From Pseudomonadota bacterium (GTDB taxonomy: Bacteria; Pseudomonadota; Alphaproteobacteria; UBA1280; RI-95), in the NCBI GenBank assembly GCA_016125375.1, contig WGLU01000003.1:165880-229879 (forward strand): a stretch of 64,000 bases of DNA, given 5' to 3'. Each line of letters opens with the position of its first letter. Position 1 is the first letter of the stretch. Below the pieces are notes generated by a model. The model ran no database searches, was not told the origin of the DNA, and saw only the letters and a program-made list of their open reading frames with translations. This document shows positions 1 to 64,000 of this stretch, piece after piece. Made by a program: the position numbers and the translations under genes.

Positions 1-360
1 GATGTACGCGTCGAACGATCCTTCCTGCTTCTGTAGTTCCAAAAAGGAACAGGCATTGGTGATGGCGGCTTCTATTTTGGAACGGTTACGGATGATGCCG
101 GCATCCGACATCAGGCGCTCGACATCTTGCTGCGTGAACGCAGCCACACGTACGGGGTCAAAGTCCGCAAAAGCTGCACGGAAGTTCTCCCGCTTGCGCA
201 GAATGGTTATCCAGCTCAGTCCGGCCTGAAAGGTTTCCAGCAACAGGAACTCAAAATGTTTGCGGTCATCATGAACGGGCACCCCCCACTCGGTATCGTG
301 ATAAGCCATATAAAGGGGGTCTGTGCCGCACCAGTGGCAGCGGTTCAACGTGTCAGTCAT
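1..360 (-). CDS. tag: DNA-3-methyladenine glycosylase I (partial, C-terminus outside window)
   Basis: Base-excision repair enzyme that removes 3-methyladenine from alkylated DNA. I translated this from the minus strand; it has no stop before the window edge, so only about 120 N-terminal residues are visible. The start is near RCHWCGTDPLY, followed by YHDTEWGVP, FQAGLSWITILRKRE and an IIRNRSKIEAAI stretch, all family signatures; the Cys and His of the start are zinc-site candidates in Tag enzymes. The ATG lies one base after the flhG stop, so it is the last visible gene of the flagellar operon strand, probably by read-through rather than shared function. Confidence 0.93.
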   Translation of the reverse strand, partial: MTDTLNRCHWCGTDPLYMAYHDTEWGVPVHDDRKHFEFLLLETFQAGLSWITILRKRENFRAAFADFDPVRVAAFTQQDVERLMSDAGIIRNRSKIEAAITNACSFLELQKQEGSFDAYI

Positions 361-361
361 C

Positions 362-1129
362 TCAGCTGCCCAGTACCTTACGGGCCAACCCCTGCATGGC
401 TTCGGTTGCTTTCGTATGCGGGAAGGCATCCGATACAAGTTGCTGTAGGCGCACGGCCATCGTGTAGTTGCGGTCGTATTCCATAATATCCAGTAGCTTC
501 AGGTCGATTCCTAAAAACTTCGCGGATGCCATTTTTAGTTTCTCATAGGTCTTTTTACCTTCGGTCAGGCCGTTTGCCTGATTGACCAGAATCTCGCAAT
601 TCTGCGTGTCGTGGCGGACTTTGAGCAGTTTGATGACGGCGTAAGCGTCGGTGATGGAGCTTGGATCGGGGGTGACAACCAGCACAGTACGCTGGGCGAA
701 CTGGGCAAAAGCCAGCACATCGTCACCCACACCTGCGGCTACGTCCAACATCACCAGGTCGTAAATATTGGTCAGGTCTTGCAGGTCGCGCAGAATGTTG
801 CGGCGGTCCAGACTGGTCGTAAACGGTAGATCCTCGCTACCGGAACGACCGGCAATAATATCAAACCCGGCAGGTGTTTTGGTAATGACGTCCCGCAGGG
901 TCTTATCCCCGCGGATAACGTGCGACAGGTCGCTGACCGGCGTTACACCCAGTTGAACGTCTACGTTCGCAAGCCCCAGATCGGCGTCGAATACCAGCAC
1001 TTTTTTGCCCAGTTTGGACAGGGTACGGGCAATGTTCAGGGTCAGGCTGGTCTTGCCTACGCCGCCCTTGCCACTGGCAATAGCGACCAGTTTGCCTTTG
1101 TTTGCTGAAAGGTCGAGCTGTGTTGTCAT
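362..1129 (-). CDS. flhG: MinD-like ATPase FlhG/FleN, flagellar number control
   Basis: ParA/MinD-family ATPase (255 aa) that in other bacteria limits flagellar number and works with FlhF at the cell pole. The deviant Walker A is SGKGGVGKTSLT near residue 20, with VFDADLGLANVD shortly after. A longer reading frame begins further upstream, but GGGAGGA lies 8 nt before the ATG at 1129, and this ATG overlaps the flhF stop as ATGA, so I chose it. It is translationally coupled to flhF and followed directly by tag. Confidence 0.93.
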   Translation of the reverse strand: MTTQLDLSANKGKLVAIASGKGGVGKTSLTLNIARTLSKLGKKVLVFDADLGLANVDVQLGVTPVSDLSHVIRGDKTLRDVITKTPAGFDIIAGRSGSEDLPFTTSLDRRNILRDLQDLTNIYDLVMLDVAAGVGDDVLAFAQFAQRTVLVVTPDPSSITDAYAVIKLLKVRHDTQNCEILVNQANGLTEGKKTYEKLKMASAKFLGIDLKLLDIMEYDRNYTMAVRLQQLVSDAFPHTKATEAMQGLARKVLGS

Positions 1130-2130
1130 GCGGATTCCTCCCAAGGGTGACGGGGTGGTGCCATCAGGCGGCGGCTCAGGCTCTGGGCATCAAGTTCCAG
1201 CAGGTCCTGCGGTACACGCTGACCGTCGGTGGCGTAGCAAACGGGCAGATGACTGCCAACGGCAGCATTGATGATGCCGCCAAGGTGGGCTGTTTCATCC
1301 AGCTTGCTGAAAATGAGTGTGCTCGGGCGCAGGGCTGCAAAAGCCTGCGGCAGGGTGTTGAGCGTCAGGGTGTTCAGGTTCGCGGGGAGAACAAGCGCGG
1401 TATCGGCTTCCACACCATCCAGCAAGGTAGCAAGATCATCAAGGCGGGATTTCTCGAACGGGTTAATGCCTGCTGTATCCACAAAAACGTACTCTTTATC
1501 CTTCAGCGCTGTAAGTGCGGCATGTAACTCTTCCGGCGTCTTAACGGCGAACATGTCTTCCTTCAACGCCTCGGCATAAATGCGCAGCTGCGCAGCACCG
1601 CCGATTTTGTAGGTATCGGTCGTGATCAGGCCAATGGAGTGGCCGTGGCGACGCCGTTCGATGGCCAGTTTGGCAAGGGTCGTGGTTTTACCGGCACCCG
1701 TGGGGCCGATCAGAATCAGGGGACGATGGATGGTCTGGGTCTGGGCAGGGCGGACAAAACCGACCATCTTGCCGAGCACCATCTCTAATGCATCTTCGGT
1801 GGAAAAGCCTGTATCGGCCAGTGCCTCCGCCGCACGGGCGATTTTCTGGCAGACAGGCATCGACACACCGTGGCTACCCAGCAGATGTTCCAGCTCTGAT
1901 GATGGCGTGGCATGCACCATGGATTCTGGCGTAAAGGGGTTCCTTTCATCCTGCACAGGGGGCAGCGGCGCACTTGCAGGGTCAATGGCAGCTGTAATTT
2001 CCAAAGCCTGTTTGCCGTCGTGGGTGCGGACCTTCTTGCTGGCCAGAATGACGGCATTCTCACCCAGCTCGGCCTTTACGATGCGCAGGCCTTCCGTCAT
2101 GGTGGGGGCAAGAAAACGCTTAAGGCGCAT
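1126..2130 (-). CDS. flhF: Flagellar biosynthesis GTPase FlhF
   Basis: SRP-type GTPase of 334 residues which recruits early flagellar components to the pole in other species. The N-terminus (MRLKRFLAPTMTEGLR) is typical of FlhF; the NG domain carries the P-loop GPTGAGKTTTLAKLA near residue 145, a DTAGINP switch and a SKLDET base-recognition motif. The start codon overlaps the flhA stop by one base (TGATG), and the stop overlaps the flhG start (ATGA), so flhA, flhF and flhG form one tightly coupled unit. Confidence 0.95.
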   Translation of the reverse strand: MRLKRFLAPTMTEGLRIVKAELGENAVILASKKVRTHDGKQALEITAAIDPASAPLPPVQDERNPFTPESMVHATPSSELEHLLGSHGVSMPVCQKIARAAEALADTGFSTEDALEMVLGKMVGFVRPAQTQTIHRPLILIGPTGAGKTTTLAKLAIERRRHGHSIGLITTDTYKIGGAAQLRIYAEALKEDMFAVKTPEELHAALTALKDKEYVFVDTAGINPFEKSRLDDLATLLDGVEADTALVLPANLNTLTLNTLPQAFAALRPSTLIFSKLDETAHLGGIINAAVGSHLPVCYATDGQRVPQDLLELDAQSLSRRLMAPPRHPWEESA

Positions 2131-4217
2131 CAGATGCTCCCGACCGTGCGGATTTTAACTTTTGGGTGAATCTCTGTCTGTGCCAGCACAGGGATGGACG
2201 GCATGCTGCGCTCCAGCAGCGAACGGACGAATGGTCGGTTGCCCGGACTGGTCAGCAGAACAGGTTGCAGGCCGGACATAATTTGCTTCTCAAAGGCTTC
2301 TTTCACAGCGCGGATGAATGCCTGCACCTTGGTGGGTTCCATGGCGAGCTGGCGGTCGTTCCCGTCAACCGAGATGGAGGTGGAAAACTCCTTCTCCCAG
2401 CCGGAGGAGAGGGTAATAATCGGGATGACGCCATCGTCGTTCTGGTGGCTGGCGCTGATCTGGCGGTTCATGCGGGCGCGAACCATCTCGGTAATGACGG
2501 AGATGTTCTTGGTCATTGTTGCCGCGTCGGCCAGTGCTTCCAGAATAGTCGGCAGGTCGCGGACGGAGATGCGCTCCGCCAGCAGGTTCTGCATCACCTT
2601 CTGCAGGACGTTGACGCTGACCACGCCGGGGATAATCTCGTCGATGAGCTTGCCGTGGGTCGGCTTGATTTCCTCAAGCAGCTTCTCCACTTCCTGACGG
2701 GTCAACAGCTCGGACATGTTGTCCTTAATCACCTCAGTCATGTGGGTAACAATAACGGTCGAACAATCCACCACCGTATACCCGTTGAAAGAGGCCTCTT
2801 CCTTGGCGGTTTCGTCAATCCATTTGGCGGGCAGACCGAATGTGGGTTCCTTGGTGTCCTCGCCTTTCATCGGCGGGGCAGCACCCGTGGGGTCCATGGC
2901 CAGCAGTTTGCCCGGGCGCAGAATACCCTCGCCCACGTGAATATCCTTAATGGACAGGCTATAGCCGCCCGGGTCGAGCTGCATATTGTCCTGAATACGG
3001 ATGCTCGGCACCACAAAGCCGATTTCTTTCGCCATCTGGCGGCGCATGGCTTTTATCTGCTCCGGCAGGCGGCCGCCCTTGGCCTCGTCGATAAGGCTGA
3101 GCAGGCCGTAACCCAGTTCCAGACGCAGCGTGTCGATATGCAGAATGCTGGAGAGAGGCTCTTCGGTCGGCTCCTGCGCTGTGGCGGCGGCTTCCTCTTC
3201 TTCTTTGGCAATGGCGGCTTGTTGTTCCTGTACGTGCGCCTTCTGCATCAGGTAAACGCCCAGTGCGCTCAGCAATACGGCCAGCGTCAGGAAAGGCAGC
3301 ATGGGGATATACGGCAGGGTCCCAATCAGGACCAGCAAACCAGCGGTCAGGAACAGGGTCTGCGGGTGCTGGCTCGCCTGGTCCAGAATAACATCGCCGA
3401 CGGAGCGGTTGGCACCGGATTTGGAAACCAGAAAACCCGATGCCAGCGAAATAATCAGCGCCGGTACCATCGCAACAAGACCGTCACCGACGGTCAGCAC
3501 CATAAAGCGCTTGCCGGCTTCGGCAAAGGTCATGTCGTGCAGCATCATCCCGGCGCCCATACCGGCCAGCATGTTGATGGCGGTAATAATCAGGCCGGCG
3601 ATGGCATCGCCGCGGACGAACTTGGACGAACCGTCCATCGCCCCGTAGAATCCGGATTCGTATTCCAGCTCTTTACGGCGGGAGCGGGCATCGTCTTCGG
3701 TAATCAGGCCGGCGTTCAGGTCGGCGTCGATCGCCATCTGTTTACCGGGCAGGCTGTCCAGTGTAAAGCGGGCAGCCACTTCGGCGATACGGGTTGCACC
3801 CTTGGTGATAACGATAAAGTTAAACACCACATAAATCAGGAAGATAACGATACCGACCAGGAACTCGCCGCCAATAACAAACTGGCCGAAAGCTTCGATA
3901 ATTTTGCCTGCTGCGGCCTGTGTTTCGTGCCCGTGGGTAATAATAAGGCGGGTGGAGGCCACGTTTAGCGATAGCCTGAGCAATGTGGTAATCAGCAGCA
4001 GTGTCGGGAACGAGTTGAAGTCGGTCGCCTTCTGGATGAACAGCACGTTCAGCAGAATCAGCACCGCGGTTGTGATGCTGATGGTGAACATAATGTCCAG
4101 CAGCCATGCGGGCAGCGGCACGAACAGCAGGGCAACAATAAACAGCACGCCAACCGCCAGGAACACCTCGCTCTGGCGGAGCTTTCTTAAAATATCGGCG
4201 GGCTGGAGGGCGGCCAT
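2130..4217 (-). CDS. flhA: Flagellar export gate protein FlhA
   Basis: Inner-membrane export gate of the flagellar type III secretion system, 695 aa from the chosen start MAALQPADILRKL. About eight membrane segments fill the N-terminal half, with the FHIPEP-family cytoplasmic loop (YESGFYGAMDGSSKFVRGDA) near residue 200; the C-terminal half is the soluble substrate-docking domain. The open frame extends 20 codons upstream to 4277, but the extra residues (MIYYPLTQNQ) look non-conserved; no strong ribosome site decides the matter. FliQ, FliR and full-length FlhB are not in the window. Confidence 0.95.
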   Translation of the reverse strand: MAALQPADILRKLRQSEVFLAVGVLFIVALLFVPLPAWLLDIMFTISITTAVLILLNVLFIQKATDFNSFPTLLLITTLLRLSLNVASTRLIITHGHETQAAAGKIIEAFGQFVIGGEFLVGIVIFLIYVVFNFIVITKGATRIAEVAARFTLDSLPGKQMAIDADLNAGLITEDDARSRRKELEYESGFYGAMDGSSKFVRGDAIAGLIITAINMLAGMGAGMMLHDMTFAEAGKRFMVLTVGDGLVAMVPALIISLASGFLVSKSGANRSVGDVILDQASQHPQTLFLTAGLLVLIGTLPYIPMLPFLTLAVLLSALGVYLMQKAHVQEQQAAIAKEEEEAAATAQEPTEEPLSSILHIDTLRLELGYGLLSLIDEAKGGRLPEQIKAMRRQMAKEIGFVVPSIRIQDNMQLDPGGYSLSIKDIHVGEGILRPGKLLAMDPTGAAPPMKGEDTKEPTFGLPAKWIDETAKEEASFNGYTVVDCSTVIVTHMTEVIKDNMSELLTRQEVEKLLEEIKPTHGKLIDEIIPGVVSVNVLQKVMQNLLAERISVRDLPTILEALADAATMTKNISVITEMVRARMNRQISASHQNDDGVIPIITLSSGWEKEFSTSISVDGNDRQLAMEPTKVQAFIRAVKEAFEKQIMSGLQPVLLTSPGNRPFVRSLLERSMPSIPVLAQTEIHPKVKIRTVGSI

Positions 4218-4324
4218 ATTTTTGGGTCTTTTCCCGTCCCGTTGCTCTTGGTTTTGTGTCAAAGGATAGTATATCACCGAAAAGAGGCGGATTCAAAGGC
4301 ATCAGAGGCGGTAAAGCAGGTTGC

Positions 4325-6298
4325 TCAGGCGATTTTTCCACCGCCCTTGCGGGTGATGGCGACAACGGATGGGCGGGGCGGCATGCCGGGGCGGAAATCC
4401 GGCCAGCGGGTTGCCGGATCGGCAAAGGTGGATGCTCTGCCGAACGGGGCATAATCCGTCGTTCCGTCGGTGGCAGCATGTTGAACGGCAACAAACAGGG
4501 TCTCGCCGTCCGGGGTGAATGTCGGACCGCACATCTCCGCCCCTACGGGGACACGGAAGAACATGCGCGCCGTGCCACGTGCCGCGCCAGCGGTTTCCAC
4601 GGCCCAGACACCGTCCGCGCTGCCGCTGGTCTTGTGCCAGTGGTCGCCCTGATCGGTACAGACCCACAAACGCCCCTCCGGGTCGATGGCGCAGTTATCC
4701 GGGCAGGCAAACCATCCGTTGGCACCGGTATCCGCGCCCCACTGTGCGTGCGTGGCAGGGTCGGCCGGGTTACCGCAACGGACCAGAATATCCCATCGGA
4801 ACGTATTAGCGGCATGGTCCCCATCGGGGGCGGTCAGTTCCACAATTTGGCCCCAAAGGTTGGCGGCGCGGCTGTTAACGGCGTCCGTCTGCACGTCCGT
4901 ACGTTTGCTGTTGTTGGTCAGCATCACGTAAACTTTGCCGGTTTTGGGGTTGGGGCCCACATCCTCGGGCCTGTCCAGCGGGGTGGCCAGCATCAGGTCG
5001 GCGGCGCGGCGGGCTTCAATCACCACATCGGCCTGGGATTTAAAACCGTTTTCCGCCGTCAGCGGGCCGTGTCCCCAGACCAGCGGGTGCCATGTCAGGG
5101 TGCCGTCGGCGTGGAACTGTGCGGCGGACAGGGTACCGCTGTCTAACAGCTGCATATTGGCCTTGCGGTCGTCCGGATTGTAGGTACCGGCCGTGACGAA
5201 GCGGTATAGATATTCAAACTGCTGGTCGTCCCCGCAATACACGACGACGCGGCCATCTTTATTGACGATGTTATCCGCCCCTTCATGCTTAAACCGCCCC
5301 AGCGCCGTGCGCTTGACGGGCATGCTGTCCGGTGCGTAGGGGTCCAACTCGACAACCCAGCCAAAGCGGTTGGGTTCGTTCGGCGTCAGGCCGATGTCAA
5401 AACGCTTGTGGGTTTTGTACCAGTCGTACCCTTTACCCGGAATGCCCATGCGGTCGTGGTTGGTTGCCTCCGGATGGGCTGTATCCGGAGCGCCGCCGAA
5501 GTAGTAGTTGATGTTCTCCTCGGCAATAAGCACCGTACCCCACGGTGTTACGCCGCCTGCACAGTTGTTGAGGGTACCCAGCACGTAGGTGCCGGTCGGG
5601 TCGTCTGCCGTTTTCAGGCGCGGGTGCCCCGCTGCCGGGCCTGAAATGCGCATGGTTGTATTGGCAGAAAGGCGGCGGGCATACGTACTGTCCGGCACTA
5701 CACGCCACAAGCCACTGTCACCCCGTTCAACCTCAACAACGCTGTGGCCGTGTGCAGCCATTTCCGTTTCCGTGCGTGTGTCGTCCGGTGTGCCTTTGGG
5801 GAACATGACCTCTTCATTGGTGTATTCGTGGTTCACACACAGCAGGCCGTGGCTGCTGTTGTTCGACCCCAAAGGTAGGGGCAGGTAGCCGGTAAAGTCG
5901 TTGTTATAGCCAAACTGCATGGCCTGTGCCGCTGCGGACGGTGTGTTAGGGTCAAAATCCGGTGCGCCCGGGAGCAGCTTGTCACCCCAGCGGATGAGGA
6001 TGTCGGCACGGTAGCCGTCGGCAACGTGGTGGGTTGCGTCCACACCGTGCTTGAGCGGCGGAAAATCAAAGCTGAATCCTTTGGGTGTGGCCGCCTGTGC
6101 GTCCAGAGGCTTCAACGACGTTGTAGCCAGCATACCGAGGGCGATAGCACCCGCGCCGCCGCGCAGGATATCCCTGCGGGAGTAGCGCTCGGCTGTGATT
6201 TGGGCAAAGTCCGGATTCCGGCTGTGGGTAGAGATGGGTGTGTCTTCCTGCAATTCGCGCTGGGCGGGGGAGGGGCGGCAGGAAGAGGGGCGTTTCAT
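4325..6298 (-). CDS. PhoX-family (DUF839) Tat-exported phosphatase-like protein
   Basis: 657-residue protein resembling the PhoX/DUF839 family of calcium- and iron-dependent alkaline phosphatases. The Tat motif SRRDIL starts at residue 40 and is followed by a hydrophobic stretch ending near LDAQA, so the mature protein should be periplasmic. Family-like blocks include LLCVNHEYTNEEV, NNCAGGVTPWGT, KHEGADNIV, VYCGDD and PDNCAIDPEGRLWVCTDQGD. Its ATG overlaps the flbD stop (ATGA), and flhA follows after about 107 nt, so it is embedded in a flagellar operon, which is unusual. Exact substrate is unknown; family call strong, activity inferred. Confidence 0.85.
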   Translation of the reverse strand: MKRPSSCRPSPAQRELQEDTPISTHSRNPDFAQITAERYSRRDILRGGAGAIALGMLATTSLKPLDAQAATPKGFSFDFPPLKHGVDATHHVADGYRADILIRWGDKLLPGAPDFDPNTPSAAAQAMQFGYNNDFTGYLPLPLGSNNSSHGLLCVNHEYTNEEVMFPKGTPDDTRTETEMAAHGHSVVEVERGDSGLWRVVPDSTYARRLSANTTMRISGPAAGHPRLKTADDPTGTYVLGTLNNCAGGVTPWGTVLIAEENINYYFGGAPDTAHPEATNHDRMGIPGKGYDWYKTHKRFDIGLTPNEPNRFGWVVELDPYAPDSMPVKRTALGRFKHEGADNIVNKDGRVVVYCGDDQQFEYLYRFVTAGTYNPDDRKANMQLLDSGTLSAAQFHADGTLTWHPLVWGHGPLTAENGFKSQADVVIEARRAADLMLATPLDRPEDVGPNPKTGKVYVMLTNNSKRTDVQTDAVNSRAANLWGQIVELTAPDGDHAANTFRWDILVRCGNPADPATHAQWGADTGANGWFACPDNCAIDPEGRLWVCTDQGDHWHKTSGSADGVWAVETAGAARGTARMFFRVPVGAEMCGPTFTPDGETLFVAVQHAATDGTTDYAPFGRASTFADPATRWPDFRPGMPPRPSVVAITRKGGGKIA

Positions 6299-7773
6299 CG
6301 GATTGACTGCGCCTGCACTTCGGGTTCGTCGTCCAGTCCGGCATCTTCGCCGTACTCTTTAAGCTTGTTGCGCAGGGTACGGATGGAGATACCCAGAATG
6401 TTCGCCGCGTGGGTGCGGTTACCGCCGCAGTAATCCAACGTGCTCAGGATGAGTTCCTTCTCAACTTCCTGCACCGAGCGGCCGATCATGGGGTTGGCAG
6501 GCTTGGTGATTTTGGCACCTTCGTAGCCGCTGCCCGCGGCGGCATACGCGCCTGCGGCACCAACGTTTGGATTAAACGGTGCTTTTGGTGCTTCTGCGAT
6601 TGGGGCAGGTGCGGGTGTTTCCGCCATTTCAGCCTCCAAGGCAGCAGCCTGTGGCGTGCGCCCTTTGGACATGGCTGAAATGACAATATGCTCCGGTCGC
6701 ATGGTGGCATCCGACATCATCAGGATGGCGCGGTGGACGGTGTTTTCCAATTCGCGCACGTTGCCTTTCCAGTAGCAGGTGCGCAGTTTTTCTTCGGCCT
6801 CTGGGGAGATGGTCACCTGCTCGATGCCGTTCTGGGCACCGTAAACCTGCGCAAAATGCCGTGAAAGCGGCAGAATATCGCCCGGGCGCTCGCGCAGGGC
6901 GGGCAGCTCCAGCGCTACAACGTTCAGGCGGAAGTACAAGTCTTCACGGAAGGTACCGTTTTCGACCTCTTTTTCAAGGTCGCGGTTGGTGGTGGCAATC
7001 AGGCGGATGTCCACCTCTACAGGTTCGGTCGCCCCGACCGGGTCGATGACACGTTCCTGAATGGCGCGCAGCAGCTTGGCTTGCAGGCCAAGATCCATCT
7101 CGGAAATCTCGTCCAGCAGCAGGGTGCCGCCGTGTGCCTGCTGGAACTTACCTAGACGACGGCTCACAGCGCCGGAGAAGGCGCCTTTTTCGTGGCCGAA
7201 GAGTTCGGATTCCAGCAGATTCTCAGGAATGGCAGCGCAGTTGATGCTCACAAAGGCCGCATTGTTACGCGGGCTGTTGGCGTGGACGAACTTGGAAAAG
7301 ACTTCCTTACCCGTACCGGATTCGCCCCGCAGCAGAATCGTCGCATTCGAGGCGGCAAACTTTTTGGCCGCCTGCAACAGGCTGTGCGTACGCTCATCTC
7401 CGTAAATGGGACCCTGCTGCTGGGGTTTAAGGTTCTTCAACAGCTCGGCGAGCAGCGGCTCTTCAATCGGGGTGGACAGGTACTCGATAGCACCCATGCG
7501 GATGGCGGCAACGGCATTTTTGACTTTGCTGGCCGGGCCTGCCACAACAACGGGCGTGTTGAGGCGCGACTCGTTATACAGCGTGAAGAACTTGCCCAGT
7601 TCAAGGTCTACACTGGCGAAGGTCATTTCCACACGCTGGTTGCACAAAGTGCTGATGGCAGCCTCGATGGTATCGGCTGTCATAACCTTCATATTATTTT
7701 CTTTGGCGTATTTAACGATGGAGCTGGTACCGCTCCCCATGTCACCTACGGTCAAGAGGCAAATCTGCGTCAT
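6295..7773 (-). CDS. flbD: Sigma-54-dependent flagellar regulator FlbD
   Basis: NtrC-class activator (492 aa): degenerate receiver (residues 1-115), AAA+ domain (about 125-370) and C-terminal Fis-type helix-turn-helix (NRTHAANILGISIRTLRNKL). Walker A is GESGTGKE. The sigma-54 contact loop reads GAFSGA instead of the usual GAFTGA. The receiver lacks the acidic pocket and the conserved Lys (LSTP in place of KP), typical of FlbD proteins that are controlled by FliX rather than by phosphorylation; no fliX is seen here. The start is the second of two close ATGs: AGGAGG is 7 nt before it but only 1 nt before the first ATG at 7779. Confidence 0.9.
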   Translation of the reverse strand: MTQICLLTVGDMGSGTSSIVKYAKENNMKVMTADTIEAAISTLCNQRVEMTFASVDLELGKFFTLYNESRLNTPVVVAGPASKVKNAVAAIRMGAIEYLSTPIEEPLLAELLKNLKPQQQGPIYGDERTHSLLQAAKKFAASNATILLRGESGTGKEVFSKFVHANSPRNNAAFVSINCAAIPENLLESELFGHEKGAFSGAVSRRLGKFQQAHGGTLLLDEISEMDLGLQAKLLRAIQERVIDPVGATEPVEVDIRLIATTNRDLEKEVENGTFREDLYFRLNVVALELPALRERPGDILPLSRHFAQVYGAQNGIEQVTISPEAEEKLRTCYWKGNVRELENTVHRAILMMSDATMRPEHIVISAMSKGRTPQAAALEAEMAETPAPAPIAEAPKAPFNPNVGAAGAYAAAGSGYEGAKITKPANPMIGRSVQEVEKELILSTLDYCGGNRTHAANILGISIRTLRNKLKEYGEDAGLDDEPEVQAQSIR

Positions 7774-7784
7774 GGGCATGCCTC

Positions 7785-8549
7785 CTAGTCGAATACTTTG
7801 ACCCGCTCGGCAGGGGGCAGAACGGCATTAAGCATCACCTCCAGCTGACGCGGATTTTCTTGCCGCACAACCGACATAACGGCCGTGTGGTACAGGCGGT
7901 GCAGGCGTTGTTCGGCCTGGCTGTTACGCTCCAGCTTGGCAGCCAGCGGCATAAAAACCATGTTCGCCAGAATGGCGCCGTACAAGGTGGTCAGCAAGGC
8001 AACGGCCATGGCAGGACCGATTTTGTCCGGCTCGTTCAGGTTGCCCAGCATCTGCACCAGGCCCACCAGCGTACCGATAAGACCCATGGCGGGGGCAATT
8101 TCGGCAGATTTCTTCAGAACTGCTGCTCCGCGGTTGTGACGGTCCACCATGCTGTAGGTAATGCTGCGCATGTAGGCATCAATCATCTCGGGGTTCGTAC
8201 CGTCAACCGCCAGTGTAAAGCTGCGGCGCAGGAAGGCATCCTTGAGGTTGCCGATATCGTTCTGGATGGACAAAAGCCCATTTGCGCGGGCTTTTTGGGC
8301 AATGTCGAGCAGGCGTTTGGCTTCGTCCTGTGCGCTGGCCAGTTGGAACAGCAGGGCGCGCAGCATCACTTTCTGTGCCTGAATGATTTCCGGTACGGTA
8401 AAGCACACGGTGGTGATAGCGAAGGTGCCGCCAATCACAATAAGAATGGATGGGGTATCGATAAACGCCGCAAAGCTACCGCCCAAGGCAATGGCCATCA
8501 TCACAAAGCCAAAGCCGATAATAAGCCCGAGTAGCGTTGCTAAATCCAC
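7785..8549 (-). CDS. motA: Flagellar motor stator subunit MotA (short, PomA-like)
   Basis: Stator ring protein of 254 residues with four membrane segments: two near residues 5-50, two near 150-200 (SAEIAPAMGLIGTLVGLVQML and the segment after it). The short length and sequence resemble the PomA/MotA branch of about 250 aa, often sodium-type, but ion choice cannot be read with certainty. The start is GTG with GGGGAT 6 nt upstream. It sits between fliN and flbD; its Asp-bearing MotB partner is encoded about 19 kb away at 26964. Confidence 0.93.
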   Translation of the reverse strand: MDLATLLGLIIGFGFVMMAIALGGSFAAFIDTPSILIVIGGTFAITTVCFTVPEIIQAQKVMLRALLFQLASAQDEAKRLLDIAQKARANGLLSIQNDIGNLKDAFLRRSFTLAVDGTNPEMIDAYMRSITYSMVDRHNRGAAVLKKSAEIAPAMGLIGTLVGLVQMLGNLNEPDKIGPAMAVALLTTLYGAILANMVFMPLAAKLERNSQAEQRLHRLYHTAVMSVVRQENPRQLEVMLNAVLPPAERVKVFD

Positions 8550-8577
8550 AGTCTATCCCCGTTACTGCGTGAGTTGG

Positions 8578-8970
8578 TTATTTGGCCGACTTGACGATTT
8601 CTGTCATGGTGACGCCAAGCTTGTCATCCACAATCACAACCTCGCCGCGGGCGACCAGACGGTCGTTCACATAAATATCAATTGCCTCACCAACTTTACG
8701 GTCCAGCTCAACCACGGCGCCGCGACCAAGCTTCAGGAGCTGGTGGATATGCATTTTGGTGTTGCCCAGAACGGCGGAAACAGTCACCGGAATGTCATAG
8801 ACGGCCTCTAGGCTGGCTTCCTCGCTTTTAGAGGGGGCAGCGGCCTTTTCGGCGGCATCCTGTTCGGCCATTGCGGCGGCCATATCATCGCCGAGATCTT
8901 GCAGATCCAAACCAGTATCTTTTGTGTCGTTTGCCATGTTCTGCTCGTCGTTTTGGGGGGTATCTGTCAT
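8578..8970 (-). CDS. fliN: Flagellar switch protein FliN
   Basis: C-ring component of 130 residues. The C-terminal SpoA domain (about 55-128: IPVTVSAVLG, LLKLGRGAVVELD, VNDRLVARGEVVIVDDKLGV) is canonical. The acidic N-terminal tail contains GDDMAAAMAEQ, a motif shape seen at the N-termini of many FliN/FliM proteins and possibly a CheY docking site (inference). It lies between fliH and motA on the same strand. Confidence 0.94.
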   Translation of the reverse strand: MTDTPQNDEQNMANDTKDTGLDLQDLGDDMAAAMAEQDAAEKAAAPSKSEEASLEAVYDIPVTVSAVLGNTKMHIHQLLKLGRGAVVELDRKVGEAIDIYVNDRLVARGEVVIVDDKLGVTMTEIVKSAK

Positions 8971-9041
8971 ATTTTTTCGGCCCTATTCCGTTTGTGGGGC
9001 GGTCACACCCGGCGTCCGCGCTGCTTTTTCGTCACATTCCT

Positions 9042-9057
9042 TGCAGTCTGGATACCA
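9042..9057 (-). promoter_or_regulatory. Candidate sigma-54 promoter for fliN-motA-flbD
   Basis: On the minus strand the sequence TGGTATCCAGACTGCA keeps the GG-N10-GC spacing of sigma-54 promoters and the TGCA of the -12 element, but the -24 element is weak. It would start transcription about 60 nt before fliN, in the only sizeable gap (135 nt) between fliH and fliN. Confidence 0.4.
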
Positions 9058-9105
9058 GTTTAAAGAAAAAAAACGCGCTTTCCAAGTGGATAAGCCGCAC
9101 AAGCG

Positions 9106-10002
9106 TCAGCCCTGCTTGTCATTTTCATCCGGAACAACTTCAAAAGCATCCGGTAGCGGTGCGTCATCTGCCGGCTCTTCCGGTGCGGTTTGTCCGGCCG
9201 GTTCTTCCGGTGCAGCTTCGACAGTTGCCGGATCGGCTTCCGCTTCGGCAGCCTCTTGGGCAGCAGATTCTTCAGGCGCTGCAGTGACTGGATCTGGTGG
9301 AAGAGGCAACTCTTCACGCTGGATACCGGCCAGTTTGCGCGTCAGCAGGTTTTTGACGTCGGCCATAGCATGGGACAGGCGTACGTCAACTCCTGCGGCA
9401 TCCCACTCCAGCAGGCAGTCCCCTGCGGTAATTGTGGGGTCGGCAATAAATTTGATGCGCCCGTCAAAGCGTTTCATCTTCTCTTCGTATCCGGCGATTT
9501 TACGGGCGTATTCCAATGTGGCAGGGTTCAGGCGTACAACCAGTGGCAGGTCTGTTACGGCTTGTTCCAGACAGGTTTTCAGGGCGTGTGCCAGTACTTC
9601 CTCTGTGTAGTTGGTGCTGATGTCGGCAAACAGATGCTCAACAATTTTGGTCAGCAGCTTGAAGGACGCTGTGTAGGTAATGCGCAGGTATTCGCGTTTG
9701 ATTTCATCCAGATAGGTCAGTCGGTCAATCAGACGACCCAGATGCTGGTTCAAATCACCGCGCAGGGCTTCGGTGGCCTGCTGTTTGCCGTCGGCAAGAC
9801 CCTGGGCATAGCCAGTGGATTCTGCCTGAGCCAGATCTTCGTCCGTCAGTTTGGGTTTGTTGGCCTCTATTGCCGCCTCGCGGGCGCGGCGCATCCGCTC
9901 TTGTTCCTCGCGAATCGCAATCTCGAAAAAGTCATTGTCGAGGAGGACTTTCTCTAGCGTTTCGTATTCTGTCTTCGTTTTGTCAGTAGATGAATTCATC
10001 AT
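9106..10002 (-). CDS. fliH: Flagellar assembly protein FliH-like
   Basis: About 298 aa; regulator of the export ATPase FliI in other species. A charged helical N-terminus (REEQERMRRAREAAIEANK) with TGYAQGLADGKQQ near residue 67 leads into a FliH/YscL-type domain (KLLTKIVEHLF, GDCLLEWDAAGVDVRL). The last 65 residues are an unusual Pro/Glu/Ala-rich acidic tail. The start overlaps the fliG end; ATGs at 10002 and 9999 are both possible, with AAGG upstream. FliI, its expected partner, is absent from the window. Confidence 0.87.
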   Translation of the reverse strand: MMNSSTDKTKTEYETLEKVLLDNDFFEIAIREEQERMRRAREAAIEANKPKLTDEDLAQAESTGYAQGLADGKQQATEALRGDLNQHLGRLIDRLTYLDEIKREYLRITYTASFKLLTKIVEHLFADISTNYTEEVLAHALKTCLEQAVTDLPLVVRLNPATLEYARKIAGYEEKMKRFDGRIKFIADPTITAGDCLLEWDAAGVDVRLSHAMADVKNLLTRKLAGIQREELPLPPDPVTAAPEESAAQEAAEAEADPATVEAAPEEPAGQTAPEEPADDAPLPDAFEVVPDENDKQG

Positions 10003-10987
10003 CACCGCCTTCGTCGATAATCACAATCTCGCCTGCGTCAGCCAGACGTTTGGCCACAGTCACAATAGCTTGCTGGGCTTCGTCCACCTCTTTGACGCGG
10101 ACGGGACCCATGCTCTGCATATCTTCTTGCAAGATCTTTGCCGCACGCTCGGACATGTTGGCCAAAAACTTCTCGCGCAGTTCGTCGGTGGTGCCTTTGA
10201 GTGCCTTGGTGAGGATGTCTTTGTCCACCTCGCGCAGGACGGTCTGGATACCGCGATCGTCGGTTTTCATCAGATCGTCGAAGGTGAACATCATCGCGCG
10301 AATCTTCTCGGCGTCTTCCTGACGGCGCTGCTCCAGCATTTCCAGGAACTTGCTTTCGTTTGCGCGGTCGAAGTTGTTGAAAATCTCGGCCAGCAATTCG
10401 TGGGTGTCACGTTTGTTGCGGGCTGCAAGGTTCTTCATGAACTCGTTACGCAGGGTGGCTTCAACGCTGTCCAATACCTCGCGGGAGACGTTGTCCATCA
10501 ACAGAATCCGTTCCATAACCTCGTAGGCAAACTCGGTCGGCAGGGAGGTCAGCACCCGGGCGGCGTGCCCCGGTTTGATGCGCGACAGAATAACGGCCAC
10601 GGTCTGCGGATATTCGTTTTTTAGATAGTTGGCGAGAATATCCTCGCTCACGTTGGACAGTTTTTCCCACATGGTGCGACCGGCAGGGCCGCGCATCTCG
10701 TCCATAATGTCACTGACGCGCTCGTCATCCATGAAGGATTTGAGTATACGTTCCGTGGTCTGCCATGTACCTACCAGGCCTGCACCGGCACCAACGCCCT
10801 GCGCAAATTCGACCAGAACCTGCTCGACTTCCTCGCTTTCAACCTTACCCAGCATGGACATTTGACGGGAGATATCACGAATCTCGTTGTCGTCCATGTG
10901 TTTGAACAGCTCAATGGCACGATCTTCACCGATCGCCAGCATCAGAATGGCGGCGCTGCGGGCTCCCTGTTCTACTCTACGTGCCAT
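9983..10987 (-). CDS. fliG: Flagellar motor switch protein FliG
   Basis: Rotor torque protein of 334 residues on the MS-ring. N-terminal (GARSAAILMLAIGEDRA), middle (EYPQTVAVILSRIKPGHAARVL) and C-terminal torque domain (MFTFDDLMKTDDRGIQTVLREVD, with the charged residues facing MotA) are all clear. GGAG lies 8 nt before ATG. It follows fliF by 54 nt and overlaps fliH, consistent with a fliF-led operon. Confidence 0.96.
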   Translation of the reverse strand: MARRVEQGARSAAILMLAIGEDRAIELFKHMDDNEIRDISRQMSMLGKVESEEVEQVLVEFAQGVGAGAGLVGTWQTTERILKSFMDDERVSDIMDEMRGPAGRTMWEKLSNVSEDILANYLKNEYPQTVAVILSRIKPGHAARVLTSLPTEFAYEVMERILLMDNVSREVLDSVEATLRNEFMKNLAARNKRDTHELLAEIFNNFDRANESKFLEMLEQRRQEDAEKIRAMMFTFDDLMKTDDRGIQTVLREVDKDILTKALKGTTDELREKFLANMSERAAKILQEDMQSMGPVRVKEVDEAQQAIVTVAKRLADAGEIVIIDEGGDDEFIY

Positions 10988-11041
10988 GTGCGGTTCTCCG
11001 TACGGGTGTGGTTACCTATATATATAGTCATAGCGGGGCGG

Positions 11042-12625
11042 TTATTCCGGGGTCATCCATTGGCGGATAACAGCCACGCTCTCTTCTGGGCTTTGTTCGA
11101 TGATTTCAGCCACCTTCTTGATGGAGGACTCCTTCACGCGGCCACGGACCTGCGACAGGTTGACCATGGCCTCCTGTACGTCATCAGTTTCTTCCTGATC
11201 ATCATCCAGTGTCAGGCCGGCTTCACGCATGGCCATCTCTTGCTGGCTGCGCATATGGTCCTGTGCCTGGCGCAGGATGGGGCGTACCACGAACAGCAGA
11301 ATGGTTAGCAGTCCCAGGAACAGCAGACCGTATTCGGCCAGCTTCATAATTTCCCCTTTGCTCAGGAAAGGCTCTTTGTACTCGGGCTCTTCCGGCAGCG
11401 GTGTGAATGGCATGTCGATGATTTCCACCACGTCACCGCGGCTTTCATCAAAGCCGATAGCCGACTTAACAAGTGCTGTCAGTTTATCCAGTTCTGCCTG
11501 GGAGTAGGGGACGTAGGTATCCTGTCCATCTACTTTCTGGTATTTGCCTTCAACCAGAATGGCCACGGACAGGCGTTTGACTGTGCCGCCTTCCTTAATC
11601 TGTTTGCGGACAGTGCGGCCAATCTCGTAGTTGATGGTTTCTTCCGAGCGGATCTGCTGCTCGCTGTTGCCGACAGAGGTGCCGGTGGCGTTCTGTCCCG
11701 GCACGTTAGAGGTCAGGCCAACAGGAGGTGTATTGTTTTTCTCCTGAGAGTTGTTGCTTTCCTCGGAGCGCTGTTCGGAACGAACGACCTGTTGGTCGGG
11801 GTCATAGCTCTCGCTGTTTTCCTCGATACGGTCAAAGTTCACCTCTGCGGTGACCTTGACGTTGGCCTTGCCGACGCCGACCACGCGTTCAAGCATCTGG
11901 CTGATGTGGGACTCCATGCCGCTTTCAATATCGTTACGGAATTTGTTAACCACACCCATGTTGCCGGCAACAGAGTCATCCCCCTTGCCGCTGGCCAGTA
12001 CGTTGCCGCGGTTATCAATAACCGTCACCTTGTTCGGCGCCAGTTTGGGGACGGCAGCCGCCACCAGGTGGGTAATACTTTGTACCTGCTCGGCAGAAAG
12101 AACGCGGTCACCCAGATTCAATGTGATAGAGGCGGTGGGCTCGGTCTCGTCTTTTGCAAACAACTGACGTTTGGGCAATACAAGGTGAACGCGGGCAGCC
12201 TTAATCATAGGGAGGCTGGTGATGGTGCGAGCAAGTTCGCCTTCCAGCGCGCGGCGTGCGTTTATGTTCTGAACCAAGGAGGTCGTACCGAAGGAGGAGG
12301 AGTCGTCAAAAACCTCATACCCCTTCGTACTGTTGCCAATCAGGCCTTCGCCAGCCATTTGCAGACGCAGGCCGCCGACTTGATCCTCGGGTACATAGAT
12401 GCTCGCTTCCCCTTTAATCTGATAGGGGACATTCAAAGCGTCCAGACGCGCCGTGATAGCGGCAGCGTCTTTTGTTTCCAGCTGTGCGAACAGCAGGGCG
12501 TAGTTGGGTGCGTTGACCCGGCTGAGGATTACAAAAAAGAATCCCAGCATCAAAAATGCGGTCAACACGAGCGTCATGACCCGTGCAGGACCCATATTGC
12601 GCAATACGGCGAGTATGCCTTCCAT
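11042..12625 (-). CDS. fliF: Flagellar MS-ring protein FliF
   Basis: 527-residue membrane ring protein. The first membrane segment is near residues 15-35, the YscJ-type ring-building motifs (NYALLFAQLETKDAAAI, PYQIKGEASIYVP, RRALEGELARTI) follow, the second segment is near 440-460, and the cytoplasmic C-terminus ends in a FliG-binding tail (ESVAVIRQWMTPE). GGAGG lies 10 nt before ATG. First gene of the minus-strand cluster, preceded by a good sigma-54 promoter. Confidence 0.96.
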   Translation of the reverse strand: MEGILAVLRNMGPARVMTLVLTAFLMLGFFFVILSRVNAPNYALLFAQLETKDAAAITARLDALNVPYQIKGEASIYVPEDQVGGLRLQMAGEGLIGNSTKGYEVFDDSSSFGTTSLVQNINARRALEGELARTITSLPMIKAARVHLVLPKRQLFAKDETEPTASITLNLGDRVLSAEQVQSITHLVAAAVPKLAPNKVTVIDNRGNVLASGKGDDSVAGNMGVVNKFRNDIESGMESHISQMLERVVGVGKANVKVTAEVNFDRIEENSESYDPDQQVVRSEQRSEESNNSQEKNNTPPVGLTSNVPGQNATGTSVGNSEQQIRSEETINYEIGRTVRKQIKEGGTVKRLSVAILVEGKYQKVDGQDTYVPYSQAELDKLTALVKSAIGFDESRGDVVEIIDMPFTPLPEEPEYKEPFLSKGEIMKLAEYGLLFLGLLTILLFVVRPILRQAQDHMRSQQEMAMREAGLTLDDDQEETDDVQEAMVNLSQVRGRVKESSIKKVAEIIEQSPEESVAVIRQWMTPE

Positions 12626-12670
12626 TTAAGTGGCGCCTCCGGAAGGTTTTTCTTCTTATCGTTCCAATCT

Positions 12671-12686
12671 AGCACAAGATGTGCCA
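12671..12686 (-). promoter_or_regulatory. Sigma-54 promoter of the fliF operon
   Basis: Minus-strand TGGCACATCTTGTGCT matches the consensus TGGCACG-N4-TTGCA closely and keeps GG-N10-GC. The predicted start site would give a leader of roughly 35 nt before fliF. This agrees with FlbD, a sigma-54 activator, being encoded in the same operon. Confidence 0.7.
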
Positions 12687-12809
12687 GTTAAGCAAAGCGC
12701 TGCCTGAGCGCTTGCCATAAAAAAGCGTTGGCATCCGCGCGCAGTAGGGGGGTTTTTGACCTGTCAGTTAATTTCAGCAGAAGTGTCAGAAATTTTTAAT
12801 CAATTGTAA

Positions 12810-12824
12810 TTAAAGGTTTTTTAA
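12810..12824. promoter_or_regulatory. Candidate CtrA box (TTAA-N7-TTAA)
   Basis: The sequence TTAAAGGTTTTTTAA has two TTAA half-sites separated by 7 nt, the spacing of the CtrA recognition site known from Caulobacter and relatives. It lies about 170 nt upstream of flagellin and 125 nt beyond the fliF promoter. The surrounding DNA is AT-rich, so chance occurrence is possible. Confidence 0.35.
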
Positions 12825-12834
12825 AGTTTTCTGG

Positions 12835-12850
12835 TGGGGTGTCGCCTGCC
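12835..12850 (+). promoter_or_regulatory. Weak sigma-54-like element before the first flagellin
   Basis: TGGGGTGTCGCCTGCC keeps GG-N10-GC but matches the -24 consensus poorly. A start here would give a leader of about 130 nt to the flagellin ATG. The overlapping TAAAGTTT just upstream resembles a sigma-28 -35 box but no good -10 follows. Confidence 0.2.
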
Positions 12851-12992
12851 TGTCAGGAAAAGTTTGCCGCGGCGTTTTAATGGGGTATCATAAACACACG
12901 TTGCCGATGCCGAGACAGGTGCGTTGAGGAAGTCGGGAACGAAAGCGGATCAGGTAGATCCTAAACATATATCCAAGTAGGAGAATACTCTC

Positions 12993-14174
12993 ATGGCTCT
13001 GACTATCAACACAAACATCACCGCTATGCAGGCTCAGCGTAACCTGGGTGCATCTTCGATGCGTTCCCAAAGCGCTCTGGCTAAACTGTCTTCCGGTAAC
13101 CGTATTACTTCGGCTAAAGATGACGCTGCCTCTCTGTCTATTGCGAGTGGTCTGAAACTGGACTTGGCTTCGCTGCGCGCCGCTTCGTCCAACATCTCCC
13201 AGGCTTCTGCTGTACTGCAGATTGCTGACGGTGGTCTGAATCAGATTTCCGACATTCTGGGTCGTATGCAAACTCTGGCCTCGACTGCCCAGTCTGACCA
13301 GATCTCCAACACCGAGCGTGGCTTCATCAACACCGAGTACACTAACCTGGTTAGTGAGGTAACTCGTATTGCCAACGCAACCGAGTACAACGGTATTGAG
13401 CTGCTGTCCGGTACCACAGGTGTAGGTGCTAACCTGGCTGTTAACGCCGTAGGTACTAACGTAGAGCCTGCTGACGGTCTCGTTGCCGTTACGTTCGACT
13501 CTAACAAGCGTGCCGCTGGTGAAGCTGTTACCATCGAATACGATCAGAACAACAACGTATTCACCGTAACTGCTCTGGATGGCCCTGGTGGTAACCCACT
13601 GTCTGTTCAGTCTCTGGACCTGGATGACTTTGGCGGTGCTATTCCTGCCGGTCAGACTGTAGACCTGAACTTCAGTGACGTTGGTGTAACGATCCGCTTG
13701 TCCGATGACTTTGACGACACAGCTGCTCTTAACGCTAACAACGAAATCACCATTCAGGCTGCTGCTGCTGGTGTTCAAGGTACCTCGCTGACCTTTAAGG
13801 TTGGTGTGGCTGCTACCGACACCATCGTGGCTAACATCAACGGTGCAACCGCTACTCAGCTGGGTATCAACACCTCTACTGTAAGTACCCGTACTAACGC
13901 TGATGCTGCTGTAACTGCCATTGACAGTGCCCAGCAAGCTATCAACACCAACCGCGCTAACATCGGTGCTCTGCTCAGCCGTCTGGACTTCGCTAACGCG
14001 AACGTAGGCGTGCAGATCGAGAATACCGAAGCAGCTCGTTCGACCCTGCAAGACACAGACGTCGCTCAGGAAATGACTCGCTTCACTAGCGAACAGGTCC
14101 TGGTACAGGCTGGTGTGTCCATGCTGGCTCAAGCTAACCAGCAGCCTGCTCTGCTGCTGCGTCTGCTCCAGTAG
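12993..14174 (+). CDS. fliC: Flagellin (major)
   Basis: 393-residue filament protein with conserved N-terminal (MALTINTNITAMQAQRNL, SSGNRITSAKDDAASLSIA) and C-terminal (EAARSTLQDTDVAQEMTRF, VQAGVSMLAQANQQ) coiled-coil domains and a compact variable middle (about 150-290). Codon choice is strongly biased (repeated gct, ctg, gta, cgt, aac), as in highly expressed genes and unlike the neighbours, so this is probably the dominant flagellin. It ends in two consecutive terminator-like hairpins. Confidence 0.96.
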   Translation: MALTINTNITAMQAQRNLGASSMRSQSALAKLSSGNRITSAKDDAASLSIASGLKLDLASLRAASSNISQASAVLQIADGGLNQISDILGRMQTLASTAQSDQISNTERGFINTEYTNLVSEVTRIANATEYNGIELLSGTTGVGANLAVNAVGTNVEPADGLVAVTFDSNKRAAGEAVTIEYDQNNNVFTVTALDGPGGNPLSVQSLDLDDFGGAIPAGQTVDLNFSDVGVTIRLSDDFDDTAALNANNEITIQAAAAGVQGTSLTFKVGVAATDTIVANINGATATQLGINTSTVSTRTNADAAVTAIDSAQQAINTNRANIGALLSRLDFANANVGVQIENTEAARSTLQDTDVAQEMTRFTSEQVLVQAGVSMLAQANQQPALLLRLLQ

Positions 14175-14193
14175 TGGCCGGTGGGTAACTAAG

Positions 14194-14226
14194 GGGAAGG
14201 GGGCTTCGGCCCCCTTCTTATTTTTT
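14194..14226 (+). terminator. Rho-independent terminator after first flagellin
   Basis: Stem AAGGGGGC / GCCCCCTT around a TTCG tetraloop (14197-14216), extendable by a further G-C and two G-T pairs, followed by a run of T from 14221. A stable UUCG loop fits an abundant, protected flagellin transcript. Confidence 0.9.
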
Positions 14227-14232
14227 GGTAAC

Positions 14233-14256
14233 GGGTGCTTCGGCACCCTTTGTTTT
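14233..14256 (+). terminator. Second hairpin after first flagellin
   Basis: Stem GGGTGC / GCACCC with another TTCG loop (14233-14248) and the T-rich tract TTTGTTTT after it. It is a back-up terminator directly behind the first; its tail abuts the sigma-54 promoter of the second flagellin. Confidence 0.7.
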
Positions 14257-14271
14257 GGCACAGCTCATGCA
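14256..14271 (+). promoter_or_regulatory. Sigma-54 promoter of the second flagellin
   Basis: TGGCACAGCTCATGCA matches TGGCACG-N4-TTGCA at nearly all key positions with GG-N10-GC spacing. Transcription would begin about 57 nt before the ATG at 14339. Confidence 0.7.
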
Positions 14272-14338
14272 TATCCCCCTATAGCAGGCGCACAGGTAGG
14301 TAAAGCGTTTGCACAACACCCAAAGGGGAGAGACCCAA

Positions 14339-15490
14339 ATGCCAATTTCCATTACCAGCAACTTTTCATCTGCCGTTGCCCGTCAGAACCTGACAACCGC
14401 CAGCGAGGAAGCAAACCGCTCAATCTCGCGTGTGTCTTCCGGCCTGCGCGTATTTTCCGCCAAAGAAGACGCATCTTCTTTGGCCATTGCAACCAACCTG
14501 CGTGTAGACGTTGCCGCTTTCCGTGCCGCCCAGATTAACGTAACTCAGGCAACATCCATGTTGCAGATTGCCGATGGTGCCATTGGCGAAATTTCCAATA
14601 TTATGGAGCGGATGGGCTTTCTGGCTTCCACAGCGCAATCTGACCAGGTGTCGGATGTTGAGCGCGGCTTCATTAACACCGAATATCAGCAGCTCCTGTC
14701 CGAGCTGACCCGTATCGGCGAAACGGCAACTTTTAACGATACACCGTTGCTTGGTGGCGCAACGCGCATCGACCTGAACGCAACAACGGCAGGTCTGACG
14801 GCCGCTCAGGGTTTTGCTGCCTATACATTTGACCAGAATAAGGTCAGTAATGCCGACGCTTTTGAGGTGTCCTATGACTCTGCCACAAACCTGATGACGG
14901 TTACGAACACAACAACAGGTATTTCTGACAGCCGTCTGGTCGCAACGCCGGCACCGGGCTTTGTGAACGAATATAATTTCGACGACATTGGTGTAAAACT
15001 CACACTGTCCAATGCGTTTGATGACACAGTTACCATTCTGCCTGCCACCGAAACGTTCGACGTTGTCGCTAACGCGTCTTCCGGTCCACTTAACGTCACC
15101 TTCCAGGTGGGTGTAGGCACCAATACAAACGACCGTATCACCCTGAGTCTGCCGGAAATTAACGCCGCTGCGCTCGGTTTGGGTGCGACTGACTTGTCGA
15201 CCAAAAATAACGCAGATATTGCTGCTGCCGCAATTGTAACGGCGCAGGACCAGTTGAACCTGGCTCGTGCCAACATCGGTGCCTATCAGAGCCGTGTTGC
15301 GTTCGCAGCCAGCAACGTCGCTGTGATTATGGAGAACAGTGAGGCTGCACGCTCCACACTGGTAGATACGGATGTACCGGCAGAAATGACCAATTTGGCC
15401 AGCAACCAGGTGCTTATGCAGGCGGGTGTGGCGATGGTCGCGCAGGCAAACCAGCGTCCAGAGGTGCTGTTGCGTCTGCTTGAAGGTTAA
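14339..15490 (+). CDS. Second, divergent flagellin
   Basis: 383-residue flagellin homologue with the usual terminal domains (QNLTTASEEANRSISRVSSG, FSAKEDASSLAIA; EAARSTLVDTDVPAEM, QAGVAMVAQANQRPEVLL) but clearly diverged from the upstream flagellin in sequence and codon choice. The start MPISITSNF follows GGGGAG by about 10 nt; an ATG 30 nt upstream has no such site. It has its own sigma-54 promoter and ends before a hairpin, so it may be a minor or structural variant filament subunit. Confidence 0.93.
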   Translation: MPISITSNFSSAVARQNLTTASEEANRSISRVSSGLRVFSAKEDASSLAIATNLRVDVAAFRAAQINVTQATSMLQIADGAIGEISNIMERMGFLASTAQSDQVSDVERGFINTEYQQLLSELTRIGETATFNDTPLLGGATRIDLNATTAGLTAAQGFAAYTFDQNKVSNADAFEVSYDSATNLMTVTNTTTGISDSRLVATPAPGFVNEYNFDDIGVKLTLSNAFDDTVTILPATETFDVVANASSGPLNVTFQVGVGTNTNDRITLSLPEINAAALGLGATDLSTKNNADIAAAAIVTAQDQLNLARANIGAYQSRVAFAASNVAVIMENSEAARSTLVDTDVPAEMTNLASNQVLMQAGVAMVAQANQRPEVLLRLLEG

Positions 15491-15506
15491 GAAGACCTTC
15501 CCCCAG

Positions 15507-15541
15507 CGGGTCAGGCAGCACTCCCCGGCTGCCTGAGCCCC
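15507..15541 (+). terminator. Hairpin after second flagellin
   Basis: An inverted repeat pairs CAGGCAGC with GCTGCCTG and adjoining GGG/CCC. There is no T tract after it, so it may be an attenuator or mRNA-stabilising structure rather than a true terminator; the flaG-like gene follows 36 nt later. Confidence 0.4.
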
Positions 15542-15576
15542 CAAGGGTGAGGGGAGTAAAATAGAAGGAGTCCCGT

Positions 15577-15990
15577 ATGGACCTGCAACGCCTCGGTAGT
15601 GGATTGGATATTGGCACGCGGACGGATGACCGCGGCGCCAAAACATCCTCCCCTGCGGCAGAGCTGGCCCGTGCGCTGGAGTCCAACAAGCCTAAAGATG
15701 ATCCGGTACCTGTCAAAAAGAGCTACAAGATAGAGGATTTGCCGCGCGGGTTTGATCTGGAGCACGCACTGGGCGCTGCCTATGATCAGGCTAGCCGGTT
15801 TATGAATGGCATCCTCAACCGTGATGGATTGAACGTTCAGGTAACAAAGACCGAGGACGGCAGTCATGTCGGGCAGGTGGTTGATACGCAGAACGGTCGA
15901 ATGATCAAGGAATATCAAGGGCTTGATGTGCTCAGGTTTTATGCCGGCGGCACCCGTGAAAAAGGGTTGGTCGTTGACGGTAAAGTTTAG
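15577..15990 (+). CDS. flaG: FlaG-like protein
   Basis: 137-residue protein whose C-terminal half (LNVQVTKTEDGSHVGQVVD, GRMIKEYQGLDVLRFYAG) has the pattern of FlaG proteins, small filament-associated factors that influence filament length. The N-terminal half is polar and weakly conserved. AGAAGGAG precedes ATG. It stands between flagellin and fliD, the common place for flaG. Confidence 0.75.
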   Translation: MDLQRLGSGLDIGTRTDDRGAKTSSPAAELARALESNKPKDDPVPVKKSYKIEDLPRGFDLEHALGAAYDQASRFMNGILNRDGLNVQVTKTEDGSHVGQVVDTQNGRMIKEYQGLDVLRFYAGGTREKGLVVDGKV

Positions 15991-16024
15991 GCAAATGATT
16001 AATGACAGCTGCCATAAGTATACG

Positions 16025-16040
16025 TCAGCATGTATGCTGA
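16025..16040. repeat. Inverted repeat upstream of fliD
   Basis: TCAGCATGTATGCTGA forms a 7-bp-arm palindrome with a 2-nt centre, 32 nt before fliD. It could be a protein-binding site or a small leader hairpin; no regulator can be named. Confidence 0.4.
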
Positions 16041-16071
16041 TGGGGTGGCAGGTAGCTGAAAGGGCAAAAAC

Positions 16072-17841
16072 ATGACCGATTTGAACGTGTCCAATACCTC
16101 GTTTAGCAGCAGTGGGACGCTGCAGTTCTCGGGGTTGTCGTCAGGTATTGATATTCAGGCGGCGGTAAATTCCATCATGGCAGCCAAACGGCAGCCTGCT
16201 GTGAATTACGAAAATAAAATCGCTGCAAATAATGACAAGATTTCCGCCTTTGGCCAGCTGAAGACGATTACGTCTGCTTTTTCCGATATTCTAAACAAGC
16301 TCCGTGGCCAGGTCGGCTTTTTTAAAGACAGTGTATTTGACAGCAAGGTGTCATTTACATCTTCGCGCGCAACGGCTGCTGCGCCTGTAGGGCACTCCGC
16401 GTCGTCAGCTGACAGCATTCTGGGCGTATCCGTTTCCAAAAAGGCGCAGGTTGGGCGCCATACGGTAGAGGTTGTCCAACTGGCACAGCAGCACCAGATT
16501 CGCAGCGATGCATTTACCAGTAAAACAACAGATTTGCAGACTCTGGGGTTCACGACGGGGAATATTTCCATCAATGGTAAAAACATCGTTGTTGATCCCT
16601 CCGATACGCTGACTGACTTGAAGGATAAAATTAATACCTCGAATGCCGGGGTTACAGCATCTATTGTCAGTGTGAGCGGGACAGAGCATTACCTGGTCTT
16701 CACAGCCAAAAATTCCGGTTCTGCGGCGGCGATTGATTTTGCCGGCGGTAACGCTGTTACAGACAGTTTGGGGCTGACCAATGCCGGCGCCGTGAAAAAC
16801 GAACTGGCTGCGGCGCAAGATGCCATTATCCACGTGGATAACCTTGGTGTTGATGTCATCCGCAGTTCCAACACCATCAGCGATGTGCTGGATGGTGTAA
16901 CGCTGGATTTGTTTTCTGCCGAGCCGGACACAGAGGTTGTGATTGATATCGAAAACAATCTACAGGACGTCAAACAGTCCGTTCAGGACTTTGTTGATGC
17001 CTACAACCTGTTGAAGGATTTTATCGACGACCAGCGCTCCAAGCAGGTGCGGACAGATGGTGGCGATGAAGAGTTTGGTCCACTGGCCTTTGACCAGACC
17101 TTGCGCTCCATCAACCAGCGTCTGGCGCAGATTATTGGTGCCTCCGTCGCGGGGCAACCTGACGGATTTTCATCGCTTGGCCAGATTGGCGTTACGATGA
17201 ACAGTGACTTCCGCTTGGAAATTGACAGCGGTGAGTTGGACAGTAAGCTGCTGAGCAATCTTGAGGATGTGCAACGTCTGTTCGAGTTTCAGGCTACCAC
17301 CAGCGACTCGCGCGTCACTGTGACTGGCTTTAACGCCAACGTACAGGCCGGCACATACTACATGAGTGTGGGCGGTACCGATGTGAACGGCGATGTGACC
17401 AGTGCCAACATCGGCACTGTTGCCGGTGCGGGTATTGGCGGTGCTGACGACGGTAGTTTGAGTGTGAATGGCATCTTCGCAACGGGCACGGCCGTGACCG
17501 GTGCGAACGGGCTGAACCTTGCCTTTAACGGTGGTCCGAACGCGGCAGGTGTGGATGATATCGAAATCACCGTTAGCCGCGGTTTGGCTGATCAACTGTT
17601 CTCGCTGATTGACGAGTTCGGTAAGGGGGTAACAGGGACGATTGATAAAAACATCGCCGCCCTCACAGACCAGAACGACCAGCTGAATGACCGTGTGGTT
17701 GCAATTGATACCCGTCTGGAAATTACACGCGCCAGCCTGACGGCACGCTTTATTGCCATGGAACAGGCCATCGCTCAGGCAAATTCGCTTAAGGACAGTC
17801 TGAACGCGATTACGCAATCGCAGAACAACAGCAATAATTAA
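16072..17841 (+). CDS. fliD: Flagellar filament cap protein FliD
   Basis: 589 aa. N-terminal FliD domain (LQFSGLSSGIDIQAAVNSIM, the classic opening) near residue 17, an RPQ-like AAKRQPAVNYENKI stretch, and a C-terminal domain with long helices (LNDRVVAIDTRLEITRASLTARF) ending in the pattern typical of filament caps. AAAGGGCA precedes ATG. It is followed by fliS after 18 nt, the normal partner order. Confidence 0.95.
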   Translation: MTDLNVSNTSFSSSGTLQFSGLSSGIDIQAAVNSIMAAKRQPAVNYENKIAANNDKISAFGQLKTITSAFSDILNKLRGQVGFFKDSVFDSKVSFTSSRATAAAPVGHSASSADSILGVSVSKKAQVGRHTVEVVQLAQQHQIRSDAFTSKTTDLQTLGFTTGNISINGKNIVVDPSDTLTDLKDKINTSNAGVTASIVSVSGTEHYLVFTAKNSGSAAAIDFAGGNAVTDSLGLTNAGAVKNELAAAQDAIIHVDNLGVDVIRSSNTISDVLDGVTLDLFSAEPDTEVVIDIENNLQDVKQSVQDFVDAYNLLKDFIDDQRSKQVRTDGGDEEFGPLAFDQTLRSINQRLAQIIGASVAGQPDGFSSLGQIGVTMNSDFRLEIDSGELDSKLLSNLEDVQRLFEFQATTSDSRVTVTGFNANVQAGTYYMSVGGTDVNGDVTSANIGTVAGAGIGGADDGSLSVNGIFATGTAVTGANGLNLAFNGGPNAAGVDDIEITVSRGLADQLFSLIDEFGKGVTGTIDKNIAALTDQNDQLNDRVVAIDTRLEITRASLTARFIAMEQAIAQANSLKDSLNAITQSQNNSNN

Positions 17842-17859
17842 TGAGGCAAGGGTAGCGTT

Positions 17860-18318
17860 ATGAACAAGTCACCTGCACAACAGTATCTGGAAAAACAGAT
17901 CCTGAATGCCTCGCCCGCAGAAAGGGTTGTGCTGTGCTACGACGGGGCCATCAAGTTCCTGATGGCGGCTCGCCGGGCCATAGAGGAAAATAAAATCCAG
18001 GACCGCTACAATAACAACAAGCGGGCGGGCGATATTATCGCCTATCTGATGGATACCCTGAACATGGAAGAAGGGGGGCAGATTGCCTCTAACCTGCAAC
18101 GGATTTACATGTACATGCTCCGTCGGCTGATGGATGTGGACATGAAAAACAGTACCGAAGCGATCGATGATGTTGTCGAGCAGCTGCGAACGCTCCGCGC
18201 TTCATGGGAAAAGGTCGCCAAGGGTGATGTGAGTACGGGAAAGTCCCCGGCAGCGCCTCAGGCACAGGTGGATGAGGAGGAGGCTGCCAAGCCCGTCCGC
18301 ATCAGTGCCACGGCCTAA
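17860..18318 (+). CDS. fliS: Flagellin export chaperone FliS
   Basis: 152-residue four-helix chaperone that keeps flagellin unpolymerised. Characteristic features: YLEKQILNASPAERVVLCYD at the start and a long helix QRIYMYMLRRLMD; the last 25 residues are a Pro/Ala/Glu-rich tail longer than in standard FliS. Confidence 0.93.
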   Translation: MNKSPAQQYLEKQILNASPAERVVLCYDGAIKFLMAARRAIEENKIQDRYNNNKRAGDIIAYLMDTLNMEEGGQIASNLQRIYMYMLRRLMDVDMKNSTEAIDDVVEQLRTLRASWEKVAKGDVSTGKSPAAPQAQVDEEEAAKPVRISATA

Positions 18319-18364
18319 CAACCTCTCTTTCTGCGTTTTTTTTACGGACGGGTTTGCAAGTCTC

Positions 18365-18393
18365 TTGTGCAATGCACCGCAAATACTTATGTT
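18365..18393 (+). promoter_or_regulatory. Candidate sigma-70 promoter for fliL
   Basis: TTGTGC, 17 nt, TATGTT in the 119-nt gap before fliL. The -35 region overlaps a TGCAATGCA element similar to the palindrome seen upstream of the phasin gene. Confidence 0.3.
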
Positions 18394-18437
18394 TATTAGG
18401 TACATCGGTTAAGACCCTATAAATAAGGACGGGCCAA

Positions 18438-18983
18438 ATGGCTGAAGAAAATCAAGAATCAACAGGCGAAGCCGCTGGTGGTAAAAAATCCAACAAAATG
18501 CTGATTATCGTCATTGTGGCGGTGTTGTTGATTGGTGGCGCGGGTGCAGGTGGTTTCTTTTTCCTGACCAGTGCCAAGAAGGCAGAAGAGCATGCCGGTG
18601 AAGAGGCTGCCGCAGGTGGCCACGAGGCTGCTCCCGCTGCGGGCGGGCACAATGCTGCCGGGGGTGTTGCACCCAATCAGACCGTGTTTTACGAGCTGCC
18701 AGAGATGACGGTTAACCTGTCGTCCCAAGGCAAGACTGGCCGCTATCTGCGTCTGAAGGTGAATCTGGAGCTGGCACGTCCGGGTGATGTGGAGGCTGTC
18801 GAACGCGTATTGCCACGTATCGTGGACGACTTTCAGGTTTACCTGCGCGAGTTGCGCGCTGAGGACCTGAAGGGCTCTGCAGGCATGTATCGCCTTAAAG
18901 AAGCATTGCTTTTGCGTGCCAATCAGGCTGCTCAGCCGGTCGAGATTAACAGTGTGCTGTTTAAAGAGATGCTGGTTCAGTAG
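18438..18983 (+). CDS. fliL: Flagellar basal-body-associated protein FliL
   Basis: 181-residue stator-associated protein: a membrane segment near residues 21-45, an Ala/His/Glu-rich linker, then the periplasmic FliL domain (FYELPEMTVNLSSQGKTGRY, YLRLKVNLEL) ending in INSVLFKEMLVQ. AAGGA precedes ATG. Confidence 0.94.
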   Translation: MAEENQESTGEAAGGKKSNKMLIIVIVAVLLIGGAGAGGFFFLTSAKKAEEHAGEEAAAGGHEAAPAAGGHNAAGGVAPNQTVFYELPEMTVNLSSQGKTGRYLRLKVNLELARPGDVEAVERVLPRIVDDFQVYLRELRAEDLKGSAGMYRLKEALLLRANQAAQPVEINSVLFKEMLVQ

Positions 18984-19005
18984 CCGGACCACAGCTTCCG
19001 TTAAA

Positions 19006-19031
19006 AAAGCCCCCGCATTGCGGGGGCTTTG
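19006..19031 (+). terminator. Terminator after fliL
   Basis: Stem AAAGCCCCCGC / GCGGGGGCTTT with a very small loop, followed by T-rich sequence. It separates fliL from the fliM operon. Confidence 0.85.
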
Positions 19032-19115
19032 TTGCCTTTGTCGTGATGTGCATGGTATGCTGTAAAGTGCACAGGTATATTGTGCGTTAAAAACAATAAA
19101 AATGCGGTTTGGTGA

Positions 19116-20228
19116 ATGTCCGAAGAAGCCCAGAAACAGCAGGCTGCCAGCCCCGGTGCGGAAGAAGCTCCCAAGAGTGAAGAGGAGCTGCTTGACGATT
19201 GGCTGAATATGGCCGCCGAACAGGGGGAAGAAGAGGCTGGCCCTGTCGATGACCGTATTCTGGACCAGAACGAGATTGACTCGCTCCTTGGTCTGGACAC
19301 AGGCGGAGAGGATGAAGGTCCGGGCGGCATTCGTGCCCTGTTGGACAACAGCGTCATCAGTTACGAACGCCTGCCTCTGCTGGAAGTTATTTTTGACCGC
19401 TTCGAGCGCCTGGTATCGACCAGCCTGCGCCAGTTTACAGCGGATAACGTCGACATCAGCATCGATAACATCACCTCCGTGCGGTTTGGTGAATACCTGA
19501 ATAACGTGCCGCTCCCCGCCGGTCTGGTTGTGGTGAATGCAGTTGGTCTGGACGACTACGTGCTGGTGGTTTACGAGAGCCGCCTGATTTACGCTGTGGT
19601 GGATATTCTGCTTGGCGGCCGTAAGGCCCGCCCTGCAAAAATTGAGGGGCGTCAGTTCACCACCATTGAACGCCGTATGGTGGAAGACCTTTCCGAAGTT
19701 ATTCTGGGCGACCTTGCCCGTGCATTCGAGCCGGTCGCACCTATCAAATTTGTTTACGAGCGGATGGAAGTAAACCCCCGCTTTGCGGCAGTCAGCCGTG
19801 AAGGTAACGCCGCTGTACTGATTACGGTGCGCGTGAACTTGGAAGAGCGCGAAGGCGTGATTCAGTTCTGCATGCCTTACGCCACACTGGAGCCTATCCG
19901 TGACCAGCTGCTGCAATCGTTTATGGGCGAGAAGTTCGGCCACGATAACATTTGGGAAAACCACCTTTCCCAAGAGCTGTACCACACAAACATACAAATG
20001 CGCGCCGTTGTGGATGAGGTGACGTATTCCCTGAACGACGTGCTGACATGGCGCTTGGGCGACACCATCATGCTCAACGCCAAAAAGAGCACATCTATCA
20101 AAATGAAATGCGGCAGCCGCGTCAAACTCATCGGTAAAATGGGTAAGGCGGACGATAAAATGGCTGTCAAAATCACCCATACAATTTCCGACATTAACAA
20201 CGCACAGGAAGGGGGAGAGGACGTATGA
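19116..20228 (+). CDS. fliM: Flagellar motor switch protein FliM
   Basis: 370-residue C-ring protein. The CheY-binding motif ILDQNEIDSLLG lies near residue 48, later than usual because the protein has an acidic N-terminal extension that itself holds LLDDWLNMAAEQ, similar to N-terminal motifs of FliN. The CheC-like middle domain and the C-terminal SpoA domain (LRLGDTIMLNAKK-like region) follow. Its stop overlaps the next start (ATGA). Confidence 0.95.
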   Translation: MSEEAQKQQAASPGAEEAPKSEEELLDDWLNMAAEQGEEEAGPVDDRILDQNEIDSLLGLDTGGEDEGPGGIRALLDNSVISYERLPLLEVIFDRFERLVSTSLRQFTADNVDISIDNITSVRFGEYLNNVPLPAGLVVVNAVGLDDYVLVVYESRLIYAVVDILLGGRKARPAKIEGRQFTTIERRMVEDLSEVILGDLARAFEPVAPIKFVYERMEVNPRFAAVSREGNAAVLITVRVNLEEREGVIQFCMPYATLEPIRDQLLQSFMGEKFGHDNIWENHLSQELYHTNIQMRAVVDEVTYSLNDVLTWRLGDTIMLNAKKSTSIKMKCGSRVKLIGKMGKADDKMAVKITHTISDINNAQEGGEDV

Positions 20229-20947
20229 GTGCTGGCGTCTTGTTCTTTGACGGGTTTTTGACCCTTCTGTTGCTGGCTGTTGGCGGTCTTATGGTCGTGC
20301 TGTACATCCGTGTACGTGCGCTGACGCAGGCCGAGAATACCCTGCCTGTCCTTTCCGATCAGTTTGTCCAGTCTGTGGACCGTGCCCGCACTGCCCTGCG
20401 TGATATGGGTGCCATGGCCCAGAACAAGGGAACAGAGCTGGACGACAAGATTTTCATTGCCGAACGCGCCCTGCAGGATTTGACCTATGTTCTGGACCGT
20501 GCAGAGAAGATTCTGGCCCGCTTGGACGGTCATACTGGTACTGCGCCTGTTGCGGTGCCTGCATCCGTTACTGCTGCTCCTGCTCCTGTTGCAGCCCCGC
20601 TCCCGCGTGAACAAGCGGAGCCTCGTGGATTTTCTGCGTCGGAAGCCGAGCATGCCTCCACCCCTCAGCGTCGCCGCAAAACAGATACGCCGGCGGCCGA
20701 TGCTGTTGTGATGCCAGGTCGTCAGGCTGTTATTGCCCGCCGTCTGGCAGCTCAAAGTCAACAGCCTGAAGCACCTGTTGCCCCGGCCTACAAACCCTCC
20801 ACCCGTCACGGGTCTGCAGCCGCCTATGCCGCCATGGGTGCACGTACCATGACAACGGAAGAAGCTGAACAGGCAACCGTACGTGCCGCGTCTGCTTTGT
20901 CCGATGTAGAACGTGACCTGCGCCGCGCGCTGGAGGAAAATTTGTGA
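20225..20947 (+). CDS. DUF6468-like flagellar-operon membrane protein
   Basis: 240 residues. One N-terminal membrane segment (residues 5-28) is followed by a helical region (NTLPVLSDQFVQSVDRARTALRDMGAMAQN, given here in outline) and a long Pro/Ala-rich disordered tail with a conserved-looking C-terminus (TTEEAEQATVRAASALSDVE). I associate this arrangement with the alphaproteobacterial DUF6468 family next to fliM and motE. It is coupled to both neighbours by ATGA and GTGA overlaps. Function unknown. Confidence 0.7.
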   Translation: MSAGVLFFDGFLTLLLLAVGGLMVVLYIRVRALTQAENTLPVLSDQFVQSVDRARTALRDMGAMAQNKGTELDDKIFIAERALQDLTYVLDRAEKILARLDGHTGTAPVAVPASVTAAPAPVAAPLPREQAEPRGFSASEAEHASTPQRRRKTDTPAADAVVMPGRQAVIARRLAAQSQQPEAPVAPAYKPSTRHGSAAAYAAMGARTMTTEEAEQATVRAASALSDVERDLRRALEENL

Positions 20948-21522
20948 GGTTTCAGGCGGCCCGTTCCGTAGGCGTTGCAACAGCTGTGCTGCTTGGCACG
21001 CTGGGAACGGCTGCATGGGCTGCCGAGGGGGGCGCTGCCAAAGGAAAAGCGCCACAAAACGAGGTGCTCCCTACGCCAGCTGATGCCCAAATCGAGCCGC
21101 AACGCCGGCAGTTCAGCGATATGGAAGTCAAGCTGCTGCAGGAGCTGGAGTTGCGCCGGGTTGAGCTGGAGCGCCGGGAACAGGCTTTGAACATCCGCGA
21201 GCGTCTGGTAGACCTTGCCGAGAGTCGGCTGACAGGGCGCGTGACCCGCTTAGAAGAGCTGCAAACAAGCCTGGAAAAACTGTTGAAGAATCTTTCTGAC
21301 AAGGAAGAATCGGAGCTTGAACAGCTTGCAAAAATTTATGAGGCTATGAAGCCGGCAGCCGCCGCTACCGTGCTCGACAGGCTGGACGACAAGATTGTTT
21401 TTGATGTGTTCAAACGCATGAAAAATAAAAATACCGCTAAAATTATGGAAAAAATGAATCCGCTTAAGGCTAAGATTATTAGCGAAATGTTGGCGGAAAA
21501 GAGTGATTTGCCACAGTTTTAG
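20944..21522 (+). CDS. motE: MotE-like periplasmic coiled-coil protein
   Basis: 192 residues. A signal peptide or anchor (ending near AWAAEG) is followed by a coiled coil (about 60-125) and a C-terminal MgtE-N/FliG-like helical domain (YEAMKPAAAATVLDRLDD, MKNKNTAKIMEKMNP). This matches MotE/MotC-type proteins that act as chaperones for periplasmic motor parts. Start is GTG with GGAGG 7 nt upstream, overlapping the previous stop as GTGA. Confidence 0.75.
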   Translation: MRFQAARSVGVATAVLLGTLGTAAWAAEGGAAKGKAPQNEVLPTPADAQIEPQRRQFSDMEVKLLQELELRRVELERREQALNIRERLVDLAESRLTGRVTRLEELQTSLEKLLKNLSDKEESELEQLAKIYEAMKPAAAATVLDRLDDKIVFDVFKRMKNKNTAKIMEKMNPLKAKIISEMLAEKSDLPQF

Positions 21523-21613
21523 TATGCGCCTGACGCCCGTAAATTATGCTTTTGTGGTGCTGCGCATAAGGAACCAACGACAATAAACACCTGTCAAAAA
21601 AGGGGGAACCTCC

Positions 21614-22000
21614 ATGTCAGTTGATAAGAACATGCGTGTTCTGGTGGTTGACGATTTTCAGACGATGCGTCGGATTATCATTAACCTGTTGCGCCAGCTC
21701 GGTTTTAACAATGTAACCGAAGCACAGGACGGCAGGGCAGCGCTGGAGCGTGTGCGTGCAGAAAAAATCGACCTGATTATCTCTGACTGGAACATGCCGA
21801 ACATGACCGGCATCGACTTCCTGAAGGAAGTTCGCAAGGATGCCGCTCTTAAAGGGATTCCCTTCATTATGGTGACGGCAGAAGGTAAAAAAGAGAACGT
21901 CATCGCTGCTGTTCAGGCGGGCGTGAACAATTACATCGTCAAACCTTTCAACGCTGCAACGTTGAAAGAGAAGATGACCAAAGTCATTGGCGAGTTTTAA
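21614..22000 (+). CDS. cheY: Chemotaxis response regulator CheY
   Basis: 128-residue single receiver domain. Acidic pair DD near residues 13-14, phosphoacceptor Asp58 (ISDWNMPNMTG), Thr near 88 (VTAEG) and Lys110 (IVKPF) are all intact. It should bind FliM/FliN and change rotation. A GGGGGA site precedes ATG; cheZ follows after 17 nt. Confidence 0.95.
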   Translation: MSVDKNMRVLVVDDFQTMRRIIINLLRQLGFNNVTEAQDGRAALERVRAEKIDLIISDWNMPNMTGIDFLKEVRKDAALKGIPFIMVTAEGKKENVIAAVQAGVNNYIVKPFNAATLKEKMTKVIGEF

Positions 22001-22017
22001 GAAAGGACACCCGCACA

Positions 22018-22728
22018 ATGACGGAACAAGCCGCATTGACACGTAACGCTGTTCTTGAACAGCTGGAGAAGCTGGAAAAATCAGGTGTTGAACATGTGCC
22101 CATCGAGCACGTACGGGCGCTGGTAAACCTGATTCGTGATTTCTTCGAGGGGAACGATGCTCCCGCAACAGCGCGCTTTGACGAGGAGCTGTACGGCGAG
22201 CTTGGCCATCTGGCACGCTTTATCAATGATGCGCAAAAGCACCTGAGCGAGCTGGCGCCGGGCGACCTTCAGGAAGAAAAACTGCCTGAAGCCTCTGACC
22301 AGCTGGATGCCATTGTCAAAATGACCGAGCAGGCAACCGGACGGATTATGGACTCCTGCGAACAGGTCGAAGGTCTGCTCACAGGTCTGCGCGAGCGTGT
22401 CCGGGAGTCGGGTATGGACCCTGATACCCTTGCCGGTATAGAAAGCACGGTGGACGATATTTCTGCTTATATGACAGGTATTTACGAGGCATGTAACTTC
22501 CAGGACGTGACGGGCCAGCGAATCATGAAAGTGGTTGACGTCATGCGCGAAATTGAGCGCCAGGTCCTGCGCATGGTTATTGTGTTCGGCCTGCGCAAGC
22601 AGAACAAAGTGGATGAGAAAAAGCGTCAGGAAATCACAAAAGACGCTGAACTCCTCAATGGCCCGCAGTTGGAAGGCAAGGGGCTCGCACAGGACGATAT
22701 CGACGATATTCTTGATGCGCTTCTGTAG
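22018..22728 (+). CDS. cheZ: CheY-P phosphatase CheZ
   Basis: 236-residue helical phosphatase. The active-site strip NFQDVTGQRIMKVVDVM places Asp163 and Gln167 where the catalytic Asp/Gln pair lies in E. coli CheZ. The C-terminus (QDDIDDILDALL) resembles the CheY-binding tail. CheZ is less common in alphaproteobacteria than CheY-sink systems, so this is a useful lineage hint. Confidence 0.93.
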   Translation: MTEQAALTRNAVLEQLEKLEKSGVEHVPIEHVRALVNLIRDFFEGNDAPATARFDEELYGELGHLARFINDAQKHLSELAPGDLQEEKLPEASDQLDAIVKMTEQATGRIMDSCEQVEGLLTGLRERVRESGMDPDTLAGIESTVDDISAYMTGIYEACNFQDVTGQRIMKVVDVMREIERQVLRMVIVFGLRKQNKVDEKKRQEITKDAELLNGPQLEGKGLAQDDIDDILDALL

Positions 22729-22746
22729 GTCAGTGGTACGGGGTAC

Positions 22747-23865
22747 ATGATGAGCGACCGCAAAGTACGGGTACTGATTGTTGATGACTCCGCATTTATG
22801 CGGAACGTGCTGACGCGCATGATCGAGAGCAATCCGCAGTTCGAGATTGTCGGCAAGGCCGTGAACGGTCGGGAGGCAATTGAAATGGTTGCACAGCTCA
22901 AACCCGATGTGGTGACTATGGATATCGAAATGCCGGAAATGAATGGCTTGCAGGCTTTGCAGTACATCATGTCCAGCACGCCTACGCCGGTTGTCATGGT
23001 ATCCAGCCTGACAGAATCGGGTACGGAGGCAACCCTTAAGGCGCTGGAACTGGGTGCGGTGGATTTTATTCCCAAGGCACTTAACGACGCTGAAAAAAAC
23101 ATTTTCCGAAGCGCGGGGAATGTACATAGCCGTCTCCTGACAGCTGCCGCGGCAAAAGTTTCTGCCCGGGCGGGCAGCAATGCGGCTGTGCAGGTGCCTC
23201 AGCAGCAGGCGGTGCGCAAGGACTCTCAACCGGCGGCTCCGGCGCCGACCCCGCGGGCAACACCACAACCTGCCAGCAGGCCCCAACGATTTGAACGGGC
23301 GAAGATATTGTTGATTGGCTCCAGTACGGGCGGTCCCCGTGCGTTACAGGATGTTCTCTCCGGTCTGCCAGGCAACCTGCGTGTCCCTGTCGTGGTTGTG
23401 CAGCATATGCCGGCCAGTTTTACAGGCCCTATGGCCAACCGCCTGAATGACCTTTGTCCCCTTCATGTTGAAGAGGTAAAAGACGGCACGTTGATTCAGT
23501 CTGGGCACATCTACGTTTGTCCCGGCGGTATGCAGGCACGTGTTCAAAAAACTGACAAAGGACTGATGGTCAAAGTTCAGCCGGATGAAGGTGAGTCACT
23601 TTTCAAACCGTCTGTCGAGGTGATGGGTCAGTCGGTTGCCGATGCGCTTGGCGGTGATGTTCTGGCGGTGATGCTGACAGGTATGGGTAGTGACGGGAAC
23701 AAGGCTTTCAAGCGTTTGCGCGATGCGGGTGCCTATGTCATTGCACAGGATCAGGCAACGTCAGTTGTTTACGGGATGCCGAAGGCGGTCGTCGACAATG
23801 GTGCCGCCCATGAAGCATTACCACTTGGCGATATTGCTGCGGTGATATCGAAGCTGTTAAGCTAA
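22747..23865 (+). CDS. cheB: Chemotaxis methylesterase CheB
   Basis: 372-residue protein-glutamate methylesterase/deamidase. N-terminal receiver with phosphoacceptor Asp59 (TMDIEMPEMNG), a Pro/Ala-rich linker (about 135-180), then the esterase with the serine of GSSTGGP, the His of VQHMP and the Asp of LTGMGSDG forming the triad. No CheR or receptor gene is visible in the window. Confidence 0.95.
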   Translation: MMSDRKVRVLIVDDSAFMRNVLTRMIESNPQFEIVGKAVNGREAIEMVAQLKPDVVTMDIEMPEMNGLQALQYIMSSTPTPVVMVSSLTESGTEATLKALELGAVDFIPKALNDAEKNIFRSAGNVHSRLLTAAAAKVSARAGSNAAVQVPQQQAVRKDSQPAAPAPTPRATPQPASRPQRFERAKILLIGSSTGGPRALQDVLSGLPGNLRVPVVVVQHMPASFTGPMANRLNDLCPLHVEEVKDGTLIQSGHIYVCPGGMQARVQKTDKGLMVKVQPDEGESLFKPSVEVMGQSVADALGGDVLAVMLTGMGSDGNKAFKRLRDAGAYVIAQDQATSVVYGMPKAVVDNGAAHEALPLGDIAAVISKLLS

Positions 23866-23895
23866 AACTGGCAACGAAAAAAAGGATATCCGGAT

Positions 23896-26199
23896 ATGGC
23901 CATGGACGGCATGGGAATGGAGCAAGAAGAGCTACAGGCGATTCTTGAAGAGTTCTATACCGAAGCAGAAGAAGGCCTGGATAATCTGGAGCAGGACCTT
24001 ATCCGTCTTGAAGCACTGGCGGACAGTGGCGAGACAGACGGCGAAACAGTCGACCGGCTGTTCCGGAACCTGCATACTCTTAAGGGTGGCGCAGGCTTTC
24101 TGGGTCTTGAACGTATTGCCAAACTCGCACACGCTGGCGAAAACCTTCTGGATGAGGTGCGTGGCGGTAAGGTTGGCGTGAACAAGCGTGTAATGGACGC
24201 GCTGCTGCAAACCAACGACGCTCTGAAAGAGTTGTTGGACCTGTATCAGAACCATGGCGATGTGGCGACAGTCGAAACTGCCCACCTGGTTGAAGAGTTG
24301 GAACTGTTGGCAACCGCCGGTGCCGTTAAAGACCTGCCCAAGCAAGCTGTTACTCCCGCTGAGAAACAACAGACACAGATTGTGGCGCCCAAAGCTGCCG
24401 CCCCTGCTGAAACAGTTGAGGTAGAAATTAACCAGGACCTGTTGAACGAGGTCATGGGTGACCCGACGCTCGACCCTTCCCGTGACAAAGGGGAAGATGG
24501 TGAGGGCCCTGCCGCCCCTGCGGTCGAAATCAATCAGGATCTGCTTAAAGAAGTCATGGGTGACCCGACGCTCGACCCCTCCCGCGACAAGGGCGAGGAT
24601 GGCGAAGCTGCTCCTGCTGCCGCTCCCGCGGTCGAAATCAATCAGGATCTGCTTAAAGAAGTCATGGGTGACCCGACGCTCGACCCCTCCCGCGACAAGG
24701 GTGAGGATGGTGAGGCTGCTGCCGCCCCTGCGGTCGAAATCAATCAGGACCTGCTTAAAGAGGTCATGGGTGACCCGACACTCGACCCCTCCCGCGACAA
24801 GGGCGAGGATGGCGAAGCCGCACCTGCTGCTGCCAAGCAGGAGGAAGAGGAGATTGTCATCACCCGTGAGAATGTGACCCCTATGGAGCGCCGGGATAAA
24901 TCCGAGCGCCGGGAAGGCAAGGCGGAGCGTCGCGAGCTGCCGCGCCGTCAGGCCGATACACGGGATACGACCATCCGTGTGGAAACAGGCCGTCTGGACG
25001 AGGTGATGAACCTCGTTGGCGAGCTGGTGCTGGCACGTAACAGCCTTGTGCGCCAGTTGCGCAAACCCGAAACCATGGAGCAGCTCGAAAATCTTGAGCA
25101 TGCGGGCATCATTCACGCAAACGTGGACATGCTTTCCCGCGTGACGCAGGATCTGCAAATGTCGGTTCTGCGTACCCGGATGCAACCGGTGAAGAAGGTT
25201 TTTGACAAGATTCCCCGTCAGGTCCGTGAGTTGAAGACAAAGCTGGGCAAAGAGGTTGACCTGATTATTGAAGGTGAGATGACAGAGGTGGACAAGTCGC
25301 TGGTCGAAGAACTCTCCGACCCGATGGTGCACCTTATCCGTAACGCCATGGACCACGGGGTCGAAAAGCCGGCCGTTCGCCGCGAATTGGGTAAAAACCC
25401 CGAGGCTAAACTTTACGTCCGCGCCTTCTACGAAGGGAACAACGTTGTTATTCAGGTGGCAGAGGATGGTGCCGGGGTTGACCCCATTTTCATCCGCAAG
25501 AAGGCAATTGAAAAAGGCCTGATTGATCAGGAAACCGCCGATAATATGAGCGACCGCGAGGCCGTACGCCTGATTATGATGGCGGGTTTCTCCACCGCTG
25601 CGCAAATCAGCGACGTGTCGGGCCGTGGGGTCGGCATGGATGTGGTGAATGACAAAATTCAGGCCCTGAAAGGCAGCATCGACATCCAGAGCAAGGTAGG
25701 TGAGGGAACGACCTTCTCCATTTATCTGCCGCTGACGCTGGCTATTATTCAGGCGCTGGTGGTCGAAGCCGGACATGAGGGATATGCCATCCCCATTAGC
25801 ACGATTACCGAGGTCTTCAAATTCGAGCCTAAAGCCGTGCACGAGGTGAACGGGCAGGAGGTTGTCGAGCTGCGGGGCGAGGTGCTGCCGCTGTTTTATC
25901 TGGGACGTCTGTCCCGTAAGGCTGCGGATCAGATATCCTCCCGCAAGTTGGCACCCTTGGCGGGCAAGTCCCGCAACGTCATTGTTGTGCGAGACGGTGG
26001 CCTGAATATGGGCCTGATTGTAGATGACCTGCTGGGGCAGGAAGAGGCTGTGGTCAAACCTATCACCAGCATGTTCGAGTATCACCCCGCTATTTCCGGC
26101 GCCACAATCACGGGCGACGGCCATGTACACATGATTCTGGATGTGGCATTCTTGATGCGTGAGATTTACAAAACGCAGGGCGGCAAATCCGTCGCCTGA
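23896..26199 (+). CDS. cheA: Chemotaxis histidine kinase CheA with four internal repeats
   Basis: 767 residues. P1 with phospho-His60 (NLHTLKGGAGF), a short linker, then four near-identical repeats of about 34 residues (176-313) in the place of the P2 CheY-binding domain, a basic stretch, P3 dimerisation (DEVMNLVGELVLARNSL), the P4 ATPase (N box NAMDHGV; G boxes EDGAGVD and GRGVGMDVV), and the P5 CheW-like domain. The call is firm; the repeat insertion is unusual. No cheW follows; the next gene is motB-like. Confidence 0.95.
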   Translation: MAMDGMGMEQEELQAILEEFYTEAEEGLDNLEQDLIRLEALADSGETDGETVDRLFRNLHTLKGGAGFLGLERIAKLAHAGENLLDEVRGGKVGVNKRVMDALLQTNDALKELLDLYQNHGDVATVETAHLVEELELLATAGAVKDLPKQAVTPAEKQQTQIVAPKAAAPAETVEVEINQDLLNEVMGDPTLDPSRDKGEDGEGPAAPAVEINQDLLKEVMGDPTLDPSRDKGEDGEAAPAAAPAVEINQDLLKEVMGDPTLDPSRDKGEDGEAAAAPAVEINQDLLKEVMGDPTLDPSRDKGEDGEAAPAAAKQEEEEIVITRENVTPMERRDKSERREGKAERRELPRRQADTRDTTIRVETGRLDEVMNLVGELVLARNSLVRQLRKPETMEQLENLEHAGIIHANVDMLSRVTQDLQMSVLRTRMQPVKKVFDKIPRQVRELKTKLGKEVDLIIEGEMTEVDKSLVEELSDPMVHLIRNAMDHGVEKPAVRRELGKNPEAKLYVRAFYEGNNVVIQVAEDGAGVDPIFIRKKAIEKGLIDQETADNMSDREAVRLIMMAGFSTAAQISDVSGRGVGMDVVNDKIQALKGSIDIQSKVGEGTTFSIYLPLTLAIIQALVVEAGHEGYAIPISTITEVFKFEPKAVHEVNGQEVVELRGEVLPLFYLGRLSRKAADQISSRKLAPLAGKSRNVIVVRDGGLNMGLIVDDLLGQEEAVVKPITSMFEYHPAISGATITGDGHVHMILDVAFLMREIYKTQGGKSVA
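24421..24834 (+). repeat. Four tandem repeats within cheA
   Basis: Four in-frame units starting at 24421, 24523, 24631 and 24733 (102, 108, 102 and about 102 nt). Each encodes VEINQDLLxEVMGDP then TLDPSRDKGEDGE and a short Ala/Pro spacer. Units 2 to 4 are almost identical at the DNA level, pointing to recent duplication; unit 1 is a little diverged (synonymous changes and N for K). Confidence 0.95.
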
Positions 26200-26216
26200 C
26201 AGCAGGGGCGGAGTTT

Positions 26217-26921
26217 TTGAGCGACGGTTTCGAGACACAGCAGCAACAGCCTCAAGAGGGTGGCGCCCCGGGTATCGTCGTGCTCATGCTGGGCCTGTAT
26301 CTGATTATTCTGGCCTTCTTTATTCTGCTTAACGCCATTTCCTCATTCGACGAAGAACGTAAGAAAAAAGCCAGCGAGAGTGTGGCCGTAGGCTTCGGGT
26401 ACGAGGCTGATACCGTCCCGATGGATGACAAGGAAGAAGAAATCAGCCTGTTCAAGATTTACGAGTCTATTGCCCGTGACGTGCAGGGTACGCTGGAAAG
26501 CTATCTGCCGGTCAAAGACTATAAAATCGAACTGCATGACAATCAGGTGATTGTCCGCCTGTCCACACCGTCGTTTTTCGAGCCGGGTAAATACTCCCTT
26601 AACCCTGTGCAGGTCGAGTTTTTTCAGGATATGGCAAATCTGCTTTCCCAGGAACGTATTGGCATGCATCTGACCAGTGATCTGGTGGTCAAAGGCACGC
26701 TACAGGATCTGGCACCCGACAGCACCATCAGCGTCATGGAGCTTGCAGGACGCAGGGCTGCTATTTTTGCCCGTGCCCTGATGGAGCGCGGTGTCCTGCC
26801 AGTCACAACGTCGGCCGGAGCAATTGAGGACACCAAGCAGGAAATGATTTTGTATATCAACGTGGAACTGGTCAATGCCAAGGCTGCGGCCACCGCTTTA
26901 AGCAGACAGAACACCCGATAA
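26217..26921 (+). CDS. MotB-like paralogue lacking the ion-binding Asp
   Basis: 234 residues, TTG start (GGGG about 8 nt upstream, no nearby ATG). It shares with the following MotB an N-terminal GGAP, one membrane segment (about 18-42) and a C-terminal region with OmpA/MotB-like spacing (ELAGRRAAIFARALMERGV). The segment MLGLYLIILAFFILL has no Asp where MotB has FADL, so it cannot conduct ions in the standard way. It may be a stator-associated structural protein. It follows cheA by 17 nt. Confidence 0.7.
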   Translation: MSDGFETQQQQPQEGGAPGIVVLMLGLYLIILAFFILLNAISSFDEERKKKASESVAVGFGYEADTVPMDDKEEEISLFKIYESIARDVQGTLESYLPVKDYKIELHDNQVIVRLSTPSFFEPGKYSLNPVQVEFFQDMANLLSQERIGMHLTSDLVVKGTLQDLAPDSTISVMELAGRRAAIFARALMERGVLPVTTSAGAIEDTKQEMILYINVELVNAKAAATALSRQNTR

Positions 26922-26963
26922 CCTGTATACTTGGAAAAAACATCAGCCAAGATAACCGGACCC

Positions 26964-27677
26964 ATGGCCGAAGAAGAACAACCCATACAAGGCGGCGCTC
27001 CCAGCAGCGCATGGATGCTTACATTTGCAGACCTTATCAGTCTGCTTATCACCTTTTTTGTGATGCTCTATGCCATGAAAAGTGTGGATAGCGACCGCTG
27101 GGAAGACATTAAGGGCGCGCTGTCCGGTGCGTTGAACTTTACCGACAATCTTCTGCGCTTTGACCAGAAGACCGAAGACAAGTCAGTTGATGAGCTGGTT
27201 CTGAAAGAGGCCGATAACCTCGACTACCTGCAAACGCTGCTGCAAACCCAGTTTGCTTATGACCCCGTCCTGAAAACAGCCGAGATGGTGCGTAATCCTA
27301 CGCTGGAAACTCTTACGCTCGTGATGCCGAACCACCTGCTTTTCTCCTCCGGCGCGGCGGATATTCTGCCGCAGGGGAAAACGGCTCTGCTGAAAATGGG
27401 GGAGGTGCTGCGTAATCTGGACAACCAGATCGAGGTAGCCGGCCATACCGACCCCGTGCCTGTCGCCTCCGCTTCTTATCCGACCAATTGGGAGCTGTCG
27501 ATTATGCGTGCGCTGAATGTGACGCAGATTCTCCATGAGGCGGGCGTGACCGAACATATTGTTTCGCGTGGATATGGCGAGAGCCGTTACAACGATGTAG
27601 ACCCCAACCTGCCGCAGGCAGAACGTCTGCAAAAGGCTCGCCGTGTCGAAATCATCCTCAAGTTCAAGTCGGAATAA
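26964..27677 (+). CDS. motB: Flagellar stator protein MotB
   Basis: 237 residues. The single membrane segment carries the ion-binding Asp23 in MLTFADLISLLITFF. The C-terminal OmpA-like peptidoglycan-binding domain shows VAGHTDPVPV, LSIMRALNVTQIL and GYGESR. An open frame extends to a TTG at 26931; I prefer the ATG at 26964, though its ribosome site is weak. It should pair with MotA at 7785-8549. Confidence 0.9.
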   Translation: MAEEEQPIQGGAPSSAWMLTFADLISLLITFFVMLYAMKSVDSDRWEDIKGALSGALNFTDNLLRFDQKTEDKSVDELVLKEADNLDYLQTLLQTQFAYDPVLKTAEMVRNPTLETLTLVMPNHLLFSSGAADILPQGKTALLKMGEVLRNLDNQIEVAGHTDPVPVASASYPTNWELSIMRALNVTQILHEAGVTEHIVSRGYGESRYNDVDPNLPQAERLQKARRVEIILKFKSE

Positions 27678-27681
27678 TCCC

Positions 27682-30624
27682 ATGCGACGCCTTGCTGGTA
27701 AACTCTGGATGGCGAGCCTGCTGTTGGCAGCACCGCAAGCCTACGCGCTTGATGTGATGCTCAAAGAAGCCGGAGACGCCGTTGTGCTGGAAGTGCCGTC
27801 CGAAGGCAAGGGGCTAGCAATTTTTCGCCGTTTTGACGACCTATGGCTGGTTAGCAGCACTGCCGGTGATCCCATTCGCCTGCTGGCAGACGAGGCCCTG
27901 AGCAAAAAAGCGGGCCTGCGCAAGACAGAAGCACTGCAAGTAACGGGCGGTAGCGGCCTGCGTCTGAGCTTTGGCAAGCTGACAGGTGCTGCCCTCGCTA
28001 CAGATGGTAAAACATACACTGTCGGTCTGGGACAACCGGACGCAGGCGCTGCAGACACGTTGGCACTGGGTGATGCACAGGGCGGCGCACTGGCAAATTC
28101 TGCCGGTGTCGAAAGCTTTGTCCGTGCCACCAGTATGGAAACCCGGGAGTCCTACGCCACCGTAACCGTCAAAACGCCGGAATCCACCCGTGCCGAACGC
28201 GTTGTCGGGGGAGTTCTGGCGTTGCCCACATTGCTGGGCGGTGCCTTTGTTTCTGCCGAGGGGGTGCCACTGGGTGGCGAGAAAACCGCGACAGGTGTTA
28301 CGCTTAAGCCCATGCAGGATGCCTCCTCGGTAGCAACCGCCCGCGCCAACCGCCGCCAGGTGGATGCCAATTTTGTGAATACACTGCTGAACGAAATGAG
28401 TCCGCAGCCCGAACATCAGCAGCAACATACCGCTGCGGCAACACCGGCGCAAAAACGCCAGCCCAGTGAGCCCACTTTTCAGGCGCGTCCGGTTACAGGC
28501 AAGTTTGCCAATGCCTATGACAGTCTGAACCAGGCACTGCAGGCGATTGAACGCATTGATGGCAAAGCGGCTGCGCTCAAACCCGGTCCACGCGTCTCTG
28601 ACCAGACCGTTCCGAATGTGGCGGAAAAACTTCCTACGTTACACGGACTTGGCACTGTCCCTATCGAGTCCGGTGATGTCACGGATCTTTCCGGCATCAA
28701 ACCCGGGGAGGAAAGTGCCCGTCTGACCATGCCCCATAGCGGGCATGAACCGGCAGAGCATGGCGCACAGGACAGTTCTACCACTGAGCCCGCTGTCCAC
28801 CCAACGGCTACTGCTGCGGCACAACCTGTCACCTATGATGGGCCGGTGGCCTTGGCTGAGAACACGTTTTTGCCTAATTTTGGTGACCGCGGCTTCAAGG
28901 AGTACTATCAGCTCGAGCAGCGTTTCCGTAAGCGGATTATGGACGAAGCCAATGCGGACGAGCAGCTGAAGGCTCGTACCCGTTTGGCCAAGTTGATGTT
29001 CTATAACAACCGCTTCTACGAAACGCTGGGTATGCTCAAAACCATGCCGCAGGACCCCAAACTCAAACTGCCGCGTGATCGTGATGCCCGTCTGCTTTAC
29101 GGTGCCACGCTTGTGCGATTGGGCCGTCCGGCCGACGCGCTGGAGGTTTTTGCAACCGATGACGCCCCCAGCAATGACCGTCTGGTATGGGAAGGCGCAG
29201 CTTACAGCGGGGTAGGAGACTACGAGAAAGCTGCCGGTATTTTTGACGAGCACATCGACTATACCAAGCAATACCCCAAACATATTCAGCAGCATCTGCG
29301 TTACGACTATGCAGTTGCGCTATTCAATCTCCAGCGCTATGGCAAAATGAGCGACCAGATAGACGCTCTGGCAGCCCTTGGCGGCAACGACGATGTGCTG
29401 GCCTATGCCCAGCTCCTGCTGGCCCGTACCTATGTGTTGCGCAATCAGGATGTGATTGCCGAGCAGATTCTGGTCAATCTGGCCAACCACAATAACCAGA
29501 TCGTTGCCAACCACGCACTGCTGGAATACATCAACCTGTTGCTCAAACGGGGGGACATCAGCCCCGAGCAGGCCATCATGCACTACGAGAATCTGCGCTA
29601 CATCTGGCGTGGGGATGATGTGGAAAAAGAAAGCCTGTTCCGTCTTGGTCAGCTGTATCTGGATGAAGAACGCCCTCGTGAAGGGCTGGAAACACTGAAG
29701 TACCTGACGGTGGTGTTTCCGGGTGAGCCACGTTCGGAAGAGGCGACCAAAATCATGGTGGATGCCTTTACAGATTTGTACCTGAAAGGCATTGCGGATA
29801 AGGTCCTGCCACCGCTGGATATCTTGGGCGTGTATTACGACTTCCGCGAGCTGACGCCGCCGGGTGATAAGGGTGATGGAGTCGTTGCCAATATTGTCGA
29901 CCGTCTGGCCCGCATTGAGTTGTACGAACGGGCTATCGAGCTGCTGGAAGGCCAGTTGAAGTACCGTATCAAAGACCCTGTGGCCAAGGCACGGGCAGGC
30001 GCTATGCTGGCGAATCTGTACTTCCTCCATTACGATGCGGATGCAGGCCTTAAGGCGTTGGAGCGTACCGAGGCGTCCGACCTGCCGGAAGACATTGCCA
30101 ACCGGCGTGTTGAGGTGAAGGCTAAACTCCTGAGTCTGGCAGGCGACCATGCAGGGGCTTTGGAACTTGCCAAAACACTGCCCGCCAGTAAGGACATGGA
30201 TTATCTGCGCGCGGAGCTGGCTTTCCGTATTCCGGATTATCCGTCAGTTGTAACCTTTACCAAACCTCACCTGATGGATAAGCGACTGGCCTGGTGGCAA
30301 CATGAGGATGCGATGGCTTTCGAGCGGCTGGCACTTGCCCTGAGTGTTGAAGGTGATGCGACGGATCTGGAAGATTTGCAGGAGCGCTACGCTGATAATA
30401 TTGCCGAGCTGGATATGGTTAACGAGGTGAACTTCCTCACACAGAATGCAGGCTCCGTTAAAATGCCGGTACCGATTAAGGGCGAGCTGTCGGGCCGTCA
30501 CAAAATCTGGAACAGCCTGTACAGCCAGGTGGCCAAATACAACCAGTTTGCCGAGAAGTATCAGGAGGTCCTCCGTGCCCGTGCGCAGGATAAGATGCTC
30601 CCTGACCCGACAATGCAGAGATAA
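27682..30624 (+). CDS. Large secreted TPR-like protein, motB-linked
   Basis: 980 residues. A signal peptide (MRRLAGKLW to about PQAYA) is followed by a beta-rich N-terminal part (about 25-200), a low-complexity His/Gln/Pro linker (about 230-390), and from about 395 to the end helical repeats of TPR type (DARLLYGATLVRLGRPADALE, ESLFRLGQLYLDEERPREGL). It starts 4 nt after motB and ends at a bidirectional terminator, so it belongs to the chemotaxis/motor operon. Not a named protein to me; probably a periplasmic scaffold of the motor (inference). Confidence 0.75.
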   Translation: MRRLAGKLWMASLLLAAPQAYALDVMLKEAGDAVVLEVPSEGKGLAIFRRFDDLWLVSSTAGDPIRLLADEALSKKAGLRKTEALQVTGGSGLRLSFGKLTGAALATDGKTYTVGLGQPDAGAADTLALGDAQGGALANSAGVESFVRATSMETRESYATVTVKTPESTRAERVVGGVLALPTLLGGAFVSAEGVPLGGEKTATGVTLKPMQDASSVATARANRRQVDANFVNTLLNEMSPQPEHQQQHTAAATPAQKRQPSEPTFQARPVTGKFANAYDSLNQALQAIERIDGKAAALKPGPRVSDQTVPNVAEKLPTLHGLGTVPIESGDVTDLSGIKPGEESARLTMPHSGHEPAEHGAQDSSTTEPAVHPTATAAAQPVTYDGPVALAENTFLPNFGDRGFKEYYQLEQRFRKRIMDEANADEQLKARTRLAKLMFYNNRFYETLGMLKTMPQDPKLKLPRDRDARLLYGATLVRLGRPADALEVFATDDAPSNDRLVWEGAAYSGVGDYEKAAGIFDEHIDYTKQYPKHIQQHLRYDYAVALFNLQRYGKMSDQIDALAALGGNDDVLAYAQLLLARTYVLRNQDVIAEQILVNLANHNNQIVANHALLEYINLLLKRGDISPEQAIMHYENLRYIWRGDDVEKESLFRLGQLYLDEERPREGLETLKYLTVVFPGEPRSEEATKIMVDAFTDLYLKGIADKVLPPLDILGVYYDFRELTPPGDKGDGVVANIVDRLARIELYERAIELLEGQLKYRIKDPVAKARAGAMLANLYFLHYDADAGLKALERTEASDLPEDIANRRVEVKAKLLSLAGDHAGALELAKTLPASKDMDYLRAELAFRIPDYPSVVTFTKPHLMDKRLAWWQHEDAMAFERLALALSVEGDATDLEDLQERYADNIAELDMVNEVNFLTQNAGSVKMPVPIKGELSGRHKIWNSLYSQVAKYNQFAEKYQEVLRARAQDKMLPDPTMQR

Positions 30625-30650
30625 AAAACCCGCCGTATGGCGGGTTTTTT
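30623..30650. terminator. Bidirectional terminator between TPR gene and fliP
   Basis: AAAAACCCGCC, loop GTAT, GGCGGGTTTTTT. The A and T tracts on both sides serve both convergent genes; fliP stops 3 nt beyond. Confidence 0.9.
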
Positions 30651-30652
30651 GC

Positions 30653-31408
30653 TCAGGTCGGTACGTTGAAGGACTCTACCAGAGACCCTGACAGCAAGTG
30701 CCAGCCATCCACCAGCACAAAGAAGATGATCTTGAACGGCAGCGAAATAATCACTGGCGGCAGCATCATCATACCCATCGACATCAGGATAGAGGCAATG
30801 GCGAGGTCGATGACCACAAACGGCAGGAAAATCAGGAAGCCAATTTCGAAAGCGCGTTTGATTTCGCTGATCATAAAAGCGGGAATGAGGGCACGCAGGG
30901 GCACATCAGCCTCGTTTTCGTAGGTTTTTGGCGCGTCGGGCAGCATGTTGACGAACAGGCCGAGGTCCTTCTGGTCCACGTGGCGAATCATAAAGGTATG
31001 GAATGGTTTTATGGACGCCTTGATGGCGGCCTCCTCGGAAATTTCCTCATTCAGATAGGGAGCAACGCCACTTTTGTAGGCTTCTTCAAGTGTCGGACTC
31101 ATGACGAAAAGGGTCAGGAACAGCGACAGGCTGATGATGACCGTATTCGGCGGTGTGTTCTGCAAACCCATCGCTGTCCGCAGGAACGAGAAAACAATCA
31201 CGATGCGGGTGAACGATGTCACCATCATCAGAATGGATGGCGCGAGGGAGAGCACCGTCAGCACAATGAACATCTGGAAAATACGGCGTGACGATAACAG
31301 GTCGTCATTCAGGTTGATGTTCACATCGGGTACCTGCGCGTGGGCGGCCAGCGGCACCAGCAGCACCAGCAACAGAACGGGCAGCAGGCGGGCGAGCAGC
31401 TTAAGCAT
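30653..31408 (-). CDS. fliP: Flagellar export gate protein FliP
   Basis: 251 residues from MLKLLARLLPV: signal sequence, then the conserved membrane core (MMVTSFTRIVIVFSFLRTA, PPNTVIISLSLFLTLFVM, LIPAFMISEIKRAFEIGF). The longer frame up to 31465 would start inside fliO; the ATG at 31408 overlaps the fliO end by 8 nt and gives a proper signal peptide. Confidence 0.95.
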   Translation of the reverse strand: MLKLLARLLPVLLLVLLVPLAAHAQVPDVNINLNDDLLSSRRIFQMFIVLTVLSLAPSILMMVTSFTRIVIVFSFLRTAMGLQNTPPNTVIISLSLFLTLFVMSPTLEEAYKSGVAPYLNEEISEEAAIKASIKPFHTFMIRHVDQKDLGLFVNMLPDAPKTYENEADVPLRALIPAFMISEIKRAFEIGFLIFLPFVVIDLAIASILMSMGMMMLPPVIISLPFKIIFFVLVDGWHLLSGSLVESFNVPT

Positions 31409-31688
31409 CGGGTTTTGTATCCTTGTTTTTCGTCGTCTGGAGCAGCAGGGTGCTCTGCGGGGCAATTAAAACCGTATGCAGGTTTTGCCCATCGGCAATT
31501 TTTACCACTTTGTGGCGGGCATCCACCCACAGGGTTTCGTGCAGGCTCAGGCTGCGATTGCCTTTGCTGCCAACGGCCAGTTGCCCGCGCCGGCCATATT
31601 TTGCTGCCAGCACGGTGAACAATCCCAACAGGCAGGCTGTGGTCAGGCAGGCTGCAACCCAGCGCAGCATATTCACATCCGCAAACAC
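31401..31688 (-). CDS. fliO: Flagellar protein FliO
   Basis: 95-residue FliO-type protein: one membrane segment near residues 8-30 and a C-terminal SH3-like cytoplasmic domain (SLHETLWVDARHKVVKI). FliO assists FliP assembly, and the gene lies directly before fliP. GTG start one base after the preceding stop, with GGGGG 8 nt upstream. Confidence 0.82.
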   Translation of the reverse strand: MFADVNMLRWVAACLTTACLLGLFTVLAAKYGRRGQLAVGSKGNRSLSLHETLWVDARHKVVKIADGQNLHTVLIAPQSTLLLQTTKNKDTKPDA

Positions 31689-31689
31689 G

Positions 31690-32007
31690 CTATTTGCCCC
31701 CGTAAGAGTTCTGCGCCTTGATGCGCTGGCTGAGGGTGTTCATCTGGGTGCGCAGGCTTTCCTGCCGTTTATTCATGCTCTCGGTCATGGTGGTAATATC
31801 GGCCATCAGCGCAATCACATCATCCTTGTGGCTGTGCCACAGGGCGGGGTCCATCGCCTCAAGGGTCTTCATCAGCGTGCCCAGTTTTTTGGTGAGGCTG
31901 TCCATCCGCAATGCCGACTCAAGCTCCTCGCTGGCTGAAGCTGCGGAAAGCTGCCGCACCGTCTGGCGGGCTTCGGTCAGGGTCTGTTTAAACGTTTCTG
32001 CCGACAT
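31690..32007 (-). CDS. Small coiled-coil protein between fhlB and fliO
   Basis: 105 residues, almost all helical with heptad-like patterns (LTEARQTVRQLSAA, MTESMNKRQESLRTQMNTLSQR). Size, helicity and place suggest a FliT/FlgN-type chaperone or FliJ-like factor, but no signature proves it. It is tightly packed between fhlB and fliO (1 and 6 nt gaps). Confidence 0.7.
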   Translation of the reverse strand: MSAETFKQTLTEARQTVRQLSAASASEELESALRMDSLTKKLGTLMKTLEAMDPALWHSHKDDVIALMADITTMTESMNKRQESLRTQMNTLSQRIKAQNSYGGK

Positions 32008-32013
32008 GGCACC

Positions 32014-32307
32014 TTAAGCCTTTTTGCTTTTGTTTACCTTGTAAATATACGAGAAAATCTCCGCAACCACACTATAAACCTCCAGCGGAATCTCCTGCTC
32101 CACCTCGACCTTTTCCAGCACTTCTACAAGGTCGGCATCCTCGTGGATGTGAATCCCGTGCTCTTGTGCAACCTCGATAATCTTCTCCGCCAGGAAGCCG
32201 GCACCCTTTGCAGCGACCTGCGGTGCGGCATCTTTTTCGCGGTCGTATTTAAGGGCGACAGCTTTTTTCTTTTGCTTTTCAGCATCTTTATCGGAGTTGG
32301 CAACCAT
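32014..32307 (-). CDS. fhlB: FlhB C-terminal-domain homologue (FhlB)
   Basis: 97 residues: only the cytoplasmic FlhB/YscU-type domain (AVALKYDREKDAAPQVAAKG, IIEVAQEHGIHIHED, EIPLEVYSVVAEIFSYIY). It begins just after where NPTH self-cleavage would occur in FlhB, so it resembles a free FlhB-CC. Start at 32307 has AAGGA 7 nt upstream; an upstream extension is possible. First gene of the fliP operon, driven by a sigma-54 promoter. Confidence 0.88.
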   Translation of the reverse strand: MVANSDKDAEKQKKKAVALKYDREKDAAPQVAAKGAGFLAEKIIEVAQEHGIHIHEDADLVEVLEKVEVEQEIPLEVYSVVAEIFSYIYKVNKSKKA

Positions 32308-32334
32308 TTTGCATTCCTTCTTGGCGGTACCAGC

Positions 32335-32350
32335 TGGCACGCGCCTTGCG
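32335..32350 (+). promoter_or_regulatory. Sigma-54 promoter of fliK-flgD-flgE
   Basis: TGGCACGCGCCTTGCG fits the consensus TGGCACG-N4-TTGCA in every element except the last base. It predicts a leader of about 30 nt before fliK. Confidence 0.8.
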
Positions 32351-32355
32351 TGCCG
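32340..32355 (-). promoter_or_regulatory. Sigma-54 promoter of fhlB-fliO-fliP, overlapping the fliK promoter
   Basis: Minus-strand CGGCACGCAAGGCGCG has a perfect GGCACG -24 element and GC at the -12 position (GG-N10-GC). It shares 11 bp with the opposite-strand fliK promoter. It predicts a leader of about 20-25 nt before fhlB. Confidence 0.6.
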
Positions 32356-32391
32356 TAAGTCGCACGATTTCAGTTTAACAGAGGGCAGACC

Positions 32392-34146
32392 ATGACCATA
32401 ACGGCAATTTCACCCCAGGCATCCCCCGCAGGTATTTTCCCCAATCTTGGTGCGCAGTCGGCACCGAACGGTTTGTTCGGCTCTTTTTTCGGGGATTTTT
32501 TGAGCACGCTGACACAGGCCGCAGGTCTGGATGTTGCGCCTGCGGATATTGGTACAAACAGGGATCCGCTGTTTGCATTGCTGGGACTGGACGAAGGGCA
32601 GACACTGGCCGATTTGCCGCCTGAGCTGCTGGACGAGAATGGCCAGCCCGACCTCAACGCCATTGCCGACAAACTTTTTGGTGAAGACCGCCCCGAAGGG
32701 GACGTGCAGTCCATCACTCTGACGATTATCCAGGTCGTGACCGTTGTTTATACGGAAGTGAACAACTTGCAGAATGCCGGTATCTCGCCGGAAAATCTTG
32801 GCGATGCCGATGCACTGGCCGCCGCTTACATGAAGCAGGGTTATTCTGCCGACGAGGCGCAGGCCAAGGCCGACAGTGTTGTCAATATCATGAAGCTGCT
32901 GGATGCCCAGATTAAACGCCTGAAAGAAATGATGGCCTCCCTGAACAATGGCGCCCTTACAGCCGGTTATGTAACTGCTGCTGCGGCCGATACAGGGGCA
33001 AACCCATTCGGTTTTGGCAATGCTCAGGTGTCTTACGCGGCTTTCCGCTCTGTCAGCGTGACAACCACCAGCTATACCGACCTGACCGCGCGCATCTTGC
33101 GCGGGGCACCACTGACAACTGATGTGCAACCGGCAGATGACGCCGTTAAGGCAACTGCCGAGGCGGGCGAAAATCTGGATCTGTTGCTGCCAGCTGCAAC
33201 GGATGAGGCACCGCTGGATGATGCGCAGCTTGCCCAGCTGGTCGAAAGCGCCGAGAAAATTGTCAAGGCAGCCGCGCAGGCCGAAAAGCCGATTGTGCCG
33301 CAACAGGCTGTCGCCGCCGCACTGGCACCCAAGGATAAGCCAGTTGTTGCAAATGCAGCCCCTACCGAGCAAACAAAAGCGCTGGTAGATGAGGCACTGG
33401 CGGTTAAAGACCGCGTGGCCGATGCAGATATTGCCCAGCCGAATTACCGCAAGCACGAGGCTGCCCCGCAACAGCAGCAGGCAGATGATGTCACCTGGAA
33501 TATCAAGCCGGAAGCACAACAGCATAAACCGCAGTCTCTGGACGCGCAAACCACTCCGGTGGACAGCGACGCCGCGACGCCTGTTTATAAGGTGGAGACT
33601 TCTCCCACCGGAGGCATGCAACTGGTGAATGCCGTCACCGGCGAGGTGGTTAGTACCGACCACGCCGCCCCCCAGCATGATGCGCCCCGCGCCGCCGCGT
33701 ACGACAACCGTATGGCAGAACTGGTGGCACAGGCGCGTGTTATCCAGCAGGTGCGTGTACACGTGCGTACTGTTGCCAACCATGGCGGCGGCCGTATCGA
33801 TGTAGCTATCAATCCGCCGGAACTTGGCCGTGTGGAAGTGAACCTGCGCATCAAGGAAGGCAAAGTTTCTGGAACAATTACTGTGCAACGTCCCGAGGTG
33901 ATGGACCATTTGGCACGAGAATTGAAAGTACTTGAGCAAGGACTGGCCGATGCAGGTCTGAGCCTCAGCGGAGAAGGGTTAACCTTCCAGTTGCAGGAGC
34001 AGGGTGCGCAAGGCCAGCAGCACGGCGGCGGTAACCGTCAGGCTGCTACCGGTGGAGAGCTTTCGGGCGACGCAGGTGGCAACGGTCGACAAACCGATGA
34101 GGTGATGTGGCTGAACCCTGACCGACTGGTCGACGTGAACGTCTAA
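32392..34146 (+). CDS. fliK: Flagellar hook-length control protein FliK
   Basis: 584 residues. A long, variable Ala/Gln-rich N-terminal ruler region is followed by the conserved Flg_hook domain at about 455-545 (GGGRIDVAINPPELGRVEV, LRIKEGKVSGTITV, RELKVLEQGLADAGLSL). N-terminal residues about 20-110 (FGDFLSTLTQAAGL, LADLPPELLD) are less typical. GAGGG lies before ATG; first gene of the hook operon. Confidence 0.9.
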   Translation: MTITAISPQASPAGIFPNLGAQSAPNGLFGSFFGDFLSTLTQAAGLDVAPADIGTNRDPLFALLGLDEGQTLADLPPELLDENGQPDLNAIADKLFGEDRPEGDVQSITLTIIQVVTVVYTEVNNLQNAGISPENLGDADALAAAYMKQGYSADEAQAKADSVVNIMKLLDAQIKRLKEMMASLNNGALTAGYVTAAAADTGANPFGFGNAQVSYAAFRSVSVTTTSYTDLTARILRGAPLTTDVQPADDAVKATAEAGENLDLLLPAATDEAPLDDAQLAQLVESAEKIVKAAAQAEKPIVPQQAVAAALAPKDKPVVANAAPTEQTKALVDEALAVKDRVADADIAQPNYRKHEAAPQQQQADDVTWNIKPEAQQHKPQSLDAQTTPVDSDAATPVYKVETSPTGGMQLVNAVTGEVVSTDHAAPQHDAPRAAAYDNRMAELVAQARVIQQVRVHVRTVANHGGGRIDVAINPPELGRVEVNLRIKEGKVSGTITVQRPEVMDHLARELKVLEQGLADAGLSLSGEGLTFQLQEQGAQGQQHGGGNRQAATGGELSGDAGGNGRQTDEVMWLNPDRLVDVNV

Positions 34147-34164
34147 AGGTGAAGGATTAAAGAG

Positions 34165-34947
34165 ATGACTGACAGCGTTAGCACACAAGGTGTAGGCGGT
34201 TCGGCCACGATTACGGCCTCGCAAAAGGCGTCGGATGATGCATCTGTGAACTTTGACACCTTCATCAAACTGATGGTGGCCCAGTTGCAGAACCAGGACC
34301 CGCTGAACCCGCTCGACGGTACTCAGTTTACCGAACAGATTGCGACGTTCTCCAGTCTGGAGCAGCAGATTGCAACCAACAGTCACCTGGAAAAAATTGC
34401 CCAGCAGAACAGCTACGGTGCGCAATCGGTTGCACTGGGCATGATGGGTAAAGAAGTTCTGGCCCCGGGTGAGAGTGCTGAACTGGTAGATGGCAAGATG
34501 GACTTTGCCTACAACCTGGAAGAAAGCGCTGTGGGTGCCACATTGGAGATTCTGAATAAAGACGGCGAGGTTGTTAAAACCTTCGAGCCTATCCGCACCG
34601 CCGGTGTCCATGCCCAGAAATGGGATGGTAAAACCGACGACGGTACGCAGGCACCGGACGGTACATATGCCATTCGATTCAAGGCATATGGCACTGACGG
34701 CGAGGTCATCCTGTCGCAAGTTTACGCATACGGCAAAGTCATCAGCGTGGAATCGATGGGCGATGCCGACTCAACAAGCTTACTGCTCGCTGATGGCCGT
34801 GTTGTCGGCTTTAACGAAATCGGCGCAGTTCGGGAACCCGTGGTTGCACAGGCTCCTTCTACAGGTGACGACGGTACAGATGATACCTCCGGCACCAACA
34901 CAGGCGGCGACGATAGCGCCGTCGATGAAGAAGACCAAGCGGTGTAA
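34165..34947 (+). CDS. flgD: Flagellar hook-capping protein FlgD
   Basis: 260 residues. N-terminal FlgD motif (FDTFIKLMVAQLQNQDPLNP, TEQIATFSSLEQQ) near residue 30; C-terminal beta domains (GDGEV-type segments, VHAQKWDGKTDDG, GTYAIRFKA). The last 45 residues are a Thr/Gly/Asp-rich acidic tail. Between fliK and flgE in one operon. Confidence 0.95.
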   Translation: MTDSVSTQGVGGSATITASQKASDDASVNFDTFIKLMVAQLQNQDPLNPLDGTQFTEQIATFSSLEQQIATNSHLEKIAQQNSYGAQSVALGMMGKEVLAPGESAELVDGKMDFAYNLEESAVGATLEILNKDGEVVKTFEPIRTAGVHAQKWDGKTDDGTQAPDGTYAIRFKAYGTDGEVILSQVYAYGKVISVESMGDADSTSLLLADGRVVGFNEIGAVREPVVAQAPSTGDDGTDDTSGTNTGGDDSAVDEEDQAV

Positions 34948-34979
34948 CAACGGTTAACTAGGAGAAAAGGAGAAGGCAA

Positions 34980-36713
34980 ATGAGTCTGTTTGGATCTTTG
35001 TCGGCAGGTGTATCGGGTTTGGGCGCGCAGAGCCAGGCGATGAGCGTGATTTCCGATAACCTTGCCAACGTAAACACCATCGGTTACAAGGCCAACCGCG
35101 CCCTGTTCTCGCAGCTGGTAACCAGCTCGGGCGTATCCGGTGTACTGTTCAACGCAGGTGGTGTAGGCACCGACCTGCAACGTAACCAGGGTATTCAGGG
35201 GTCGCTGAAAGCAACTGATAGCTCCACCGACTTGGCGCTGTCCGGTAACGGTTTCTTTGTGACCGTAGGCGACCGCGAACTGAATAACAACACAGGTTAC
35301 TTCTATACCCGTGCAGGTGCATTCCGCGAAGATAACCGCGGCTTCCTGCGCCACCCCTCCGGGACCTTCCTGCTCGGCTGGAAGACCGAATCCGACGGTA
35401 CTGTCATTGATAAGCAGAACCCGGAACCCGTAGAGCTGCAAACGGTCGGTTCGTCCGCCCGTGCGACCAGCCAGCTGCTGCTCGGTCTTAACCTGCAAGC
35501 AGGCGAGGATGTACATGCTTACGACACAACTGTCGCAACAGGTACTGACCAGGGTGATATTATTAACAACTTGCAACAAGTTGTTGCAGATCCCACCCAG
35601 TCGGACTTTATCTCCGATGCGCGATTCTTCGACTCGCAAGGTGGCGCCCGTGACGTGAGCATTGCGTTCACCAAACGTGCGGACAACTTCTGGGACTATA
35701 CTGTCTTTACCGATGGCGAGAACGTGATTAACGGTACCGCCGGGACAAATTCCCTGATCGGTTACGGTACGGTCCGCTTCAATCCGGACGGCTCGCTGGA
35801 AGAGCAAACCCTCCGTGATGCAACCGGTACGCTGCTGACCAACAAAAACCTGGCCGTTGAATGGTCCGGTGGTGTGGAACAGGGTGCTATCGAGATGAAC
35901 TTTGGTGACCAGACCGGCGGTATCGTGTTCGATCCGGCAACGCTGGAAGCCTCCAACCTTGGTTTCAGCAACGATATTCTGGATATCAGCCTGGACCCGA
36001 CCAACGCAGCAGCGGCCGGTATTACCGACCTGACCCTGCCGTTCCAGGTCCAGATCAATGCTGGTGGTCAGATGTTCGTCCGCTGGGACCCGGCAAACGC
36101 CTCGGGTGGTGGTCCGGTTGACTCTGCACCGATTAACATTCCGTCCCCGCTGACCGAGCCTGTCACGCTGGAGTTTGACAACGGTGTTGCGATTACAATC
36201 AGCACAACGTTTACACCTCCGGCTGGTCCTGCCCAGGTTGGTGCGGATATTACCGCCAGTGTGGTTGCCCCTACCGGCACCGGTATCGGTACCAACGGTA
36301 TCCTGCAGTTCGCGTCGAGCTACAACACCTTGTTCTCCACGCAGGACGGCTTCGGGTCCGGTACCCTGTCCAACCTGACGGTGACCGAGGACGGCTTCGT
36401 TGTAGGTTCGTTTACCAACGGTGAAACCAAAAAGCTCTTCAAGCTGGTGGTTGCCGTGTTCCAGGACCCCGAGAAGCTTGACCCTATCAGTAATAACCTC
36501 TTCCGCGAGACCGATGGTTCCGGCCGTCCGCTCTACAAGGAAGCAGGTATTGGTAACACAGCTACGATTGTGTCTGGCTCGCTGGAGCAGTCGACTGTGG
36601 ATATCTCGGACGAATTCAGCAACATGATCGTCTCCCAGCGCGCCTTCCAGGCAAGCTCCAAGATCGTGTCGACCGTTGACCAAATGCTCAACGAGTTGCT
36701 GAACCTCCGTTAA
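34980..36713 (+). CDS. flgE: Flagellar hook protein FlgE
   Basis: 577 residues. The N-terminal rod/hook motif (SLFGSLSAGVSGLGAQSQAM, SDNLANVNTIGYKANRALF) and C-terminal helix (DISDEFSNMIVSQRAFQASS, KIVSTVDQMLNELLNL) are classic. The middle contains the D1/D2 domains (TGYFYTRAGAF). Preceded by a double purine-rich ribosome site. Ends at a strong terminator. Confidence 0.96.
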   Translation: MSLFGSLSAGVSGLGAQSQAMSVISDNLANVNTIGYKANRALFSQLVTSSGVSGVLFNAGGVGTDLQRNQGIQGSLKATDSSTDLALSGNGFFVTVGDRELNNNTGYFYTRAGAFREDNRGFLRHPSGTFLLGWKTESDGTVIDKQNPEPVELQTVGSSARATSQLLLGLNLQAGEDVHAYDTTVATGTDQGDIINNLQQVVADPTQSDFISDARFFDSQGGARDVSIAFTKRADNFWDYTVFTDGENVINGTAGTNSLIGYGTVRFNPDGSLEEQTLRDATGTLLTNKNLAVEWSGGVEQGAIEMNFGDQTGGIVFDPATLEASNLGFSNDILDISLDPTNAAAAGITDLTLPFQVQINAGGQMFVRWDPANASGGGPVDSAPINIPSPLTEPVTLEFDNGVAITISTTFTPPAGPAQVGADITASVVAPTGTGIGTNGILQFASSYNTLFSTQDGFGSGTLSNLTVTEDGFVVGSFTNGETKKLFKLVVAVFQDPEKLDPISNNLFRETDGSGRPLYKEAGIGNTATIVSGSLEQSTVDISDEFSNMIVSQRAFQASSKIVSTVDQMLNELLNLR

Positions 36714-36752
36714 GACGCAGGTAGGCTCTTAACACCTTCTCTCTCCCCCCAA

Positions 36753-36789
36753 GGGAAAGGCCACCCCCCGGTGGCCTTTCCCGCTTTTT
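36753..36789 (+). terminator. Terminator between flgE and folD
   Basis: Thirteen-base-pair perfect stem GGGAAAGGCCACC / GGTGGCCTTTCCC with a CCCC loop, followed by GCTTTTT. The convergent folD ends 16 nt further on. Confidence 0.92.
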
Positions 36790-36804
36790 AAGGAATGCAA
36801 AGTC

Positions 36805-37701
36805 TCAGCGTATTTTCCATTCCGGCAAGGGCAGGCCATGCTGGCGGCAGGTGGCATCCAGCGTATTGGTCATCAGGCTGGCAACCGTCATCGGGCCGAC
36901 CCCGCCCGGAACGGGGGTGATATAGGCCGCAACATCCTTACAGCTGTCAAAAGCGCAATCACCCAGAATGCGTCGTTTACCCTCATCATCCGTCACGGGC
37001 GTAATGCCCACGTCAATCACCGTAGCGCCCGGTTTGAGCTGTTTGCCCTTCACCAGTTCCGGGCTGCCGGCAGCAACAATCACAAGGTCAGCGCTTTTGA
37101 GGTACAGGCCGATATCCTTTGTATAACGGTGGCACATGGTCACTGTGGCCTCTTCCTGCGCCAGCAGGCTGGCCATCGGGCGGCCCACCAGATCGGAGCG
37201 GCCGATCATGACGGCATCAATCCCTTTGAGCTTGGTGCCAATACTCTCCAGAATCCGCATGATACCCAGCGGCGTGCAGGGTTTAAGGCCATCACGCTTG
37301 AGCTCCAGCAGGCCGACATTTGTCGGTGTCAGGCCGTCTACATCCTTGGCTGGCGAAATGGCATCCAGTGCTGTGTCACGGTCCAGATGCGATGGCAAGG
37401 GCAGTTGCAGCAGAATGCCATTTACGGACGGGTCGGTGTTCAGTTGTTCTATGGTGGTGTTGAGGGTGGCTTGATCCGTTTGGGCGGGCAGGGTCAGCAG
37501 GGTGCTGTCGATGCCGCAGCTTTCCGCCGCTTTCATTTTGGATTGAACGTAGACAAGAGAGGCCGGATTTTCACCGACCAGAACAACGGCGAGCCGGGGG
37601 GGCAGGTTGCGTCCGCGCAGGCTGGCGCTGACTTCTGCGGCTTGTACGAGCAGCTTGTCGCGCAGTTTTCGGCCGGAAACAACATGGGCGGTATCAGTCA
37701 T
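36805..37701 (-). CDS. folD: Bifunctional methylenetetrahydrofolate dehydrogenase/cyclohydrolase FolD
   Basis: 298 residues. One-carbon metabolism enzyme converting 5,10-methylene-THF to 10-formyl-THF. YVQSKMKAAESCGI carries the catalytic Lys, followed by GILLQLPLP, the substrate loop KDVDGLTP and the NADP site GRSDLVGRPMA, with PVPGGVGPMTVA near the end. The start at 37701 has GGAGGG 8 nt upstream, so the frame's further N-terminal extension is not used. Confidence 0.95.
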   Translation of the reverse strand: MTDTAHVVSGRKLRDKLLVQAAEVSASLRGRNLPPRLAVVLVGENPASLVYVQSKMKAAESCGIDSTLLTLPAQTDQATLNTTIEQLNTDPSVNGILLQLPLPSHLDRDTALDAISPAKDVDGLTPTNVGLLELKRDGLKPCTPLGIMRILESIGTKLKGIDAVMIGRSDLVGRPMASLLAQEEATVTMCHRYTKDIGLYLKSADLVIVAAGSPELVKGKQLKPGATVIDVGITPVTDDEGKRRILGDCAFDSCKDVAAYITPVPGGVGPMTVASLMTNTLDATCRQHGLPLPEWKIR

Positions 37702-37830
37702 GGCAGGGGCCCTCCGCAGCTGGAATGATGGCCACAAGTCTAGAGCAATTTGTTTCTAAAACAAGGGGTTTGTTGTATTTTCGGGCGTGTGGGGCTACAT
37801 TATAAGTGACAATAACATAATGCGAAATTC

Positions 37831-39147
37831 ATGCACGAACAGGTAGATGTCTGTATCATCGGTGGGGGAGTTGTCGGCCTTTTCTGCGCCATAGAGGCGA
37901 TAGAGGCCGGTAAGTCCGTGCGTGTTGTCGATAAAACATTCATTGGTGCGACACGTAATAACATCGGCGAGCTTATGCAGCAGGGTCACCATCCGGATTT
38001 TCTGCCCCTCGTAACCTATGCCCAGAAACGCTGGCAGCAGGCTGAAAAGAGTCTCCAGACAGCTCTGGGGCTGGAGGTGCGTGGCAGTGTCTATCTGGCC
38101 CGCAGCCACGGTCAGCTGGAGCACTTGCGCCAGCTGGTTGCCGACGAACAGGCAGCCGGGCACGCAACACAGTTGATAGAGGACCGTGGCGAGCTGATCG
38201 GCCTGTTGGGGGTCTCCGCATTGAGTGAGGAAATTCTCGGCGGGCGTTTCAGCCCCGATGACATGGCAATTGATACCTCGGTTGCTATGGATGCCCTGCG
38301 TCGGGTGGCCATTGCCAAAGGTGTGCGCATGTGGGGCGACGACGAGGTGACAGAACTGCTGACGGATGGCCAGACCGTTAAAGGTGTGCGCACCCGTGCC
38401 GGTGATGAATGCCATGCTACCGAAACCATTGTGGCCGCCGGTGTCTGGTCGGTCAGACTATTGCAGCAGCTGGACCTTCATTTGCCCATGCGTCCGGCGC
38501 GGTGTCACCTTGTCGAAATATCCCCTGCGCACAACGTGCCCAAGCAGCTGGTCGCCTATCCCAGCCGGACAGGGGACATTATTGCCAAATACCTGAACAG
38601 CGGCCGTGTACTGATGGGCTATACAGGTCTGTACGATCAGGCACAGGCAACCTGGTTCAACCGGGTGGACAGGGCGGCCGTGTCCGCCATGTTGTCGGGC
38701 TTTTCCAATTTGATGCCGTGCTTCCAGCATGCGACGGTACGGCGTACATCCACGGTCTCTCTGGCCGTGACACCGGACCAAAAACCATACCTCGGACGTC
38801 CGCTCAACTACAACGGACTGTTGGTTGCCATCGGGTTTAACGGGAAAAGCTATGCGATTGCCGCCGGTGTTGCCAAGGTGCTGGCCGACCTGATAACAGA
38901 TACCGAGCCGCAGGTCGGGTTGGAGCCTTTTGCGCTGGAACGGTTCCGTAAAGAGGTGCCTGCCGCCGCGCCGCGTGGTGAACTGGCACCAAAGTCGGAC
39001 GAACCGGAGCCTGAGGTTGTTGAGGAGGCGCCCGCAGAAAGTCCGGTTAAGGAGCAACAGACACCCCAGGATGCCGGTGAGGTACGCGAGGTTCAGGTCG
39101 GCGAAGTGACATCGGATACCGATATTGGCTCATTCATCAGTAAATAA
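37831..39147 (+). CDS. FAD-dependent oxidoreductase (DAO/DadA type) with acidic tail
   Basis: 438 residues. Rossmann FAD motif VDVCIIGGGVVGLFCAIEA at the N-terminus, FAD-binding VDKTFIGATRNN, and a C-terminal glycine-rich segment LLVAIGFNGKSYAIAAGVA as in the D-amino-acid dehydrogenase/glycine oxidase family. Substrate not predictable. The last 75 residues (after about 362) are a Pro/Glu/Val-rich acidic tail atypical for the family. Confidence 0.75.
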   Translation: MHEQVDVCIIGGGVVGLFCAIEAIEAGKSVRVVDKTFIGATRNNIGELMQQGHHPDFLPLVTYAQKRWQQAEKSLQTALGLEVRGSVYLARSHGQLEHLRQLVADEQAAGHATQLIEDRGELIGLLGVSALSEEILGGRFSPDDMAIDTSVAMDALRRVAIAKGVRMWGDDEVTELLTDGQTVKGVRTRAGDECHATETIVAAGVWSVRLLQQLDLHLPMRPARCHLVEISPAHNVPKQLVAYPSRTGDIIAKYLNSGRVLMGYTGLYDQAQATWFNRVDRAAVSAMLSGFSNLMPCFQHATVRRTSTVSLAVTPDQKPYLGRPLNYNGLLVAIGFNGKSYAIAAGVAKVLADLITDTEPQVGLEPFALERFRKEVPAAAPRGELAPKSDEPEPEVVEEAPAESPVKEQQTPQDAGEVREVQVGEVTSDTDIGSFISK

Positions 39148-39160
39148 GCCGTAAATTAAT

Positions 39161-39177
39161 TTTGTGCACTGCACAAA
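39161..39177. promoter_or_regulatory. PhaR-like palindrome in front of the phasin gene
   Basis: TTTGTGCACTGCACAAA, a perfect 8-bp-arm inverted repeat with one central base, whose core TGC-N3-GCA resembles PhaR recognition sites known in front of phasin genes in other bacteria. It ends 8 nt before the -35 box, a good position for a repressor. Confidence 0.6.
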
Positions 39178-39185
39178 AAATCCCC

Positions 39186-39214
39186 TTGACGCACTGCAAC
39201 ATAACACCTATCTT
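39186..39214 (+). promoter_or_regulatory. Sigma-70 promoter of the phasin gene
   Basis: TTGACG, 17 nt, TATCTT: near-consensus -35 and spacing. Leader of about 45 nt to the phasin ATG. Confidence 0.75.
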
Positions 39215-39264
39215 AGGGTTACGCTAAAGTTTAACCATGCGTACAAGTGCCAAGGAGAGCCGCT

Positions 39265-39696
39265 ATGAACACCGCAGAACTGACCAAATTCTTTGACCTG
39301 ACCGGTATCACCGTCAACATGGAAAAAGCGCTGGAAGCTAACAAGCGCAGCGTAGAAGCCATCAAAAAAGCCAACACTGTGATTGCCGAAGGCGCAAGCA
39401 CTGTTGCCGCCCGTCAACTGGAGTTGACCCAATCCGCCATGGAAGAAAGCATTGAAGCTGCCCGTGGCCTGGCTACCGCCAAGGGTTTTGATGGCCTGAC
39501 CGCCAAAAACGCAGACGTTATCCGCACTTCCTTCGAAAAAGGTGTGCAAAGCGCTCTGGAACTGATGGCGATTGCCAACAAAGCACAGGCTGAAGCTGCC
39601 GAAATCATCTCCAAGCAGCTGGTTGAGAACGTTACCCTGCTGACTGAAGAAGCTAAAAAAGCCGCTGCCAAAGGCGCTGCTGTAGCTAAAAAGTAA
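39265..39696 (+). CDS. phaP: Phasin
   Basis: 143-residue helical protein of the phasin_2 family, which coats polyhydroxyalkanoate granules. Alanine-rich amphipathic helices (ALEANKRSVEAIKKANTVIA, VQSALELMAIANKAQAEAAE) and a basic C-terminus (KKAAAKGAAVAKK). Start at 39265 has AGGAGA upstream, so the longer frame is not needed. Strong own promoter, operator-like palindrome and terminator: a monocistronic, probably abundant product. Confidence 0.88.
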   Translation: MNTAELTKFFDLTGITVNMEKALEANKRSVEAIKKANTVIAEGASTVAARQLELTQSAMEESIEAARGLATAKGFDGLTAKNADVIRTSFEKGVQSALELMAIANKAQAEAAEIISKQLVENVTLLTEEAKKAAAKGAAVAKK

Positions 39697-39716
39697 GGTC
39701 TAACCACCTTTACGGA

Positions 39717-39744
39717 AAAGACACCCTTAGGGGTGTCTTTTTTT
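39717..39744 (+). terminator. Terminator after phasin
   Basis: Stem AAAGACACCC / GGGTGTCTTT, loop TTAG, followed by T tract. Confidence 0.92.
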
Positions 39745-39789
39745 GCACCACAGTTGGTTGTTGCGCCGATTTGGGCTAAGGTATGCGTC

Positions 39790-41304
39790 ATGAGAATAAA
39801 CCCCGTACCCCTTTTCCATTTTGCCCGCCGTGTGCCGTTACAGGTACATGCGTTCATTTTCGGATTTGTGTTTCTGTTGGGGTACAGCCTATGGCTGGGA
39901 GGATTCTCCGACGGGGCATTGCTGCTCCAGCAGTTTGCCCTGAACTGGCGCGACGACGGCATACTCATGGGTGCGGGTGCGCACCTGACCTTCGGTTTTG
40001 ATGCGCCGCTGCCTGTTTTCTGTGTCGCGGCACTCAGCTATGTCCTACCGGTGGCTGCTGCGACTGTCCTGATATCGGCGCTGCTCTGGGGCGGTGTGTG
40101 TACGCTGGTGGTACGCTTGCAACAGGCCTTGCCGCCACGGGCCGGGGTCTCCTATCACTTCCTGCCCTGGCTGTTGCTGATTGGTATAGCGCTGGAGCCG
40201 TTCTTTGTCCGGCAGGCCGCATGGTCGCCGCAAGCCGCCTTCAAGGTGCTGCTGGGATTGCTGGTGTTAACCCTGGTACGGGAGAAACGCCTGACATTAC
40301 TGACCGGTTTTGTTGCCGGCCTGCTGACCCTGTCGTGGTTCGAAGGTCTGGTCCTATCGATTGTACTGGGCGGTGTCCTGTGGCGCCGTCAGGGTTGGGC
40401 CAGCGGATTTTTGTATATCCTGGGGTTGGCGTTGCCACTTGGTATGTGGGCCGTGTATGCCCTCCATCACTTTGGTACCCTCGTGCCCGTAGGTGTTTAT
40501 AGCGACATCATGCTCTACCGCCATACCGACTTTGGCGAAACACTGGTCCGTATGAGCAATATCCTTGGCGGCATTTTCGGGGCCAATTTCTCGGAAGGGT
40601 TTATCAACATTTCCTCCGGCCTTGCAGGCCTGATTTTGTGGATAGGCGGATGCATGCGCTGGGGCCGCCGCCATACGGTGGTGGCTGTATCATTCTGGGG
40701 TACGCTGGCTTACGTCCTGTATTTCATGATTGTGCGGACACAATTGGGCGCTGAAGGTTTTGTCCTGCCGCGCCTGCTGGCGTTTGTCCTGATAGTCGGC
40801 GGGTTGCTCAGCCTGTTCGAGGCGCTGGTCCAGCATCGGATGCCATTGCGCTTCCTGCGCTATGGACTCTTGACTCTCTGGCTGATTGCTTTCGGCGCGA
40901 CCGGTTGGCATGCCAAGATGTGGATTACCTACTACGAAGGCCTGCGGGCACAGATAGGTCAGTATATCCGTATTAATAACACCTCGCCCACGGCAACAGT
41001 TCTGGCGCGCGAGGTGGGTTCCATAGGCCGGGAAAGCGGCCTCCATATGCTCGATTGGTATGGCCGGACAGATTTGCGGGTTGCCGCCGCCATCCGTGCG
41101 CGTGCCGGTTTGCAGGTCATTCGTATCATCGAAGGGCTCAGGCCGACCTGGGTCGTCCTCAGCGACAGGGATATGTCCAACATGATGGCAAACGGGTACA
41201 ATATCCGCAGGAAGTATGACTTCATGCAGGAGTTCGAGATGGACACCGCCGCCCCGCATTTTTTGAAAGACAACCCTGTCTACGTTGTCTTTAAACGGAG
41301 ATAA
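39790..41304 (+). CDS. Polytopic membrane protein, GT-C-like, function unknown
   Basis: 504 residues with about ten hydrophobic segments in residues 15-380 and a soluble C-terminal domain of about 110 residues (YIRINNTSPTATVLAREVGS, YVVFKRR). The early loop NWRDDGILMGAGAH sits where GT-C glycosyltransferases have an acidic motif after the first segment. This suggests a lipid-linked-sugar glycosyltransferase, but no family signature is decisive. AAGG lies 8 nt before the chosen ATG. The stop lies 4 nt before the recJ ATG. Confidence 0.6.
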   Translation: MRINPVPLFHFARRVPLQVHAFIFGFVFLLGYSLWLGGFSDGALLLQQFALNWRDDGILMGAGAHLTFGFDAPLPVFCVAALSYVLPVAAATVLISALLWGGVCTLVVRLQQALPPRAGVSYHFLPWLLLIGIALEPFFVRQAAWSPQAAFKVLLGLLVLTLVREKRLTLLTGFVAGLLTLSWFEGLVLSIVLGGVLWRRQGWASGFLYILGLALPLGMWAVYALHHFGTLVPVGVYSDIMLYRHTDFGETLVRMSNILGGIFGANFSEGFINISSGLAGLILWIGGCMRWGRRHTVVAVSFWGTLAYVLYFMIVRTQLGAEGFVLPRLLAFVLIVGGLLSLFEALVQHRMPLRFLRYGLLTLWLIAFGATGWHAKMWITYYEGLRAQIGQYIRINNTSPTATVLAREVGSIGRESGLHMLDWYGRTDLRVAAAIRARAGLQVIRIIEGLRPTWVVLSDRDMSNMMANGYNIRRKYDFMQEFEMDTAAPHFLKDNPVYVVFKRR

Positions 41305-41308
41305 CACC

Positions 41309-43102
41309 ATGAGCACAGCCGCACAGCCAAAGCAGTCAGCAGACGCCCTGTCCGTTCTGGGCAAACGCTGGCAGTTGCGCAGTGCCGATAACCGTGGCGG
41401 CATGCTGCTTGCCCAGCGCATGGGCGTGCCGGAAGTCGTTGGTACGATTATGGCCAACCGTGGGGTGGAGCTTACCGATGCGGCGGCTTTTCTGGAGCCG
41501 AATTTGCGTGACCTGCCGGATCCCAATCACCTGCTGGATATGGATAAAGCTGTTGAACGTCTGCTGGGTGCCGTTACGCAAAAGCAGAAAATAGCTATTT
41601 TTGGTGACTACGATGTGGATGGCAGTTGCGGTGCGGCCATGTTGCTGCGGTATTTTCGCGCGCTGGGGATGGACCCTCTGCTGTACGTGCCCGACCGCCT
41701 GACCGAAGGCTATGGCCCCAATGCCGTTGCGATGGAGCGCCTCAAAGCGCAGGGTGCCGACCTAGTGGTGACGGTTGACTGCGGATGCGTGGCCTACGAC
41801 GCTATGGACGCAGCCGCCAAACTGGGGCTGGATGTTGTCATTACCGACCACCATCAGGGCGCCATTAAAAAGCCGGTCTGTGTGGCGCTGGTCAACCCCA
41901 ACCGCGTGGATGAAGAAAGCCCGCACACCAACCTTTCGGGGACTGGCGTGGCTTTTCTGGTTCTGGTCGGCCTGAACCGAGCCCTGCGGGAAAAGGGATT
42001 CTTTACCGCTGAACAGCCCGAGCCTGATTTGCGCCTCCTGCTGGACCTTGTGGCCGTTGCCACGGTTTGCGACGTGGTGCCGCTGGGCGGTGTGAACCGT
42101 ATTCTGGTGGACCGTGGCCTGAAGGTTATGGCCACACGGCGTAACCCGGGGCTGACGGCACTGGCCGATGTTGCAGGTGTAGACAGCAAGCCCGGTACAT
42201 ACCATGCCGGGTTCCTGATCGGTCCGCGCATCAATGCTGGCGGGCGAATTGCCGCCTGCGACCTGGGTGCGACCCTGCTCAGTACTATGGATGGTGCCCA
42301 TGCCCATGCGCTCGCGCAGCGCCTGCATCAGCTCAATCAGGAGCGTAAAGAGATTGAGGAGATGGTTCAGGCAGATGCCATGCAACAGGCCGAAGCCATG
42401 TTCACGCCAGAGGTTGGTGCGCTCGTCCTTGCAGGCAAGAACTGGCACCCGGGCGTCATCGGTATTGTCGCCTCCCGCGTGAAGGACAAGTTCCACAGGC
42501 CCGTGTTTGTGCTGTCGCTGGACGGCGATGTTGCCAAAGGTTCCGGCCGTTCCATCAGCGGTATCGACCTGGGTCGCTGCGTACAGGCACTGGGTGATAT
42601 ACTGGTCGGCGGTGGTGGCCATAAAATGGCCGCGGGCCTGAGCATCCTGCCGGAGAATATCCCCGCATTCCGGGAAAAGCTAAACCAGATGGTCCTGCAA
42701 CAGGCAGCCCGTGCGGAAGGGGACGTTTTTACCCCGTACATCAAATTGGACGGCTTCCTGACACCCCGTGGCGCCAACCTTGACCTGCTGGACCAGATTG
42801 AGCGGCTTGAGCCCTACGGCATGGGCAATCCGGAACCGCGTTTTGCCTTGACGGGCGTGCGGGTGGATGCACCCCGTGTGGTTGGTGAAAAACACCTGAG
42901 CCTTAGCCTGACCGATGGTGCAGGCGGGCGTATTCGCGGTATTGCCTTCCGGGCGATGGAAAACCCGCTGGGCAGTTTCCTGCTCAATACGGCAGGCAAG
43001 GCCGTCAGCGTATGTGGCAGTCTGCGGCGTAACGTGTGGAACGGGAGTGAAAGTGCGCAGTTCCAGCTGGATGACGCTTTTGATGGTATCTGGCAGGGCT
43101 GA
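41309..43102 (+). CDS. recJ: Single-stranded-DNA-specific exonuclease RecJ
   Basis: 597 residues. DHH-family motifs: FGDYDVDGSCGAAML, VTVDCG, ITDHHQ and DLVAVATVCDVVPL, then DHHA1 (VLAGKNWHPGVIGIVASRVK, GSGRSI, GGGGHKMAAG) and an OB-like domain. Start MSTAAQ at 41309 follows GGAGA; the upstream frame overlaps the preceding gene. Probably cotranscribed with it. Confidence 0.95.
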   Translation: MSTAAQPKQSADALSVLGKRWQLRSADNRGGMLLAQRMGVPEVVGTIMANRGVELTDAAAFLEPNLRDLPDPNHLLDMDKAVERLLGAVTQKQKIAIFGDYDVDGSCGAAMLLRYFRALGMDPLLYVPDRLTEGYGPNAVAMERLKAQGADLVVTVDCGCVAYDAMDAAAKLGLDVVITDHHQGAIKKPVCVALVNPNRVDEESPHTNLSGTGVAFLVLVGLNRALREKGFFTAEQPEPDLRLLLDLVAVATVCDVVPLGGVNRILVDRGLKVMATRRNPGLTALADVAGVDSKPGTYHAGFLIGPRINAGGRIAACDLGATLLSTMDGAHAHALAQRLHQLNQERKEIEEMVQADAMQQAEAMFTPEVGALVLAGKNWHPGVIGIVASRVKDKFHRPVFVLSLDGDVAKGSGRSISGIDLGRCVQALGDILVGGGGHKMAAGLSILPENIPAFREKLNQMVLQQAARAEGDVFTPYIKLDGFLTPRGANLDLLDQIERLEPYGMGNPEPRFALTGVRVDAPRVVGEKHLSLSLTDGAGGRIRGIAFRAMENPLGSFLLNTAGKAVSVCGSLRRNVWNGSESAQFQLDDAFDGIWQG

Positions 43103-43118
43103 ACGGTTGTCAGGCAGG

Positions 43119-43130
43119 GGGGTATACCCC
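43119..43130. repeat. GGGGTATACCCC palindrome
   Basis: Perfect 12-bp inverted repeat in the 69-nt gap after recJ and before the orphan gene at 43172. It may be an operator; no regulator can be named. Confidence 0.3.
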
Positions 43131-43171
43131 ATAACCATAAGTCAACATGACCAAGCCAAGAGGGGACAGTT

Positions 43172-44116
43172 GTGGCAGGCTTTTTAGATAGATTCAAAGG
43201 CATTCTGGGCGGCGGGCCGGACAAGGCAAAAATGCGCGCGTCGGCAGAGGCTTGGACCCGTTTCGACAAGGCCAAAACAGGGGTCGATACCATCCTTGGC
43301 CAAGTCGGTAAAGGTCAGGACTTCCGTAACCTGCGCGAGGATGTCACCAACAAAGTGCTGGCCGATAACGCCCGCCGCAACGGCACGGAGCCGCAGAAGA
43401 AGCACCCCTATCAGGGCCGTGGTTTTAACGATATTTCCAACCTGCCTGTCAGTTCCCTGCATGCGCACCGTGACGGGCTGATAGAAGATTTCGCCCATAT
43501 GCGCACAGCCGCACGTGATGTGACGGCAGAAAATCTGAAAGCGGGTTTTGAGGCTGCCGAGCTGGAGTTTCAGGCCTATCTGGGTGATGAAAAGGGTAAA
43601 CAGGCCTTTGCAACTTACAGCAATTTCATCAGCCGTTCCGATGCGGCAAAAACCATGCGCTATTTCGAGATGGAGCGTGACTACAAACTGATTATGGGCA
43701 ATAGCCAAATGGCACTGCGCCGTGGTAACAAGCCCGGTGACCGCTCAATGCTGGAAAGTGCCGAGGAACGTATTGCCGAAAACATGACAGCCAACAAGGC
43801 AGAGCTGGCAGAAATGCTGGATGTGAATCCGGATGACAAAAAGTTGGCTCCGTTGCTGGATAAGTACGCCGAGCCGAATAAAATGATGGAGCTGGCTGCC
43901 TATAATCCGCATAAAGGGGATATGGTGGCCAATAAGGTGGATTTTGCACGGCAACACGGGCAAATGATTGATGTAGCCATGCGCGAGCTTGCCACTGCCT
44001 CGCCGGACGATAGCCGCGGCCTGTACGATGTGGTGAAGGCCCGTATGGGGCAGAGTTTTGAGCCAACGCCGGAACAGGCACCGGAGCGCGACCCAGGCGC
44101 TGACAGATCTCGCTGA
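43172..44116 (+). CDS. Hypothetical helical protein
   Basis: 314 residues with GTG start; GAGGGGA lies a few bases upstream. It is rich in charged helices (FDKAKTGVDTILGQVG, RRNGTEPQKKHPYQGRGFND, LESAEERIAENMTANKAEL) with no membrane segment or signal. No family recognised. It follows recJ and ends at its own terminator. Confidence 0.7.
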   Translation: MAGFLDRFKGILGGGPDKAKMRASAEAWTRFDKAKTGVDTILGQVGKGQDFRNLREDVTNKVLADNARRNGTEPQKKHPYQGRGFNDISNLPVSSLHAHRDGLIEDFAHMRTAARDVTAENLKAGFEAAELEFQAYLGDEKGKQAFATYSNFISRSDAAKTMRYFEMERDYKLIMGNSQMALRRGNKPGDRSMLESAEERIAENMTANKAELAEMLDVNPDDKKLAPLLDKYAEPNKMMELAAYNPHKGDMVANKVDFARQHGQMIDVAMRELATASPDDSRGLYDVVKARMGQSFEPTPEQAPERDPGADRSR

Positions 44117-44127
44117 GTTGACATGAA

Positions 44128-44151
44128 AAAAGCCCCCGTTAGGGGGCTTTT
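44128..44151. terminator. Terminator between orphan genes
   Basis: AAAAGCCCCC, loop GTTA, GGGGGCTTTT. Works for the plus-strand gene at 43172; the convergent gene ends 13 nt later. Confidence 0.88.
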
Positions 44152-44163
44152 GTTGTTTGGCGG

Positions 44164-44820
44164 TCAGTCGGCCTTCTTCTCTTTCTTATCCTCGCCGGCA
44201 AGGAAGATGCCCACACGGGTAATCATGTCAGCCCGTTTCAGGAATCCCTCCACCTCATCAGCAACCAGCTCGCCGACCAGCGACTTGGCAAAAGTGGCTG
44301 TTTCTTCCATTGTTCGGCCATGCACAGCCTCTTCCTGCTTCGGCGGCGGGCGGTAACCGGCCTTCAACAGCATCTGGCGGGTTTCTTCATCGCTCAGATC
44401 ATACCCGTCTTCGGTCAGTCGGCGTTTGTATTTCTGGAACTGTTCCTCGTTCAGGACCATCTGCCGTTCCAGACGCTGGTTCATCTCGTCCAGCTGCTTC
44501 TGGGCACGGTCCATACTGGCCGTCAAATCCTGTGATGCCTTGTTGGCCCCTGCGTAAGGGCTCAAGTGGCGTTTGCGGTAATCCCTTTGCAGGGCGCTGC
44601 CGTTGACCGGGCTGGCCGGTGCATGTGTGGTCGCGTAGGCCGGGCTGATCGGGTCCGGACGCGGCGGGTCTTTGAGCAGGTAAACGCCGGTACCCAAAGC
44701 CAGCACGAAAGCGAGCATCATCACACGGGACAGGACGGAGTCTTCCGTCTGCCCATGGGTCGGAGCGGCCTGTGGGCCGGTCTCCTCTATCACTTCTGCG
44801 TCGATGACTTTCTGTTCCAT
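44164..44820 (-). CDS. Hypothetical single-pass membrane protein
   Basis: 218 residues from the ATG at 44820, with AGGA about 9 nt upstream. N-terminal cytoplasmic part, one membrane segment near residues 32-50 (VMMLAFVLALGTGVYLL), then a coiled-coil-prone region (MDRAQKQLDEMNQRLERQM) and a conserved-looking C-terminus. No family recognised. Confidence 0.65.
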   Translation of the reverse strand: MEQKVIDAEVIEETGPQAAPTHGQTEDSVLSRVMMLAFVLALGTGVYLLKDPPRPDPISPAYATTHAPASPVNGSALQRDYRKRHLSPYAGANKASQDLTASMDRAQKQLDEMNQRLERQMVLNEEQFQKYKRRLTEDGYDLSDEETRQMLLKAGYRPPPKQEEAVHGRTMEETATFAKSLVGELVADEVEGFLKRADMITRVGIFLAGEDKKEKKAD

Positions 44821-44931
44821 CAAGCGCGGTCCTGCTTACTTTCCAAGATGCACAAGAGCCACTTAAAAACGGCTCACCTATTTATGCAGCTACTTAATAG
44901 TAAACCGCCAATCCTTCCTGACAGGCAACAT

Positions 44932-44960
44932 AAAAAAATACCCCCGCAAAAGCGGGGGTA
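44932..44960 (-). terminator. Terminator of the PP2C-like gene
   Basis: On the minus strand, TACCCCCGC and GCGGGGGTA pair around a TTTT loop (AAAA on plus), followed by a T run (plus-strand aaaaaa). Confidence 0.88.
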
Positions 44961-44966
44961 ATCTCG

Positions 44967-45845
44967 TTAATCGAGGGTGATGACCATGCCCGTGGCATCG
45001 TCCATATGCTTGAAGCGCAGATACTTGCGGAAATCGGGATCCGCATCGTACAGCGACTTGAGCATCCGCCAGTAGGCACTCACGCCCATGTCGACCATGG
45101 CGCGGGCGGCCATTTCGGCGCCGCTTTCACGGCCTGCCGTGGGCGGGACCATGCCGTCGGACATGATGACGAGGGCAGCCACACCGTCGAGGGAGCGGCG
45201 GCCGTGGCACAGCAAGTTTTTGACGTCATCCTCGCCGTTGAGCACGCCGAAAACGACGTTATTCTTCAGACGGTTTTCCTTGAGGATGGCGCGCACCTTG
45301 GGGTCGGCCAGAATTTCTTCCGGCGGCACACCGTCACGCAGGCGCTGGCGTGCCTCGGCCATGCTGCCGTTATCCACGCCGACCAGCTGGTCAGGGGTTA
45401 CGAGCACGCACGTACCGTCCTTGCGGACTTCGACGATGAAGCAGTCGGCCACTTGGGCGTAGCTGTAGGTGCCGTCCTTGTGCAGTTTCACCATGGCGGC
45501 TGCGGCAGACGGGCCGTACTTGCCTTCGCGGGCGACCTGCGCCCAACGCGACCACAGATGGAGGCGGAACTCGAAGTTGATGCGCAGGAACGCCTGACGG
45601 GCGGTGTACACATCGTCGCCGGTCACGGTGGGCAGGGTGCCGATCTGCTCGGCAATAAAGCGCGCCAGATAGGCGGCGGGGGTAAGGCCGTTCATGTTGT
45701 GGTCAACCATGGAGGTTGCCCCGTCGATGACGGCGAAGAAGCTGTTATCCCGGACGGCGAAGGTATCTTCGCTGCCTTTGTTGGGGGTGCCGGCTTTGCT
45801 GAAGCCCTGATGCGTGAATGCATCGAGCGAGCGGATTTTGCGCAT
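44967..45845 (-). CDS. PP2C-family protein phosphatase-like
   Basis: 292 residues. PP2C metal-site motifs are visible: NKGSEDTFAV, FAVIDGATS, VIMSDGMVPP and MDDATGMVITL near the C-terminus. The start at 45845 has GGAGG 5 nt upstream; the longer frame (to 46031) lacks one. The gene is visibly more GC-rich than many neighbours. Not in an operon with a kinase, so its target is unknown. Confidence 0.8.
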   Translation of the reverse strand: MRKIRSLDAFTHQGFSKAGTPNKGSEDTFAVRDNSFFAVIDGATSMVDHNMNGLTPAAYLARFIAEQIGTLPTVTGDDVYTARQAFLRINFEFRLHLWSRWAQVAREGKYGPSAAAAMVKLHKDGTYSYAQVADCFIVEVRKDGTCVLVTPDQLVGVDNGSMAEARQRLRDGVPPEEILADPKVRAILKENRLKNNVVFGVLNGEDDVKNLLCHGRRSLDGVAALVIMSDGMVPPTAGRESGAEMAARAMVDMGVSAYWRMLKSLYDADPDFRKYLRFKHMDDATGMVITLD

Positions 45846-45923
45846 GCGCGCCTCCTGTACCAGAGAGGGGAGGGCGAACAAAGAGAGAAGAGGAAAACGG
45901 AATAAAGAAGGATGAACAGGCCT

Positions 45924-45952
45924 ACTATAGGTGCAGTCGGCTTTTTTTGCAA
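45924..45952 (-). promoter_or_regulatory. Sigma-70 promoter of the PP2C-like gene
   Basis: On the minus strand TTGCAA, 17 nt, TATAGT. Leader of about 70-75 nt to the ATG at 45845. Confidence 0.55.
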
Positions 45953-46099
45953 CAAACCCCCGTGCGTTGCCACATCGGCAGGTGAATGCATTTAATACCG
46001 GGGCAACGTCTTGACAGGGCGCGCGAACCACCCCATGTTAGCGCGGATATTTCTCCTTATCTTGCCTTTTCTTTCACCTGACCTGTTAGGGGGTTCCTC

Positions 46100-46519
46100 A
46101 TGCCCATCCTCTCCCGTGTGGGCGGCTGGTTGGCGTATTTCTTCGCCAATTACGTCGTTTATACCATCGCCCGTTTCTGGGGTGCATCCGACTGGCGCGT
46201 TGCGCAGAATGCCCGCGCCACCGGCACGCTGGACATCATGCTCGCCAACCGGCTGTTCATCGCCTCTCTGCTGCCGTATACGCTGCTGTTCACCATCGCT
46301 GCGGGCGGCGTGCTCTACGCCACGGCCCCCATGCTCACGGCCAATGCGGCGTTGCTGCTGCTTCTGGCAGCCTTCGGTGGCGCCGTCGCCATCATCTGGA
46401 GCCTCATCACGCTGGTGATGCTGCTGGCTCTGTGGCTGATTCCGGCCACGCGGCGTGCCGCCGTCGCCCGGATGGACGACATCCTGCGCCAGCGTAAGGC
46501 CAACGACCTCGAAGCCTGA
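46100..46519 (+). CDS. Hypothetical small membrane protein
   Basis: 139 residues with two to three hydrophobic segments (about 8-28, 48-75 and 82-115) and a basic C-terminus (RRAAVARMDDILRQRK). AGGGGG precedes ATG; a TTGACA at 46011-46016 may be its -35 box with a poor -10. High-GC codon use. No family recognised. Confidence 0.65.
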   Translation: MPILSRVGGWLAYFFANYVVYTIARFWGASDWRVAQNARATGTLDIMLANRLFIASLLPYTLLFTIAAGGVLYATAPMLTANAALLLLLAAFGGAVAIIWSLITLVMLLALWLIPATRRAAVARMDDILRQRKANDLEA

Positions 46520-46532
46520 CACCCGACATGCG

Positions 46533-46562
46533 AAAGGCGCCCCTTGCGGGGCGCCTTTTTTT
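46533..46562. terminator. Bidirectional terminator
   Basis: AAGGCGCCCC, loop TTGC, GGGGCGCCTT followed by T tract. It serves the convergent genes at 46100 and 46576. Confidence 0.92.
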
Positions 46563-46575
46563 GTGTCCGGAAGCC

Positions 46576-47649
46576 CTAGGCGTGCTTCTTCTCCGGCAGG
46601 TAACCACGGCGAATCTGGTCGCGCTCAATCGCCTCGAACAGGGCCTTGAAGTTACCTTCACCAAAGCCGCCGTGTCCTTTGCGGCTGATGATTTCAAAGA
46701 AAACCGGCCCCAGACAGTCTTTGGTAAAGAGCTGCAACAGGTACGATTTCTCGTCACGTTCGCCATCAATCAGGATGCCGCGCTTGGCCAGTTCTGCCAG
46801 CTGTTCGTCAAAACCCATCACGCGCTCGTCTACGGCGTCGTAGTAGGTATCCGGCACGTCCAGAAAGTCCTGACCATGCTTGCGCATAAAGTCGATGGTC
46901 TTGCAGATGTCCTTGGTGTGGAAGGCAATGTGCTGGATGCCTTCGCCGTTATAACGGTCGATGTATTCGTTAATCTGCGATTTCGGGTCGTCCGACTCGT
47001 TCAGCGGGATGGTGATTTTGCCACACGGCGAGGTAATCGCCCGGGAAACCAGACCGGTTTGTTCGCCTTCGATGTCGAAGTAACGGATGTCGCGGAAGTT
47101 GAAGATTTTGGCGTAGAAGCCGTCCATCCACTTGTTCATGTTGCCGAAGCGCAGGTTGTGGGTCAGGTGGTCGATGTATTCCAGACCTGCCAGCCCCTCT
47201 TCGCTCCATGTCGGATCAATAACGAACTCGGACAGCCAGTTGCTGCTGTCGCAGAAGTAAATCAGACTGTCGCCAATACCGTAAATAGCTGGCAAATCAA
47301 CGGATTTGGAAGGGTTCTCTACGTAGCCGGTCGCACCCTTTGCAACAGCGCCGTTGTAGGCCAGTTTGGCATCTTCCATCAGCCAGCCCATGGCAGATAC
47401 GCTTGGGCCGTGTGCCTTGCGGAAGCCGTCAGCATGGCTGCCCGGCTCGTTGTTCACCAGGCAGTGGACCTTGCCCTGACCGTACAGGATGACGTTTTTG
47501 CTCTTGTGGCGGCCTTTGACGGTAAAGCCGAAACGCTCCAGCACGCCCTCTACCTCGCCTGCTTTGGGGCTGGCAAACTCGATAAACGCAAAGCCGCGGG
47601 TACCGAGGGGGTTGTCGTTCATGGGGTGGGTGGTGGCATCGACGGTCAT
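46576..47649 (-). CDS. hpd: 4-hydroxyphenylpyruvate dioxygenase
   Basis: 357 residues. Converts 4-hydroxyphenylpyruvate to homogentisate in tyrosine breakdown. Two vicinal-oxygen-chelate halves; the C-terminal one shows DRYNGEGIQHIAFHTKDI (iron-binding His) and LGPVFFEIISRKGHGGFGEGN (iron-binding Glu). The start at 47649 has GGAGG upstream. No other tyrosine-catabolism gene is in the window. Confidence 0.95.
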   Translation of the reverse strand: MTVDATTHPMNDNPLGTRGFAFIEFASPKAGEVEGVLERFGFTVKGRHKSKNVILYGQGKVHCLVNNEPGSHADGFRKAHGPSVSAMGWLMEDAKLAYNGAVAKGATGYVENPSKSVDLPAIYGIGDSLIYFCDSSNWLSEFVIDPTWSEEGLAGLEYIDHLTHNLRFGNMNKWMDGFYAKIFNFRDIRYFDIEGEQTGLVSRAITSPCGKITIPLNESDDPKSQINEYIDRYNGEGIQHIAFHTKDICKTIDFMRKHGQDFLDVPDTYYDAVDERVMGFDEQLAELAKRGILIDGERDEKSYLLQLFTKDCLGPVFFEIISRKGHGGFGEGNFKALFEAIERDQIRRGYLPEKKHA

Positions 47650-47784
47650 CGGACTTCCTCCTGTTAAAAAGACGCCCAAAGTCTACCACCTGTACCCTAA
47701 ATGCCAACCTTAATCGTTGTTGCGCCGCACATCAGCTATTGGCACAGCTTGCGGGGGCTTTTGCTTATGCGTAGAATAAGGGGT

Positions 47785-48678
47785 ATGAGCACGACGAGCC
47801 TGACCCCGAAACCCGTCATCCGCCACGAAGAACAAGTGGCGGACTTCATCGCCCGTGGCGAGCTGGACGTGCGGATGGTATCCGCCCTGGCCGGCGACCG
47901 CACCCTGAACGCCCGCGAGCAGGATATTCTGGAGAAGCTCTTTGCCGAACGGGGCGAAGGGCTGTACGCCGACATGCTCTATTCCCTCACACACCGGGCA
48001 TTCCCATCCCGGCAGGCCAAACATTTGTGGGAGGAAATCACCCTCCACCGCAAGTCCCTCAAGGTCAAACTGAACCGCGATGTGGGCATTGCCGTTGCCG
48101 CGCACGATTATCTGGCCAACGTTGCGGGTCTGATGCACGGCGTGACGATTATTGAAGAAACCAAGATGGCGACACTGGCCAATGTGGCCACGCGCGACGG
48201 TCTGACCAGCCTGTACGACCAGACCAGCTTTAAGCACAAGCTGAAGGAAGAGGTGGAGCGTCAGGTCCGTTACGGCGGTGTACTGAGCCTCGTCATGTTC
48301 GACATCGACCACTTCAAGAGCATTAACGATACCTATGGACACGCCGAGGGTGACGCGGTCCTGCGTAACGTGTCGGACATTCTGCGCAAACAGGTCCGTA
48401 AAATCGACACGGCTGCCCGTTACGGCGGGGAGGAGTTTGCCGTCATCCTGCCGGAGGTAGATGACAAGGCAGGCTTTATTTTTGCCGAGCGCCTGCGCCA
48501 AAAGGTGCAGGACTCGTTTGAAGAGGCGCCGTACAAGATTACGATTTCGCTGGGCGTTTATACCAACCCCAATGGTCAGGCCATCACGGCGGAAGAGTTT
48601 ATCAAACGCGCCGACGCCCTGCTGTACGAGGCCAAGCGCGGCGGACGCAACCGGGTGTGCCCGCCCCAAGGCAAATAG
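47785..48678 (+). CDS. GGDEF diguanylate cyclase
   Basis: 297 residues. The N-terminal 130 residues are helical without a known sensor. The GGDEF domain (about 140-297) has VMFDIDHFKSINDTYGH, the active-site GGEEF in RYGGEEFAVILPE and the inhibitory site RKID five residues before it, so feedback-inhibited activity is expected. Start at 47785 follows AAGGGG. It converges on an EAL-type gene, a likely c-di-GMP pair. Confidence 0.93.
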   Translation: MSTTSLTPKPVIRHEEQVADFIARGELDVRMVSALAGDRTLNAREQDILEKLFAERGEGLYADMLYSLTHRAFPSRQAKHLWEEITLHRKSLKVKLNRDVGIAVAAHDYLANVAGLMHGVTIIEETKMATLANVATRDGLTSLYDQTSFKHKLKEEVERQVRYGGVLSLVMFDIDHFKSINDTYGHAEGDAVLRNVSDILRKQVRKIDTAARYGGEEFAVILPEVDDKAGFIFAERLRQKVQDSFEEAPYKITISLGVYTNPNGQAITAEEFIKRADALLYEAKRGGRNRVCPPQGK

Positions 48679-48692
48679 ACCGGACATCTATT

Positions 48693-48719
48693 AAAAAGCC
48701 CCCGCTTGCGGGGGCTTTT
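48693..48719. terminator. Bidirectional terminator between GGDEF and EAL genes
   Basis: AAAAGCCCCCGC, TT loop, GCGGGGGCTTTT. It separates the two convergent genes. Confidence 0.92.
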
Positions 48720-48722
48720 GCA

Positions 48723-50741
48723 TTACCAGCCAAGGTCCAGCTTGGGCGTGGGCTCAGCCAGATAGAACCCCTGCATGTAGGGCACGTTCAGGCGCTTGCA
48801 CAGCCACCAGATGGGCTTGTCCTCAATCTTTTCGGCAATCATTTTGATACCCAGTTCCTGCCCGCGGAGCATGACCTCGCGGAACTCGGTAATGTGCTGG
48901 GCATTGCCGTCGGAGATGCCTCGGAACTTGAGGCAGTCGACCTTCATATAATCGAACTTGAGCTGTTTGGCGGCCTCGACCGTTTTGACGCCGCCGCCAA
49001 AGTAGTCGACCGAGAACTTACAGCCCATGTCGCGCATTTCTTTAATAAAGCCCATGGCTTTCTGGTCTTCGATAATCTCGCGGCTGGCCAGCTCGAAGTT
49101 GAGGTACTCGGGGCGGATCTGCCCTTTGCTCATCCCCTCCATGAATACTTCCATGAACTTCATGCTGCTGAAGGCGCCGTAGGAGAGGTTAATGCTCAGC
49201 ATGGCGCGTTTGCCTTGCGTGAAAATCTCCATGTGGCGGCGGATGGAGGCCACAATCACGGTATCGTCAATCTGCTGGATGAACCCGCGTTTGATAGCAA
49301 CGGGAATCACATCGCCCGGCATCAGGATGTTGCCTTCGGGGTCAACCACCCGCAACAGGGTTTCGTACATGACCTTCTTGTTGGTGGCCGTGTCGATAAT
49401 GGGCTGGAAGTACAGGCGGATACGTTCGTCTTCCAGACATTGGGAAATCATATTGCCGCGGGCAACAAGCTCGGGGTCATCCTTGTCCATTTCCGACACC
49501 GGGCGGGAAAGCTTGTCCATGCCCGTAAATTCGGGCTTTTTATCTTCCTGATCCTCATCGGGCAGGACGTCTTCTGCGGTTTCTGGCAGAGCGTCACCTC
49601 TGCTTGCGGGTGCCTGTGGCAGGTCGTCTGCCGGACGGGCGGCCCCTTGCAGGTTCAGGTTACGGGTTGTGACGGGGCCAAAGATTTTTGATGCTTTGCC
49701 GTAGTTCCTAAAACCGCTACGGAAAACATTGGCTGCCTTGCTCATGCCTTCGCGGGACGGCATCAGCGGCGCTTTGGCGTTGCCGAATGCGCGGCGCAGC
49801 AGGCCAATAGCCACCAGGAACATCATAAAGGCAAAGGCACTGGCCACGCCCTTCATGATCATGGCGGAACGCTCGATGGTAGCCTGGGCGGCCTTCAGAT
49901 CAATATAAAGCGCCGTCTGCCAGAGCGGGTGCCCCGGAATGTTTTCGATATATACGTAGACCTGTTTGGCGTTTTCGTCGTGGTAAACGCCAAAAACAGG
50001 GGCAACTGCGGCGAACAGCGGTGCATCAATCCCCATGGCATTTTGCGAGCGGACAACGGCACCAAACGATCCCTTGGGCCAGCTGACAACAATCACGTCC
50101 TTGTCGCCACTGCGGCGGGCAATCAACTGGCGGAGGTCGCTATTGTCGAACATGTGGGTGTTCAGGGCGGAGAAGGCACTCCGTGCCTCGTGCATATAGC
50201 CCACGTAGCCGAGCGACGCCCCACCCGCAATCACACGCTGTGTCACCAGCAGGTAGGTCTGGCCGTCAATTTGCTGCAGGGTGATATAGCTGTTCAGACC
50301 GGTGTTGTAGGCCTGCGCCAGCGCTTTACGCACGTGGAGCGGAATATCCCGCGATTTGAGCCCGGTGCTGACAAGGCGGCTGTCATTATCAAAAACATAG
50401 GCATCCAGTGAGCCTTCCGGCGCGACGCCGAACTCTTTAAGCGCCTGATCAACAGCAGGGTCGACGACCAGCAGGTCGGGATTTTTCATGATTTCCTGCA
50501 ATGCGCCACTGATGCGGCGGTCATTGGTCAACCGGTCACTGATTTTCAGTTTGTCATTCAGCCAGTCAGCAACATCCGATGCCCGTTTGGGGGCCTCTTC
50601 GGCCAACTCATCACGCCAGCGGGTCTGATTGCTTTCCTTCAGGGCGCCCGTGCCCAAAAACGCACCGGCCAATGCCAGGCCGCCCAGAGCAATGGCTCCG
50701 GTGGCGAGCAAAATGTTGGTCAGGCGCTTTGTTGCAGCCAT
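48723..50741 (-). CDS. Membrane sensor EAL-domain protein, degenerate
   Basis: 672 residues: membrane segment near 8-30, a periplasmic sensor region (about 31-295; VFDNDSRLVSTG resembles dCACHE), second segment near 300-320, acidic linker, and an EAL domain from about 425. Catalytic motifs are altered: YETLLR keeps the Glu, but the DDFGTG loop reads DYFGGG and ELTE reads ELASRE. VDCLKF and AEKIEDK remain. So it may bind c-di-GMP rather than degrade it. Overlaps the upstream gene by one base. Confidence 0.88.
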   Translation of the reverse strand: MAATKRLTNILLATGAIALGGLALAGAFLGTGALKESNQTRWRDELAEEAPKRASDVADWLNDKLKISDRLTNDRRISGALQEIMKNPDLLVVDPAVDQALKEFGVAPEGSLDAYVFDNDSRLVSTGLKSRDIPLHVRKALAQAYNTGLNSYITLQQIDGQTYLLVTQRVIAGGASLGYVGYMHEARSAFSALNTHMFDNSDLRQLIARRSGDKDVIVVSWPKGSFGAVVRSQNAMGIDAPLFAAVAPVFGVYHDENAKQVYVYIENIPGHPLWQTALYIDLKAAQATIERSAMIMKGVASAFAFMMFLVAIGLLRRAFGNAKAPLMPSREGMSKAANVFRSGFRNYGKASKIFGPVTTRNLNLQGAARPADDLPQAPASRGDALPETAEDVLPDEDQEDKKPEFTGMDKLSRPVSEMDKDDPELVARGNMISQCLEDERIRLYFQPIIDTATNKKVMYETLLRVVDPEGNILMPGDVIPVAIKRGFIQQIDDTVIVASIRRHMEIFTQGKRAMLSINLSYGAFSSMKFMEVFMEGMSKGQIRPEYLNFELASREIIEDQKAMGFIKEMRDMGCKFSVDYFGGGVKTVEAAKQLKFDYMKVDCLKFRGISDGNAQHITEFREVMLRGQELGIKMIAEKIEDKPIWWLCKRLNVPYMQGFYLAEPTPKLDLGW

Positions 50742-51160
50742 CAGGCGAGCGACTCCCGTTTATGTGACAGATAAAAAAGTCCTATGCGTCCGTGGCAGGC
50801 GGCGTACAGGTCGTGCCCGGCCAGCGCGCCCATGACAAAGCAAGAGAGATGCCAGTACCACAGCGGCGTATGCGTTTGTGGCAAAAGCGGTACAAGTGCC
50901 ATCATCCCCAATCCGTAAAAACTGAACAGGATGCACCGCTCTGCGCCAAAGCGGATGGCATCGCGCGCGTAGGGGCTGCGGCGCGTACTTTCCACCAGCA
51001 AAATAAAGCCGGCGCAGATGACGGCCATCAGCGGGCCGTAAAACGGCAGAGTAAGCCCCGCCAGTAGCAAACCATGCACCACAATTGCGGAAATCCGGCT
51101 GAGCCAGCCAGCCGGTGCAAGCGCCAATTTATGGGGAAAACGCAGCCGTACCTTGTGCAT
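50741..51160 (-). CDS. Hypothetical membrane protein coupled to the EAL gene
   Basis: 139 residues with about three hydrophobic segments (about 20-45, 46-60 and 75-120) and a basic tail. It ends in TGATG, so it is translationally coupled to the EAL gene. No family recognised. Confidence 0.7.
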   Translation of the reverse strand: MHKVRLRFPHKLALAPAGWLSRISAIVVHGLLLAGLTLPFYGPLMAVICAGFILLVESTRRSPYARDAIRFGAERCILFSFYGLGMMALVPLLPQTHTPLWYWHLSCFVMGALAGHDLYAACHGRIGLFYLSHKRESLA

Positions 51161-51468
51161 GGGGTTGTTTTCTTTATTCTTTCATATGGTTATTTAGTTT
51201 ATCGCGGGTTTTCCGCTGCTGTCAAAGTTTCTTGAGCTTTTTTCATAATGTTTACTCAGTATTAAACACTTTGTGTAAGCAGTTGCACAAAACGTTTAAC
51301 GGAACGTTTAAATTAACTTGCCAGTATATTTTTAATGCATTGATTTATAATGATTTTGTGTTTGGCATGGGTCTTGCTGATATTAGGGCGTGGATGTTCC
51401 ACGGACTGAGGTATCCCCGTACACTTAGTTTCTTGATTCTCAGGGGCCGCACGCAGCGGCCCCTTTTT
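51161..51468. other. AT-rich intergenic region with orphan plus-strand terminator
   Basis: 308 nt. It holds a direct repeat AACGTTTAA at 51291 and 51303 (12-nt period, TTAA-N8-TTAA, one base off a CtrA spacing), a TATAAT-like element at 51345-51355, and a strong plus-strand terminator although no plus-strand coding gene lies upstream. See the ncRNA entry. Confidence 0.6.
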
Positions 51469-51475
51469 TTAATCC
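51355..51475 (+). ncRNA. Candidate small RNA
   Basis: A plus-strand transcript of about 120 nt is suggested by a promoter-like TATAAT region, an internal perfect hairpin CGTGGA-TGT-TCCACG, a pyrimidine-rich stretch, and the terminator at 51443-51472. No known RNA family is recognised, and no -35 box matches well. Confidence 0.35.
51443..51472 (+). terminator. Strong plus-strand terminator
   Basis: GGGGCCGC, loop ACGCA, GCGGCCCC, then T7. On the minus strand it has no T tail, so it does not serve the regulator gene that ends at 51469. Confidence 0.85.
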
Positions 51476-52824
51476 TTATAGCCGTATTTTTGGATGCGGC
51501 GCTCCAGTGCCGGGCGGGAAATACCCAAAATGTCGCAGGCTTTGCCACGGTGACCACCCGTGTGCGCCAGTACGCGCAGTACATGCTGCTTTTCCACCTC
51601 TTCCAAAGACAGTGAGGGTGAGGACACCGGCTCGGTATTGCCGGTGGTTTGTTGGGAGGCTGCGGCGTTACTTAGCTCGACCAGCGAGGGGTCGATGACG
51701 TCATTGCGGGCGAGTGCCGCGGCCCGGGTGAGGGTGTTCTCCAGCTCGCGCACGTTGCCGGGCCAGTCGTAAGTGCGCAAATCCCGCATGGTTGCGGCAT
51801 CGACACCACGGATGCTTTTGCCAAGCTTTGTGTTGATGCGCTGGATAAGGTGCCCGGTCAGCGCCTCGATATCATCCTTGCGGTCCCTTAGAGGGGGGAG
51901 GGTGATATCGATGACGCGCAGGCGGTAGAATAAATCTTCCCGGAAGCGCCCTTCGGTAATCATTTTCGGCAGGTTGCGGTGTGTTGCCGCAATAATCCGG
52001 GCGTTTGTCCGCAGGGTTTGTGTGCCGCCCACCCGTTCGAATGTACCCTCTTGCAGGACGCGCAGGAGTTTGGCCTGCAACGCGGGGGACATTTCACCAA
52101 TCTCGTCCAAAAACAGGGTGCCGTTCTCGGCTGCCATGAACTTGCCTTCCTTCTGGGCAATGGCACCTGTGAATGCACCTTTTTCATGACCAAAGAGTTC
52201 CGATTCCATCAGTGTGTCGACAATCGCCGCGCAGTTAATCGCTACAAAAGCGCCGGTTTTTCCGCTGTAGTGGTGGATGGCGCGGGCAACCAGCTCCTTA
52301 CCCGTGCCGGACTCGCCGGTCAGCAGAACAGTTGCATCGCTCTGGGACGCAACGGCGAGGCTCTTGGTGACTTCCAGAATCTTCTTGCTGGTGCCGACCA
52401 GTTTGGGTGTGTCCGATGCGGCGGCAGTTGTTGCCTGAACAGCGGTCTTGCCCGAGCGGTTCAGAACCTTGTTCAGCGTCGCGTCAAGCTGTTCAATGTC
52501 GATGGGCTTGTGGATATAGTCTTCGGCACCTGCCTTAATGGCTGCGACAGCCAGCTCCATATCATGCATGCCGGTAATCATCAGGATGGGCAGGCCGGGG
52601 AAGTTTTCCTTCACCCACGGAATGAGTTTGAGGCCGCTGGTATCCGGCAAGTGCTGGTCCAGCATCAACAGGCGCGGGCGGACTTTCTCCAGCAAGGCGC
52701 GCCCTTCCTCGCCGCTGTGGGCTGCTTTGCTTGTCAGCGCAATATCATCCAGATGCAGGCTCAGCATCTCGGCCAGTGAACGGTCGTCATCAATAATCAC
52801 AACATCAGTTGCGGTCGGGCTCAT
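51469..52824 (-). CDS. NtrC-family sigma-54 response regulator
   Basis: 451 residues. Intact receiver with phosphoacceptor Asp ([12 protein letters not shown]) and Lys (IHKPID), AAA+ domain with [18 protein letters not shown] and [13 protein letters not shown], and a C-terminal Fis-type helix-turn-helix ([20 protein letters not shown]). The start overlaps the BolA stop (ATGA); an ATG at 52845 is an alternative. No kinase gene adjacent. Confidence 0.92.
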
Positions 52825-53102
52825 GGGCGTTGTTTTTCCTTCCATTCAGCAGGGGTCAGGGCCCGTATCTGGAGCGCATGAATGCCACCGGGCGCAAAAG
52901 CGCCGTCCAGTGCCGCATAAACCATGCGGTGGCGGGCAACAAGGGGCTTGCCGTCAAAAGCCTCCGAGACAATGAACAGTGCAAAGTGGCTGCCGCCATG
53001 CTCGCGCGCGCCTGCGTGGCCGGCATGCTTATGACTGTCATCCCGCACCTCAAGGTGCGTCGGGCGCAGGCTTTGCAAGCTGGCTTTTATGGCGTCGAGC
53101 AT
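52821..53102 (-). CDS. bolA: BolA family protein
   Basis: 93 residues with the BolA fold signature: DDSHKHAGHAG, HFALFIVSEAFDGKPLVARH and RMVYAALDGAFAPGGIHALQ. Such proteins partner monothiol glutaredoxins in iron-sulfur handling. It is translationally coupled to the downstream regulator. Confidence 0.92.
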   Translation of the reverse strand: MLDAIKASLQSLRPTHLEVRDDSHKHAGHAGAREHGGSHFALFIVSEAFDGKPLVARHRMVYAALDGAFAPGGIHALQIRALTPAEWKEKQRP

Positions 53103-53161
53103 ATATGATTCCTTCTCGTTCTTACGTCGAGTGTAACAAAAACAACCCCGTTGGACACGCC

Positions 53162-53938
53162 ATGAAAATCGTTTCCTGGAACGTCAATTCCATCCGCGCC
53201 CGCCATGACATTGTGACCGAGTGGCTGGATGGCCACAAGCCGGACCTGCTCTGCCTGCAGGAAACCAAGGTCAAGGACGAGGATTTCCCCCAGCAGGCTT
53301 TTGCCGACAGGGGATATAACCTGTATATCCACGGGCAGCCTGCCTACAACGGCGTGGCGTTTTTCGCCAAAGCACCGGTGGAGTCGCTGGTGTATGGTAT
53401 GCCCGGGCAGCATGATGATGGCCAGCAGAAGCGTTTTATCGCAGGCACGTTCGGCGGTGTGCACGTTATCAATATTTATGCACCGAACGGTCAAACGCCG
53501 GAGGCGCCTGCCTTTGCCTATAAGCGGGACTGGTACGTCACCCTGAATGCCTATCTGGAAAAAGCCGTCAAAGATTACAAACATGTTCTGATCTGTGGGG
53601 ACTTTAACATTGCCCCGTCAGATGATGATGTGCACGACCCTAAAAAGTTGCTGGGTACCTGTGGCTTCCATCCGGAGGAGCATGTCTGGTTCGGGCAAGT
53701 GATGGGTAAGGGGCTGACTGATGTAGTGCGCCAGCACCAGCCGGCTGGCAAGCTCTATAGTTGGTGGGATTACCGGCAGGGCGCGCTGGAAAAGGACCGC
53801 GGCATGCGCATTGACCATATTCTGACCACACCTGCGCTGGCGGTACATTGCACGGCGGCTTATGTGGATAAGGAACCGCGTCTCCTGGAAAAACCTTCTG
53901 ACCACGCACCCGTCGTGGCCGAGTTCACCCTGTCTTGA
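53162..53938 (+). CDS. xthA: Exodeoxyribonuclease III
   Basis: 258 residues. AP endonuclease with the metal-binding signatures VSWNVNSIRAR, CLQETKVKDEDFP, IYAPNG, GDFNIAPSD, SWWDYR and the catalytic SDHAP. Start MKIVSWNVN at 53162. Confidence 0.96.
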   Translation: MKIVSWNVNSIRARHDIVTEWLDGHKPDLLCLQETKVKDEDFPQQAFADRGYNLYIHGQPAYNGVAFFAKAPVESLVYGMPGQHDDGQQKRFIAGTFGGVHVINIYAPNGQTPEAPAFAYKRDWYVTLNAYLEKAVKDYKHVLICGDFNIAPSDDDVHDPKKLLGTCGFHPEEHVWFGQVMGKGLTDVVRQHQPAGKLYSWWDYRQGALEKDRGMRIDHILTTPALAVHCTAAYVDKEPRLLEKPSDHAPVVAEFTLS

Positions 53939-53948
53939 GATAACACGA

Positions 53949-53975
53949 AAAGGCGCTTATTACATAAGCGCCTTT
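53949..53975. terminator. Bidirectional terminator between xthA and rpmG
   Basis: AAAGGCGCTTAT, loop TAC, ATAAGCGCCTTT: a perfect 12-bp stem. Confidence 0.88.
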
Positions 53976-54015
53976 CCCAAATTCTTTACGGCAGCCTTGC
54001 AGCAGCCGGGAAGCC

Positions 54016-54186
54016 TTACTTCATTTTGGCTTCGCGGAAGACAACGTGCTTGCGGGCAACCGGATCGTATTTGCGCAGTTCAAGCTTTTCAGTCGCGGTT
54101 TTGGGGTTCTTTTTAGTCGTGTAGAAGAACCCGGTATCCGCGCTGGATACCAGCTTGATGTACTGACTGTTGGTGCGTTTTGCCAC
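54016..54186 (-). CDS. rpmG: Ribosomal protein L33
   Basis: 56 residues from a GTG start ([18 protein letters not shown]), the whole of a normal L33 with [20 protein letters not shown] and [15 protein letters not shown] lies 9 nt before GTG. A longer frame exists upstream but is not L33-like. It lacks the zinc-binding Cys pairs, so it is the Cys-free L33 type. Confidence 0.95.
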
Positions 54187-54220
54187 GGTTCTATACCTCA
54201 TTAAAAAATAGTGACCTGTT

Positions 54221-54249
54221 CTATAACGTATTTTGTGCCGGCATGTAAA
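54221..54249 (-). promoter_or_regulatory. Sigma-70 promoter of rpmG
   Basis: On the minus strand TTTACA, 17 nt, TTATAG, with a leader of about 30 nt. Confidence 0.6.
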
Positions 54250-54458
54250 GGCTATTTTGGCATCTTTGTGCGGAAGGTGTGTCTCCAAACATCGGACATA
54301 GGTTAAAAGTGTGAATGTTACCCCTTAGTGGGTATTTAATAACTATTTGAAATCATTATAATAAATAACATAAACCACCTTAACGTGTAGCAATTTATTG
54401 CGCTCTATAACCAACGTGACAGCCTGTACCCAGCAGTAACGATGGAGGAACGTGCATA

Positions 54459-55088
54459 ATGAAGGCACATACCCAATACGCGCTGGTTCTGGCTGGTGGA
54501 CAGACTCTGGTGCGCGCTGGCATAGCCGCCCTGCTCACGCAGGCGGGTCATACGGTGTTGGCCCAACCGGAGAGTGCCGAGGCGCTGATGTCTTTCCTGA
54601 CGCAGAACCCGCACACACCACTGGTTGTAATGGATGAAGCCACAGCCGGTATGGCCACATTGGGCGGTCTGAAAAGCATGATTGGCCTGTATGCCGGGCC
54701 CAAGTTCCTGTTGCTGGTAGATCCTGAACGGGCGGACGTTATTCGTGCGGCTTTTCAGGCTGGCTGGCATGGTGTTGCGCCGAAAACGGCAGCGCCTGAG
54801 GCTTTTCTGGGTGTTGTGGACCTGATTATGCGTGGCGAGAGCGTGTTCCCCAGCCGCATTATGCAGGGCCGCCGCGACAGTATGGACGATTCCTCCGTAC
54901 GCCTTACCCCGCGGGAGGAGGAAATTGTCCTCTGTCTTGCCCGGGGATGCTCCAATAAAGAGATTGCCCGCGAGCTGGACGTTGCCGAAGGCACCGTAAA
55001 AGTACACGTGAAGGCGATTCTTAAAAAGCTGAACCTGACGAACCGCACGCAGGTCGCTATTTACGCCCATGACCGGGGGTTTGTTTAA
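54459..55088 (+). CDS. LuxR/NarL-type regulator with degenerate receiver
   Basis: 209 residues. The N-terminal receiver-like domain keeps the strand with Asp (VVMDEA) but lacks the acidic pair and the conserved Lys, so phosphorylation is doubtful. The C-terminal LuxR helix-turn-helix (LTPREEEIVLCLARGCSNKE, VAEGTVKVHVKAILKKL) is clear. GGAGG is 10 nt before ATG. Its stop overlaps the stop of the convergent gene. Confidence 0.88.
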   Translation: MKAHTQYALVLAGGQTLVRAGIAALLTQAGHTVLAQPESAEALMSFLTQNPHTPLVVMDEATAGMATLGGLKSMIGLYAGPKFLLLVDPERADVIRAAFQAGWHGVAPKTAAPEAFLGVVDLIMRGESVFPSRIMQGRRDSMDDSSVRLTPREEEIVLCLARGCSNKEIARELDVAEGTVKVHVKAILKKLNLTNRTQVAIYAHDRGFV

Positions 55089-57340
55089 TCCTGACCCTCG
55101 TGGTCCTTGATGTGTTTTGACGGTGGCGCGGACGATCCGTCCGGCCGTTTGATGAGCTGAGAGAAAATCAGGAAACCGACAATAGCAAAAACAATCACCA
55201 CAACAATCATGCGGATGGCATTTTCGTAACTGCGGGCGGAGACAATGACGATAAACGTCATAATCGCCATGGGCAGTAGAATAGCGTACAGCCACCAATA
55301 CTGCTTGAAGTGGTCGGAAAAGCTTTCGTTGCCCATGTCCTGCCACCCTTTGCCCGTGCTGGCACCGCTGGATTTGCCCCGGTTCTGGACAAACTTGCGG
55401 TATCCGGCGCGTACGCGGGCCTGCAGCCCGACCATGGGGTCTTCCATGATGCGCTGTGCGCCGTCAAAGGTAGCCATAATTTCCTCTACGCTCCAGAATA
55501 CACCGGCGTTTGCACGCTTTTGAATGTTTTCCGATGCCAGGATTTCATCCTCAAGGAGCGAGGCCCAACCCTTGTAGTAGTTTTTGTAGATTGCATCTCC
55601 GCTGCCAAAGGCAAGAGCACCCAGCGGCTGGCCGGTGCCCAGCTCAAGCAGCTTGTCGTGTGGAAGCGGGGCCAGATAGATACGGGCCTTTTCCCATTTC
55701 TCATCACTCGTAAAGGGCTCTTCCCATGCCTTAAGGGCGCCGAGCAAGCCATCAAACTGTTTGAGGAGGTTGTTCTCGCGGAAGACGATTCTGTCCGGAA
55801 TCGCACCGTCGTTGTACAAAATGGGGTCATGGCTGGTCTTCATCAGCCACGCTGTCCAGTACGACACATCGTGCAGGCCCGCATTGTGCAGCTTCTCTTC
55901 CACCTTGCTTGCCGGTGCGTGGCGCCGTCCGTCCAGTGATGTGTTGGCCAGCAGATTCTCGAATGTGGGCAATGGGCTGTTCTGCAGGAATGTGCGCAGG
56001 TAGCGGCTGGCAACGGTCCATGTATGCGCGGGTGGGTCCATGGCCGTACCGTCCGGCTTAAAGTGGCTATTAAGGCCTTCAAGGGCCGCACGCAAACGGA
56101 TGTAGACCAGGCGTATGGCATGCTCAATATCGTGGAAGCGCGCGTACTCGGCACTCTCGGTGGCCAGTTTTTGCAAGACAAGCGGGCGAAAGAACTTCAG
56201 ATAAATCAAGGCGCCGCCAATGCTCTGCTCGGTGACTGCGTGGACGCATTCAATCTCGTAGGTGCTCCAGAACTCTACCGGCAGGCGCGAAAGCAGAACC
56301 AGCGCTTTCAGGTGGTGCCACTGATGCACGCGCAGGCCTTCCTCACCAACCAGTGCGTCACTGTTCAGCAGGTAGTATTCGCGCAGCAGTTCCTGCGCGC
56401 GCCCTTTGTCGAAAGACATTTCTGACGCCACGTGGTGGTACCGGAAAAAAGTCAGCTTCTCCTGCGGGTAACGCTCGTCAAAACTACAGCTTTTCTTGGC
56501 TTCCTCTCGCGCTTCCGGCAGGTATTCATTGTGCCCTTCCTGACAGCGGAAGTACAAAAGCTGCGACAGGGTGAACGCCATCAGCTTGTTGTTGGGGTCG
56601 TCCTTACGGCCATTCCGCAGGATAAGGATGGCATCACCAATTTTATCCTGTGCCAGGCTCTGTAATGATTTTTTGATCCGCTGCATGCTGGGCATGGGAA
56701 TGTTCCATGCCGCCATATGCATGGTGGCCTCTTCAACCTCCTGAAAGAGCAGGCAGTAAAGGCGCAGCATCGGATCGCTCATGGCAGCTGTAACGCTGGG
56801 ATCCAGATCAATATCTTTGGGCACGTTCAGGAACGGGCTTGTAATAGAGGCATCATCAAAAAGCAGGCCCAGGCCTGTTTTGGCGGGGTCGATAATCTTC
56901 TCCGGCTTTTGTGCGTCTTCATCCGCGGGCTTGGCATTTTTATCAGCCATGCGTTGTGCGGTTTCTTTTGCCGCTGCCAGGGCTGCAATCTCCTCGTCAG
57001 ACCCGACATTCACGATAATCTGTTCATCCGGGCTCAGCTTGCTCGGGTCTTGTAACGCGGGGGGCAATTCACGCTGGTTTTGGGCAGGTTGCGCATTTTC
57101 CTGCCCTTTTACAGGCAGGCGTTTGATGCGGGCGGTGGCTGCATAGCGGTCAATGTCGGCCTTCACCGCGTCACCAAGGTTGGCCAGCAACCTGTTTACC
57201 GTAGGGTGCAGACTAAAGTCCGGATAAGGCATTGCATACGGCGTGGGCAGCTGGGGGGGCATAAAGCCACGTCGCCCGGCCAGCATGTCAGCCATATTGC
57301 TGCGAATCAGGTCGAGCTGACGCTTAAACTCAGCGGCCAT
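55085..57340 (-). CDS. Large orphan protein with C-terminal membrane anchor
   Basis: 751 residues, not recognised. N-terminal Pro-rich and acidic part (1-170), a long helical region (about 180-660) without clear repeats, and two membrane segments near 680-725 (WWLYAILLPMAIMTFIVIV and IRMIVVVIVFAIVGFLIF). The start overlaps the DsbA-like gene by 11 nt, so the two are probably made together. Confidence 0.7.
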   Translation of the reverse strand: MAAEFKRQLDLIRSNMADMLAGRRGFMPPQLPTPYAMPYPDFSLHPTVNRLLANLGDAVKADIDRYAATARIKRLPVKGQENAQPAQNQRELPPALQDPSKLSPDEQIIVNVGSDEEIAALAAAKETAQRMADKNAKPADEDAQKPEKIIDPAKTGLGLLFDDASITSPFLNVPKDIDLDPSVTAAMSDPMLRLYCLLFQEVEEATMHMAAWNIPMPSMQRIKKSLQSLAQDKIGDAILILRNGRKDDPNNKLMAFTLSQLLYFRCQEGHNEYLPEAREEAKKSCSFDERYPQEKLTFFRYHHVASEMSFDKGRAQELLREYYLLNSDALVGEEGLRVHQWHHLKALVLLSRLPVEFWSTYEIECVHAVTEQSIGGALIYLKFFRPLVLQKLATESAEYARFHDIEHAIRLVYIRLRAALEGLNSHFKPDGTAMDPPAHTWTVASRYLRTFLQNSPLPTFENLLANTSLDGRRHAPASKVEEKLHNAGLHDVSYWTAWLMKTSHDPILYNDGAIPDRIVFRENNLLKQFDGLLGALKAWEEPFTSDEKWEKARIYLAPLPHDKLLELGTGQPLGALAFGSGDAIYKNYYKGWASLLEDEILASENIQKRANAGVFWSVEEIMATFDGAQRIMEDPMVGLQARVRAGYRKFVQNRGKSSGASTGKGWQDMGNESFSDHFKQYWWLYAILLPMAIMTFIVIVSARSYENAIRMIVVVIVFAIVGFLIFSQLIKRPDGSSAPPSKHIKDHEGQD

Positions 57341-58217
57341 GGCCTGACCTCCCGCGCGGGCTGTGGGGCATCTGCGCTGTATGCAGGCGCTCCAGCTCGT
57401 ATTTCACCAGATCCGTCAAGGCGCTCAGGGGCACGGCACCGGCACCTACCTTTACCCCGTTCACATACAGGGCAGGGGGAGCTGTTTCGCCAAGCTCTTT
57501 GGCCTGCAGGGCATCGGCATCCAGCTCGCGGTAGAACTGGCGGGCATTGTCGCGGATTTCATGCTGTACGTTTGGCAGTTCAACGCCCAGTTTGATGAGC
57601 TGGTCGTTGTAGGTGGTCTCCTCGATGGTCTCCAGATCGCGCAGGCGGTGGCGATACTCCCAGAACTTGCCCTCCTTCTGGGCAAGCTTGCCAAAAATAG
57701 CCGCGGTGTTGGTCGGGTTGTAAATGTCGGTCGGCAGGTATTTGTGCACCAGCCGCACCTCATCCCCGAACTGGGCGGAAACATTGTCCACCGCCTTCAC
57801 CACATCCATGCAGGGGCGGCAGCTAAGGTCGGTCATCTCTATAATCGTGACCGGGGCATTTTCTGGCCCGAAAGTGGGGTTGTGGGTATAAAGCGGAATG
57901 TCCTTGCGGCTGGCCATGGCGCTTTTGGCAATCTCGGAGCTGAGTGCCGGAGGCAGGTTGTCGAAGACAACGCCGTGGTGGATTTCCCGCTTGCGCATAC
58001 TGACGGAGCCACCAACACTAATAACGCGACGCAGGGCATCCTCGCGTTGCTGGGGCGTTACGGGTACGGGCTCCATACTGCGTGCATAGCCAACAATTGT
58101 CAGGATTGACATGATGACCCAAACGAGGACAGCAGCATAGGACCGGACCCCTGAAAAAAGGCCGGATATGAGCGGCGCCGCACGTTGCGGCGTGTGCTGG
58201 TGGACAATGACCCGCAC
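57330..58217 (-). CDS. Membrane-anchored DsbA-like thiol-disulfide protein
   Basis: 295 residues. A membrane segment (about 28-48) is followed by a thioredoxin fold with CRPC active site in EMTDLSCRPCMDVVKAV and the family cis-Pro region (TAPPALYVNGVKVG). A GTG at 58217 with GGAGG upstream is my start; the ATG at 58112 (MSILTIV) has no ribosome site. Role: periplasmic disulfide oxidation or isomerisation, perhaps for the coupled membrane protein. Confidence 0.75.
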   Translation of the reverse strand: MRVIVHQHTPQRAAPLISGLFSGVRSYAAVLVWVIMSILTIVGYARSMEPVPVTPQQREDALRRVISVGGSVSMRKREIHHGVVFDNLPPALSSEIAKSAMASRKDIPLYTHNPTFGPENAPVTIIEMTDLSCRPCMDVVKAVDNVSAQFGDEVRLVHKYLPTDIYNPTNTAAIFGKLAQKEGKFWEYRHRLRDLETIEETTYNDQLIKLGVELPNVQHEIRDNARQFYRELDADALQAKELGETAPPALYVNGVKVGAGAVPLSALTDLVKYELERLHTAQMPHSPRGRSGHGR

Positions 58218-58397
58218 GGCCGGATGGAGCCTCCTGCTCTCGTTTGTTCTTGTTTTCTTGCTCTTTAGTATATGGGGAGGGGCAAAAATCGGGTACTGGA
58301 TATTTGCTTTTTTAACAATCACATGTGGGGCGGTGTTGCCTCCGTGCATGAGTTGCGGTAAAACGCCTAGACAAGATTTTAGAAAAAGGACACAGCC

Positions 58398-58745
58398 ATG
58401 ACCTTTGTCGTAACCGAAAAGTGCATCAAATGCCGCTACACCGACTGTGTAGACGTGTGCCCGGTTGATTGTTTCTACGAAGGTGAGAACATGCTCGTCA
58501 TCAACCCGGACGAGTGCATTGATTGTGGCGTCTGTGAGCCTGAATGCCCTATCGAGGCCATCAAGTCCGAGGAGGAGTTGGCGGCGGGCGAGGAAAAATG
58601 GCTGGATATCAACACCAAATACGCTGCCATCTGGCCTAATCTGACCAAAAGCAAGGGCGGCATGCCCGATGCGGATGCCTGGGCAGAAAAGGGCAATAAG
58701 GCCGAACTCTTCAGCGAGAAACCGGGTACCGGGAATAAAGAATAG
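58398..58745 (+). CDS. fdxA: 7Fe ferredoxin
   Basis: 115 residues. Binding motifs [17 protein letters not shown] (3Fe-4S) and [12 protein letters not shown] (4Fe-4S) match alphaproteobacterial FdxA; the C-terminus continues with [13 protein letters not shown]. Low-potential electron carrier. Confidence 0.95.
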
Positions 58746-58748
58746 GAG

Positions 58749-58772
58749 AAACCCCCGCAATGCGGGGGTTTT
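58749..58772. terminator. Bidirectional terminator after fdxA
   Basis: AAACCCCCGC and GCGGGGGTTTT around a tiny AAT loop; the glycosyltransferase gene ends next to it. Confidence 0.85.
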
Positions 58773-59885
58773 CTACAAGCTGTTATAGATTTTCATATAG
58801 GCCTTGAGCATCGCGCGGAAGGGGAAGTTCTTCTGCACGTACGGGCGCGTGCTCATGGAACGTCCCTGGCGGTAGGTCGCGTCGTTCAGGAGCTTGTCAA
58901 AGGCCGTTGTTGCCAGTTGATTATCGTCGTAGAGCACAACCCCGCAGCGGTTACCGTTGGTCAGCACCAACGCGCTGGGTGCGGGAGATAGGATGACCGG
59001 AAGGCCGGCGCTCATGGCTTCCAGCACTGTTGCGTGGCGGTTTTCAATGCCACCCATCAGGATGAACAGATCGCAGGCGCGCAAATAATCCTCCGGGTTG
59101 CCGACGGCCTCAAGCATGTGCACGTAGGCTCCGGCACCCTTAGCTGTCGCGGCCTGTATCACGTCCGCAGCGTAGGTTTTATCAACCGCATTGCCAATCA
59201 GCAGCAACTGACGCTTTTCACTGAGCGGCAGACATTTTTCAAGCGCGCTCAACTGGTTATTCTCCGGGCTGATGTCGGCCATACAGCAAATCAGGGTCGC
59301 CTTCTCTGGCAGGCCAAGACCGCGGCGGATGGGCCGTTTGGACAGAACGGGTTTGAACTGTTCCGTATCAATGCCTTCCGGCACCAGCACAACGTTGTTC
59401 AGGCCCTTTTTCTTGGCAATTTCCAGCAGGTGTGCGGAGTGCACAACCAATGGGGTGAGGTTTTGCAGGGCTTTGTAGTGCTGGCGGCGTTGCCACGGGC
59501 TGAGGTCGTGCCCGTCCAGAGCTTCCGCGTCCCACAGGCGGCCGATGGCTGTCAGGCGAATCCTGCGCGCATACAGCGCAAGTTTACTGGCTGGCCATGC
59601 CACATCCACAAGGTGGACAACGTCAATGGTTGGGTCTTGGGCAACCAGCGTTTTGAACCCTTCCAGCAGGCAATCCTTCCAGAACTGCCAACCCACGGTC
59701 ATGGGTGCGTAATGCAGCTTGATTTCGGGGTGGAGGCCGTCGAGCGCGCTGGCACCTGTGGCGCCGATATACAGCGATACCTTTATCCCCGCCGTCCGCA
59801 TGGCCAGCGCCAGCGTTCCCGCCTGCTTGAGCTGCGGGAAGTTTGCGCCGTCCGGGCATACGAGGAGGATATGTAATTTTTCCAT
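58773..59885 (-). CDS. GT4-type glycosyltransferase
   Basis: 370 residues. GT-B fold: N-terminal half (LLVCPDGANFPQLKQAGTLA), hinge VVLVPEGIDTEQFKP, and C-terminal GT4 features (EAMSAGLPVILSPAPSALVL, including the E-x7-E-type region). A GTG 18 nt upstream is a possible alternative start. Acceptor unknown; it precedes the exopolysaccharide-like genes and may serve them. Confidence 0.8.
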   Translation of the reverse strand: MEKLHILLVCPDGANFPQLKQAGTLALAMRTAGIKVSLYIGATGASALDGLHPEIKLHYAPMTVGWQFWKDCLLEGFKTLVAQDPTIDVVHLVDVAWPASKLALYARRIRLTAIGRLWDAEALDGHDLSPWQRRQHYKALQNLTPLVVHSAHLLEIAKKKGLNNVVLVPEGIDTEQFKPVLSKRPIRRGLGLPEKATLICCMADISPENNQLSALEKCLPLSEKRQLLLIGNAVDKTYAADVIQAATAKGAGAYVHMLEAVGNPEDYLRACDLFILMGGIENRHATVLEAMSAGLPVILSPAPSALVLTNGNRCGVVLYDDNQLATTAFDKLLNDATYRQGRSMSTRPYVQKNFPFRAMLKAYMKIYNSL

Positions 59886-59903
59886 TATGCGCAAAATTAC
59901 CAC

Positions 59904-59936
59904 AAAAAAAGGGGGGGAGCCAGACGGCTCTCCCCC
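59904..59936 (-). terminator. Terminator of the phosphatase gene
   Basis: Minus-strand GGGGGAGAGCC, loop GTCT, GGCTCCCCCC (one bulge), followed by T7. Confidence 0.82.
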
Positions 59937-59942
59937 AAACGC

Positions 59943-60752
59943 TTAGAAGGTGTGCAGAGCAATCAGCTCCCCGGTTTCGGCATTGATTTCCGCTGCAGTG
60001 AGCAGATTATCATCGGACTTGCCGCAGCCGGTGTCCAGGCAGGTGATGCCGTTCTTTGTCCAGGGGGTTTCGGTATTGCTTCGGCCGTAGTGGTGGCCGA
60101 CGTAGACCGAAAACCCTTCCGGTGCGCGCTGCAGGGCATTGCCATGACGGGCCTTGCGGACCAGCATGTTGCCGAGCATGACGTGCGGTGCTTCCACATC
60201 ACGCAGATCGGCGGTGTAAACACCACGGACCATCTGGATGCGGTCAGCATGACGCAGAGAGCGCATCATCGCCGGGTGGAAGCCACCGTGAGCGAAGAAG
60301 GCGCGCCCGATGCGCACAAAGTACGGGCTGCTGTGGTACAGGTTGATGATGCCCAGCACCAGCTGATGGAAGGGGTCATGACCATCCATGGTGTGGTCAC
60401 GGGTACTCTCCCAGTACTGGTGGAGCTGTTCGAGTGTTGCAAGGCGTTCTTTCTTTCCCGGCAGCTTGGGGCTTGGAGCCTTGCCAAGCTGGAATGCCAG
60501 GAACTGCTTGAGGAAGACCACAAGGTCCCGTTCGTGATTGGCTTTGAGCACAGTCACATCGGAACGTTTGGCTTCTTCGAGCATCAGCTGGGCGGTGCCG
60601 ACAATGTCGCCACACCCATCAACGTAGTCGCCTGCAAACACCCGATGATCGACTGCGGCATAGGCCGACGAGGCCAATAGCCGCTCAAGGCGCTCTTTAT
60701 TGCCGTGGATATCGCCAATGTAGAGCACCCGTTTGATCGGGTGGTTGAACAT
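59943..60752 (-). CDS. PPP-family metallophosphatase
   Basis: 269 residues. Phosphoesterase motifs GDIHGN (residues 13-18), GDYVDGCGD, NHE, HGG and GHH are in canonical order, as in bacterial Ser/Thr or ApaH-like phosphatases. Substrate not predictable. Confidence 0.85.
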   Translation of the reverse strand: MFNHPIKRVLYIGDIHGNKERLERLLASSAYAAVDHRVFAGDYVDGCGDIVGTAQLMLEEAKRSDVTVLKANHERDLVVFLKQFLAFQLGKAPSPKLPGKKERLATLEQLHQYWESTRDHTMDGHDPFHQLVLGIINLYHSSPYFVRIGRAFFAHGGFHPAMMRSLRHADRIQMVRGVYTADLRDVEAPHVMLGNMLVRKARHGNALQRAPEGFSVYVGHHYGRSNTETPWTKNGITCLDTGCGKSDDNLLTAAEINAETGELIALHTF

Positions 60753-60908
60753 GATAAACCTCGGGTTCGAGAAGAGAAGAGAGGTCGCAAAAGGGCATCC
60801 GCTCCATAGGAACGGGCAAAAGGGAGGGAAGATACCCTTGCGGTTACATACATTGATGTGGGGGAATTATACGGCTAAAACAAGCCTTAAAAGTACCAAC
60901 GTCCGTGC

Positions 60909-61649
60909 TTAGAGCGTCTCGGCGTCCATGATTTTCTTTTTCAGCCAGACGGCAAAATCCGGGCTCATCCGCTCCAGCGATCCTGCAAACTTCAGCATCT
61001 CGTCGCGCAGGGACGGATTTTTGAAGTCATTGATGAGCAGGCCTTCAATGGTTGCGCCTGCATCCTCGAGCATTTCACGGGCCTTCTTCACCTTCTCGCG
61101 CGGGGTGCTGCCTGCCAGCATGACCAGCACGGTACGGGTGGCCGCAGCGGCCATCAGCACGGGGTCAACGTTATAGCGGTTGTAGGCATTAATCGGCGTG
61201 GTGTCGATGACGATATGGTCAAAGTGCCGCTCAAGGTTGGTCAGGAAGTAGTTGGCACGGGTCACATCGCGCAGGTACTGCACGCTCATGTCGTCGCGCG
61301 GGGCGGACATGAAGAACAGGTTGGGCACATCGGTGACCTCGGTCACCAGGTCGAGCAACGGCTCGTTAATCTGGCGTTCGGACAGGCGCCATGCAAAGCG
61401 CTCGGCATTAAAACTGGTCGACAGGTGCGTGTCACGCATGTTCAGGTCAACGAGCAGGGTTTTCTGGCCGTTGTCAGCGCTGCGCAGCGCCATGATATGC
61501 GCAAAGGTGGACGTTCCCTCGCCGGAGGTCGCCGCTGTAACAACCAGACTACCCCGTTTAGCCGACAGGGCTTGACGGTGAATCCGGTTGATTTCTGTAA
61601 ACGCGGTCGGTTGAATGACCGCAAGTTTGTTTTTCTCTGTCATGGCCAT
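60909..61649 (-). CDS. BY-kinase/ParA-like ATPase with altered Walker A
   Basis: 246 residues of the CpsD/CapB/Wzc cytoplasmic-domain type, next to a chain-length determinant gene. The Walker A reads ATSGEGTSTFA with Thr where the invariant Lys should be, the Walker A' reads VDLNMR (second Asp to Asn), and the C-terminus has no Tyr cluster. So kinase activity is doubtful. Walker B (HIVIDTTP) is present. Confidence 0.75.
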   Translation of the reverse strand: MAMTEKNKLAVIQPTAFTEINRIHRQALSAKRGSLVVTAATSGEGTSTFAHIMALRSADNGQKTLLVDLNMRDTHLSTSFNAERFAWRLSERQINEPLLDLVTEVTDVPNLFFMSAPRDDMSVQYLRDVTRANYFLTNLERHFDHIVIDTTPINAYNRYNVDPVLMAAAATRTVLVMLAGSTPREKVKKAREMLEDAGATIEGLLINDFKNPSLRDEMLKFAGSLERMSPDFAVWLKKKIMDAETL

Positions 61650-61666
61650 ATTTGTACCACAAACGG

Positions 61667-63049
61667 CTACGCACCCGCATCACTTTTTTGTGCGTCTGCG
61701 CCAAGGTGACGGTACAAAGTCGTCCGCCCAATACCTAATACCTGCGCCGCCCGCGTCAGGTTTCCGCTCATGCGGGAAACCACGTGTGCGGTATAGGCTT
61801 CCTGTAGCAAATCCAGCGTCGGCAGAGAGTCCGGCGGGTAGGTGTTGAACACATCAAAAATATTGCCGCCCTGTTCCGGTGCGTCCGGATTGAGGTCCGT
61901 CACGTCGATGCGGTCACTATCGGTCATGATGACGGCGCGGTGGATATGATTCTCCAACTGGCGGACGTTACCCGGCCACGGTTGGCTGACCAGCCATTCG
62001 ACCGCCGCCTTGGTTAGCACTTTTTGCGGGATGTTTTCCTGCGCACACAAGCGCGCGGTAAAGTGCTGTGCCAGTGCCGGGATGTCGCTGCGCCGGTCCT
62101 CCAGCGCGGGTACAAAAATCGGCAGGACGTGAATCCGGTAGTACAGGTCTTCCCGGAAGGTGCCCAGTTTCACCATTTCGCTCAGGTTCCGGTGTGTGGC
62201 CGTTACCAGTCGTACATTGACTTTGGTTGCCCTGTTGCTGCCGATGGGCTCAACCTCGCGCTCTTGCAGCACGCGCAGCAGACGCGTCTGCGCCGGGAGC
62301 TCCAACTCACCGATTTCGTCCAGAAAAACCGTGCCGCCGTCCGCTTCCTTGAACTTGCCGACGCGTTTTTCGGTCGCACCGGTAAAGGCACCACGTTCAT
62401 GGCCGAACAGGGTGCTTTCAATCAGGTTGGGGGGGATGGCTCCGCAGTCGACCACAATGAACGGTGCTTCCCGGCGGGAAGAGTTGTCGTGAATGGCCCG
62501 TGCCATCAACTCCTTACCGGTACCAGAGGCACCTTGCAGGCACACGGTAATATCGCTACCGGCGGCTCGGCGTAACTGACTGAACAGCCGCTGCATTTTT
62601 TCAGATGTGCCAATCAGGTCGGTAAAATCGGTCTGATGTTCAACCTGACGGGAAAGCCTGCCCACTTCATTACGCAAAGCGGTGCGCTCCAGCGCATTGC
62701 GTAGGGTAATTTCCAGCCGCGGGCCATCTACGGGTTTGGTCATAAAATCTGCCGCGCCCAGCTTCATGGCCTCTACGGCGCTTTTGATACTGCCGTGACC
62801 GGTCAGGATAACAACGGGCACATTTTCGGCCAGCTCGCGCATGGTCCGCAACAGTGTCAGCCCGTCCATACCGGGCATCATCAGGTCTACCAGCAGCACG
62901 TCCGGTCGTGTGACTTCCTGTTGCAGGGTGCTGATGACGTCGTATCCGTTGCTAAAGGTGCGGCTTTCGATACCCTGCAGTGACAGCTGCATGGCAACCA
63001 GCTCGCGCATGGGTTTTTCGTCATCTACAACATATACAAGTCTTGGCAT
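61667..63049 (-). CDS. Sigma-54 response regulator, exopolysaccharide-linked (PrsR-like)
   Basis: 460 residues. Receiver with Asp (LLVDLMMPGMDG) and Lys (MTKPVD), AAA+ domain with GASGTGKE, GHERGAFTGA, PWPGNVRQLENHI and a C-terminal helix-turn-helix (NLTRAAQVLGIGRTTLYRHL). A GTG at 63058 is an alternative start. Its position between a BY-kinase-like gene and a chain-length determinant resembles PEP-CTERM/XrtA polysaccharide loci, where PrsR activates the operon; this context is inferred. Confidence 0.87.
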   Translation of the reverse strand: MPRLVYVVDDEKPMRELVAMQLSLQGIESRTFSNGYDVISTLQQEVTRPDVLLVDLMMPGMDGLTLLRTMRELAENVPVVILTGHGSIKSAVEAMKLGAADFMTKPVDGPRLEITLRNALERTALRNEVGRLSRQVEHQTDFTDLIGTSEKMQRLFSQLRRAAGSDITVCLQGASGTGKELMARAIHDNSSRREAPFIVVDCGAIPPNLIESTLFGHERGAFTGATEKRVGKFKEADGGTVFLDEIGELELPAQTRLLRVLQEREVEPIGSNRATKVNVRLVTATHRNLSEMVKLGTFREDLYYRIHVLPIFVPALEDRRSDIPALAQHFTARLCAQENIPQKVLTKAAVEWLVSQPWPGNVRQLENHIHRAVIMTDSDRIDVTDLNPDAPEQGGNIFDVFNTYPPDSLPTLDLLQEAYTAHVVSRMSGNLTRAAQVLGIGRTTLYRHLGADAQKSDAGA

Positions 63050-63097
63050 GTACTTCACGCTCAGGTTGTTTTTATCGTCAACCTAACCAGTGAGGCA

Positions 63098-63127
63098 CGA
63101 AAAAACCCCCTCGACAAGAGGGGGTTT
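63098..63127 (-). terminator. Terminator of the chain-length determinant gene
   Basis: Minus-strand AAACCCCCTC, loop TTGT, GAGGGGGTTT (with a shifted base), followed by T run. Confidence 0.82.
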
Positions 63128-63139
63128 AGTCACAAGGGC

Positions 63140-64000
63140 TTATATCCCCATTTTGGGCATGGCCGTTAACCTGCCTTGGTCAATTTTCACATCCCCCATA
63201 TTGGGCATGCGACCAATGATTTTCAGGCCGATTTCACGGCGGATTTCATCATCTGTCCGCAGGGATGTGTCCAGTTTCGACTTGAGGGCAATCAATGTCA
63301 GGCTCAGCAGACCCGCCAGTACGATGCTCGCCAAAAGGTAAGACATATGCTGTTCCATTTCCGGATTCTCGTTCTCCAGCATCGGAGGCAGGGGGAACTT
63401 GACCGTCGGGGTCGCGCTGCGGCTTTGTTTCTCGCTCAGGACCTTGTCAAAGTCCTCTTTGGCCAGACCATACTGGGTCTGGATTTTCTGAATCTCGAAC
63501 TCGGCGGCTGCCATGCGGGCAATGTTCTCGTCACTGTCGGCTTTACCGCTACGGGTCACTTCCACTTTCAGGGCATCGTAATTTGCCTTGGCCTTGTTCA
63601 GGCGGGCAGACAGCTCGCGCAGCTGGCGTTCCAGAAACTCCTGTGTCTCATCGGCGCTGAAGCGCTCTCCTGCATTGATCTCGTCAATAAAGTTCAGGGC
63701 CAGTTGCTCCAGAACGGTCGTGATACCGGCACGGGTGGTGCTGCGGTAGTAAATCTCGATCAGGTCGTCGCCAATGGTTTGCAGGTGGATGTTGCGGGCG
63801 GCCTGGGCAATTTTCTGGTTGCGCTCGTCGGAGGAAGCACCGTCCAGCAGCAGGCCGGCGGCGCGCAGGGTATCCCCAACCACGTTGGCGGATTTGATGG
63901 TCTGGCGCAGCAGGTTGGTTTTATCCGGATCGGAAATGTTCTGCAACAGCGGCGGATTTGTCGCGGCATTCTGGATTTGAATGGTGGTGCGCGCTGTGTA
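63140..64000 (-). CDS. Polysaccharide chain-length determinant (Wzz-like, partial)
   Basis: The C-terminal 286 or so residues; the frame stays open to the window edge (YTARTTIQIQNAA at the margin). A long coiled-coil region (about FLERQLRELSARLNKAKAN) precedes the C-terminal membrane segment (LLASIVLAGLLSLTLIALK) and a cytoplasmic tail (RREIGLKIIGRMPNMG), the layout of Wzz/GNVR-type proteins in exopolysaccharide export. Confidence 0.82.
   Translation of the reverse strand, partial: YTARTTIQIQNAATNPPLLQNISDPDKTNLLRQTIKSANVVGDTLRAAGLLLDGASSDERNQKIAQAARNIHLQTIGDDLIEIYYRSTTRAGITTVLEQLALNFIDEINAGERFSADETQEFLERQLRELSARLNKAKANYDALKVEVTRSGKADSDENIARMAAAEFEIQKIQTQYGLAKEDFDKVLSEKQSRSATPTVKFPLPPMLENENPEMEQHMSYLLASIVLAGLLSLTLIALKSKLDTSLRTDDEIRREIGLKIIGRMPNMGDVKIDQGRLTAMPKMGI

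Follow-up and report, generated by a model that had tools for sequence, protein, structure and literature searches.

A tandem array of short motifs in the P1-P3 linker of a flagellar-cluster CheA lacking P2

The window analyzed here, a stretch of 64,000 nucleotides, encodes a CheA kinase (CheA1) in which four near-identical units lie between the Hpt (P1) and dimerization (P3) domains, the usual place of P2. This locus raises the question of whether such repeats are an accident of replication slippage or a selected feature and, if selected, which function they may serve in a kinase where P2 is not recognized.

Four units in the place of P2

The features of CheA1 are as follows:

23896..26199, forward strand: cheA1, P2-less CheA of 767 aa (Pfam Hpt, H-kinase_dim, HATPase_c, CheW)
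23941..24228, forward strand: Hpt (P1) domain, aa 16-111 (PF01627, E 4.6e-16)
24421..24504, forward strand: repeat copy 1, aa 176-203, VEINQDLLNEVMGDPTLDPSRDKGEDGE (profile E 2.1e-13)
24523..24606, forward strand: repeat copy 2, aa 210-237 (profile E 3.8e-14)
24631..24714, forward strand: repeat copy 3, aa 246-273 (profile E 3.8e-14)
24733..24816, forward strand: repeat copy 4, aa 280-307 (profile E 3.8e-14)
24967..25173, forward strand: dimerization (P3) domain H-kinase_dim, aa 358-426 (PF02895)
25318..25737, forward strand: HATPase_c (P4) domain, aa 475-614 (PF02518)
25750..26160, forward strand: CheW-like (P5) domain, aa 619-755 (PF01584)

The core domains Hpt, H-kinase_dim, HATPase_c, and CheW occur in CheA order, all above the Pfam cut-offs, and this layout, together with sequence comparison, confirms a preliminary description that placed four near-identical units where P2 would be. 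The unit, VEINQDLL[N/K]EVMGDPTLDPSRDKGEDGE, occurs exactly four times in the open reading frame. The same description gave it 34 residues; the four copies stand, whereas the unit comprises 28 conserved residues on a period of 34-36, with starts 34, 36, and 34 residues apart and Ala/Pro-rich spacers. The only residue that differs among the four units is at position 184, which is N in copy 1 and K in copies 2-4. Among copies 2-4, 3-6 of 84 nucleotides differ, all of them synonymously; compared with copy 1, these three have 13-15 nucleotide differences, and 11-13 of the 12-14 codons affected are synonymous. Since the four units are so similar, and since related units occur in 23 other genomes, the repeats are not due to chance.

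The P2 models PF07194 and PF09078 gave no match in CheA1, even at E<=10, and no P2 fold was found by Pfam elsewhere in the protein, which bears out the earlier statement that P2 is not recognizable. We compared matched Hpt-P3 segments from CheA1 orthologues and from CheA2-type proteins of the class: none of the eight orthologue segments matched a P2 model at E<=1, whereas five of the ten CheA2-type segments matched the CheY-binding model PF09078, weakly and below Pfam cut-off strength (best E 0.0098). The Pfam comparison was used because profile searches against the PDB missed P2 in the CheA2-type segment as well and, having no power, were given no weight. The CheA1 linker contains no compact alpha/beta domain of ~70-100 residues and instead consists of the repeats and Ala/Pro/acidic spacers, in which AF2 placed, at low confidence, isolated short helices only. 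The second CheA of the same genome (L002, G000:C9), which has its own CheY-like ORF (37% identical to CheY1) and a CheW in the vicinity, has no repeats and keeps a P2-like segment, which indicates that the absence of P2 is specific to the flagellar-cluster CheA.

Two further observations concern cheA itself. Several relatives (L004, L005, L009) have a low-complexity insertion inside the P5 region that is nearly absent from the CheA of the window. Long minus-strand open frames lie opposite cheA (768 aa, 23932-26238) and opposite the fliL-fliM region (573 aa, 18459-20180), and are probably a codon-usage effect rather than genes.

Distribution, copy number, and selection in two orders

A CheA linker bearing the array, with two to five copies, was found in all 24 genomes of two sister orders (the genome of the window and 23 relatives). 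Orthologous CheA proteins are present in 6/6 genomes of the window's order and 17/18 of the sister order, each with the repeat in the same linker; the 18th sister-order genome (G105) has a CheA fragment with two units that ends at a contig edge. A genome-wide peptide scan for relatives recovered only one distant CheA, and whole-genome searches with a profile of 25 columns, built from 23 genomes, were used instead. In the window's own genome (G000, 1.98 Mb), the profile gave four matches, all in CheA, and nothing outside CheA at E<=10. It matched all 18 sister-order genomes, with only weak, chance-level matches outside CheA. Among 385 sampled genomes of the class, the matches were clade members and two weak ones in frames of 34-39 aa; among 398 of the phylum, the only clear match was in the window's own genome, with three partial ones (E 0.003-0.009). 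These samples thus contain no convincing copy of the motif outside the two orders. No description of such CheA repeats was found in the open-access literature, a coverage outside which most subscription journals lie.

Copy number, which the preliminary description expected to vary between strains, is not fixed across relatives, and neither is the sequence. Complete linkers contain four copies in G000, G003, G087, G097, and G098, three in G005, G101, G096, G100, G103, G104, G106, and G110, and two in G099, G109, and also G108, with one degenerate copy. G002 has four copies and a shorter fifth, and G107 has one copy and two degenerate ones. The number differs even inside genera, with four versus three copies in the pairs G003/G005 and G087/G101 and three versus two in G110/G109. 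Contigs end in or beside the cheA repeats in G001 (C199), G004 (C117), G111 (C143), and G105 (C159), whose counts are lower bounds, which suggests that short-read assemblies break at the array. As the source of the array itself, an assembly artefact is ruled out by its presence in independent assemblies of many species.

Over the 25 columns, mean identity is 0.79 within genomes versus 0.42 between genomes. In many genomes (e.g. G000, G003, G005, G002, G096, G100, and G102) the copies are closest to those of the same genome, a sign of homogenization in several lineages, whereas in others (e.g. G097/G098 and G109/G110) they are closer to copies of the neighbor species. The type of motif tail (DPSRDK vs D.RL.G) does not track the two orders, in a weakly resolved tree, so we do not read it as two separate origins.

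The motif shared across the clade is [VI][ND]x[DE]LL[AD][ES][VI]xxDxxL, and its 15-residue core has the consensus [VI]-[ND]-x-[DE]-L-L-[AD]-[ES]-[VI]-x-[NAG]-D-x-x-L. Leu5 and Leu15 are found in 60/60 copies and Asp12 in 58/60, an invariance of the three positions that is partly by construction, given that the search pattern required some of them; profile searches confirmed the motif independently of that pattern. By the Nei-Gojobori method, pN is lower than pS among the core copies of each of the 19 genomes with two or more copies, and the pooled pN/pS is 0.15 (in G000, pS 0.336 and pN 0.029). The copies thus differ mostly by synonymous changes, which shows strong purifying selection on the amino-acid motif. 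Synonymous divergence among copies reaches 0.9, indicating that many of them are old. The preliminary description had regarded copies 2-4 as recently duplicated; this fits those copies of CheA1 only, since the copies of several relatives differ by 0.5-0.9 synonymous changes per site, and an array common to two orders is itself old. The array is a selected motif array and an ancient feature, not a recent slippage accident.

Single-sequence AF2 of the full CheA was uninformative (pLDDT 37, linker almost all coil). For the array (aa 168-314), it predicted four short helices at residues 180-186, 214-221, 250-256, and 284-290 (pLDDT ~55), each covering the QDLLxEV core immediately after the Asn, and nearly all coil elsewhere; the confidence is low and the result is the same in every copy. 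The helix of the unit is thus weakly predicted. Purifying selection, the small predicted helix, the invariant Leu, the near-invariant Asp, and the disordered spacers all agree with the suggestion, made at the outset, that EINQDLL..EVM may be a short linear motif. A calcium-binding or dockerin-like reading of DPSRDKGEDGE was ruled out, because this segment is not conserved in half of the clade. A selected array of short, putatively helical motifs, variable in number, does indeed stand in the place of P2 throughout the clade.

Candidate partners and resemblance to CheY-binding peptides

The window also encodes the candidate partners of the array and two proteins with peptides to which the motif can be compared:

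19116..20228, forward strand: fliM (PF02154, PF01052)
19176-19208, forward strand: FliM N1 motif SEEELLDDWLN, aa 21-31 (conserved in relatives)
19260-19292, forward strand: FliM N2, classic CheY-binding motif LDQNEIDSLLG, aa 49-59 (conserved in relatives)
21614..22000, forward strand: cheY1, presumed main docking partner (PF00072; alignment to PDB CheY chains)
22018..22728, forward strand: cheZ (PF04344), with C-terminal peptide LAQDDIDDILDALL (conserved in relatives)
22747..23865, forward strand: cheB, receiver and methylesterase, second candidate partner (PF01339, PF00072)

In alignments to PDB chains, CheY1 follows E. coli-type CheY very closely across alpha4-beta5-alpha5, the face of CheY that binds FliM and CheZ (PMC3774744). 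The CheA motif aligns without gaps to LDQNEIDSLLG and SEEELLDDWLN of FliM and to LAQDDIDDILD of CheZ, and among the 12,736 11-mers encoded in the window, FliM N1 ranks in the top 0.09% by motif score, FliM N2 in the top 0.23%, and the CheZ C-terminus in the top 0.36%. Scores as high are also reached by ordinary helices in folded proteins, and column permutation gave p values of 0.11 for FliM N2, 0.14 for the CheZ C-terminus, and 0.024 for FliM N1. The joint p was 0.077 for FliM N2 and CheZ, and 0.014 with FliM N1, which was noticed only afterwards.

The consensus against which FliM- and CheZ-type CheY-binding peptides are judged is L-[SND]-Q-x-[ED]-I-[DE]-x-[LI]-L. The N-terminal CheY-binding peptide of FliM (LSQ/LNQDEIDSLLG type) likewise lies in a disordered segment as a short amphipathic helix with an N-cap, and its hydrophobic positions 1, 6, 9, and partly 10 align ungapped with the CheA1 motif, an alignment that is not significant by column permutation. 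It has Glu at position 5, whereas the CheA1 motif has Leu5, occurs in tandem copies, and conserves Asp12 and Leu15; all three of these residues are missing from the FliM and CheZ peptides. The C-terminal peptide of CheZ (LxQDDIDDIL), encoded in the same operon, is of the same amphipathic kind and binds the same CheY face as FliM (PMC3774744), but it occurs once, at the terminus, and its sequence resemblance is loose. The permutation control led us to downgrade an identification of the motif as a FliM-type CheY-binding peptide and to retain the likeness as a suggestive lead.

Other features were observed around the motor genes. In FliM of the clade (L103-L122), the CheY-binding motif is preceded by another conserved N-terminal motif, K[ST]EEELLxEWxNMA, and a related motif, AEWxxMA, is found in other FliM proteins of the class, at times twice or more in tandem. 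FliM of class members carries RILNQDEIDSLLG, the FliM peptide reported for Caulobacter (PMC5677366), which makes Alphaproteobacteria the probable class. A 993-aa protein encoded directly after two MotB-like genes (27643-30624) has no Pfam match.

Possible functions of the array

The position of the array matches that of P2, which argues for the role of P2, in line with the multivalent CheY/CheB docking suggested at the outset. P2 (PF07194, PF09078) shares the place between P1 and P3 and the role proposed here, which is to concentrate CheY/CheB close to the phosphohistidine; it is a folded domain, whereas CheA1 has short motif repeats in a disordered linker without a Pfam match. We give a probability of about 55% to the array being a multivalent linear docking site that would do the job of P2, keeping CheY1 and/or CheB close to the phosphohistidine domain. 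In the ancestor shared by these two small-genome, probably alphaproteobacterial orders, the P1-P3 linker of the flagellar-cluster CheA would have gained a short linear motif instead of P2, which then would have multiplied to two to five copies. Each unit may form an N-capped amphipathic helix (N/D cap, x-[DE]-L-L-x-[ES]-[VI]) that leads into a D-x-x-L turn, hanging on a flexible acidic/Ala-Pro tether. The units would act as repeated docking sites capturing a receiver domain, with CheY1 the likeliest and that of CheB a possible target, and would raise its local concentration beside the P1 phosphohistidine, as P2 does elsewhere; multivalency would presumably be the benefit. More than one docking unit per CheA is also found in Borreliales, where P2 is duplicated (PMC10782961), although these are folded domains and not short tandem motifs. 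A substitute for P2 is not strictly required, since P2 is missing from over half of the known CheA proteins, whose linker has been described as unstructured (2023 survey, PMC10782961).

A partner other than CheY or CheB is conceivable. Docking to a polar or motor organizer (MinD-like FlhG, FlhF, or a ParP-like tether), which would keep the CheA array by the polar flagellum, is consistent with FlhF and a MinD-like ATPase, presumably FlhG, being encoded in the window beside flhA. FlhG can bind the EIDAL motif of FliM, which also counts in favor of such docking. A further parallel is the LID of Vibrio CheA, another lineage-restricted extra segment, likened here by description, which binds ParP for polar localization (PMC5706961). 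The genome of the window, however, encodes only four CheW-type domains (PF01584), in two CheAs and two short CheW ORFs, and the search found no long ParP-like protein; with no long CheW-domain protein besides the CheAs, ParP-type localization is less likely. In contrast to the motif, which is confined to two orders, FlhF and FlhG are found widely. We consider an organizer as the partner unlikely, with FlhF and the MinD-like protein as the possible candidates.

It is quite improbable that the array is an entropic spacer tethering P1 at a useful distance, with repeats arising from replication slippage and binding nothing specifically. The Ala/Pro/acid-rich spacers of variable length, the variable copy number, and the near identity of copies 2-4 at the DNA level would fit; a core pN/pS of 0.15, below 1 in 19/19 genomes, and a Leu and Asp kept invariant and near-invariant across two orders would not, and where CheA of other class members lacks P2 (L145, L146), its Ala/Pro linker is featureless. 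Equally doubtful is an intramolecular element, with helices folding back on P1, P4, or P5 of CheA or on CheW to regulate kinase activity. Confinement of the motif to CheA, and its conservation with this CheA type, are what self-interaction also predicts, but a variable number of near-identical copies is more easily explained by recruitment of a mobile partner, and no packing appears in the single-sequence model, whose confidence is too low for exclusion.

Returning to the docking of CheY1 or CheB, we tentatively entertain a more specific form, possible yet short of even odds, in which a whole clade has exchanged the folded P2 for a tandem array, variable in number, of CheY-binding helices like those of FliM and CheZ. 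A single face of CheY would then be met by one kind of peptide from the kinase, the phosphatase, and the motor switch alike. If so, copy number would set the amount of CheY held at the array and the strength of competition between kinase and motor, and similar motifs may hide in the "unstructured" linkers of some of the >50% of CheAs without P2. As a conserved, repeated motif under strong selection, the array bears on how P2-less kinases recruit CheY efficiently. The unit is a short peptide, e.g. VEINQDLLKEVMGDPTLDPSRDKGEDGE, that can be synthesized and tested directly against CheY and CheB, and the natural series of two to five copies makes multivalency in kinase-regulator docking testable.
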